A model generated the notes under the pieces. It saw nothing but the letters and a program-made list of their open reading frames with translations, ran no database searches and had not been told where the DNA came from. From Terriglobia bacterium (lineage in GTDB: Bacteria; Acidobacteriota; Terriglobia; Bryobacterales; Bryobacteraceae), in assembly GCA_025363475.1 (NCBI GenBank), contig JANYDS010000068.1, forward strand, positions 1 through 37,746: DNA of 37,746 bases, given 5' to 3'. Position numbers and translations under genes: made by a program. Shown here one piece after another: positions 1-37,746 of this stretch (position 1 is its first letter; the number at the start of each line of letters is the position of its first letter).

Positions 1-142
1 CCTGTTTTTTCCAGCCGCCCACCTGGGTCGGATGGACGTCGAACATCTGTGCGATCTGCGCTGCCGTCTTGTGCGCCCGGATCGCCTCCTCGGCGACCTT
101 CGCCTTCAGTCTGGGCGGATGACTCTTTCTCGTTTTTGGCAT
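1..142 (-). CDS. IS3-family transposase OrfA, N-terminal part
   Basis: The visible 47 residues begin [20 protein letters not shown] and run through [18 protein letters not shown], the helix-turn-helix typical of IS3/IS911-type OrfA proteins, which bind the element ends. The ATG at 142 is preceded by GGAG at a good distance, which supports this start. The gene continues beyond the left edge. In the family, a downstream orfB with a DDE catalytic core is made by frameshifting; it is not visible here. Confidence 0.85.
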
Positions 143-217
143 TGACTCTCCTTCATTTTCAATGCCGCCTTTCCTGTCTAAGAAGCGGTCCTTTTTTTGT
201 CCAGGTTTTGGGGTCCA
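1..217 (-). mobile_element. IS3-family insertion sequence, 5' end only
   Basis: The minus strand carries the start of an IS3-type orfA, and about 75 bp upstream of its ATG lies a plausible element terminus reading TGGACCCCAAAACCTGGACA, ending near position 217. A TG start and an internal TGGAC repeat are usual for IS3-family ends. The rest of the element lies outside the window, so group, completeness and target duplication cannot be judged. The reading frame to its right (218-418) is a truncated nucleotidyltransferase, which fits an insertion at this junction. Confidence 0.7.
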
Positions 218-418
218 TTACAGAAAGAATGCATCAACCTGATCGAGTACCCGGAGAACCGCCTCGGTATTTCCGCTGTTCCTTGCGTGAACCAGATCAA
301 GGTCGAAGGTATTAATAGCGGCACCGTTGAGCACTGCGGCGATGCCGCCCACAACGATAAAGTCAACTCCGGCGCCTCGAAGAGTCCGGAGCATAGTCAG
401 CAGCCTCGGTTCAGCCAT
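218..418 (-). pseudogene. Nucleotidyltransferase (MNT/AbiEii-like), truncated by IS3
   Basis: The 66 visible residues hold the start of a nucleotidyltransferase fold: VVGGIAAVLNGA (about residues 22-33) is the GG(x)A segment and TFDLDLV (37-43) supplies the two metal-binding aspartates D39 and D41. Family proteins are usually 150-300 residues, so most of this one is missing. The frame stops exactly where the IS3 terminus begins (217/218), so the gene was probably split by the insertion. Its ATG overlaps the end of the small ORF 411-587 by 8 nt, which suggests a translationally coupled pair of toxin/antitoxin type. The fold is well supported; the toxin role is only an inference, and the remnant is probably inactive. 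Confidence 0.7.
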
Positions 419-587
419 TCAGCGCCCGGATGGCAAGGATGCCATCCGCCTGATCCTCCGCGAACTGCAATCGCTCCACCGGAGTAAGCGACAGCATCCA
501 CCGAATCAGAGACAAATCCACCCCATCTTCGCTGTACTCAGGCAGCGGCGCGGGCTCTTCGGCAATGTTCGACTGCTTCTCCAACAA
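411..587 (-). CDS. Small hypothetical protein, partner of the nucleotidyltransferase
   Basis: A 58-residue frame starts at a TTG (587, or 584) and ends inside the start of the nucleotidyltransferase gene. It includes YSEDGVDLSLIRWMLSLTP (about 18-36) followed by VERLQFAEDQADGILAIRAL. I have seen similar short proteins, with a conserved DGVDLxLIRWML-x-LTPxERL segment, placed just ahead of nucleotidyltransferase genes; I rely on memory of the pattern, not on a search. GAGG lies about 8 nt before the TTG. It could act as an antitoxin or chaperone-like partner. The start codon is uncertain. Confidence 0.55.
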   Translation of the reverse strand: MLEKQSNIAEEPAPLPEYSEDGVDLSLIRWMLSLTPVERLQFAEDQADGILAIRALNG

Positions 588-651
588 CCAAACGCCTCGA
601 ATTCGACGTTAACACAACACGAAAACACAATGCCAAACCGCCTCCAGCCGC

Positions 652-657
652 TACAAT
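652..657 (+). promoter_or_regulatory. Possible -10 box ahead of cdaA
   Basis: A TACAAT hexamer lies about 40 nt upstream of the preferred cdaA start. No convincing -35 hexamer is seen 16-19 nt upstream, so this is a weak promoter guess. If it is used, translation must start at 696 and not at the upstream ATG at 630. Confidence 0.25.
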
Positions 658-695
658 ATTTAATAACGATCACGAACGAATTAAAGACTTTATTG

Positions 696-1550
696 ATGAT
701 ACCGGCCGACCTCCTGCCCGCCATCCCGACTCTGAACCTGACCGCGGTAATCGACATCCTGGCCGTCGCATTTGTCGCCTATCAGTTGCTGATGATTATC
801 CGCGGCACCCGCGCCGCCCAAGTCCTCATCGGCATCCTGGCGGTAGTCGTAGCCTATTACGTGGCCGTCCGTCTCGGGCTGGAAGCGCTCCGTTCCATGC
901 TCGCCTCCCTCGTGCCGTATACTGCCATCACCATCGTCATCCTCTTCCGCTCAGAAGTGCGCCGCACGCTTGCCAGATTTGGACGCCGACGTCTCCTCGG
1001 CGGCTATGAACGCCCGGAATATACCGACGAAATTCTGCTCGCCCTCAGTTCCATGGCAGATGAAAACACCGGTGCCCTCATCGTCCTCGAACGCGATATC
1101 GGCCTCCGAACCTTCATCGAAAGCGGCGTCCACCTTGACGCGCAAATTTCCCGCGATCTGCTGCTTTCCATCTTCCAGCCTGGCGCCGCCATGCACGATG
1201 GTGCCGTAATTATTCAGAAAGATCGCCTCGCCGCCGCCGCCTGCTTTTTGCCCCTGAGCGTAAATCCGGCGGTTTCGATCAGACAGGGTACCCGGCATCG
1301 CGCCGGTATCGGTATTACCGAAGAAACCGACTGTCTGTCGATTATCCTCAGCGAGGAAACCGGGCTCATTTCTGTCTCAGCATTCGGTGAAATTGAGATG
1401 GACGTTTCACTCGAGCGGCTGGATGAACGTATTTACGACCATTTCGGCGCCACCCGCAAAGTATCACCCGGTGGCGGTGCCGCTTACCGGCTTCCAGCAC
1501 GCGCCAAGATCGTACAAACCAAAACACAAACCATGAGGCGCGGCGAATGA
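696..1550 (+). CDS. cdaA: Diadenylate cyclase CdaA (c-di-AMP synthase)
   Basis: This enzyme condenses two ATP into cyclic di-AMP, a second messenger for osmotic and cell-wall control. From the ATG at 696 the protein has 284 residues, close to the usual CdaA length. It begins with three hydrophobic membrane segments (about residues 10-95), then a DisA_N catalytic domain. The two catalytic signatures are present: MHDGAVII (D168, G169, A170) and GTRHRAGIG (R200-H201-R202). The frame is open further upstream (another ATG at 630), but that extension has no family resemblance and overlaps the upstream region, so 696 is preferred even though no strong ribosome site precedes it. The stop overlaps the ybbR start (ATGA), and glmM follows: the conserved cdaA-cdaR-glmM operon. 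Confidence 0.93.
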   Translation: MIPADLLPAIPTLNLTAVIDILAVAFVAYQLLMIIRGTRAAQVLIGILAVVVAYYVAVRLGLEALRSMLASLVPYTAITIVILFRSEVRRTLARFGRRRLLGGYERPEYTDEILLALSSMADENTGALIVLERDIGLRTFIESGVHLDAQISRDLLLSIFQPGAAMHDGAVIIQKDRLAAAACFLPLSVNPAVSIRQGTRHRAGIGITEETDCLSIILSEETGLISVSAFGEIEMDVSLERLDERIYDHFGATRKVSPGGGAAYRLPARAKIVQTKTQTMRRGE

Positions 1551-2212
1551 CCGCACGCGAAATCACCCGTTTTCTGACTCGAAATCTGGGCTGGAAAATC
1601 CTCTCCCTGGCAGGCGCCTTTGCCCTCTGGGTAGCCGTCGCCAGCGATCCGGAACTGGCCACAATAGTCTCCATCCCGGTGGCCTACCGCAACTACCCGA
1701 AAGATCTGCTCATCAGTTCGGAATCTGCAAGCACCATCAGCATAGAGGCCCGCGGCCCTGCCCGGCAGATTCGCGCCCTCACCGAAGAACACGCCTCCGC
1801 AGTGCTCGATCTGGCCTCGGTTCATGAAGCCGGGGAGCGTACCTTCACCATCACCCCGGCCCAGCTGGCACTCCCCAGCGGAGTAGAGCTGGTCCGCACC
1901 GTCCCGGCGCAGCTCCATTTTGTCTTCGAACCAAAAGCTATCCGTACACTCTCCGTGGAGGTTCCGTTTTCGGGGAAACTGCCTCCCGGTCTCGCCATTG
2001 CGCTCAAGCAAGTCTTCCCCGGTGAGCTCAATGTGACCGGCCCCGTCAGTCATTTGGCGGGAGCGAAGGCGCTGATGGCAGATCCCTTCGATCTTTCTCG
2101 CGTCCAGGGCGACACTGAGGAAGTCCTCTCGGTTTTCGCCTCTGACCCGGAACTGCGCATTTCCGGCCCCGCTCAGGTTCGCGTGAAAGTCACTGTTCGC
2201 CACGCCCGTTGA
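1547..2212 (+). CDS. cdaR: YbbR-domain protein CdaR, regulator of CdaA
   Basis: CdaR proteins are anchored in the inner membrane, expose YbbR domains outside the cytoplasm and modulate the neighbouring cyclase CdaA. This 221-residue copy starts with a short cytoplasmic tail, then one membrane segment, NLGWKILSLAGAFALWVAV (about 13-31), the typical YbbR opening. Two YbbR-like beta-rich repeats follow (about 37-125 and 130-218). Firmicute CdaR has three or four repeats, so this is a short form. The ATG overlaps the cdaA stop by 4 nt, which implies coupled translation. The family and gene context make the call secure; its effect on cyclase activity here is inferred. Confidence 0.88.
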   Translation: MTAREITRFLTRNLGWKILSLAGAFALWVAVASDPELATIVSIPVAYRNYPKDLLISSESASTISIEARGPARQIRALTEEHASAVLDLASVHEAGERTFTITPAQLALPSGVELVRTVPAQLHFVFEPKAIRTLSVEVPFSGKLPPGLAIALKQVFPGELNVTGPVSHLAGAKALMADPFDLSRVQGDTEEVLSVFASDPELRISGPAQVRVKVTVRHAR

Positions 2213-2244
2213 ACCACAAACAGTAGAATTTTAATTAAATACTA

Positions 2245-3582
2245 ATGGCTAAACGCTTATTCGGCACAGACGGCATTCGCGGAGTCGCGGGACAATCACC
2301 GCTCGATCCGGCCACGGTAACCGCCCTCGGAATTGCCCTCGGCACAGACCTGAAACACCACGCCCCCGACTTGCCCGTTCTGATCGGCATGGATACCCGC
2401 GAATCCGGTCCCGCCATTGCCGCGCAATTAGCGGAAGGACTCGCCCAAAGCGGCGTCCACACCGAGTTCGCCGGAGTGGTCACCACGCCTGGCGTCGCCT
2501 GGCTTACCCGCACTGGCGCTTTTTCCGCCGGGGTAATGATCTCGGCATCGCATAACCCCTTTCAGGACAACGGCATCAAGATTTTCTCCCGAACCGGCTA
2601 CAAACTGCCGGATGCCGAGGAACATGAGATCGAAGAAGAGATTTTCCGCCTTCTGCCCGAAGTAAAACCTCACGCCGCACCGGAAAGCCTTAAAGCTAAC
2701 TTCAACAGCCGCCCCTATCTCGACTTCCTGCTCTCCACGCTCTCAGTCCCGCTCAAAGGCCTCCGCGTTGTGCTCGATTGCGGTAACGGAGCAGCCTCTG
2801 CCCTCGCGCCCGCCCTGTTTCGCGAAGCCGGGGCACAGGTCACCGTGATATTCAACGAACCAAACGGGCGCAACATCAACCTCGATTGCGGCGCGCTGCA
2901 CGTCGAACACCTGCGGCAACGCGTCCTTGAAACAGGTGCAGACGCTGGCATCGCCTTCGATGGCGACGCTGACCGCGCCATGCTCATCGCTCCCGACGGC
3001 CGCCTCGTGGATGGCGACGCCGCCATGCTCATCGCCGCCAAACGACTCAGTCTGGACGGGCACCTCACCGGCAACCTGCTGGTCTCAACCGTCATGTCCA
3101 ATCTGGGCCTCGAAAAGGCGCTCGCCGCCAACGGCATCGAAATGCTGCGCACTCCGGTCGGCGACAAGTACGTGCTGGAGGAGATGCTCCGCCGCAATGC
3201 CGCGCTCGGCGGTGAACAATCCGGCCACATGATTTTCCGCGATTTCGCCACCACGGGCGACGGCATGTTGACCGGCCTCAAGATCCTCGAAGCCTGCGTT
3301 CGCGAGAACAAAGCTCTCGACCAGCTGGCGGCAGAGATGGTGGTCTTTCCCCAGCTCCTCGTCAACATCCGTGTCGCGCAGCGCAAGCCGCTTGACCAGC
3401 TCCCTCAGGTCGTCAGTCTCATCCGCGAATGTGAAACCGCGCTTCAGGGCTCGGGCCGGGTACTCGTCCGTTTCTCAGGCACAGAGCCCCTGGCAAGAGT
3501 CATGGTGGAAGGCCCGGATACCGCCACAGTCGAAATCTGGGCGCACCGCATCGCCGATGCCATTCGCACTGAACTGGCCTGA
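2245..3582 (+). CDS. glmM: Phosphoglucosamine mutase GlmM
   Basis: GlmM converts glucosamine-6-phosphate to glucosamine-1-phosphate, feeding UDP-GlcNAc synthesis for peptidoglycan and LPS. The 445-residue length is normal. Visible motifs: RLFGTDGIRG at the N-terminus; ISASHNP with the phosphoserine at S102; the Mg-binding loop DGDADR (239-244); the sugar-binding GEQSGH; and the C-terminal phosphate-binding loop RFSGTEP (409-415). It is third in the cdaA-cdaR-glmM cluster, 32 nt after cdaR. In other bacteria GlmM binds CdaA and inhibits it, so the grouping links precursor supply with c-di-AMP; that link is established for the family, not shown here. Confidence 0.97.
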   Translation: MAKRLFGTDGIRGVAGQSPLDPATVTALGIALGTDLKHHAPDLPVLIGMDTRESGPAIAAQLAEGLAQSGVHTEFAGVVTTPGVAWLTRTGAFSAGVMISASHNPFQDNGIKIFSRTGYKLPDAEEHEIEEEIFRLLPEVKPHAAPESLKANFNSRPYLDFLLSTLSVPLKGLRVVLDCGNGAASALAPALFREAGAQVTVIFNEPNGRNINLDCGALHVEHLRQRVLETGADAGIAFDGDADRAMLIAPDGRLVDGDAAMLIAAKRLSLDGHLTGNLLVSTVMSNLGLEKALAANGIEMLRTPVGDKYVLEEMLRRNAALGGEQSGHMIFRDFATTGDGMLTGLKILEACVRENKALDQLAAEMVVFPQLLVNIRVAQRKPLDQLPQVVSLIRECETALQGSGRVLVRFSGTEPLARVMVEGPDTATVEIWAHRIADAIRTELA

Positions 3583-3598
3583 ATGCAGTAACGATAGC

Positions 3599-3622
3599 GT
3601 CAATTCAAAAAATGAATTGGAC
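3599..3622 (+). repeat. Small inverted repeat upstream of the ANTAR gene
   Basis: CAATTC (3601-3606) and GAATTG (3614-3619) form a 6-bp inverted repeat around an A-rich loop, about 50 nt before the start of the GAF-ANTAR gene. There is no T-run behind it, so it is not a classical terminator. It could be an operator or a short leader hairpin; the stem is weak. Confidence 0.3.
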
Positions 3623-3669
3623 CAGGCCCTGATTTTCTCCCTACACTACGGGTTAGCGAAGGGGAAAAA

Positions 3670-4929
3670 TTGCTTACAACGGCGGAAACATCCAACACTC
3701 AGGTAGCTCTTCTGCACCGCATCAGCAGCATCGTCAGCTCTGATCAGGATATTGAAGAAATCCTGCAGGAAATGGTGCAGCTCACAATGAATGTGACTCA
3801 CTCGGATGCCTGTCTGGTTTATCTGATTGATTTCGCGACAAATGAGATTGTCCTGCGCGCCTCGCAGTTACAGCATGACGCGGAAATCGGCAAGGTCCGC
3901 CTCAAGATGGGTGAGGGCATCACCGGCTGGGTGGCCTCTCACAAATCCGTAGTCGCACTGGCGCGAAACGCCTCTTCAGATTCCCGCTTCAAGCCCTTTA
4001 GTTCTTTGCAGGAAGATACGTATCAGGCGTTTCTTTCCGTGCCCATTGTTGAAGGTGGCGACATCATCGGCGTCATCAACGTTCACCACATAAACGCTCA
4101 TGATCACGGCAGTGATGAAGTGGCGCTGGTCACGTTCATTGGCGAACAGATGGGTGGAGTCATCGCCCGTGCGCGCCTCGAAGAACGCTCCCAGAGTGCT
4201 GTCCGCCGTATGGAAACCCTGGCGGCAGTTGCTCAGGCGATATCCGCGGAAAGCTATCTGGAACGCATCCTCCAGGCCATTTCGGAAATGCTCGCGGAGA
4301 CGCTGGAGTCTGCGGTCTGTTCCATCCTGCTGGTGGATGATGAAAAGAAAGAACTCACTGTAAGTGCCGCGCGCTGTTCCGCGCCCGACTACATGCACCG
4401 CATGCCCATCCGCATGGAAGGTTCGCTGATTGAGTATGTGATCCGTCAGGAACATCCGATCATCATTCCCAACATCCACAACGAGAAGCAGTACCGTTAT
4501 CCGGAACTGGCACGTAAATCCGGACTTACTTCTCTGCTGGCCGCCCCGCTGATGTCACAGGGCAAAGTCATTGGGTCAATCAACATCTACACCCGCGATG
4601 AACGGGCGTTCAATGACGACGAAATCGGCTTCGTCAAAGTAGTCGCCGGACAGGCCGCCATTGCCATTCAGAATGCGCGTTTGATGTCGGAAACACTCGA
4701 CATGAAACGCACCCTCGAAGCGCGCAAGCTAATTGAACGGGCCAAGGGCATCCTGCAGTATAAACACAGCCTGACCGAAGAAGAAGCCTACCTGCGTCTG
4801 CGTAACGAAAGTCGCCGTGTCCGGCGTTCCATGCGCGATCTGGCAGAGGCTGTGATTCTTGCGGACGACCTGAACCGCAAAGACGGTACGCCCAAACTAC
4901 CTGTCCGCGAAGAACAAGACATCATGTAG
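3670..4929 (+). CDS. GAF-GAF-ANTAR regulator (RNA-binding antiterminator type)
   Basis: The 419-residue protein has two GAF sensor domains (about 15-170 and 185-335) and a C-terminal ANTAR domain (about 345-400) with the pattern RAKGILQYKHSLTEEEAY ending in DLAEAVILADDL. ANTAR domains bind paired RNA hairpins and prevent transcription termination; GAF domains bind small ligands or gases. No receiver domain is present, so the signal probably enters through the GAF domains. The start is a TTG at 3670: AAGGGG lies about 5 nt upstream and no nearby in-frame ATG exists. It follows glmM by 87 nt and could be read from the same transcript or its own promoter. Which RNA it controls is not evident in the window. 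Confidence 0.87.
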   Translation: MLTTAETSNTQVALLHRISSIVSSDQDIEEILQEMVQLTMNVTHSDACLVYLIDFATNEIVLRASQLQHDAEIGKVRLKMGEGITGWVASHKSVVALARNASSDSRFKPFSSLQEDTYQAFLSVPIVEGGDIIGVINVHHINAHDHGSDEVALVTFIGEQMGGVIARARLEERSQSAVRRMETLAAVAQAISAESYLERILQAISEMLAETLESAVCSILLVDDEKKELTVSAARCSAPDYMHRMPIRMEGSLIEYVIRQEHPIIIPNIHNEKQYRYPELARKSGLTSLLAAPLMSQGKVIGSINIYTRDERAFNDDEIGFVKVVAGQAAIAIQNARLMSETLDMKRTLEARKLIERAKGILQYKHSLTEEEAYLRLRNESRRVRRSMRDLAEAVILADDLNRKDGTPKLPVREEQDIM

Positions 4930-4947
4930 TGTCTGCGAAAATGGTCA

Positions 4948-5931
4948 TTGCGGCCATTCAAGCCTCTTTTCAATAACCCGCACGTCCTCACCATCCTGGG
5001 CAATTTCTGGCCCCGGAAGTATGACTTCTCGCGCTTTCCCATGGAAAGCCGCCTGATTCGTACCGATGACGATACTCAGATACTGGTGCAAACGCAAAGG
5101 CCCGAAGGCACTCCGCGCGGTGAAGTCATCCTGCTGCACGGTCTCGAAGGCGGTGGCGATTCAGGTTACATCGTCAGCATGGCTTGGGATCTTCTCAACG
5201 CCGGCTATACCGCGCATCGTTTCCACATGCGCACCTGCGGCAATACGGAGCACCTGTGCAAGACGCTTTATCACGCGGGCCTGACCTCAGACCTCTACAG
5301 TTTCCTGCAACAGATTAAAGCCGAAAACACAGGCACCCCGGTGTTGCTCTGCGGCTTTTCTTTGGGTGGCAACGTGTCGCTCAAAATGGCCGGTGAACTG
5401 GGGCGCACAGATCTCATCGCCGGTGTCTGTGTTGTCTCCACGCCGATAGACCTCGCCATGGGAGTCGTCCGCATGGGCCAGCGCGACAACCGTCTGTACG
5501 AAGAGCGCTTCATGAAACGCATGCGCCAGCGACTGCTCGCTACCGGCCGCTTTCCCAAAGACGTGCTGGAAGCAGCCCGCACCATTTACGAAATTGATGA
5601 CAAGGTAACGGCCCCATCCTTTGGCTTCGACGGTGCCGATCATTATTACGCCACGCAATCGTCGAAAGACTTTCTGCATGGTATCCGCGTCCCCACCCTC
5701 ATGATTCAGGCGAAGGATGACACGTTCATCCCTTTCGCCATGTACAGCAATCCCGCCATCGCAGCCAACCCGAACATCCGCCTGCTCGTGACGGAGCACG
5801 GCGGGCACCTCGGTTATCTCTCCCGCACCAAACCCCGTTTCTGGATCGACGACGTTGTAGTGGAGTTCTTTGGCGATGTTCTGACCGCTGCAAAAGAATT
5901 TGCGACCCCGCGCACTGCTGATTCGTATTAG
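4948..5931 (+). CDS. YheT-family alpha/beta hydrolase
   Basis: This is a 327-residue serine hydrolase of the YheT/embryogenesis-associated EMB8-like family (COG0429), whose substrates are mostly unknown esters or lipids. The N-terminal FKPLFNNPHVLTILGNFWPR resembles the family opening. The catalytic triad is readable: nucleophile S138 in GFSLGG, acid D257 or D258 in AKDDTF, and H287 in EHGGHLGY. HGLEGGGDSGY forms the oxyanion region. There is no signal peptide, so it should be cytoplasmic. The start is a TTG at 4948 (a CTG at 4933 is the only other in-frame option), 18 nt after the ANTAR gene. The sigma-factor gene begins 6 nt after its stop, which implies a common transcript. Confidence 0.82.
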   Translation: MRPFKPLFNNPHVLTILGNFWPRKYDFSRFPMESRLIRTDDDTQILVQTQRPEGTPRGEVILLHGLEGGGDSGYIVSMAWDLLNAGYTAHRFHMRTCGNTEHLCKTLYHAGLTSDLYSFLQQIKAENTGTPVLLCGFSLGGNVSLKMAGELGRTDLIAGVCVVSTPIDLAMGVVRMGQRDNRLYEERFMKRMRQRLLATGRFPKDVLEAARTIYEIDDKVTAPSFGFDGADHYYATQSSKDFLHGIRVPTLMIQAKDDTFIPFAMYSNPAIAANPNIRLLVTEHGGHLGYLSRTKPRFWIDDVVVEFFGDVLTAAKEFATPRTADSY

Positions 5932-5937
5932 TCAGCA

Positions 5938-6441
5938 GTGCACGACGTCAGCCGCCAAAGTTTCGAACAAATCGTCGCAGACAACCAGTCCCGTGTCTAT
6001 AGTCTGGCGTTGCACTACCTGCGCGACCATCCAACTGCGGAAGAGATATCGCAGGATGTTTTCCTGCAGCTCTTTCGTGATCTGCCCCGCATCGAAAGTT
6101 CGGCTCATGCCCGATGGTGGTTGCGCCGGGCCGTCTGTCACCGCTGCTTTGATGAAACGCGCAAGCGCAAGCATCGTCCGCGCCCCGGCCTCGAAGCGGT
6201 GCCGGAACCAGCGGCGCTCAACCGGGAAGTTGATTCTTTTCTAAACGACCGGTTGAGGCGACTAATCGCTGATTTACCCGATCACGCCAGGATGACCATG
6301 ATCCTGCGCTATCAGGAAGACATGGATCCGGCCGAAATCGCGGAAATCATGAAAGTCCCCGTCAGTACGGTGAAGAGCCAGTTGCACCGCTCGCTCGCCG
6401 TTCTGCGCGGCAAGTTAAAGAAGCAGGAGGTTTGCCGATGA
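5938..6441 (+). CDS. ECF-type RNA polymerase sigma factor
   Basis: The 167-residue protein has the two-domain layout of extracytoplasmic-function sigma factors: region 2 (about 10-75, with RVYSLALHYLRDHPTAEEISQDVFLQLF) and region 4 (about 105-158, with DPAEIAEIMKVPVSTVKSQL as the -35-binding helix-turn-helix). It starts at a GTG (5938) only 6 nt after the hydrolase stop. Its own stop overlaps the ATG of the next gene by 4 nt. The next product looks like a one-pass anti-sigma factor, so the sigma factor is probably held inactive at the membrane until a signal frees it. Targets are unknown; ECF sigma factors commonly activate their own operon. Confidence 0.88.
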   Translation: MHDVSRQSFEQIVADNQSRVYSLALHYLRDHPTAEEISQDVFLQLFRDLPRIESSAHARWWLRRAVCHRCFDETRKRKHRPRPGLEAVPEPAALNREVDSFLNDRLRRLIADLPDHARMTMILRYQEDMDPAEIAEIMKVPVSTVKSQLHRSLAVLRGKLKKQEVCR

Positions 6442-6770
6442 ACCCCGACGAATTTGATCTTGAAGACCAGTTGCGCCAGGCGCTGCAACCGAAGCGTGCG
6501 CCCGCTGGTTTCGCTTCCAAAGTCATGGCACGCACTCGTGCCAAACAGCCCTGGCACCAAAACTGGAATGGTGCAATCACACTCGCCATGGTGGCTGGTT
6601 TAGTCATGGCCGTAGTCATCCCGGTAACACTTGCCTCGCGGCGTCAGGAAGATCGCGCCATCGAAGCGCGCAATCAGCTCATCACCGCCCTCGGCATCAC
6701 CAAAATACAGATCAGACAAGTGAACGAAAAAATTAGCCAAAGAATTAAAAGGAACAGGCCCGCATTATGA
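6438..6770 (+). CDS. Putative one-pass membrane anti-sigma factor
   Basis: The start is set by an AGGAGG 7 nt before the ATG at 6438, inside the end of the sigma gene. The 110-residue product has an acidic cytoplasmic head of about 44 residues, one membrane helix (about 45-67, GAITLAMVAGLVMAVVIPVT) and a charged, probably helical tail (68-110). The head contains LRQALQPKRAPAGFASKVMA, which resembles the sigma-binding segment of short anti-sigma proteins. It lacks the HxxxCxxC zinc motif of ZAS-type anti-sigma factors. The assignment rests on position and topology rather than a recognised domain. The downstream gene again overlaps by 4 nt. Confidence 0.6.
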   Translation: MNPDEFDLEDQLRQALQPKRAPAGFASKVMARTRAKQPWHQNWNGAITLAMVAGLVMAVVIPVTLASRRQEDRAIEARNQLITALGITKIQIRQVNEKISQRIKRNRPAL

Positions 6771-7312
6771 AAACGACACTGATATTCCTGTTTACCGCAC
6801 TCACGGCCTTTGCCCAGCAAGGTTTCGACATCAAGTCCCTGGACCGTCTCGGCACCAACGCTAAAGAATCCACCAACATCACGCTGGAAGGGGACACGCT
6901 GAAACTGGCCAGTTCCATGCTGGCCAACAACAAAGACCCGGCTTCGCTCAAGGGGATGGTTGACAAGCTCCATGGAATCTACGTCCGCAGCTTTGAGTTT
7001 GAGGAAACGGGCAAGTACAATCAGGCTGATCTGGAACCCCTGAAAACCTGGCTCGGCAACCAGGGCTGGACGCGTATCGTCGATGTAAAAGAAAAGAAGG
7101 AGTTCACCCAGATCTGGCTGCATACAGCCGAAGGCAAGGCTCGCGGCCTCGCAGTAATTGCTGCGGAACCGAAACAAGTCACTGTCGTCTATATTGACGG
7201 CGCCCTCTCGATGGAAGACATTGGAAAGTTGAGCGGCAACTTCGGAATCCCCGACATGACGTTCAAGAACGACGGGAAGAAGTTAAAGCCGGAAAGCAAA
7301 AAAGAAGAATGA
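6767..7312 (+). CDS. DUF4252 exported protein
   Basis: The 181-residue product has a signal peptide (MKTTLIFLFTALTAFAQQ) followed by a DUF4252-like domain. Conserved-looking features are IYVRSFEFEETGKY, the aromatic GWTRIVDVKEKKEF and AVIAAEPKQVTVVYIDGAL. DUF4252 proteins are periplasmic or lipid-anchored, have no known activity and are often found beside ECF sigma factors. This copy has no lipobox cysteine. Its lysine-rich C-terminus (KNDGKKLKPESKKEE) is probably disordered. Four-nt overlaps on both sides tie its expression to the sigma/anti-sigma pair, so it may be the sensed or effector protein of the module; that role is inference. Confidence 0.75.
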   Translation: MKTTLIFLFTALTAFAQQGFDIKSLDRLGTNAKESTNITLEGDTLKLASSMLANNKDPASLKGMVDKLHGIYVRSFEFEETGKYNQADLEPLKTWLGNQGWTRIVDVKEKKEFTQIWLHTAEGKARGLAVIAAEPKQVTVVYIDGALSMEDIGKLSGNFGIPDMTFKNDGKKLKPESKKEE

Positions 7313-7599
7313 CACTCAGCACTGTTTTCGCCATCACCCTTCTGCTGTTTCAAAACACGGCGGCCATTGCCACCTTTCAGGGTGAGTTCCGCTCTGCCGA
7401 CAAGAAGTACGTAATGGTGGCGATTGATGAGGGCGAAACCATGCGCATGTTCATCACCGGTTCCACCAAATTTATCCGCGATGGCAAGCGTGCGCGCCCG
7501 GCAGATTTTCACTCCGGCGACCGGGTTACAGTGGATGCGCAGCGAGATCTCCGCATGAACATGCTGGCGGTCCGAATCGAATCTAAAACAACAAAATGA
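7309..7599 (+). CDS. Small exported beta-rich protein
   Basis: This 96-residue product starts with a hydrophobic export signal (MTLSTVFAITLLLFQNTAA). The mature part of about 75 residues is beta-rich, with FQGEFRSADKKYVMVAIDEG, FITGSTKFIRDGKRARPADF and SGDRVTVDAQRDL. The alternation of a T-x-hydrophobic strand and a GDxVTV strand recalls the small OB-like DUF5666 fold, but I cannot assign it firmly. It overlaps both neighbours by 4 nt and is therefore part of the sigma-factor cassette. Function unknown; it is probably periplasmic. Confidence 0.6.
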   Translation: MTLSTVFAITLLLFQNTAAIATFQGEFRSADKKYVMVAIDEGETMRMFITGSTKFIRDGKRARPADFHSGDRVTVDAQRDLRMNMLAVRIESKTTK

Positions 7600-8396
7600 A
7601 GCTGTTTGCTGTCCTGATAGTTACCTTCACCTGCTTTGCGGAAACCCCGGACGCAACGGAAATCATGCGGCGCGTGGCCGGGAATCAAGACCGTGCCCAG
7701 ACAGCCCGAGCCGCCTGGGTCTATGACCAGAACGTGTTCGTCAGACTCCAGCGATCCGCTGGCGAACTCGCCCGCGAAGAAACCAGGGATTATGTCGTGG
7801 CCCCCACCGAAAAGGGAGCCGGTCGCAAGCTGATTCGCGTGGAAGGCAAAATCGGCGCAGGTAAAAAATCTATCCCATACACAACAGCCGGCTTTCGCAC
7901 CAAAAACGCGGATATAGACGGTGCGCTGGTTGAGGGTCTGGCGAAGGATATCAACTGGCGCAAAGATACGGTTGGCCCCATCTCATATCTGATGCCGCTG
8001 AGCGCCGAACACCAGAACCGATACACTTTCACGCTGGATGGCGAAGAGCAGTACCAGGGCTTCGACGTCTGGCGAATCCGGTTTCGCCAAAGTGATGGCG
8101 AGGACAACTGGAGCGGTGAACTTCTGGTAGAGAAGAACGAGTTCCAGCCTTTGGTGCTGACGTCGCACTGGGATTCAAAAGTCCCGGTGGCAGTCACCAT
8201 GGCGCTTGGTGTCAGCGTGAAGCAGGTGGGCGGCAAAATCACCTGGCAGCGCGCCGAAAAAGACGTCTGGTTCCCGGCGGTCGCAGGCGGTGAAATGAAG
8301 CTGCGCGTGTTGTTCTTCTACGCACGCAACATCGCCTACCGGTCTGTCAGTTCCGCCTTCCGCAGGACGGACGTACAAGAGTTCCGTCGAGTATGA
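7596..8396 (+). CDS. Exported hypothetical protein, LolA/LolB-like barrel possible
   Basis: A 266-residue exported protein with a short signal peptide (MKLFAVLIVTFTCFAET). The mature start DATEIMRRVAGNQDRAQTAR is a pattern I associate with acidobacterial secreted proteins, followed by YVVAPTEKGAGRKLIRVEGK. Later segments (YQGFDVWRIRFRQSDGEDNW, GELLVEKNEFQPLVLTSHWD) suggest the antiparallel sheet of LolA-like carriers of lipid or lipoprotein, but there is no decisive motif. It is the last gene of the cassette; 22 nt later a convergent gene begins. A periplasmic or envelope role is likely; no reaction can be assigned. Confidence 0.6.
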   Translation: MKLFAVLIVTFTCFAETPDATEIMRRVAGNQDRAQTARAAWVYDQNVFVRLQRSAGELAREETRDYVVAPTEKGAGRKLIRVEGKIGAGKKSIPYTTAGFRTKNADIDGALVEGLAKDINWRKDTVGPISYLMPLSAEHQNRYTFTLDGEEQYQGFDVWRIRFRQSDGEDNWSGELLVEKNEFQPLVLTSHWDSKVPVAVTMALGVSVKQVGGKITWQRAEKDVWFPAVAGGEMKLRVLFFYARNIAYRSVSSAFRRTDVQEFRRV

Positions 8397-8418
8397 GACT
8401 ATCGGGCCAAAGTAGAAA

Positions 8419-9339
8419 CTACTTCGAGCAGATCATTGTAACGAACCTTCCGTCTGCCGCCGGAACCTCGCCCACAATCTTCAATCCCGCATGTTCCGCC
8501 ACAATCCAGCGCAGCGCTTCCCGTGTGAACCGGTAGCGGAAGTTCAGGAAAATCCGTTCTCCACGCTCCACCTTAATTTCGCGGCCGCTGGCCACCATGG
8601 TTAAATCGCGGGCAGCCTGAAAGCGCCGGGTCATGATGTACAGCCCGGCCTTGCGGTCGTCCTGATTTTCGACGAACTTCAACTCACCATCTTCACGGCC
8701 CAGGCCGACACTCGCCAGCGGCGCAAAGACAAACGCCTTCTGCTCTTCGGAAGGCTCCAGCGTGCCGTCATCATCATGAATCCGCGCATCCACAATCAGA
8801 ATGTCGCCCTTGTGCATGCATGCCGCCACATGTTTCATCTGGTCGAGAGGGTCGAAGCCCGCCAGCGTATTGCCCACCATCAAAAACAAGCGGGGCGCTT
8901 CACTGACATCAGCCGCCAGCATTAAATGCACCGGGCTGGAAATATCGGCCTTCAGACCGAGGGTGTCGCAATCGTCGTCCTCCGCACCCGCACAGGCGAT
9001 CTCAAGCATGGTCTGGCTGGAATCCACCGGCACGTACCGCACTTCGCGTCCTGCAGCCAGCAGCGCCTTCAGAATCAGCCTGTCTTTGGATCCGTCACCG
9101 GCACCAAAACTGATCACCGGCACCTTACCGCCAAATGACTTCACCAGTTCGGTAGCCTTAGCCGCCAGCGCGTCCCAGGTGGGCTTTACACTTTCGTGCG
9201 ATTTCTCGCCCAGCTGTTTCCATGCGCGGACTGAGAGCGGTGTCCAGTAGAAGAATTTCTCCGGCAGATCCCGGGCTTCCATGGCCTCGGCAAACTCGTC
9301 TGCAATTTCCGCTTCAGTGAGTAGAACCTCAATTGTCAT
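8419..9339 (-). CDS. EgtD-like SAM-dependent methyltransferase
   Basis: The preferred start is the ATG at 9339, with GGAG 5-6 nt upstream, giving 306 residues; a longer open frame to 9414 lacks a ribosome site. The protein resembles the histidine-specific methyltransferase family (Methyltransf_33), whose best-known member, EgtD, makes trimethyl-histidine for ergothioneine. Visible: FGAGDGSKDRLIL (about 78-90) as the SAM-binding loop, RYVPVDSSQTMLEIA (101-115) as the acidic strand-2 region, and LMVGNTLAGFDP later. The usual EgtD N-terminus with the YDERGS motif is not seen, and no egtB or egtC lies nearby, so the substrate may differ. It is convergent with the sigma cassette. Confidence 0.65.
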   Translation of the reverse strand: MTIEVLLTEAEIADEFAEAMEARDLPEKFFYWTPLSVRAWKQLGEKSHESVKPTWDALAAKATELVKSFGGKVPVISFGAGDGSKDRLILKALLAAGREVRYVPVDSSQTMLEIACAGAEDDDCDTLGLKADISSPVHLMLAADVSEAPRLFLMVGNTLAGFDPLDQMKHVAACMHKGDILIVDARIHDDDGTLEPSEEQKAFVFAPLASVGLGREDGELKFVENQDDRKAGLYIMTRRFQAARDLTMVASGREIKVERGERIFLNFRYRFTREALRWIVAEHAGLKIVGEVPAADGRFVTMICSK

Positions 9340-9436
9340 TCTTCTCCAGCTTACTCCCCGCGCTACTCTATCGGGGGACTGGTCGAAATCGCAGGGCAGG
9401 GGATCAACGCACAAAAGTTTTCGTGCACACGCACAA

Positions 9437-9473
9437 AATCAGCGCAGGGCCATAAAGGTCCGCTGCGCTGATT
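9437..9473 (-). terminator. Rho-independent terminator of rpsT
   Basis: An 11-bp perfect stem (AATCAGCGCAG / CTGCGCTGATT) with a 15-nt loop is followed on the minus strand by a short T-run (TTTTG). It lies 27 nt after the rpsT stop. The long stem and position make a terminator likely, although the T-tract is short. Confidence 0.75.
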
Positions 9474-9499
9474 CGGTAAGGAATAAAAATGAGGAGTGT

Positions 9500-9778
9500 T
9501 TACTTCTGAACGTCGCCGGTCACGACTTTCACACGGTTGTGCATGCGGCTCTTATAGCGCGCCGCAGTACCCTGCTTGATGTAGCCTTTGCGAGCAGCTT
9601 TATCAACCAGCGAGAATGTCGCAGTCAGCACTTCGACCAGGTTCTTCGGCTCTTTCGCAGCCAGAGCCCGCCGCATGGTGCGGATCTGATGACGCAAACG
9701 CGTCCTTGCAAAACGATTAACTTCTGTGCGCCGTTCAGTCTGCCGGACGCGCTTCAGCGCGGAGTAGGTATTCGCCAT
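9500..9778 (-). CDS. rpsT: 30S ribosomal protein S20
   Basis: S20 is a small, basic primary binder of 16S rRNA in the 30S subunit. The 92-residue product has the standard length and sequence: [21 protein letters not shown] at the N-terminus, then alternating basic helices, with [22 protein letters not shown] (split around residues 57-78) as the conserved C-terminal signature. It stands alone, followed by its own terminator. The divergent response-regulator start is only 47 nt away, so promoters of the two genes must overlap each other or reach into the opposite coding sequences. Confidence 0.96.
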
Positions 9779-9825
9779 CTATGTATCTGATCCTCTGGAG
9801 TAAACTCGATCTTCAAGCTTAACAT

Positions 9826-10506
9826 ATGCGGATACTAGTGGCCGAAGACGAATCCGACATGTCCAGCGCCCTGCGGCAGGGTCTCGAAGAAGAGGGGCAC
9901 TCCGTGGTCTGCTCTTCCGATGGTCTGGACGCCCTTTCCCTCGCCCGCAGCTACGAATTCGACGCCATCATCCTTGATGTGATGCTGCCTGGCATGGATG
10001 GCTACGCGATAGCCCGGCAGTTGCGCCAAGCCAATTCCCTGGTCCCTATATTAATGCTGACCGCGCGGGACGCTGCTCCCGACATGGTGCGCGGTCTCGA
10101 TTCCGGGGCCGACGATTACCTGACCAAGCCCTTTAAATTTGAAGTTCTGCTGGCTCGCCTCCGGGCCATCAGTCGCCGGGGCGGCGGGTCAAGAAAACCT
10201 GTTTTCTCGGTGGGCGACTTGAGTCTTGACCCCTCTACCCGTCAGGTCAGCCGGGGTTCGCGGACGATCAGTTTGAGCCGGACAGAGTACGCCATCCTGG
10301 AACTATTGATGCGTCGCGCCGGGGGGGTGGTTACGCGGGAAGTAATGCTCGATTCCGTGTGGGGCTTCGACCAGAATGTGGAAGACAACACGATTCATGC
10401 CTTCGTCAGACTGCTGCGGCATAAGGTGGATCTGCCAAACGAAGCCAAATTGATCCACACGGTTCGCGGAATCGGCTACCGGCTGGCTGCGGAGTCGCAT
10501 GTTTAA
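9826..10506 (+). CDS. OmpR-family response regulator
   Basis: A 226-residue DNA-binding response regulator. The receiver domain (1-115) has the acidic pair E7/D8, the phospho-acceptor D51 in ILDVMLPGMDG, and the switch K101 in DYLTKPF. The C-terminal winged helix (about 130-222) has RTEYAILELLMRRAGGVV, the transactivation region and a TVRGIGYRL end. It overlaps the histidine kinase gene by 8 nt, and the kinase is followed by RND efflux genes, so it probably controls that pump. Similar arrangements (CusRS, BaeSR, AdeRS types) sense metals or toxic compounds, but the signal is not evident here. Confidence 0.93.
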   Translation: MRILVAEDESDMSSALRQGLEEEGHSVVCSSDGLDALSLARSYEFDAIILDVMLPGMDGYAIARQLRQANSLVPILMLTARDAAPDMVRGLDSGADDYLTKPFKFEVLLARLRAISRRGGGSRKPVFSVGDLSLDPSTRQVSRGSRTISLSRTEYAILELLMRRAGGVVTREVMLDSVWGFDQNVEDNTIHAFVRLLRHKVDLPNEAKLIHTVRGIGYRLAAESHV

Positions 10507-11839
10507 GAGTCAACCGATAAGACTCCGTCTGATGTTTTGGTATTCGCTCGCGCTGGCGACGGGCCTGCTGATCTTCGCATCCCTCATCTGGGCTGGCTTA
10601 CGGCATAACCTGCTGCAGGCACGGCAGGACGCTTTGCAACAGCGCGTGCAGGCACTCACCGGTTTTTTTCAGCATGAGGATACAGATGAATCTCTGGCGG
10701 CTCGTGCTGAAGAGTTCAGCCTGACCCTGCCTGCTGACACACGGATCGAATTGCGGAGCAACGCCGGTCTGTTGCTTTACGCTTCTCCGGCCCGGCCTTT
10801 GAAGCGCTTTCTCATCGCTAGCGGTGACTTGAACGCGCGCGATCAGGTCTGCCGGATGCGCATTCAGCTTTCACTCGACCCTGTGGATGAAATGCTGGAG
10901 CAACTTGCCCTGATCCTGGCGCTCTCAATTCCGCTGGTATTTCTTGTCGCGACCGGCGGCGGGTGGCTGCTCACTCGCCGCGCCCTCGCGCCAATTCAAA
11001 CTATGGCCGAAGCTGCCCGTTCCATCACCGCGAGCGACCTCACCATGAGAATTCCCGTCCCGCAGGCAAAAGATGAACTGCGCCTTCTCGCTGAAATGTG
11101 GAACGGAATGCTGGAACGGCTCGAAGCCAGCGTGTACCGCATCCGCAGATTCACGGCCGATGCGTCCCACGATTTGCGCACGCCGTTGTCAGCTGTTGCC
11201 GTGACAGCTGAAGTTGCGCTTCGCCGGCCCCGCGAGACCGCCGACTATCAGGAAGCGCTGCGGCGAATTCTTGGCCAGGCGGACCGTGCCACCGTACTGG
11301 TTTCAGACCTGCTGACTTTGGCGCGAGCTGATAGCGGCGACTCCCACCTGATGCCCGAAGTGCTTGACCTGTGTGCTCTGGTCCGCCGGGCTGGCGAAGG
11401 CCTGCTCCCCCTGGCGGAGGTAAAAAATCTGGCGCTGCATTTCGACCTGGCGTCGCAGCCGGTCTGGATACCCGCCGACCCTGCCGCGCTGGAACGTCTT
11501 GCCCTTATCCTGACGGAGAACGCCATCCAGAACACGATGGAAGGTCACGTGGTGCTTCGCGTGAGGGAAGGGGAAAATACGGCCGTGCTCGAAGCGGAAG
11601 ATACCGGATGCGGCATTGCCGGCAAGGATGCAGCGCATATTTTTGAGCGCTTTTACCGTGGGGATGAATCGCGCGGCAAATCCACCGGAGGTTCCGGCCT
11701 GGGCCTGGCCATCGCCAAATGGATTGCCGAGAGCCATGGCGGCACAATCACTTTTACGTCGAAAGAGGGTTTGGGAACGTGCTTTAGAGTCACGCTCCCC
11801 CTGGAGGGCGTCCGTCCACGTCCGCATCCGGTCCCCTGA
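10499..11839 (+). CDS. Sensor histidine kinase
   Basis: A 446-residue membrane kinase, partner of the upstream response regulator. Order: membrane helix 1 (about 12-32), a periplasmic sensor part of about 100 residues, helix 2 (about 135-158), HAMP (about 158-215), the dimerisation/phospho-acceptor domain with H224 in SHDLRTPLS, and the ATPase domain with E340/N341 (N box), D368 in EDTGCGI (G1) and GGSGLGLAI (G2). All catalytic boxes are intact. The start overlaps the regulator gene by 8 nt. The proline- and arginine-rich tail (VRPRPHPVP) is short and unremarkable. Efflux genes begin about 60 nt downstream. Confidence 0.93.
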   Translation: MFKSQPIRLRLMFWYSLALATGLLIFASLIWAGLRHNLLQARQDALQQRVQALTGFFQHEDTDESLAARAEEFSLTLPADTRIELRSNAGLLLYASPARPLKRFLIASGDLNARDQVCRMRIQLSLDPVDEMLEQLALILALSIPLVFLVATGGGWLLTRRALAPIQTMAEAARSITASDLTMRIPVPQAKDELRLLAEMWNGMLERLEASVYRIRRFTADASHDLRTPLSAVAVTAEVALRRPRETADYQEALRRILGQADRATVLVSDLLTLARADSGDSHLMPEVLDLCALVRRAGEGLLPLAEVKNLALHFDLASQPVWIPADPAALERLALILTENAIQNTMEGHVVLRVREGENTAVLEAEDTGCGIAGKDAAHIFERFYRGDESRGKSTGGSGLGLAIAKWIAESHGGTITFTSKEGLGTCFRVTLPLEGVRPRPHPVP

Positions 11840-11880
11840 CCGAATCGACGCTCAGTTTCAGATGTTTTTCAGAGAGTAAT

Positions 11881-11893
11881 GGTCCACTGGACC
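11881..11893. promoter_or_regulatory. Perfect 13-bp palindrome ahead of the efflux genes
   Basis: GGTCCACTGGACC is a perfect inverted repeat (6-bp arms around one base) in the gap between the kinase and the TolC-like gene, directly upstream of the ribosome site. It could be a protein-binding site or a small mRNA hairpin that modulates efflux-gene translation. It is seen directly; the function is a guess. Confidence 0.35.
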
Positions 11894-11907
11894 GAGGGGT
11901 GAATCGT

Positions 11908-13188
11908 TTGGTCAGTCGTATTTTCGCAGCGCTGGCATTGTTCGCTGTTTCCGTTTTTGCCCAGAATCAGCCACTGACTCTGCATGACGCAATTGAGCGG
12001 TCCCGCCAGTTCGGAACCCAGCTTCAGAGCGCCAGTCTGAACGTCGCCCTGGCGCGTGAAGACCGGGTGCAGGCCCGCGCGGCCACTTTGCCTTCCGTCA
12101 ATGTCCTGAATCAAGTGATTTACACACAGGGCAACGGCACGCCTACCGGAACCTTCGTCACCGCGAACGGGGTCCACTTGTACGACGAACAGGCAGGAGT
12201 TCATCAGGATTTACTGGCTCTGGTGCGGCACGGCGAAATCAACCGTGCCATGGCGGCTGAAGCTGTCGCCCGCGCTCGTGTTGAAGTGGCTGCCCGCGGA
12301 CTCAGGGCCGTGGTGGTGCAGAATTTTTACTCAATCACAACCGCGCAACGCCGGCTGGTCAACGCTCAAACCAGTCTTGACGAAGCAGCCCGGTTTGTTG
12401 ACCTCACGCAGAAACAGGAAGCAGGCGGTGAAGTGGCACGGGCGGATGTCGTGAAAGCCCGCATCACGCTGCAGCAGCGCCAGCGTGATCGCGAGGATGC
12501 TCTGCTCTTAATCGAAAAAGCCAAAATCGCGCTCGGCGTTCTGATCTTCCCCGATCTGCGCTCCGACTTCGCCATTGAGGATGATGTCCGGACTTCCACA
12601 CCGTTCCCGCTCTACCCCGAAGCCGAGAGCAAAGCTACCGTGTCCAGCCCCGATCTGAAAGCGGCTCGCGCAAGCGTGGAACAGGCCGGATATGAGGTAA
12701 AAGTCGCGCGGTATGCCTGGCTCCCCGCGCTCAATGTTGATGTATTTTACGGTCTGGGCAGCAATCAGTTTGCGTTCCGCAATGCGGATGACCAGCGCAA
12801 TCTCGGTTACGCAGGCCAGATCTCACTGAACATACCGGTGTGGAACTGGGGTGCGACCCGCAGCAAAATCAGGCAGGCTGAAATCCGTCGGCATCAGGCG
12901 GAACTCGACCTTACTTTCACGCAACGTGAACTCAAAGGCGCTCTGGCGCTGGCATACAAAGAGGCTCAAGTCGCGCAAGCCCAGCTGGACTCTTTACGGT
13001 CTTCAGCAGAGCTTTCCGCCGAGAGTCTGCGCCTGACCCTGCTTCGCTACCAGGCAGGCGAAGCCACTGCCCTCGAAGTAGTGGATGCACAAAACACGGT
13101 CACGCAGGCGCGCAACGCCTTCGATGACGGCCAAGTCCGCAGCCGGTTGGGCGCGGTGAATCTTCAGTTGCTCACGGGGACTTTCTAA
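11908..13188 (+). CDS. TolC-family outer-membrane efflux channel
   Basis: This is the outer-membrane component of a tripartite pump. Two starts are possible: GTG at 11899 and TTG at 11908. GAGGGG (11894-11899) overlaps the GTG but sits 8 nt before the TTG, so the TTG is preferred, giving 426 residues with a clean signal peptide (MVSRIFAALALFAVSVFAQN). Two TolC repeats follow, each with long coiled-coil helices, for example LTLRYQ-type segments (SLRLTLLRYQAGEATALEVV near the C-terminus, the typical OEP ending with a DAQNTVTQARNAF helix). It is 2 nt upstream of the adaptor gene and part of the regulator-kinase-channel-adaptor-pump operon. Confidence 0.88.
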   Translation: MVSRIFAALALFAVSVFAQNQPLTLHDAIERSRQFGTQLQSASLNVALAREDRVQARAATLPSVNVLNQVIYTQGNGTPTGTFVTANGVHLYDEQAGVHQDLLALVRHGEINRAMAAEAVARARVEVAARGLRAVVVQNFYSITTAQRRLVNAQTSLDEAARFVDLTQKQEAGGEVARADVVKARITLQQRQRDREDALLLIEKAKIALGVLIFPDLRSDFAIEDDVRTSTPFPLYPEAESKATVSSPDLKAARASVEQAGYEVKVARYAWLPALNVDVFYGLGSNQFAFRNADDQRNLGYAGQISLNIPVWNWGATRSKIRQAEIRRHQAELDLTFTQRELKGALALAYKEAQVAQAQLDSLRSSAELSAESLRLTLLRYQAGEATALEVVDAQNTVTQARNAFDDGQVRSRLGAVNLQLLTGTF

Positions 13189-13190
13189 AC

Positions 13191-14459
13191 ATGCTGAAAT
13201 CATCCGCAGTCGCACTCCTGCTGTCCGTCGTGTTTCTCACCGCCTGCGGTAAAGAGAAAGAAAAAGAAGCATCGGCAGGCGATTCCGCTGTCGTGGTGCA
13301 GACAGAAGCTGTTGTTCGCCGCCCCATCAATTTGCTGATTGAAGGCGATGCAGTGTTGTATCCGGTGGGGCAGGCCAGCGTGACTTCAAAGATCAGCGCC
13401 CCCATCCGCAGAATTCTGGTCAATCGCGGCGACCATGTAGCAGTTGGACAGTTGCTCGCTGAACTCGAAAGCCGCGATCTGGAAGCCACTGCGCAGGAAA
13501 CACATAGTCAGTACGATCAAGCCCAGGCATCACTCCAGACCACCACCGGCGCGACGGTTCCAGAGGATCGGGCCAAGGCCGAAGCCGACGTTCAGTCCAC
13601 GCAGCAGGCGCTCGAAGCAGCGAAGAAGGTTTACGAAAACCGCTCACAGCTGCAGAAGGAAGGGGCTCTCGCGCAGAAGCTGGTGGATGACGCCAAGGTT
13701 GCCATGGTGCTGGCACAGAGCCAGTACGATACTGCGCGGTCACACCTGAATGCAGTAAGCCGTGTGACCGGTACCGAACAGGTCAAGGGCGCGCAGGCTC
13801 AGGTGGCCGCGGCCAAAGCACATTACGACAGCGCAGCCGTTCAGGTGGCCTATTCGAAGGTGCTGAGTCCCATCAGCGGGGTGGTTTCTGACCGTCCCCT
13901 CTACCCTGGTGAAATGGCTGCCGCCGGAGCTTCCATCATCTCCATCGTCAACATTTCCCGCGTCGTCGCCCGCGCCAATATTCCCCTGAAACAGATGACG
14001 GCGATCAGGTCCGGCATGCCTGCCACCATTACCGGAGCTGAAGGAATTCTCAATGGCCGCGTCACAGTAGTCAGCCCCGCAGTGGACCCCAGCACCACCA
14101 CCGTGGAAGTGTGGGTGGAAGCGGAGAACCCGGGTGAACGAATGCGGCCCGGTGGCACCGTGCGTGTGGCGATTCGTGCCGATGTGATCCAATCCGCGCT
14201 GGTGATTCCCGCTGCAGCTTTGTTGAGCGCTGATGAAGGCGGTGAAAAAGTTCTCATCATGGGCGCCGATTCGAAAGTGCATTCAAGCAGAGTCAAGGTG
14301 GGCGTGCGTGAGGGTTCAAACGTTCAGATTTTGTCCGGGGCGAATGAGGGAGACAAAGTGGTGGTTTCGGGCGGCCTTGGGCTCGAAGACGGCGCTAAAG
14401 TAACCCTGAACGCGGGCGAGAAAAAGGACGCGGGCGAGAAAGCGGGCGAGAAGGAATGA
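13191..14459 (+). CDS. RND efflux periplasmic adaptor, lipoprotein
   Basis: The 422-residue adaptor (membrane fusion protein) links the RND pump to the TolC-like channel. The N-terminus carries a lipoprotein signal with lipobox LTAC (C19), so it should be anchored by lipid. Then come a lipoyl/barrel-sandwich half (TSKISAPIRRILVNRGDHVA), a long alpha-helical hairpin (about 95-215, rich in Q/A/E), the second lipoyl half with VLSPISGVVSDRPLYPGEMA, a beta-barrel domain and a membrane-proximal domain. The C-terminus is a lysine/glutamate repeat (GEKKDAGEKAGEKE). Its stop overlaps the pump gene by 4 nt. Substrate specificity cannot be read from it. Confidence 0.92.
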   Translation: MLKSSAVALLLSVVFLTACGKEKEKEASAGDSAVVVQTEAVVRRPINLLIEGDAVLYPVGQASVTSKISAPIRRILVNRGDHVAVGQLLAELESRDLEATAQETHSQYDQAQASLQTTTGATVPEDRAKAEADVQSTQQALEAAKKVYENRSQLQKEGALAQKLVDDAKVAMVLAQSQYDTARSHLNAVSRVTGTEQVKGAQAQVAAAKAHYDSAAVQVAYSKVLSPISGVVSDRPLYPGEMAAAGASIISIVNISRVVARANIPLKQMTAIRSGMPATITGAEGILNGRVTVVSPAVDPSTTTVEVWVEAENPGERMRPGGTVRVAIRADVIQSALVIPAAALLSADEGGEKVLIMGADSKVHSSRVKVGVREGSNVQILSGANEGDKVVVSGGLGLEDGAKVTLNAGEKKDAGEKAGEKE

Positions 14460-17400
14460 CCGAACCGGAGCACTGGACAGCCCGCTATTCGCGGCCCATT
14501 ATTTTCCTGGTCATCACGCTGGTTGCGATGGGCGCATACCTCGCGTATACGATCCCTGTAGCGGTTTTCCCTTCAACTGATTTTCCCCGTATCGTTGTTG
14601 GCGTAGATAACGGAGTCGCGCCCATTGATCAGATGCAGGTGACGACCACGCAGCCGATTGAAGAAGCGCTGAATGGTGTTCCGGGTCTGGAATCAGTTCG
14701 CTCCATCACCAGCCGGGGTTCGGCTGAAGTCAATCTGTTTTTTAGCTGGGGCGTCGATATGTTCCGCACGCTGGAATTTGTCAACGCGGCACTGGCACGT
14801 GTTCAGTCATCATTGCCTGCGACGGCCCGGCTCACTTCAAACCGCCTGACATTCGCGGCGTTCCCGATTCGCGGTTACAGTCTGACCTCAGACACCATTC
14901 CGCAGACGAAGCTATGGGAAATCGCTACCTACGGGATCAAGCCACGCCTCAATCGGGTGAACGGCGTTTCCATGATCGTGGTTCAGGGCGGGCAGGTTCC
15001 TGAGTTCCAGATCGAACCCGACCCCGCCAAACTGCTGCAGGCGCAGGTCACAGTCCCCTCGATTCTCGACGCTGTTTCGAAAAACAACATGATCGATTCG
15101 CCCGGCCTGCTGGAGAATAACCATCAGCTGGTTCTGGCTCTGGTGAGCGGCCAGACACGGACGCCCGAAGAGATCGCGAATATCGTCTTGAAGACCACAC
15201 CTGCGGGGATTCCGGTGCGGATTGGAGACGTTGCGACAGTCGGCCCGTCAGTCAAACCGGTTTACACGATTGTGACGGCCAACGGCAAGCCAGCCGTGCT
15301 GCTGAATCTCTTTCGCCAGCCGGACAGCAACACGGTGGCAGTGGCTGATGCTGTTGATCTGGAACTGAGCCAGATCCGCAAGACGCTGCCCGCAGGCGTG
15401 GTGCTGCAGACGTTTTATGACCAGTCCTCGCTCGTCAGAGACTCCATCTCGGCAGTGCGTGATGCCATCCTGATCGGCTTGGTTCTGGCTGCGATTATTC
15501 TGGTGATTTTCCTGCGCGACTGGGGCAGTTCGCTGGTCGCAGGCCTCGTTATTCCCGCGACGATAGCCATCACGATGATCGTGATGCGCATGCTTGGTGA
15601 AAGCTTCAACCTGATGACGCTTGGGGGTCTGGCTGCGGCAGTCGGTCTTGTGATTGACGATGCGATTGTCGTGGTAGAGAACATCGTTCTGCATCGTGAT
15701 TCCGGCCAGAGCCGTTCTGAAGCCATCCGCAGCGCCCTCAATGAAATCCGCGTACCTCTGGTGGGTTCCACCATCACGCCGATTGTGGTGTTCCTTCCGC
15801 TCATCACGATTACAGGTGTAACCGGTACATTCTTCCGCGCCCTCGCGCTCACCGTGGGCACTGCGCTCTTTACGTCGTTGCTGCTTGCACTTACCTGGAC
15901 GCCGGCCCTGAGTACTTATCTGCTGCGCCGCAAACCTGGTGCAAACGCCGGCACTGAGCACAAAGCGACACCGGGAGTTCAACACTATGCCAGGGCCTTG
16001 CGCTTCACCCTGGCGCATCCACTGGCGCTCGCGTTCGGTTGTCTTGTGCTGATCGGCGGCTCGTATTTTTGCTACAACTCACTCGGCAGCGATCTGCTGC
16101 CGGCAATGGACGAAGGCAACTTTATCCTTGACTATTTGACGCCCGCAGGCTCGTCTCTCACAGACACCAATGACATTCTTTTGGGCGTCGAAAAAATCAT
16201 CCTCGCCACGCCTGAAGTGGAAAGTGATTCGCGCCGCACGGGCCTGCAGTTAGGCCTCTCCGGCGTCACCGAAGCCAATCGCGGCGATTTTTCCGTCAAA
16301 CTCAAACGCGACCGTAAACGCCCCATCGATGAAGTAATTTCGGAAGTGCGCGCGAAGGTCAACAAACAATACCCGCAGCTCGACGTCGAATTCATCCAGA
16401 CCTTGCAGGACATGATCGGCGATCTTTCCAACTCGCCCGAGCCCATCGAAATCAAACTCTTCGCCCAGGACTATACACTATTGAAAGACTGGGCTCCGCG
16501 CATCGCCGAACGCATCAAGAAGATTGAAGGCGTTGCCGACGTAAAGAACGGTATCGAGAACACCATCAGCGGCCCTGCGCTGGTAATGACCGTGAACCCT
16601 GCTGTTGCGGCACGTGCGGGCTTTACCGCGCAGGAAGTGGAACTGGACGCCAGCGCTATTTTGCAGGGTGAACCGGCAACGCCGCCGGTGGTTGTCAACG
16701 GGCGCAGCTACGGCATCCGCGTACGCTTTCCTGAGAACACCCGCAGTTCGCTCGAACAGATCCGCAACACCCTCATCACCAGCAGCAGTACGGGCAAAAC
16801 AGCGAGTCTGGGTTCAGTTGCTGCGTTCACTGATGAAGCCGGCCAGACGGAAGTTCGACGTGAAAACCTGCAGCGTTATCTTGCCGTGACGGGGCGGTTT
16901 GAAGGCGTCAGTCTGGGCGAAGGTATGGGCAAAGTGCAGGCTGCCGTCGCGCAGATGAACTTACCGTCGGCGATTCGTATTTCCTATGGCGGCACGTTTG
17001 AAGAACAGCAGAAATCTTTCCGCGACCTGGCCCTGGTGCTGGCGCTGGCCATCGTTCTGGTGTTCATTGTGCTGCTGTTTGAGTTCCGCAATTTCGCTGC
17101 GCCGCTGGCAATTCTTTCCGCCGCGATCCTCTCGACGTCGGGGGTGTTTCTCGCACTGCTGGTTACGAAAACCACTTTCAATATCTCTTCGTTCATGGGT
17201 CTGATTATGGTGATCGGCATTGTGGCGAAGAACGGCATTCTGCTGCTTGATGCGGACCAGCGTTTCCGCGCGGATGGAGCCACTGCACTTGACGCAATGA
17301 TTGAAGCCGGTGAGCGAAGACTGCGCCCCATCCTGATGACCGCACTGGCGACTGTCGCAGGTATGATTCCGTTGTCGCTGGCACTCGGGGCCGGTTCGCA

Positions 17401-17518
17401 GATGCTGCAGCCGCTGGCGATTGCGGTCATCGGCGGAGTGATTGCCTCCATGGTGTTGTCGTTGCTGGTGACGCCGGCGGTTCACTATTACCTGAGCCGC
17501 GGCGATGATCACGCTTGA
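14456..17518 (+). CDS. RND-family inner-membrane efflux pump (AcrB-like)
   Basis: A 1020-residue proton-driven pump with two homologous halves of six membrane helices plus large periplasmic loops. The proton-relay residues known from AcrB are present: the Asp pair D401-D402 in VIDDAIVVVENI (helix 4) and K925 in IVAKNGILLL (helix 10). The start RYSRPIIFLVITLVAMGAYL is the first helix. The intact Asp pair fits the HAE (drug/lipophile) type rather than heavy-metal HME pumps, but the substrate stays unknown. It overlaps the adaptor gene by 4 nt (ATGA). The two-component genes upstream in the same operon suggest inducible expression. Confidence 0.93.
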   Translation: MTEPEHWTARYSRPIIFLVITLVAMGAYLAYTIPVAVFPSTDFPRIVVGVDNGVAPIDQMQVTTTQPIEEALNGVPGLESVRSITSRGSAEVNLFFSWGVDMFRTLEFVNAALARVQSSLPATARLTSNRLTFAAFPIRGYSLTSDTIPQTKLWEIATYGIKPRLNRVNGVSMIVVQGGQVPEFQIEPDPAKLLQAQVTVPSILDAVSKNNMIDSPGLLENNHQLVLALVSGQTRTPEEIANIVLKTTPAGIPVRIGDVATVGPSVKPVYTIVTANGKPAVLLNLFRQPDSNTVAVADAVDLELSQIRKTLPAGVVLQTFYDQSSLVRDSISAVRDAILIGLVLAAIILVIFLRDWGSSLVAGLVIPATIAITMIVMRMLGESFNLMTLGGLAAAVGLVIDDAIVVVENIVLHRDSGQSRSEAIRSALNEIRVPLVGSTITPIVVFLPLITITGVTGTFFRALALTVGTALFTSLLLALTWTPALSTYLLRRKPGANAGTEHKATPGVQHYARALRFTLAHPLALAFGCLVLIGGSYFCYNSLGSDLLPAMDEGNFILDYLTPAGSSLTDTNDILLGVEKIILATPEVESDSRRTGLQLGLSGVTEANRGDFSVKLKRDRKRPIDEVISEVRAKVNKQYPQLDVEFIQTLQDMIGDLSNSPEPIEIKLFAQDYTLLKDWAPRIAERIKKIEGVADVKNGIENTISGPALVMTVNPAVAARAGFTAQEVELDASAILQGEPATPPVVVNGRSYGIRVRFPENTRSSLEQIRNTLITSSSTGKTASLGSVAAFTDEAGQTEVRRENLQRYLAVTGRFEGVSLGEGMGKVQAAVAQMNLPSAIRISYGGTFEEQQKSFRDLALVLALAIVLVFIVLLFEFRNFAAPLAILSAAILSTSGVFLALLVTKTTFNISSFMGLIMVIGIVAKNGILLLDADQRFRADGATALDAMIEAGERRLRPILMTALATVAGMIPLSLALGAGSQMLQPLAIAVIGGVIASMVLSLLVTPAVHYYLSRGDDHA

Positions 17519-17595
17519 GCACCTGCGCCTTCAGCCAGAAACTCGAAGCGAAACTGAAGGGTATCCGCGTTTTCCTGGCATAGGACAATAGGCGA

Positions 17596-19785
17596 TTGGA
17601 TCTCCGCAACCGTTTGATTGCCGCCGCATTGTTCCTTGGCAACCTGCTGATTCTCGGCCCGTTTCTGTTGACCGGCTATTCCAGTCAGCCGTGGAATAAC
17701 GGCTATGTCTACATGGCCATCGCGCGCATGTTCCGCGACCATCAGTGGACCTGGAATCCGCTGCAGTATGGGGGCGCGCCATTCCACTATCTCTATCCGC
17801 CTGTGTTTCAGGTTCTGGTCGCGATGGTGCCGTTTGTCTCAATCGGCCATGCCTTCCACATCGTCACTGGCCTCGCGTATGCGATGGTGCCGGTCTGTCT
17901 TTTCTATCTGGCGATGCAGTTGTTTGAGTCACCGCTAATTGCCGGGCTGGCTGCTGTCGCCTACAGCCTTTTCCCTTCGCCCATCTACTATGCTATGCCG
18001 CTGTGGCGAGGTCTGGCGATTCCGTATGCGAACGCGCCGTGGGGCTTCGTGGCAATGGTTGGTTACGAAGAAGCAGCCCACGCTTTCGCCCTGAGCTTTA
18101 CGCTGCTGGCGATCGCGGCCGCGTGGAAAGACCGCTGGACCGTGGCTGCGTTTCTCGCCGCGATTGTTTTTCTCACCAACTGGCCGGCCATGATTGGTCT
18201 CGGTCTGGCTCTGAGCGCAATCGCGGTGCGCCGCCGCATCATGCCACTCATCGGCGCGGTGGGAACTGCTTACGGGCTCGCGGCATTCTGGATCACCCCG
18301 GGTTACTTCGTTTCTTCCACACTGCTCAACCGCATCGTCATCAAAAATACCAGCCCTGGAGAACCGGTCAGCAGTACCACACTTATTATTCTCGTGTGCG
18401 CTGCGGCAGTGATTGGCCTGTCTCTTTGGCGACGCATCCCGGCAGCTATTGCGCTGGTGTTCGCGTGGATCGCTGTGCTAGGCGCAGTAGTAGCGGGCTT
18501 CAGCCTGGCGGGCAACAACCTGGTGCCTATGCCCAACCGCTACATGCTGGAATTCAATGCCGGCTGTATTCTGGCGATTGCGGGACTCGTTTCGCTGATG
18601 CCGCGCGGACGCAAGGTTGTGGCCGGTCTGGTTTGCGCTGCGGGCCTTTATGTTTCTTTCGGGTTCATCACGAAAGCGTGGACGTTTCAGGCTCCGGAGA
18701 CTGACCCGAAGACTGTTCTGACCTGGAAAATTTCGGACTGGCTGAGGCAACATGCGGGTTCGTCACGCGTGCTCGCGTCCGGTGAACTCGACAGCACCCT
18801 CGCGCTCTGGTCTGATGTTCCGCAGATCGGTGGAACCGGGCAGGATGTTTCGAACTTCCTGATGTTCGCGGCGCAAAAACAGGTGGCGTTTGGCTGCGGG
18901 CCAGACTCAGAACAAATCTCGGAGCTTTGGCTGCACGCGCTCAATATTCACTACTTCGTGGTGCATGAAAGCGACTCGCGCGAATACTTCCACTGGTTCT
19001 CTGAGCCGGAGAAATTCCGCGCGCTCCCGGTCGTATGGGACAACCACGCGGGCGACAGAATCTACGAAATCCCGGACGCGAACGAAGCGGTAGTGGTGGA
19101 TTTGCAGGTACTCCGCACACTGCCGCCAATGCGCTCCACCGACGATTCTGTATTTCTCAACGCCTATGTGAAATGGGCCGCAGGCAAACGCGCAGCGTCA
19201 ATCAGATGGACTGGCGACGATGCCATAAATGCTTCCGCCACACTGGGTCCCGATGAAGCTATTCTGCTCAAAGCCACTTATGACCGCGGCTGGCGGACTG
19301 AGCCCGATCCGCTTGGTTTCACGCTGCTTCGCCACAGCGGGCGCTATGAATTCCACTCGTCATGGGACGTCTGGCTGGCACGCGCCATTACGCTGCTCAC
19401 TCTAATTCTATTGGTCGCACGTACTCCCGCCTGGAAGATCGCGGCCGTCGCGGTCATCCCTTCCGCGCTCGCATATTTCTATCTGGCAGCAGCCGTCCCG
19501 CCCACAGCCGCCATCGCAGAACAGGCCTTTGCCCGACTACAACCGCCGCTGATCAATGCGGGCGGTATCGTCAACAATGGCAGCGGGATCATGTCTGTTT
19601 ACGGCCTGAATTTCGGCAATGCTAAAAATATCCCGCACGTATTCGCGGGCGACCGCGAAGGGGAAATCACGTATCACGGCAAGAACCTGATCGTGTTCAA
19701 AGTTCCGCCGGGCAGCGCGGCAAGTTTCCCCGTCAGCGTCGAGGTCAGCGCCTGTCGCGGGAACGCATTTTGGGTTCGTCCTTAA
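17596..19785 (+). CDS. Polytopic GT-C/PTPS-related-like membrane protein with C-terminal IPT-like domain
   Basis: A 729-residue inner-membrane protein starting at a TTG. Roughly 12 hydrophobic helices fill residues 5-380, then a soluble part (about 395-590), a further pair of helices (about 595-640) and a C-terminal beta-rich stretch. The early segment QYGGAPFHYLYPPVFQVLV resembles the first loop of PTPS-related and other GT-C-fold proteins, which transfer sugars from lipid-linked donors. The tail (AGGIVNNGSGIMSVYGLNFG) looks like an IPT/TIG domain as in acidobacterial secreted proteins. The donor and acceptor are unknown, and enzymatic activity is not proven. Its last 41 nt overlap the 3' end of the convergent fusion gene. 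It starts 77 nt after the pump gene and is probably a separate unit. Confidence 0.6.
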   Translation: MDLRNRLIAAALFLGNLLILGPFLLTGYSSQPWNNGYVYMAIARMFRDHQWTWNPLQYGGAPFHYLYPPVFQVLVAMVPFVSIGHAFHIVTGLAYAMVPVCLFYLAMQLFESPLIAGLAAVAYSLFPSPIYYAMPLWRGLAIPYANAPWGFVAMVGYEEAAHAFALSFTLLAIAAAWKDRWTVAAFLAAIVFLTNWPAMIGLGLALSAIAVRRRIMPLIGAVGTAYGLAAFWITPGYFVSSTLLNRIVIKNTSPGEPVSSTTLIILVCAAAVIGLSLWRRIPAAIALVFAWIAVLGAVVAGFSLAGNNLVPMPNRYMLEFNAGCILAIAGLVSLMPRGRKVVAGLVCAAGLYVSFGFITKAWTFQAPETDPKTVLTWKISDWLRQHAGSSRVLASGELDSTLALWSDVPQIGGTGQDVSNFLMFAAQKQVAFGCGPDSEQISELWLHALNIHYFVVHESDSREYFHWFSEPEKFRALPVVWDNHAGDRIYEIPDANEAVVVDLQVLRTLPPMRSTDDSVFLNAYVKWAAGKRAASIRWTGDDAINASATLGPDEAILLKATYDRGWRTEPDPLGFTLLRHSGRYEFHSSWDVWLARAITLLTLILLVARTPAWKIAAVAVIPSALAYFYLAAAVPPTAAIAEQAFARLQPPLINAGGIVNNGSGIMSVYGLNFGNAKNIPHVFAGDREGEITYHGKNLIVFKVPPGSAASFPVSVEVSACRGNAFWVRP

Positions 19786-21475
19786 TCAACTCCTGGCGAT
19801 CCACATATTGGCCCTTCTGCATCACAAAGGAGACAGATTCCAGGGCTTTGATGTCCGCCAGAGGGTTGCCGCTCACGACGAGCAGCGTGGCGTCTTTACC
19901 CTTTGTGACAGAGCCGAAATGCGCATCCTGACCCAGAGCTTTGGCTGCGCCCAGAGTGGCCGCCTGAATGGCTTCGGCGGGCGTGGTCCCGGCCTGCACA
20001 CGAAGCGCGAGTTCATGCTGGATCGCAGGGCCGTGGAAGATCAGGGGCGCTCCCCCGAAGGAACCGATAACACCGGCCATATCAGTTGGCGTGTCGGGTA
20101 CCGCCGCAGCCGGGGGCAGGATGGCCAGCTGAGACCGTGGCGTCACCTGCTGTACCAGGCTTCGCCCCGTAAGTTCGGCGACCTTGGCGGGCGTGGCTCC
20201 AAGTGCTTCCGTGAGGCTGAGTGAGGACTGCGGCACCGGGCCTGTCGTGTAAATATCGGCACCGTACTTCTCGGCTGAATCGACCAGGCCTTTCACCTTC
20301 GCGGTGAGGTCCGGAGGATCGCCAACGCTGCGGACTGCGGTGACGCCACAGAACAGGTAGCTCGCCAGCGCGCGCGTCATCCCTTCCTGCGTAGGGAGGG
20401 GCGTGCTTAGGCGAACACGCATATCGATCAGGCCGGGAAGAAGCGTTTTCCCTGCAGCTTCGACTGGTTCGGCACTCACGCTCTTTGGGTCAGGTCCGGA
20501 GCCTTCGTAAACTTCTTCGATACGACCATTCTTTATCAACACCGAACCGTTCTCAATCACCGTGCCATCGCCCACAATAATTCGCGCATTGCGAATCAGC
20601 CGCGACCGTGATCGCGAGAGATCACGGTCCAGCAGACGCGCCTTGGTGACGTTATCCCGTGAGTAAGTCTGCCATGTGCCCAGTACGAGAAACGGGACGA
20701 GCACCGCGACTAACCATAACTTACCCGCAGGCCTTACCTTCTCTTCTTTTTCCCAGCGGAAGAGTTTCACGCTCAGCAGCAGTCCGATAAAAACCGTCAA
20801 TACCAGCGCACCCACAGACTGCCAGTTGGCAGCTAGCGTCTCATTCCGAATCATGATTCCCTGCAGGCCTGTAACCAGATATGTGGAAGGAATAAACTGT
20901 GTCGCGGTCATCAGCCACGCCGGAAACATAGCGGTCGGAAGCGTGGTTCCGCTCAGAAACAACATCGTCATGTAAACGATCTGTATCAGCACCCCCGCCT
21001 CCGCCATGGAGTTGACAACTGATGACAGAATCAACCCGATGGCACGTATCGCCGCCACGCCCAGCATGATAAAAATAAGGGCCGCCGCCAGATGCTGGGG
21101 CAACTGCATTCCATAGCGGACCTTCGCCAGCGTAAACATCACTACCACCAAAGGGATGTAGACCAAGAGCCCTGTGACGGTTGACGCGACAAGCAGCGGC
21201 AACGGTGAAATCGGGGCCACTTTGAAGCGGCGCAGAATGTTGGTTTCCCGCTCCTGCACAGCCCTCATGCCCGCGCCCAGCAGGCCGTTGCCCAGGATAC
21301 CGAGGACGGTCACCATCGTTACCACCTGGAGAATCGCTCCCCCCTGCTCCGCGTGATATGCCTGCGCAAACATGAAGAAGAACGCGAGCGGCAGCGCGTA
21401 GTTAAAAAAGATCACCACTCGCTGCCGCGAAGCCAGCCTGAGTTCGTTGCGGATCAGCGCCAGATAAGCTTTCAT
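19745..21475 (-). CDS. ABC-2 permease fused to a degenerate amidohydrolase domain
   Basis: The 576-residue product combines two unrelated parts. Residues 1-245 are an ABC-2-type permease: N-terminal amphipathic start, six helices, and the conserved loop QERETNILRRFKVAPISPLP (75-94). A seventh helix (252-270, KLWLVAVLVPFLVLGTWQTY) follows a basic, presumably cytoplasmic stretch, so the rest should face the periplasm. Residues 292-562 match the imidazolonepropionase-like amidohydrolase family: NARIIVGDG, KTLLPGLIDM, YLFCGVTAVRSVGDPPDL, and at the end GTTPAEAIQAATLGAAKALG and GSVTKGKDATLLVVSGNPL. The metal-binding HxH following LPGLIDM is RVR (R353, R355), and the central barrel segment that holds the other ligands seems absent (only about 70 residues between GPVP and IFHGPA). 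It is therefore probably catalytically dead. It overlaps the ABC ATPase gene by 4 nt, so both act as one exporter. Confidence 0.85.
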   Translation of the reverse strand: MKAYLALIRNELRLASRQRVVIFFNYALPLAFFFMFAQAYHAEQGGAILQVVTMVTVLGILGNGLLGAGMRAVQERETNILRRFKVAPISPLPLLVASTVTGLLVYIPLVVVMFTLAKVRYGMQLPQHLAAALIFIMLGVAAIRAIGLILSSVVNSMAEAGVLIQIVYMTMLFLSGTTLPTAMFPAWLMTATQFIPSTYLVTGLQGIMIRNETLAANWQSVGALVLTVFIGLLLSVKLFRWEKEEKVRPAGKLWLVAVLVPFLVLGTWQTYSRDNVTKARLLDRDLSRSRSRLIRNARIIVGDGTVIENGSVLIKNGRIEEVYEGSGPDPKSVSAEPVEAAGKTLLPGLIDMRVRLSTPLPTQEGMTRALASYLFCGVTAVRSVGDPPDLTAKVKGLVDSAEKYGADIYTTGPVPQSSLSLTEALGATPAKVAELTGRSLVQQVTPRSQLAILPPAAAVPDTPTDMAGVIGSFGGAPLIFHGPAIQHELALRVQAGTTPAEAIQAATLGAAKALGQDAHFGSVTKGKDATLLVVSGNPLADIKALESVSFVMQKGQYVDRQELIKDEPKMRSRDRR

Positions 21476-22392
21476 TCGCGGAGCCTCTTGCCTGTCAGTT
21501 CAATAAACACATCTTCCAGCGATGGCCGGCTCAGGTGCACATCATCGAGATCAATCCCATGCCCGTCAAGCCACTTCACAACTTCTACCAGGGTGCGGCC
21601 GGGCTTCGTTGAAGCCACGGTCAAATGCCGACCGTCCCCGGTCAGTTTGGCATGGGTTGCATTCGTCCACTGCGGCAGCGTCAGCTCTGTGAGCGCGCGG
21701 TTGCAGGTGATTTCGATGGTGGAATTGCCTGCACTGCGATCCTGCAATTCGCGCGGCGTCCCAATGGCGATGATCTTCCCCGCATCCACGATCGCCACAC
21801 GGTCACACAGGCGTTCCGCTTCCTCTATGTAGTGCGTCGTGAGCAGAATGGTGCGCTTCTCGCTCTTCAATTCCTCAATCAGAGCGTGAATTTCCAGACG
21901 CACCTGAGGATCAAGTCCCGTTGAGGGTTCATCCAGAAACAACAGCGAAGGATCGTTGATCAGCCCCATCGCAATAGCCAGCCGCTGTTTCTGCCCGCCG
22001 GAAAGCGTGTGATAAAATGCTTCTTTCTTGTCGTAAAGCTGCAGGCGTTTCAGCAGAGAATCCGGGTTAAGCATCCGGCTGTAAAGCGCGCCAAATAATT
22101 CCAGCGCTTCGCCGACGCGTATCTTATCCGGCAGATTCGTCGCCTGCAGGCAGACGCCAATCCGGTCTTTCAGCAGCGTCTTCTGATTATCCGGATCGTA
22201 GCCGAGCACACGCACTTCACCACTGGTGCGCTGGCGAATCCCTTCCAGAATTTCAACCGTAGTGGTTTTGCCCGCGCCATTGGGACCCAGCAGACCAAAT
22301 ACCTCGCCCGCTGCTACCTCGAAATCGATCCCGCGGACTGCTTCCACGCTCCCGTAGCTCTTGTGCAGTCCGCAAACCGAGATGGCGCTCAT
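21472..22392 (-). CDS. ABC transporter ATP-binding protein (DrrA/CcmA type)
   Basis: A 306-residue nucleotide-binding subunit that powers the permease encoded directly downstream. Walker A GPNGAGKTTT (about 36-45), Q-loop region GVCLQATNLPD, signature LSGGQKQRLAIAMGL (about 130-144), Walker B SLLFLDEPSTGLDP, and switch His in LLTTHYIEEAERL are all intact. The C-terminal 80 residues match the regulatory tail of drug-export ATPases of the DrrA type (LSRPSLEDVFIELTGKRL). It begins 6 nt after the thrS stop, so it is co-transcribed with thrS, and overlaps the fusion-permease start by 4 nt. Confidence 0.93.
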   Translation of the reverse strand: MSAISVCGLHKSYGSVEAVRGIDFEVAAGEVFGLLGPNGAGKTTTVEILEGIRQRTSGEVRVLGYDPDNQKTLLKDRIGVCLQATNLPDKIRVGEALELFGALYSRMLNPDSLLKRLQLYDKKEAFYHTLSGGQKQRLAIAMGLINDPSLLFLDEPSTGLDPQVRLEIHALIEELKSEKRTILLTTHYIEEAERLCDRVAIVDAGKIIAIGTPRELQDRSAGNSTIEITCNRALTELTLPQWTNATHAKLTGDGRHLTVASTKPGRTLVEVVKWLDGHGIDLDDVHLSRPSLEDVFIELTGKRLRE

Positions 22393-22398
22393 AAGCCG

Positions 22399-24339
22399 TT
22401 ACGCGTCGCCGGTTTTAGCTGCGATTTCAGCCGTAATGGCCGTGATGAATTCGTCCACACTGGAAACGCCCAGGTCCGCCCGTTTGCGATGCCGCACGGA
22501 GACCTGTCCGGCCTCGGCTTCACGCCCGCCAATCACCAGCATGTAAGGCACCTTCTGCAACTGCGCATCGCGGATCTTCAGGTTGACCTTTTCATTGCGG
22601 TCATCCAGCGTCGCGCGGATACCCGCGGCTTTCAGCTTCGCCACCACTTCCGCGGCATACGGCAACTGCTTGTCAGTAATCGGCAACACGGTTGCCTGCA
22701 CTGGTGCGAGCCATACAGGGAACGCCCCGGCGTAGTGTTCGATCAGGATCCCGAAGAAGCGCTCCACACTGCCAAACAGAGCGCGGTGCACCATGATCGG
22801 CTGGTGTTTCCTGCCATCTTCGGCGATGTATTCAAGACCAAACCGGCGCGGCAGCGTGAAGTCAAACTGCACGGTGGAAAGCTGCCACAAACGACCAATG
22901 GCATCCACCAGTTTCACGTCGATCTTGGGACCATAAAACGCCGCTTCATCCGGCGTCACAGCGGCTACAATTCCCAGCCGGTCACAGGCCTTGCGCAACG
23001 CTCCCTCGGCCAGTTCCCAGTGTTCCGCCTCACCGTCATACTTGCCGCTGACGCCGCCATCCCACGTGGAAATTTCAGCTTTGTACTGCGTGAAGCCAAA
23101 GGTGTTGAGAGTATCGATGGCGAAGTCCAGACAGTTGACGATTTCGTCTTCCACCTGCTCCGGCGTACAGAAGATATGCGCGTCATCCTGGGTAAAGCCG
23201 CGCACGCGCAACAGGCCATGCATGGTGCCGGAACGCTCATAGCGATAGACCGTACCGAGTTCGCCCAGCCGCACCGGCAGATCGCGATAGCTGTGCTGTT
23301 TGTCCGCGTAGATCAGGATGTGCCCGGGGCAGTTCATGGGCTTCAACTGATATTCGGCGTCATCAAGCTCCATCGGCTTGAACATGTTGTCCGAATAATA
23401 GTTGGCGTGGCCGGAAGTCTTCCACAAATCGCGCCGCATCACATGCGGGGTATAGACCAGCGAGTAGCCGCGTTTCAGATAGGCATCGCGCATCCAGTCT
23501 TCCAGCACCTTGCGGATGATGCCGCCTTTGGGATGGAAGAAAATCAGCCCAGGCCCGGCCAGTTCCTGAATGCTGAACAGATCCAGTTCCTGCCCGAGTT
23601 TGCGGTGGTCGCGCCGCTTGGCTTCTTCGAGTTTGTGGAGGTGTTCGTCGAGGTCTTTTTTGGTAAACCAGGCAGTCCCGTAAATGCGCTGCAGCTGCTT
23701 GTTCTTTTCGTCGCCCTTCCAATACGCCCCGGCGATGGAGAGCAGCTTGAACGCCTTGATCCGCGACGTATCAGGCAAGTGCGGCCCGCGACAGAAATCG
23801 ATGAACGCCGGCCCCAGCGTGTATTCGGAGAAGATGGCATCCGCGCGCTCTTCAATCAGCTCAACTTTCATCGGCTCATTCATCGCGCGGTACTTCGCCA
23901 GACCCTCGGGCTTGGCGATCATGCGACGTTCGAAGGTCAGCGCCTGGGACTGTAGTTCCCACATCTTCGCCTCGATCTTCGCAAGGTCTTCCGGAGTGAA
24001 GGGGGAGGGACGGTCGAAGTCGTAATAGAAGCCATTTTCAATCGGCGGACCGATGCCCAGTTTGGTTTCGGGAAAGAGTTCGAGCACGGCCGCGGCGCAG
24101 AGGTGGGCGGTGGAATGGCGATAGACTTCCAGCGCCTCGGTGTCTTTGGGGGTGAGAATTTGAACGAGGGAGTCGGCTTCCAGCGCACGGTTCAGGTCAA
24201 ACATCCTGCCGTCGACTTTGGCCACCAGTGCGGACTCGGCCAGACGAGTGCTGATGGCACGCGCAACATCCATGGGACTGGTCCCCACCGGGACCTGACG
24301 GACACTTCCATCCGGGAGGGTGACTTGTAGATTACTCAT
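22399..24339 (-). CDS. thrS: Threonyl-tRNA synthetase
   Basis: ThrRS charges tRNA-Thr with threonine and removes misattached serine. The 646 residues carry all expected domains: TGS (1-63), the N2 editing domain with HSTAH (H75, H79) and CRGPH (C183, H187), the class II catalytic core with zinc ligands in PMNCPGH, in TQDDAHIFC and in MVHRALFGSVERF, and the C-terminal anticodon-binding domain. The sequence appears fully functional. The ATG at 24339 is preceded by a 7-bp hairpin 9 nt upstream. Downstream genes encode an ABC exporter separated by only 6 nt. Upstream, 184 nt separate it from an inserted IS21 element. Confidence 0.97.
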   Translation of the reverse strand: MSNLQVTLPDGSVRQVPVGTSPMDVARAISTRLAESALVAKVDGRMFDLNRALEADSLVQILTPKDTEALEVYRHSTAHLCAAAVLELFPETKLGIGPPIENGFYYDFDRPSPFTPEDLAKIEAKMWELQSQALTFERRMIAKPEGLAKYRAMNEPMKVELIEERADAIFSEYTLGPAFIDFCRGPHLPDTSRIKAFKLLSIAGAYWKGDEKNKQLQRIYGTAWFTKKDLDEHLHKLEEAKRRDHRKLGQELDLFSIQELAGPGLIFFHPKGGIIRKVLEDWMRDAYLKRGYSLVYTPHVMRRDLWKTSGHANYYSDNMFKPMELDDAEYQLKPMNCPGHILIYADKQHSYRDLPVRLGELGTVYRYERSGTMHGLLRVRGFTQDDAHIFCTPEQVEDEIVNCLDFAIDTLNTFGFTQYKAEISTWDGGVSGKYDGEAEHWELAEGALRKACDRLGIVAAVTPDEAAFYGPKIDVKLVDAIGRLWQLSTVQFDFTLPRRFGLEYIAEDGRKHQPIMVHRALFGSVERFFGILIEHYAGAFPVWLAPVQATVLPITDKQLPYAAEVVAKLKAAGIRATLDDRNEKVNLKIRDAQLQKVPYMLVIGGREAEAGQVSVRHRKRADLGVSSVDEFITAITAEIAAKTGDA

Positions 24340-24348
24340 ATCAGGGAA

Positions 24349-24370
24349 CTTTCAGGTTAGCATCTGAAAG
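24349..24370 (-). promoter_or_regulatory. Hairpin in the thrS leader, possible translational operator
   Basis: On the minus strand CTTTCAG and CTGAAAG form a perfect 7-bp stem with an 8-nt loop (ATGCTAAC), ending 9 nt before the thrS ATG. In E. coli, ThrRS represses its own mRNA by binding hairpins just upstream of the ribosome site. The position here is similar, but the loop does not copy a threonine anticodon loop, so function is uncertain. The rest of 24340-24523 shows no gene. Confidence 0.4.
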
Positions 24371-24523
24371 CGAAAATGCTCGATTGGCAAAACAGGGCCT
24401 GCCAGAATTTCGTTGATTTTGCGAAACTTCGGACCTGTCGCCTTTTTGGGCTAACGGACAACGTCGCCGGGCTAGATTCGGAGGTCGTTGAATAGCGCGG
24501 TCGCGGAGGAGAGCCGCTTCCCC

Positions 24524-24580
24524 TCCTCGGCGGTCACCCAAAACCGGCCAATGGCGGTCACCTGAAAACCGGCCAATGAG
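24524..24580 (+). repeat. Left inverted repeat of the IS21 element
   Basis: The left end starts TCCTCGGCGGTCACCC and contains two copies of AAAACCGGCCAATG (24540-24553 and 24565-24578), separated by GCGGTCACCTG-type spacer sequence. It aligns over its whole length with the reverse complement of 27207-27264, with about four differences including one 1-nt gap. IstA is expected to bind these repeats. Confidence 0.88.
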
Positions 24581-24627
24581 GAAGGGGTCAGGACATGACT
24601 CGGACGTGAGGAATACCCTCCGTCAAT

Positions 24628-26235
24628 GTGAGCAATGTCTTGAACGAAGAAAAGAAGAAACAGGTCATCGCGCTGGGCCAACTTGGTTGGGCGCTTCGTC
24701 GTATTGAAGAGGCCACCGGTGTCCGCCGGGAGACCGCAGCAGGGTATTTAAAGGCCGCAGGCATCCCGGTGCGGCAACCAGGCGGCTGGGGTCGGCGGAA
24801 AACACCGGCACTTTCAAAACCGGCCAATGAGGTGACCACCGACCCTGAGGCGTCAAAACCGGCCAATGGGAAGAAGCTGACCACCGACTCTGGCGATCCG
24901 AAACCGTCGCCAGGTCTAAATGCCAGCACCAGCGAACCATACAGCGAACTCATCGCCCGAGCGCTGTCGCTCGGGCGCAACGCCACGTCTGTCTGGCAAG
25001 AACTGGTGGACAGGTATGGCTTCACCGGCTCCTATGAGAGCGTCAAACGCTACGCCCGCAAACTACGCGGCACTCAATCGCCTGAAGCGTGCGGCATCAT
25101 CGAGACAGCCCCGGGCGAAGAGTCGCAGGTCGATTACGGAACCGGCCCCATGGTCCGCGATGCGCAAACCGGCAAGTACCGGCGCACGCGTCTTTTCGTG
25201 CTGACGCTCGGCTTCAGCCGCAAGTGCGTCCGGCTTCTCCGCCTCCATTCCAGCACCCGCATCTGGGCCGAACTGCACGAGCAGGCCTTCCGCCGACTGG
25301 GCGGCGTCACCAGATTCGTCATCCCCGACAACCTGAAAGAAGGCGTGCTCAAGCCCGACATTTACGACCCGGTTTTGAATCCGCTCGATCGCGATGTACT
25401 GGCCCACTATGGTGCTGTAGCCATGCCGTGCCGCATGCGGCATCCCGACCGGAAGGGCAAAGTGGAATCCGGCGTCGGCCACGCACAGAGGACGCCGCTG
25501 AAAGGGCAGCGCTTCGAGAGCCTGGAAGCCGCTTACGATGTATCTCGACCGCTGGGAAGAACGCTGGGCCGATACGCGCATCCACGGCACCACCAAACGT
25601 CAGGTCTCGGCCATGTTCGCCGAAGAGAGACCTTCGCTCAAGCCACTGCCGCTGGAGCCGTTTCGCTATTACCAGTACGGCGAACGCACGGTGCATCTGG
25701 ATGGATGCATCGAGGTGGAAGCCGCTTACTACAGTGCCCCGCCGGGCTGGATTACCCGCATTGTGCACGTCCAGTGGGATGGTCTGCACGTTCGTCTGCT
25801 CGATCCGCGTACAGGGCAACTGCTGCGTGAGCATCTGCGTCAGGCGCGCGGACGCCGCCGCATCGAAGATGCCGACCGTGCGAAGCGCACACCACTGGGC
25901 ACCGTGCAACTGCTCGAACGGGCCGCGAGGTCCGGACCGCATATCGGCCAGTTCACCAAAACCCTTTATGAACTAAAGGCCGAAGCCTCAGTACGCCGCA
26001 TTCCGGGCATTCTGTCCTTTGGCAAAAATACGGTGTGGCGCGCGTCGACGATGCCTGTGCCGCCGCGCTGGAACTCGAAGTTTACGACTACGGCTTCGTG
26101 CGCCGCTATCTCGAACGCAAATCGCAGCCGCCCATCAGTCTGCGGCAAGTCGATCCCCTGATCCGCCAACTCAATCTTTACCGCGATCTCATCGAACAAC
26201 GTACTCAGCAAGACAACCAGGAGCCCCCTCAATGA
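24628..26235 (+). pseudogene. istA: IS21 transposase IstA, interrupted by two frameshifts
   Basis: IstA is the DDE transposase of IS21 elements. The reading frame begins at a GTG (24628) with a helix-turn-helix (about 10-48), then a linker with two SKPAN repeats (63-67, 76-80), and the DDE core: D169 in SQVDYG, D234 in IPDNLKEG, E280 in KGKVESG. At about 25528-25540 (near SLEAAYDV) the frame must shift +1 to continue as YLDRWEERWADTRIHGTTKR. At a run of five A's (26024-26028) it must shift -1 to continue as KKYGVARVDDACAAALELEV and reach the stop at 26235, which overlaps istB. The A-run shift could be slippage or a one-base deletion; the first has no such explanation. Probably inactive unless the assembly is wrong. 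Confidence 0.85.
24816..24868 (+). repeat. Copies of the IS21 end repeat inside istA
   Basis: AAAACCGGCCAATG, the motif repeated in both element ends, occurs twice more inside the istA coding sequence (24816-24829 and 24855-24868), in the same direction as the left-end copies and followed by GGTGACCACC- or CTGACCACC-like sequence. In the protein they encode the SKPAN repeats in the linker between the helix-turn-helix and the DDE core. Confidence 0.9.
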
Positions 26236-26975
26236 ACATCGGCGAACTACAACGCGCATTACGCCAACTCCGGCTCAGCGGCATGGCCGCCGTTCTGGAA
26301 ACACGTTTACATCAGGCTCAGGCCGAACCCATGGCACCCAACGATCTGATCTCGTGTCTGATCTCGGATGAACTCATGCTTCGCTCGGACCGCCTGCTCG
26401 AACGCCGCCGCAAACAGGCGGGCTTTCGCGATGCCCATCGCGCGCTCGACAGCTTCGACTTCACCTTCAATCCGAAGATGAACCGCAGCCTGGTTTTCGA
26501 TCTGGCCACCTGCGGTTTCATCGGCAGACGAGAAGACGCTCTTTTTCTCGGCCCCGGCGGTACAGGCAAGAGCCATCTGGCACAGGCCATCGGACAGGCC
26601 GCCATTCTGCAGGGGTATCGTGTCTTCTACCGCGAAGCGCATGTGTTGCTCGATGAACTGGCCGATGCGGTGGCCGACGGCAAGCGCAAGCAGTACCTCG
26701 AATCTCTGTCTGCGGTTCCCCTGCTGATTATCGACGACTTCGGAATGCGCAAACTCCCGCTCACCGCCGCCGAGGATCTGCTGGAGATCGTCATGCGCCG
26801 ATACGAACGCGCGAGCACGTTGCTGACGTCAAACAGACCGGTCGAAGACTGGGGAAAACTCCTCGGCGATACTGCGGCGGTCAGTTCCATGCTCGACCGC
26901 CTTCTTCACCACGGCCACGTTCTGAAGTGTGGGCCTCGCAGCTGGCGCACTAAAGCTTCCGCGAGCGTTGCATGA
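26232..26975 (+). CDS. istB: IS21 helper ATPase IstB
   Basis: IstB is an AAA+ ATPase related to DnaA/DnaC that assembles on DNA and stimulates IstA-driven transposition. The 247-residue product starts at the ATG overlapping the istA stop (ATGA). It has the N-terminal IS21 helper region (LQRALRQLRLSGMAAVLETR), Walker A GPGGTGKSHLA (about 106-116), Walker B LLIIDDFGM, sensor-1 region STLLTSNRPVEDWGKLL, and a C-terminal arginine-containing segment DRLLHHGHVLKCGPRSWR. The length is normal for the family and no disruption is seen. The Walker A has GG where many IstB proteins have GP or PP, a tolerated variant. Confidence 0.93.
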   Translation: MNIGELQRALRQLRLSGMAAVLETRLHQAQAEPMAPNDLISCLISDELMLRSDRLLERRRKQAGFRDAHRALDSFDFTFNPKMNRSLVFDLATCGFIGRREDALFLGPGGTGKSHLAQAIGQAAILQGYRVFYREAHVLLDELADAVADGKRKQYLESLSAVPLLIIDDFGMRKLPLTAAEDLLEIVMRRYERASTLLTSNRPVEDWGKLLGDTAAVSSMLDRLLHHGHVLKCGPRSWRTKASASVA

Positions 26976-27206
26976 GTCCGGAATCAGCCTGCGGCAGCCA
27001 GGAAGTTGATCTCCCCCTTTCCCCCTCCTGGGGCAAGCCGGGGCGGGCGGGTTCCCCCCACGCCGCAACAACGCGGCTCCCCCCTCAAGAGGGGCTGCCG
27101 CCCCCTTGTGCATCCCCCGCACGAACGCGGATTCCGTCGCGAATGCAAATTCAACCTTGCAGAAACCGTCACAGCAAGGTAAAACTATGGCTGGTCCTGA
27201 TGCTTT
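26976..27206 (+). other. Gene-free 3' tail of the IS21 element, C-rich and structured
   Basis: This 231-bp stretch between istB and the right inverted repeat has no credible gene. The plus strand has many C-runs (27012-27118), so the minus strand has G-runs of three to six that could form quadruplex structures. A strong imperfect hairpin lies at 27073-27101 (GCGGC + CCCCTC / GAGGGG + GCCGC), and a second at 27154-27180 (ACCTTGC / GCAAGGT). Such structure may slow polymerase and insulate the element; that is inference. Confidence 0.6.
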
Positions 27207-27264
27207 CTCATTGGCCGGTTTTCAGGTGACCACCATTGGCCGGTTTTGGGGTGACCGCTGAGGA
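27207..27264 (+). repeat. Right inverted repeat of the IS21 element
   Basis: The right end is the near-perfect inverse of the left end and contains CATTGGCCGGTTTT twice (27209-27222 and 27234-27247), ending in GGGGTGACCGCTGAGGA. The 92 bp between it and the next gene (27265-27356) show nothing recognisable. Confidence 0.88.
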
Positions 27265-27356
27265 TCCTGGGCCGTCGACGTCACAGGGTAATCCCCAGGT
27301 TGCATCAAACGCTCCCTTTCAAAACCGGTTCGGCACTGCATCAAATCTTTATTGCA

Positions 27357-27737
27357 TTACCCGGCGATAGCTTTGCAACGTTCGCACGTCACTCGACTAA
27401 TATCGGAATTCAGCGGCTCATTTACGAACTTCTCACCACACGCGATCAGACCGTTTCTCTCGAAGTGAATCTTATACTGGCCAGGTATGGGATTTTGATT
27501 ACTGAATCGCGGCGACCTGTTCATTACCTTTCGGCAAGCTAAGCACTCTCTACCAGTAAGAATATTGCTTACCGGCGGTATTCGATCTTCGGTCTTGTGG
27601 GAATCGCACAAGGTCTGAATTGGCCACGCTCCATCTCGCTTCAGCCGTACTATGTGAGGTGTCCCGGTCTTTCTAAACGAAACAGTTCTGAAGGTTTCAG
27701 ATGGCTTGCCTGGCTCCATTTCGATACCATAACCCAA
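27357..27737 (-). CDS. Small protein with duplicated His/Cys zinc-type motif
   Basis: Starting 11 nt after the purF stop, this frame begins at a TTG (27737) or an in-frame ATG (27719) and encodes up to 126 residues. Two similar segments can be read. The first has H28, C44 and C65-x2-C68 (ending GRECLACRKVM); the second has H91, C100 and C118-x2-C121 (ending SRVTCERCKAI). This H...C...CxxC layout is what small zinc-binding or zinc-ribbon domains show, and the VTCxxC ending is familiar from phage-like and accessory proteins. Base composition is more AT-rich than the flanking purF, hinting at acquisition. I do not recognise a named family; the function is unknown. The purF side suggests read-through transcription. 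Confidence 0.5.
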   Translation of the reverse strand: MGYGIEMEPGKPSETFRTVSFRKTGTPHIVRLKRDGAWPIQTLCDSHKTEDRIPPVSNILTGRECLACRKVMNRSPRFSNQNPIPGQYKIHFERNGLIACGEKFVNEPLNSDISRVTCERCKAIAG

Positions 27738-27748
27738 GCAGCAGGGCG

Positions 27749-29185
27749 TTAACTGCCGGCTTTTTTGCCAGCCCGAACCAGATGTTCGATGTTGACGAAA
27801 TCAGACGGATAATCGCCGGTATAACAGGCGTAGCAGAACTCGTCTTTCACATCCGCCACTGACTTCTGTAGCGACCCCATACTGAGGTACGCCAGCGAAT
27901 CCGCCTCAATGAATTTGCGGATCTCTTCAATGGTGCTGTTAGCCGCAATCAGTTCACTCTTGTTCGGTGTATCCACTCCGTAGAAACAAGGCGAAATGGT
28001 AGGCGGGCAGGAAATACGCATATGCACTTCACGCGCCCCCGCATTACGCACCATACGCACAATCTTGCGGCTGGTAGTCCCGCGCACAATGGAATCGTCA
28101 ACAAGAATTACGCTCTTGCCTTCGAGCAAACTGCGCACCGGATTGAGCTTGAGCTTCACACCAAAATCGCGAATCGCCTGCGAAGGTTCAATGAACGTGC
28201 GGCCCACATAGTGATTGCGGATCAGAGCCTGCTTGTAGGGCAAACCGGACTCGCCCGCATAACCCAGCGCCGCAGCGTTTCCGGAATCAGGCACCGGCAC
28301 TACAATGTCTGCCGCAGCAGGAGCTTCCCGCGCCAGCATCACGCCCATAGCCTCGCGCGATTCCTGTACGGGTCTGCCAAAAACAATCGAATCCGGCCGC
28401 GAAAAATAAACGTGCTCAAACACGCACTGCGACAGTTTTTTCTGGGGAGCATAACGCTCGCGGCTCACGCCCTCCGGGCCTACAATTACCATCTCACCCG
28501 GCTGCACATCGTTCAGATAAACAGCATTGATCAGATCGAACGCGCAGGTTTCAGAGGCAAACACATGCGCGGCAGGTCCGCTGCTCGATTCCAGCTGCCC
28601 CATCGCCAGCGGACGGAACCCCTGCGGATCACGGGCCACGATAATGCGGTCTTCCGCGAGAAACACCAGTGAAAATGCGCCTTCCAGCTGCAGCAGAGCA
28701 TCGCGCAGCGCAGCCGCCAGAGTCTTCTCGCGGGAATGTGCCACCAGATGCAGAATCACTTCGGTATCGCTCGAAGCCTGGAAAATTGCACCATTGGCTT
28801 CCAGATCAGCCCGCAGCGCTGCGGCATTGGTGATATTGCCGTTGTGCGCGACAGCAATGCGGCCCTTGTTGCACTGCACGGAAAAAGGCTGGGCATTGCG
28901 CTCCACGGTATCGCCCGTAGTTGAATAGCGCGTGTGCCCAATCGCCATGTAACCCGGCAGATTTTTCAGCACCGGCACGGTGAAAATATCGGCCACATGG
29001 CCCATCGCTTTAGTGGTGTGGATGGTCCCGCCATCACTGGTGGAAATACCCGCGCTCTCCTGCCCGCGATGCTGCAGAGCGTAGAGCGAAAGGTAGGCCA
29101 GTTTCGATGCTTCACTATGGCCGTAAATGGCCGCGACCCCGCACTCTTCGTGCAGCTTGTCGGAAAAAATGTTTTTATCAGGCAT
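27749..29185 (-). CDS. purF: Amidophosphoribosyltransferase PurF
   Basis: PurF catalyses the first committed step of purine synthesis: PRPP plus glutamine to phosphoribosylamine. The start ATG at 29185 lies within the end of purL (8-nt overlap), which is preferred over a longer open frame; it gives 478 residues. C15 in HEECGVA is the catalytic N-terminal nucleophile, so a 14-residue propeptide is expected to be removed as in Bacillus. The PRPP loop [13 protein letters not shown] is at about 359-371. Four cysteines at the positions expected for the [4Fe-4S] cluster are present (C214, C393, C451, C454), so this is the oxygen-sensitive Fe-S type. Confidence 0.96.
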
Positions 29186-31406
29186 GCACAACCTGTGAAA
29201 CCAGCCCCGGCAGTGCGTTTTCAAAGGATTGCTTAAGATCGTTCACCGGCGTATCGATCCACATAGAATCTCCGTCTCCGATCTGTAACCACCCCTTAAT
29301 TGTAACGCCGATCATAGGACATTCCACGTTGTGGCGGGCAGCTATTTCAAAAAGTTTAACCGCATCGAAGGTCGTGACCAGAATGCGCGATGGCGCTTCG
29401 TGAAACAGCGTCATTGCAGCGTTGTCTGAAGGTCCCAGTGCCACCACCGCGCCAATTTCGCTGGTGCAGCATTCACTCAGAGTCACGGCCAAACCACCAT
29501 CACTCAGATCATGCGCTGATTCCACCACACCAGCAGCAATCGCTTCCCGAATGCAGTCATGCACGCGCTTTTCTTTGGCCATATCCAGAAGCGGCGGAAG
29601 TCCCCAAAGCTCATTCAGGATCACTTTGGCATATTGACTGCTGCCAAACCGGATCTCGTCTGATTCCCCAATACCACCCAGCAAAACAACCACTGCACGT
29701 TCACTGCGGAACTGCACCGGCGCGGGGACCGCAGTCTGCATCAGACCCACAATACCCAGCACCGGAGTAGGATAAATCCCCTCGCCCAGCGTCTCGTTAT
29801 ACAGGCTGACATTGCCACCCGTGATGGGTGCATCAAAGAATGTGCAAGCCTCGGCAATCCCCTCGATGGCTTCCACTAACTGCGCCATGATTTCCGGGCG
29901 CTCCGGATTGCCGAAGTTCAAATTATTGGTAGCTGCAACGGGAATCGCACCCGTGGTCGCGAGGTTGCGGCAGCACTCCGCCACCGCCAGTTTCGCGCCT
30001 TCACGCGGATCCAGATAGCAGTAGCGGCCATTGCCATCAAGCGACATCGCAATCGACTGGTCAGTTTCCTTGACACGCACCACAGCTGCATCGGAACCAG
30101 GCCCCACGATTGTATTCGTGCGAACCGTGTAGTCGAATTGTTCCCAAATCCAGCGCTTCGAACACAGGTCCGGCGAACTCACCAGACGGAGCAGATCAGC
30201 ATTGAAATCCGCCGAAACCGGCAGCGCGAACGGCGGCTGCATCGGCGCTTTGCGAAATGGTTTTACATTGTGGGGCCGATCATACTTCGGCGCTTCATCG
30301 GCCAGCGCGGGGTTGGGAATTTCCACCTTGATTTCGCCCAGATGACGGACCCGCATATTGCCGTCTTCCGTTACAACGCCAATCGTGACCGCATCCAGAC
30401 CCCACTTGCGGAAGACCCGGAAAACTTCCTCTTCCCTGCCTTTTTCGGCCACAATCAACATGCGCTCCTGGGATTCAGAGAGCAGCATTTCATAAGCCGT
30501 CATGCCCGGTTCGCGCTGCGGCACCAGATCAAGATCGATATCGATACCCACTCCGCCGCGGCTGCCCATTTCGCAGGTGGAAGACGTGAGTCCCGCAGCG
30601 CCCATGTCCTGAATCGCCACGATCGCGCCGGTTTTCATGGCTTCGATACAGGCTTCGAGCAACAGCTTTTCAAGAAACGGATCGCCCACCTGAACGTTGG
30701 GGCGCTTCTGCTTCGACTCTTCAGTAAACTCCGCGCTGGCCATAGAAGCCCCGTGAATACCATCGCGCCCTGTCTTCGCGCCTACATAGATAACAGGATT
30801 GCCAAGGCCCGACGCCCTGGCATAGAACACTTCGTTCTCTTTGCAAATACCGAGCGCAAAAACATTCACCAGAGGGTTCGCCGAATAGCACTCCTCAAAC
30901 ACACATTCGCCGCCCACCGTCGGAACGCCAAAGCAATTTCCATAGTGCGAAATGCCGCTCACCACGCCTTCCACAATGCGCTGATTGCGGGCTGCGTGCG
31001 GAGAGTTTACCGGCGGTCCGAAGCGGAGCGAATCCAGCACCGCGATGGGGCGCGCACCCATGGTGAAAATGTCCCGCAAAATGCCACCTACGCCGGTGGC
31101 CGCGCCTTGAAACGGTTCGATGTAGCTGGGGTGGTTGTGCGATTCAATCTTGAACGCCACAACCCAGCCGCCGCCTATGCCGATGATGCCGGCATTCTCA
31201 CCCGGCCCCTGCACTACATATTTGCCTGTCACGGGAAGCTTCTTTAGATGGATGCGCGAACTCTTATAAGAGCAGTGTTCGCTCCACATCACGCTGAAGA
31301 CACCCAGTTCGGTATAGCTCGGCTCGCGTCCCAGCAGGGAGACGATTTTGTCGTACTCCGCGACAGAAAGCTGATGTTGCGTGATCAGCTCAGGAGTGAT
31401 GGTCAT
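29178..31406 (-). CDS. purL: Phosphoribosylformylglycinamidine synthase, PurL subunit
   Basis: PurL converts FGAR to FGAM with ATP and ammonia supplied by PurQ. The 742-residue length is the small PurL type, which works as a complex with PurQ and PurS rather than the 1300-residue fused enzyme. Visible: an N-terminal PurS-like/linker part with [14 protein letters not shown], two AIRS-like halves, [20 protein letters not shown] as the ATP/metal segment, and [15 protein letters not shown]. The start overlaps the purQ stop by 4 nt, and its stop overlaps purF by 8 nt. No purS is visible in the window. Confidence 0.96.
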
Positions 31407-32101
31407 TTTGCGTTAAGTGAGAGGGCAGAGACGGATGAAAGTATGGACTGGAAGACCCCGAGGCCTTCCACTGACCCCATCAAAGGGTCACAGGCACGTT
31501 CCGGATGCGGCATCATGCCGAGGACGTTGCGTTCGCGATTGAGAATGCCCGCAATGTCGCGGACGGAACCGTTGGGGTTTTCCAGATATCGGAAAGCTAC
31601 GCGGTCTTCGCGTTCAAGTTCATCCAGCGTGGCTTCGTCGGCGAAGTAGCGGCCATCGCCATGAGCGACCGGCACATGAATGATTTCACCTTTGCGCATG
31701 GTCGCTGTGAATGGTGAATCTACCGTTTCGGTACGCAGCGCAACCTGTTTGCAGATGAATTTGAGGTGTTCGTTACGCAGCAGCGCGCCCGGCAGCAAAC
31801 CAGCTTCCACCAGAATCTGGAAACCATTGCAAATACCGAGGACCAGCCCGCCTGCAGCAGCGAACTCTCTCACTGAAGACATCACCGGAGAGAAACGCGC
31901 AATGGCACCGCAGCGCAGATAATCGCCATAAGAAAAGCCGCCCGGCAGGACGACGGCATCCACGCCGTTCAGCGTGGAAGAGTCATGCCAGATATATTCG
32001 GCGCTGCACTCGCCGGGGGCAGCGTGCAGATTCCGATTGACCGCGTACCAGGCATCGTGGTCGCAATTGCTGCCAGGGAAGACGATTACGCCGACTTTCA
32101 T
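31403..32101 (-). CDS. purQ: Phosphoribosylformylglycinamidine synthase, PurQ glutaminase
   Basis: PurQ hydrolyses glutamine and passes ammonia to PurL. The 232-residue class I amidotransferase shows the nucleophile C91 in [11 protein letters not shown] and the H199/E201 pair in [10 protein letters not shown], and begins with [14 protein letters not shown]. It is first in the purQ-purL-purF group. The 125 nt to the divergent gene at 32227 contain no purS frame. No good Shine-Dalgarno sequence is seen before the ATG. Confidence 0.96.
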
Positions 32102-32226
32102 GGGGGAACTTACAGTCTACCAGCCCCGTGCGATACAACAATGTCGTTGCGGAGTGAAAAGCGGCGAATCGGGGCGTTTCTGGTACACTTTGTTCCTGGC
32201 GATTCCAGCCATTCGGAGAGCTCTCG

Positions 32227-33441
32227 ATGCGACGTCTTCTGCTTGCTATTGCCGTGGTGCTGCTTACCCTTGATTCCCGGCTGGAGTCTCAACAGCAACC
32301 GACTAAAGTGCCCGGCCACTACCTCTTTGCCTGGACTGGCGACGCCTCGCACAAGGGCAATGACTTTCTTACCGTGATCGACGCAGACCCGGCGTCAAAA
32401 TCATACGGAAAGCTGGTGACCACCCTCGCAACCGACCAGCAGTCGGTTCGGATTCATCACACGGAATATGTGTTGCATATGAGCGGAATGCTTTTTGCGA
32501 ACGATCACGATGCCGGCCGCACGTTTATCTTTGATGTGCGCGATCCGCTGCATCCGAAGGCCGTGACCTCGTTCACCGACATGGCCGGTTACATGCACCC
32601 GCACTCCTACGTTCGGCTTCCAAATGGGAACGTTCTGGTCACTTTCCAGCACGTGCACCATGGCGCGGGCGAAGGGCAGATGGGTGGCAGCGGTGGACTG
32701 GTGGAAATTGACAACCAGGGCAAACTAGTCCGGTCTGCGAGTTCAGCGGATCCATCATTCCCCGGAGCGCTGCTGACCCCCTACAGCCTGGCCGTGCTTC
32801 CCGAACTCGACAGGGTGGTCTCCACCAACTCTTCCATGGACGACGTGAACGTTTTCAGCGGTGTGACGTACCAGGTCTGGCGGTTGTCTGACCTGAAGCT
32901 GTTGAAGACTGCTTTCCTCGATGTGGACAAAAATCTTTACAGCCACGTGAGTCCGGAAGAGGCGCGCATCGGGCCGGACGGCGCAGTGTACATTCAAACG
33001 CTGGCCTGCGGCATCGAGCGTATCAGCGACGTGGACAAGGACCAGCCCGTCTCGAAGCTGGTGTATACCTTTCCTGGCTCTTCGTGCGGAGTCCCGACGA
33101 TCGTTGGTCACTATCTGGTACAGAGCGTACCGCTGATGCACGGCTTGATTGTGCTGGATATTGCCAACGGGAATAAGCCTGTAGAAGTTTCGCGGTTGAA
33201 GCTCAATGACAACTATTTTTCACACTGGACCGGATGGGACGCGAAGACCGGTCGCGTCGTCGTAACCGGAGATCAGGCGCGTCTGTATCTGGTGAAACTG
33301 GACCAGTCAACGGGCGCTCTCACCATGGACACTGCGTTTCACGATGCGAGCGGAAAACCTGGCTTCGACTTTGCCAGTCGAAAGTGGCCCCATGGCTGGC
33401 AAGGCACAGGAGAGCCTCACGGGGTGGTTTTTTCTCGCTAA
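32227..33441 (+). CDS. Exported selenium-binding-protein (SBP56)-like beta-propeller
   Basis: A 404-residue protein with a signal peptide (MRRLLLAIAVVLLTLDSRLES, cleavage about 21). The body looks like a seven-bladed propeller of the SBP56/methanethiol-oxidase group: HHTEYVLH (77-84), FIFDVRDPLHP, HPHSYVRLPNGNVLVTFQ (124-141), LLTPYSLAVLPELDRVVST and a PHGVVFSR end match the family's order of motifs. The CSSC-type cysteines following the HH motif in characterised members are missing here, so oxidase or selenium chemistry is doubtful. GGAGAG precedes the ATG by about 7 nt. It diverges from purQ, and the anchored hydrolase follows 47 nt later. Confidence 0.65.
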   Translation: MRRLLLAIAVVLLTLDSRLESQQQPTKVPGHYLFAWTGDASHKGNDFLTVIDADPASKSYGKLVTTLATDQQSVRIHHTEYVLHMSGMLFANDHDAGRTFIFDVRDPLHPKAVTSFTDMAGYMHPHSYVRLPNGNVLVTFQHVHHGAGEGQMGGSGGLVEIDNQGKLVRSASSADPSFPGALLTPYSLAVLPELDRVVSTNSSMDDVNVFSGVTYQVWRLSDLKLLKTAFLDVDKNLYSHVSPEEARIGPDGAVYIQTLACGIERISDVDKDQPVSKLVYTFPGSSCGVPTIVGHYLVQSVPLMHGLIVLDIANGNKPVEVSRLKLNDNYFSHWTGWDAKTGRVVVTGDQARLYLVKLDQSTGALTMDTAFHDASGKPGFDFASRKWPHGWQGTGEPHGVVFSR

Positions 33442-33488
33442 CAGGAGCAACACTAGTACTTTGCGGTACGCCATCACGGGAGGCCAGT

Positions 33489-34460
33489 ATGCCTGGACCA
33501 TCAAGTCGGGGCTGGCGGATAACACTCATAGTTACTGGTGTGATAGTCGTCGTCCTGGCCACGATTTACCTCGCCTGCCGACGCGATCTGGATTCCATAA
33601 ACAAAAAGCTTGCCGCTGGCAGTCACATTTACCGCACGCGGCACGGATCGGTCGAGTTCACAACCTGGGGCAATGGGCCGGCGGTGCTGCTGGTTCACGG
33701 TGCGGCTGGCGGGTATGGCCGGGGTGTTTTAATCGCCAGGGCGTTCGGTGGCGCTAACTTCCGCTGGATAGCTCCATCTCGTTTTGGGTACTTCGGTACG
33801 CCGCTACCTCCGGATACCTCCACCACCGCGCAAGCAGATGCGTTTGCTGACTTGCTGGACGGCCTCGGAATCCACCGCGTCGCGATTGTTGCAATGTCCG
33901 GCGGGGTTCCCCCTTCCCTGCAATTCGCGTTACGGCATCTGGAGCGGACATCAGCACTCGTGCTCCTGTCCTCCGCTCACTATACCCCGCTAACCGCTGC
34001 TCAGCAGCATCTGCCGACCCCGGCCTCGTTATATTCAGCAATCTACAGTTCGGACCTTCCCTATCGGGTACTGTCGAAAGTCGCCCGCCCCAGTTTGGAG
34101 ACCATCTTCGATGTCAAACCGGCCCCTCAGCCTGCCATGACTTCGGCGGAGAGTAAATTCCTTGCTCGTATGGTCGACATGTTCGAGCCTGTCACCAGAC
34201 GGAAGGATGGACTGCGGAACGAAACGGCCGCGATCGACCCACAAACCCTCTATCCCCTGAAACAGATCACCCAACCAACGCTGGTGATTCACTCGCGGGA
34301 CGACGGCATCAACCTCTTCGCTTGCGGCGAGTACACCGCGCAGTACATCACAGGGGCCAGGTTCTGGTTCCCGGGAACCGGTGGGCATTTGCTCCTCGGA
34401 CATCACGCCGAAGTCCAAGCGCTTGTTAACTCATTCCTGCTTGAGCACGCGCGCCTGTGA
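33489..34460 (+). CDS. Membrane-anchored alpha/beta hydrolase
   Basis: The ATG at 33489 is chosen because GGAGG lies about 6 nt upstream; a longer frame overlaps the previous gene. The 323-residue product has one N-terminal membrane helix (about 11-30, ITLIVTGVIVVVLATIYLAC), then an alpha/beta-hydrolase fold, probably on the periplasmic side. Nucleophile S137 sits in VAMSGGVPPS, where the usual first Gly of GxSxG is Ala. The acid is D271 or D272 in HSRDDGIN, and the base is H300 in GGHLLLG. HGAAGGYGRG forms the oxyanion loop. Substrate unknown. It could be co-transcribed with the propeller gene 47 nt upstream. Confidence 0.75.
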   Translation: MPGPSSRGWRITLIVTGVIVVVLATIYLACRRDLDSINKKLAAGSHIYRTRHGSVEFTTWGNGPAVLLVHGAAGGYGRGVLIARAFGGANFRWIAPSRFGYFGTPLPPDTSTTAQADAFADLLDGLGIHRVAIVAMSGGVPPSLQFALRHLERTSALVLLSSAHYTPLTAAQQHLPTPASLYSAIYSSDLPYRVLSKVARPSLETIFDVKPAPQPAMTSAESKFLARMVDMFEPVTRRKDGLRNETAAIDPQTLYPLKQITQPTLVIHSRDDGINLFACGEYTAQYITGARFWFPGTGGHLLLGHHAEVQALVNSFLLEHARL

Positions 34461-34517
34461 GAGGTGGTTTAGCGGAGCGGTCTACGCGTCGTTCGGATTC
34501 GCCGGTCACAGGAACGC

Positions 34518-34946
34518 TCAGTAGCGTCCACCGCGGAACTCCCGGAGACGATCCAGATCAGCCCGCAAGTTGTCGCCCTCGCGGTAGCCGTAGTTGTTGT
34601 CATTCACCACTCGTTGCAGGCTCTTGATCACGTCGTCCAGTTCGTGGCGGTCAAAACGGCCATTTGCCAGCTTCGACTGGAATTCGCCCATCTCTTTCCG
34701 GACCTTGTTGAAGTGACCACGGTTGCGCCCGTAGTTGTACCGGTCCGAGATGGATTCGGCCCGGCCTAAATCACGACGGACCTGATCGAAAAGACTGCGG
34801 CTGGGGTCGGAATTCTGGGTACGGCCGAATTCTACAGAAAGTCGCCCGCGATCCCAGGAGCCGCTGCCGTAAACCTGTGCCTGTGCGGTGATGGAACTCA
34901 GTAATACGCCGGAACCAATCAGCGCTTTCGTTAATAGATGTCGCAT
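34518..34946 (-). CDS. Small exported hypothetical protein
   Basis: The ATG at 34946 has AAGGG about 9 nt upstream; an ATG at 34967 adds seven unneeded residues. The 142-residue product has a signal peptide (MRHLLTKALIGSGVLLSSITAQAQ) and a mature part rich in Arg, Asp and Asn: SLFDQVRRDLGRAESISDRY, HFNKVRKEMGEFQSKLANGR and DVIKSLQRVVNDNNYGYREG. The predicted structure is helical (repeated amphipathic helices). The family is not recognised. The neighbouring exported gene is 36 nt upstream on the same strand, so the two are probably co-expressed. Confidence 0.65.
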   Translation of the reverse strand: MRHLLTKALIGSGVLLSSITAQAQVYGSGSWDRGRLSVEFGRTQNSDPSRSLFDQVRRDLGRAESISDRYNYGRNRGHFNKVRKEMGEFQSKLANGRFDRHELDDVIKSLQRVVNDNNYGYREGDNLRADLDRLREFRGGRY

Positions 34947-34981
34947 TTGATTTTCCCTTTTTTGCACTATGGACGCGGAAT

Positions 34982-35365
34982 CTATCGGCGCCTTCCAAAA
35001 GCATTCCCACGCCCCCGGAAGTCATCCCGGTCAAAGCGGCGATGTTCATCGCGATCAAAATCCCGCCGGTACCCGCCGTAGTAACCCCGCTCCACGAAGC
35101 GGGGAGCGACGTACGCACGCGGAGCCCAGAAGCCTCCAACCCAATATCCATAAGCATCGTAATAGCCGTCTGTCCAGTAATAACCGGATCCCGGATATGC
35201 GGGCCGGTAAGCCCCGGGCGGGGGAGCATAGTAGCCGTAGCCTGGGTTGACGCCAATCCCTATGGAAAAATGTGTTTCCGCTTTTGCGGGTCTTGTGGCA
35301 AACGCCATCCCTGACAGCATCAGAGCCGTCGAAATGATTGCCTTACCGATGAGTCTGTTCGTCAT
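34982..35365 (-). CDS. Small exported Gly/Tyr/Arg-rich protein
   Basis: A 127-residue product with a signal peptide (MTNRLIGKAIISTALMLSGMAFATRPAKAE). The mature part begins with a beta strand (THFSIGIGVNPGYGYYAPPP), then a Tyr/Pro/Gly-rich stretch with a GYWVGGFWAPR motif like the YxWxxGxW repeats of other exported proteins, then an Arg/Asp-rich tail (RDFDRDEHRRFDRDDF). The ATG at 35365 follows GGGGAGG by about 4 nt, a strong ribosome site. It is probably an envelope or extracellular structural protein; the function is not known. Confidence 0.7.
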   Translation of the reverse strand: MTNRLIGKAIISTALMLSGMAFATRPAKAETHFSIGIGVNPGYGYYAPPPGAYRPAYPGSGYYWTDGYYDAYGYWVGGFWAPRAYVAPRFVERGYYGGYRRDFDRDEHRRFDRDDFRGRGNAFGRRR

Positions 35366-35583
35366 ACTGCCTCCCCTTCATCCGGGTAAACAGCACTTCG
35401 TTTTCCAAACTCTAAACCATTGAAACTAATAACAAGCGTCCAATATAAGCAGGCCGTTTCCCACCAAGTTCTGGTGGTTTTCGGCCATGTCGCTGGTTAC
35501 CGTCTCAACACCGGCGACGGCGCGCATGTTTTTGAAATGAAGCGCGCGGGGCCTGAACAGTTGCGCCACGCTGCTCGTGCCCC

Positions 35584-36600
35584 TTACTTACCGCGATCGC
35601 CCACCAGGATCGTCTCCATGATCCGGTCATTCCCTTCGTGGCAGGCGGTTTCGTACAGGCGGTCCGGCGTCGCCATCAGCCGGATCATCGCGGTCCAGGG
35701 TTTCGTCCAGGTCTCCGGGTCGTCAAAGGTCATTTCATAGCGGATCTCATCTGCAGCCACGCGGGTGAAGCGCTCGGTCAAATGAAAGCGGTCGGAAATA
35801 CCCAGGGAACTCAATGTCGAAATGAGATTCGTGGTGTCAACCACCAGGGTGTCGCCCTCCCAGTGCCCCGTTGAATCACCGGACCAGCTGCGAACAGAAG
35901 CCGGCAGGTGCGGACGGCCGTTCAGGGCAATGGTGCGCACTTCATGGATGTTTTCCGCGAAAAAAACTACCTCATCGCGCGTTTGAACAATCTGGTAGTA
36001 GCCATGCAAACCGGAGCTGTAGACTCCGTTCACGCGGGGCACGCCGTAGGTGATGCAACGATCACCTGGCGCGATGTCTTCCGGCCCGGAGGGATTGCCA
36101 TTGCCGGCTCTGGACCGCCCATACGCAGCACGGCGGCGCTGTCCGGCTGCGGTTAAAGCGGGCACCTTTCCGTCGGGCGGATCGGTAATGAGCGAGGTCC
36201 GGTTGTCGATAACCAGCTCGGTGACGCGTTCCGCGCTGTCGGTTGCGCCGCCGCTCTTATACACTTCCAGATTTCGCCAGGCGGCCATGAAAAAACCATC
36301 TGCCGAGGCAGCATCACTTTTCGGATTGCCGAAAATTCTCCTGGCCCTCTCGTTCAAGTCGACGACTTCTTTATCCGAGATTAGCGGGCGGCCCTCCAGC
36401 TCTTTCGGGCGTTCAAACGGGGTAGCGGAGTTATTCAGCCAGTTCCCCTGCAGGTCGGGATGGCCATCGGGAGTGCGGGGGATGGCCTTGGCAGCGGGTT
36501 TGCGCGCAGACGCTGATTGACCGTAAACCTGGCACGCGAATGTGACCGCAAGCAAAAAGGATGTGAACGTTTGTTTCAAGATGGATCGAGCCTCCGGCAT
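35584..36600 (-). CDS. Exported hypothetical protein of an acidobacterial type
   Basis: Up to 338 residues with an export signal. The ATG at 36600 has no ribosome site; a TTG at 36579, with GGAGG 11 nt upstream, would give MKQTFTSFLLAVTFACQVYG, a cleaner signal peptide. The mature part opens with IPRTPDGHPDLQGNW, and later has GDRCITYGVPRVNG and STGHWEGDTLVVDTTNLI. I recognise this (PDGxPDLxGxW ... WEGDTLVVDT) as a repeated family of secreted proteins abundant in Acidobacteriota, of unknown function. 218 nt separate it from the next minus-strand gene; they hold only a small hairpin (35461-35477) and nothing else clear. Confidence 0.7.
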   Translation of the reverse strand: MPEARSILKQTFTSFLLAVTFACQVYGQSASARKPAAKAIPRTPDGHPDLQGNWLNNSATPFERPKELEGRPLISDKEVVDLNERARRIFGNPKSDAASADGFFMAAWRNLEVYKSGGATDSAERVTELVIDNRTSLITDPPDGKVPALTAAGQRRRAAYGRSRAGNGNPSGPEDIAPGDRCITYGVPRVNGVYSSGLHGYYQIVQTRDEVVFFAENIHEVRTIALNGRPHLPASVRSWSGDSTGHWEGDTLVVDTTNLISTLSSLGISDRFHLTERFTRVAADEIRYEMTFDDPETWTKPWTAMIRLMATPDRLYETACHEGNDRIMETILVGDRGK

Positions 36601-36692
36601 GGTGAGAATTCTATCGCAGCCTGCGTCGGGGCATTTGGTAGTGACTGAAGTATCTGTCAGGCTAAGGGCTATAAATTGAGGTAAGCACGCCC

Positions 36693-37229
36693 GTGAAAAA
36701 TCTCAGACGGATACGGTCCCGGTGCTCGCTGTTGATCTGCGCACTCATACTGGCATGCCCTCTGGTGGCCCAGAACGTGACTGGCAGCGGCTGGACAAGT
36801 CTGGGAGTCCTGCCCTTCCGCGGATATGATTTCCGAGTCATGAAGGCTCCGGCGCAGTATGTCATGTACTTCACCCATCACGAAGACACGGGAACTTACG
36901 AGGGGCCGAATCTTCCGACAGCGCGGGCTTTTTCGCCGGACCTGAAGATCTGGACACTCGACCCGCGCGATGTCTGCACAACCAGTGGAGACCTTTGCAA
37001 AGTAACTTCCCTGCTGCCCAACATTAAATCAGTACCGCTTGCCGGGACGCTGCTACTCCCTGATGGCCGGATTCGAATGTTCCACAACGATGGCACCGGC
37101 CATCTGAAGACCACCGTCTCCACCGACGGCATAACCTGGACGCTGGAACCCGGCGTCCGGCTCACCCGTGATACGACCTCAATCTACGAGAGGGGCGGAT
37201 TCGCCCTGCAACTGCTTAGGCATTGTTAA
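36693..37229 (+). pseudogene. Exported beta-propeller-like protein, 3' end cut by an IS element
   Basis: A GTG start at 36693 has GAGGTAA about 9 nt upstream. The signal peptide (about MKNLRRIRSRCSLLICALIL, cleavage after VAQ) leads into a repeat-like body with AFSPDLKIWTLDPRD, KSVPLAGTLLLPDGRIRMFH and LKTTVSTDGITWTLEPG, as in sialidase- or GH43-like propellers of 300 residues or more. Only 178 residues remain. The last residues (LQLLRHC) look foreign, and a transposase gene on the other strand ends at 37226, so the gene was probably cut near 37205 by an ISAzo13-family element. The glycosidase connection is tentative. Confidence 0.6.
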
Positions 37230-37746
37230 TAAATAACAGTTCCTGACGCAGGCAAAATTTCGTAGTTCCATTCGCCGTGGAAGTCATCGCGCCTGATGCG
37301 TATACCTGCCATCTCAGCGTCGGCGACCCTGGTTCCTGCCGGATAGGGACTGTCGTCGATTTCGGCATGGACCTTGAGTCCCTTCCTGGTAGTAGTCGCG
37401 GCGATCAAGCTGACGATTACCTTGAGGCTGGTGAGCGGTTGTCCCCGCCAGTTTTTGGTGATGAAGGAGAACAGGCGGTGTTCGATCCTGTTCCATTTGC
37501 TGGTACCGGGCGGGAAGTGGCTCACGGCGATGGCGAGGCCAGACTCATTGGCCAGTCGCTGTAGTTCGATCTTCCACAGCCGGAGGCGTGATCCGTTGCT
37601 GCCACCGCCATCGGCGGTAATCAGCAATCGCTGTGCGTTCGGATATCTCTCCTGGCCCATCGCGTGCCACCACCGCCGTATCGTCTCCACCGCGAATGTG
37701 GCAGTGTCGTGGTCCACACCCACGCTGACCCAACCGGTATTCGCCG
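37205..37746 (-). mobile_element. ISAzo13-family insertion sequence, right part beyond the window
   Basis: The transposase fragment identifies the family. The boundary near 37205 is inferred from where the upstream propeller gene loses its expected sequence and from a switch to AT-rich bases (TTAATAAATAAC). I could not define the terminal inverted repeat, because the other end lies outside the window. Confidence 0.6.
37226..37746 (-). CDS. ISAzo13-family transposase, C-terminal part
   Basis: The frame enters from the right edge and encodes about 173 residues of the ISAzo13/Rhodopirellula-type DDE transposase. Characteristic segments: NTGWVSVGVDHDTA, LLITADGGGSNGSRLRLWK (metal-binding Asp), CHFPPGTSKWN-like VSHFPPGTSKWNRIEHRLFS (with the catalytic Glu), LIAATTTRKGLKVHAEID and FHGEWNYEILP at the end. 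The start lies beyond the window. No frameshift is seen in the visible part. Confidence 0.9.
   Translation of the reverse strand, partial: ANTGWVSVGVDHDTATFAVETIRRWWHAMGQERYPNAQRLLITADGGGSNGSRLRLWKIELQRLANESGLAIAVSHFPPGTSKWNRIEHRLFSFITKNWRGQPLTSLKVIVSLIAATTTRKGLKVHAEIDDSPYPAGTRVADAEMAGIRIRRDDFHGEWNYEILPASGTVIY

What the first reader, a model, noticed from the sequence alone, without database searches (positions are those of the whole stretch)
19745..21475. ABC-2 permease fused to an amidohydrolase domain that has lost its metal-binding HxH
Seen: one uninterrupted 576-codon frame joins a six-helix ABC-2 permease, a seventh helix (252-270) and an amidohydrolase-like domain (292-562). The conserved HxH after LPGLIDM reads RVR (R353, R355; codons at 20417-20419 and 20411-20413), each one A-to-G change from His, and the barrel middle is about 100 residues too short. 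Known: in the imidazolonepropionase-like family HxH is a metal ligand. Inference: the extra helix places the domain in the periplasm as a pseudo-enzyme, perhaps to bind or hand over the exported substrate or to control the pump.
Basis: partly seen in the sequence, partly recalled or inferred. Interest (0 to 1): 0.75.

Follow-up and report, generated by a model that had tools for sequence, protein, structure and literature searches.

The report
Exporter fused to a gutted enzyme
A bacterial export pump carries, as one protein, the shell of an amide-cutting enzyme whose metal site and barrel core are gone, and relatives show that much the same gutting happened many times while the shell was kept.

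Summary
One 576-codon frame (19745-21475, minus) joins a DrrB-like ABC-2 permease, a seventh helix and an amidohydrolase-like domain with RVR for HxH; it overlaps its ATPase gene by ATGA. Most relatives are ~732-residue fusions with six metal ligands (HxH, Lys, His, His, Asp) and a full Xaa-Pro-dipeptidase-type barrel. In 137 family genomes scored, 81 copies are intact, 17 full-length with a ligand replaced, 37 "hollow" like this one, and 2 lack the domain. A permease tree rejects one origin of the hollow form (p-AU 1.6e-37) and needs 12 changes, at least 7 forced. Largely the same piece (beta3-beta7) goes; beta-sandwich and C-terminal shell stay. In 17 of 17 close hollow pairs the shell is under purifying selection (dN/dS 0.05-0.26), so the hollow form is a retained pseudo-enzyme, not an assembly error. 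The window's own domain evolves about three times faster than its permease and has no near relative, so early decay is not excluded for this copy. Most likely the shell caps or gates the exporter's outer face (inferred). Our literature searches listed no description of it.

The parts
21472..22392 (-). DrrA-like ABC ATPase, 306 aa, presumed partner of the exporter; its stop overlaps the permease start (ATGA, 21472-21475)
   Evidence: Pfam ABC_tran 100 bits, NCBIfam TIGR01188 drrA 267.8 bits, below its cut-off 312.45; ATPase within 400 nt upstream on the same strand in 169 of 175 distinct homologues; 4 lack upstream sequence, one lies at 447 nt, one has none found
19745..21475 (-). Whole fusion gene, 576 aa: ABC-2 permease + TM7 + hollow amidohydrolase domain
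20744..21475 (-). Six-helix ABC-2 permease core (residues 1-244)
   Evidence: Pfam; AF2 helices 2-17, 19-39, 47-77, 92-121, 129-153, 157-174, 186-192, 196-209, 218-244
20660..20731 (-). Seventh transmembrane helix (AF2 249-272), preceded by FRWEKEEK, invariant in the 60 rows of alignment A1
   Evidence: hydropathy peak 1.76
20609..20656 (-). Basic helix after TM7 (residues 274-289)
   Evidence: net charge +3.1 on average for residues 271-291 across the family
20408..20602 (-). Retained beta-sandwich start and first barrel strand (residues 292-356)
   Evidence: occupancy 0.97-1.00 in 38 hollow rows; strands in AF2 model
20411..20419 (-). R353-V-R355 in place of the HxH metal ligands
20231..20236 (-). 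Excision junction (residues 414/415): beta3-beta7 of the barrel missing, with its Lys, His and His ligands
   Evidence: alignment to L009/L039
20057..20059 (-). F473 in place of the beta8 Asp ligand (GSDAGN becomes GSFGGA)
19775..20053 (-). Retained C-terminal shell (residues 475-567), incl. the HGP..E..L..V.AG and GNPLxDI stretches
   Evidence: occupancy 0.96-1.00 in 38 hollow rows; Pfam Amidohydro_1 486-557
19748..19774 (-). C-terminal extension (568-576) beyond where many relatives end; runs into the end of the convergent gene 17596-19785

Best explanation
This is the membrane subunit of a DrrAB-like ABC-2 exporter with a retained pseudo-enzyme domain on its outer (periplasmic) face. Shown by comparison: the parent form is an exporter fused through a seventh helix to a complete amidohydrolase of the COG1228 Xaa-Pro dipeptidase / ochratoxinase kind with six metal ligands; in this lineage, and in several others independently, the ligands were lost and most of the beta3-beta7 part of the barrel was removed, while the beta-sandwich, first strands and C-terminal shell were kept in frame. 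Inferred: the intact form cuts an amide in a compound as it leaves, or in a threat waiting outside; the shell also has a structural job, as a cap or dimer clamp over the exit of the homodimeric permease that stabilises or gates it, and that job alone is kept in hollow copies.
For: Intact parent state: 109 of 175 distinct homologues carry HHKHHD; the L039 model matches 2qs8 well (TM over the target 0.85, E 8.4e-27), the window model only in part (0.49, 7.3 A). The six ligands are those described for the superfamily (PMC11342369, passages). Repeated loss: 23 hollow rows (of 38) against 32 intact (of 115), my choice, reject a single hollow clade, p-AU 1.6e-37; on 173 rows hollow needs 12 changes, at least 7 forced. 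Similar excision: over 38 hollow rows beta3-beta7 is occupied at 0.16 on average (range 0.02-0.68), sandwich, b8/a8 and C-term at 1.00. Retention: 17 of 17 close hollow pairs have domain dN/dS 0.053-0.264, median 0.174 (75 intact pairs, median 0.103). Only hollow copies in 10 of 47 genera, e.g. g59 8 of 8 scored, g56 5 of 5, g12 4 of 4, including genomes of 1-3 contigs (G139, G182, G183, G140). Outside location. ATPase partner.
Against: Cap, clamp or gate is inference; no contact or dimer was modelled. The hollow domain is less constrained than the intact one (domain/permease dN ratio, median 3.33 against 1.54). For the window copy the domain branch is 0.92 against 0.31 for the permease (ratio 2.95). 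Of 13 intact genus relatives 8 lie at 0.8-1.5; the other 5 (0, 2.3, 3.2, 4.7, 4.9) have permease branches of 0.043 or less. No close relative shows renewed constraint. G002 of the same genus and G068 have lost the domain, so it can be dispensable. Basic residues after TM7 go against the simple positive-inside expectation.
Confidence: 0.5

Rival explanations
1. Stepwise decay: once the hydrolase is no longer needed, the domain loses ligands, then its core, then everything, and hollow forms are intermediate stages with at most a folding role.
For: All stages exist: of 137 genomes 17 are full-length with at least one ligand replaced, 37 hollow, 2 without domain; G002 ends right after TM7; the window's domain branch is 2.95 times its permease branch; second-codon-position change is 0.20 in the window's domain against 0.048 in its permease, while the domains of four full-length genus relatives tested show 0.055-0.086.
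Against: Purifying selection in 17 of 17 close hollow pairs; only hollow copies in 10 genera; no stop in 278 codons where a crude simulation at the observed substitution rates expects 4.8-7.6 (P 0.0065-0.001); retention of the same shell in independent lineages.
Confidence: 0.3
2. The hollow domain is a binding or hand-over module: the emptied barrel mouth binds the exported compound or a partner protein and passes it on.
For: Likely placement at the exporter's outer face and a conserved HGP..E..L..V.AG stretch, with H646, G647, P648, L656 and G661 (L009 numbering) kept at 0.87-1.00 in hollow rows.
Against: Much of what would line the pocket (beta3-beta7) is what was removed; no hollow-specific motif was found, only three columns change a strong consensus. 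The conserved stretch is just as conserved in intact fusions, so the fold alone may explain it.
Confidence: 0.15
3. Assembly or frameshift artefact that deleted the middle of a normal enzyme.
For: The window genome is a draft (96 contigs); intact homologues exist.
Against: The deletion is in frame, ligands outside it (H353, H355, D638) are also substituted, and independent hollow copies occur in other genomes, some of one contig.
Confidence: 0.02

Closest known systems
COG1228 Xaa-Pro dipeptidase / Cc2672 carboxypeptidase / ochratoxinase group of the amidohydrolase superfamily (PDB 2qs8, 3mtw, 4c5y; NCBIfam NF051886)
   Same: Sequence and fold of beta-sandwich, first strands and C-terminal helices; most full-length sister fusions keep all six metal ligands
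   Different: Fused behind an ABC-2 permease and TM7; in the window no ligand and no complete barrel; far below NF051886's cut-off (98.2 against 500 bits)
DrrAB-type ABC-2 exporters (TIGR01188, TIGR00025/TIGR01247)
   Same: Adjacent ATPase and six-helix permease
   Different: Seventh helix and extra domain; ATPase (267.8 against 312.45) and permease (39.1 against 146.9 for TIGR00025) score below the curated cut-offs
Pseudo-dihydroorotase (pDHO) of Pseudomonas aeruginosa aspartate transcarbamoylase (PMC7053772, start of abstract seen in a search listing)
   Same: Inactive amidohydrolase-superfamily chain that is necessary for the activity of its partner
   Different: A separate 45-kDa chain in a soluble complex, not fused to a transporter and, as recalled, not gutted

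Membership tests
ABC-2 exporter membrane subunit | ABC2_membrane domain above curated cut-off | tested here: met
   66.9 and 69.4 bits against 26.9 and 31.6
ABC-2 exporter membrane subunit | Adjacent ATPase with nucleotide-binding motifs | tested here: met
   ABC_tran 100 bits; GPNGAGKTT, LSGGQ, LLFLDEP read in the translation (motif roles recalled); ATPase upstream in 169 of 175
ABC-2 exporter membrane subunit | Transports a substrate outward | not testable with these tools
   needs an assay
Amidohydrolase superfamily enzyme (binuclear, subtype I) | HxH on beta1 | tested here: not met
   RVR
Amidohydrolase superfamily enzyme (binuclear, subtype I) | Lys on beta4, His on beta5, His on beta6 | tested here: not met
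   segment deleted
Amidohydrolase superfamily enzyme (binuclear, subtype I) | Asp on beta8 | tested here: not met
   F473
Amidohydrolase superfamily enzyme (binuclear, subtype I) | Complete (beta/alpha)8 barrel | tested here: not met
   About three barrel strands left in the AF2 model; TM over 2qs8 0.49 against 0.85 for the full-length sister
Amidohydrolase superfamily by descent | Significant sequence relation and beta-sandwich | tested here: met
   Amidohydro_1 48.2 bits, cut-off 25; sandwich kept; 63% identity to the L039 domain over its residues 1-138
Retained pseudo-enzyme | Catalytic residues lost but sequence under purifying selection (hollow relatives) | tested here: met
   17 of 17 close pairs dN/dS 0.053-0.264; pairs not independent, simple Nei-Gojobori counts
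Retained pseudo-enzyme | The same for the window's own copy | tested here: inconclusive
   open frame, but faster domain branch and no close relative
Retained pseudo-enzyme | A non-catalytic function | not testable with these tools
   needs deletion and assay

The most novel reading that the evidence does not exclude
A recurrent evolutionary path turns an enzyme-exporter fusion into a new, smaller exporter domain: a TIM barrel with most of its beta3-beta7 part cut out folds as a stable hollow shell that clamps or gates the exit of an ABC-2 exporter, reached independently by many lineages of one bacterial family.
Probability: 0.4. Interest if true: 0.75.

Novelty: new variant of a known kind. 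Interest (0 to 1): 0.6.

Why it matters
As I recall, pseudo-enzymes usually keep their whole fold and TIM barrels are thought hard to cut. Here one bacterial family offers a natural series (intact, ligand-broken, hollow, gone) with repeated independent replicas and the attached permease as a built-in control. That makes testable what a dead enzyme domain does for a transporter and how a barrel can be halved and still be kept. It also points to a class of exporters that carry an outward-facing amide hydrolase of unknown substrate, for which my searches listed no paper.

Tried and rejected
Assembly error or frameshift as the cause: rejected (independent hollow copies, some in genomes of one contig). 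One inherited hollow clade: rejected. One shared hollowing for the window copy and the second hollow copy of the genus, L021/L038: not rejected (p-AU 0.071), so these two may or may not be independent. Imidazolonepropionase as the parent: the COG1228 dipeptidase/ochratoxinase group fits better. Substrate from neighbours: in up to 101 loci compared (some of them duplicates), beyond the ATPase the commonest same-strand neighbours recur in 16, 14 and 12 loci; representatives are DJ-1/PfpI, Lnt and phosphoglucomutase, which point to no substrate. In one search the longest-ORF rule sometimes chose antisense frames, so ATPase counts come. Charge rule for topology: indecisive. A phylum draw with a strict cut found 2 of 396, one being the window's own genome; the draw holds few family members and says little about breadth. 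The genome-contig scan kept the best 80 of 146 relatives.

Rows dropped before counts: of 181 distinct proteins, L006, L035, L036, L037 (not this fusion), L015/L045 (frame split in two; HxH kept) and L185 (fragment, stop inside) were left out, giving 175; two more (L239, L240) with under 200 permease residues were left out of the 173-row tree. One search scores 137 genomes, all of family f1; G001 and G170 are absent for the reasons above. Rows cut by a contig end count as intact if all ligands present are kept. 'Hollow' includes borderline rows (L055, L105, L240) that lost only part of the core. 'Full-length with a ligand replaced' includes single replacements (4 of 18 rows) that need not kill the enzyme. 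Close pairs: permease dN <= 0.12, permease dS <= 1.5, domain dS <= 2; others not counted. One search printed earlier pair lists in which distant pairs show odd low dS (saturation or codon bias); these are not used.

Literature: 10 searches, of which seven were aimed at the fusion and three at ligands or pseudo-dihydroorotase. No title or abstract start listed points to an ABC-2/amidohydrolase fusion, but papers listed were not opened, and only open-licence PMC papers were searched. One paper was looked into (PMC11342369, passages).
Full report
What is there. On the minus strand, 19745-21475 encodes one open frame of 576 codons; its ATG overlaps the stop of the ATPase gene 21472-22392 by ATGA. 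Pfam places ABC-2 membrane domains at 4-236 and the end of Amidohydro_1 at 486-557. The predicted structure (pLDDT 89.1, pTM 0.84, from a 60-row alignment that also holds full-length relatives) shows the permease helices, a further helix at 249-272, a basic helix at 274-289, a beta-sandwich from 292 and, by my reading of the strand list, only about three barrel strands (349-354, 378-383, 407-409). It is the only copy of the fusion found in its genome, a 4.16-Mb draft of 96 contigs; the window is contig C25.

What it came from. In the same genus 18 of 19 genomes, the window's own included, have a homologue at E <= 1e-60, in a family draw 132 of 200; two of these, G002 and G068, lack the domain. 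The 80 named loci kept (of 146 found) are mostly Bryobacterales and other Acidobacteriota, plus Chthoniobacterales/Spartobacteria. Most homologues are about 732 residues long. Six ligand columns, H353 H355 K476 H513 H533 D638 in L009/L039 numbering, align with like residues of 2qs8 and agree with the superfamily description: HxH and Asp for one metal, two His for the other, a bridging carboxylated Lys (PMC11342369, passages read). Of 175 distinct homologues 109 keep all six. A model of the full-length L039 (pLDDT 89.5, pTM 0.87) matches 2qs8 with TM 0.85 over the target; the window model reaches 0.49. So the parent is a complete fused metallohydrolase, and the window copy is a derived, gutted one.

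How often it happened. In 137 family genomes that could be scored, 81 copies are intact, 17 are full-length with at least one ligand replaced, 37 are hollow and 2 lack the domain. Of 47 genera 22 have only intact copies, 10 only hollow, 6 are mixed; the other 9 have only ligand-broken or domain-less copies. On a permease-only tree of 173 rows, hollow needs 12 changes (at least 7 forced by starred branches) and intactness 23 (at least 13); a first tree of 88 rows gave 9 and 6 for HxH alone. Holding 23 hollow rows (of 38, chosen by me) as one clade against 32 intact rows costs 504 log units (p-AU 1.6e-37). Whether the window and L021/L038, the other hollow copy of its genus, are one event is open (p-AU 0.071). 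Order of events varies: genus g81 lost the core but kept HxH (HH---G in 3 of 3), while g82 keeps a nearly full-length barrel (713 aa) with five of six ligands replaced (QFKMSG, 3 of 3).

What is removed and kept. Over 38 hollow rows the segment 426-558 (beta3-beta7) is occupied at 0.16 on average, range 0.02-0.68 (window 0.03), whereas the sandwich plus beta1, the beta8/alpha8 region and the C-terminus are at 1.00. Eight columns fixed in intact rows fall to 0.5 or less in hollow ones: H353, H355, S392, G394, G421, G636, D638, N641. Of 281 retained domain columns 61 stay at 0.85 or more.

Is it maintained? Close hollow pairs (permease dN <= 0.12): 17 pairs, domain dN/dS 0.053-0.264, median 0.174; 75 intact pairs have median 0.103 and 6 ligand-broken pairs 0.095 (simple Nei-Gojobori counts, pairs not independent). 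So hollow domains are constrained, though less than intact ones (domain/permease dN ratio 3.33 against 1.54). For the window copy there is no near relative. Its domain branch is 2.95 times its permease branch (L021: 2.56); of 13 intact genus relatives 8 lie at 0.8-1.5 and the other 5, with permease branches of 0.043 or less, scatter from 0 to 4.9. Second-position change is 0.048 in its permease and 0.20 in its domain, against 0.055-0.086 in the domains of four full-length genus relatives. The frame has no stop over 278 retained codons, where a crude unconstrained simulation expects 4.8-7.6 (P 0.0065-0.001). I read this as relaxed and changed constraint, with decay not excluded for this one copy.

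Where it sits. ABC-2 permeases end in the cytoplasm after helix 6 (established knowledge, recalled), so a true TM7 puts the domain outside. TM7 is hydrophobic across the family (174 rows, peak median 1.71, lowest 1.09) and follows FRWEKEEK, invariant in the 60 rows of A1. Stand-alone homologues start with signal-peptide-like or lipobox-like N-termini in 12 of 12 read by eye; a contig-end fragment, L005, could not be judged. A distant fusion in G604 adds a CIA30/CBM11-like domain after the amidohydrolase. Against: the stretch after TM7 is as basic as the one before.

How it most likely works. Shown: a conserved two-gene unit (ATPase within 400 nt upstream in 169 of 175; 4 lack sequence; L240 at 447 nt; L238 none found), a parent with a complete ligand set, recurrent hollowing, and constraint in close hollow pairs. 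Inferred: because the two permease subunits of an ABC-2 exporter dimerise (recalled), their two shells meet over the exit and stabilise or gate it; this part stays useful after catalysis is lost. A precedent for an inactive amidohydrolase-type chain needed by its partner is the pDHO of Pseudomonas aeruginosa (PMC7053772, start of abstract in a search listing). The strongest rival is stepwise decay, since every stage down to complete loss (G002, G068) exists.

Novelty. Seven searches of open PMC papers aimed at such a fusion listed nothing whose title or abstract start describes one; the listed papers were not opened. ABC-2 exporters and pseudo-enzymes are known kinds; the fusion with repeated gutting of the barrel is, as far as I could see, a new variant.

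Noticed in passing
L192, L195, L198 (genus g82): Fusions of 713 aa in which five of six metal ligands are replaced (QFKMSG) yet domain dN/dS is 0.06-0.09 in the three pairs: a near-complete-fold pseudo-enzyme under strong constraint.
   Followed up: partly
L034/L143 (G002) and L144 (G068): Same exporter ending just after TM7 (G002), or TM7 followed by a short unrelated tail (G068): the domain is lost but the seventh helix is kept.
   Followed up: partly
L259 (G604, same phylum, other family), 3-2669 -: 889-residue frame with ABC-2 permease, amidohydrolase and CIA30/CBM11-like C-terminal domain, a three-part fusion.
   Followed up: partly
window 17596-19785 +: Convergent gene for a 729-aa protein (hydrophobic stretches seen in the translation) with a C-terminal TIG/IPT domain; its end overlaps the end of the fusion gene by 41 bp.
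   Followed up: partly
window 24628-25830 +: Weak integrase-core (rve) match, below Pfam's cut-off, beside thrS.
   Followed up: no
window 11899-17518 +: AcrB-type RND efflux gene (14456-17518) preceded by two genes of a size fitting an adaptor and an outer-membrane partner; the RND gene and the one before it recur near the exporter in 5 and 6 loci, the window included.
   Followed up: no
L015/L045 (G001): Fusion whose frame is split into two overlapping frames (472 + 314 aa) while HxH is kept: frameshift or sequencing error.
   Followed up: no
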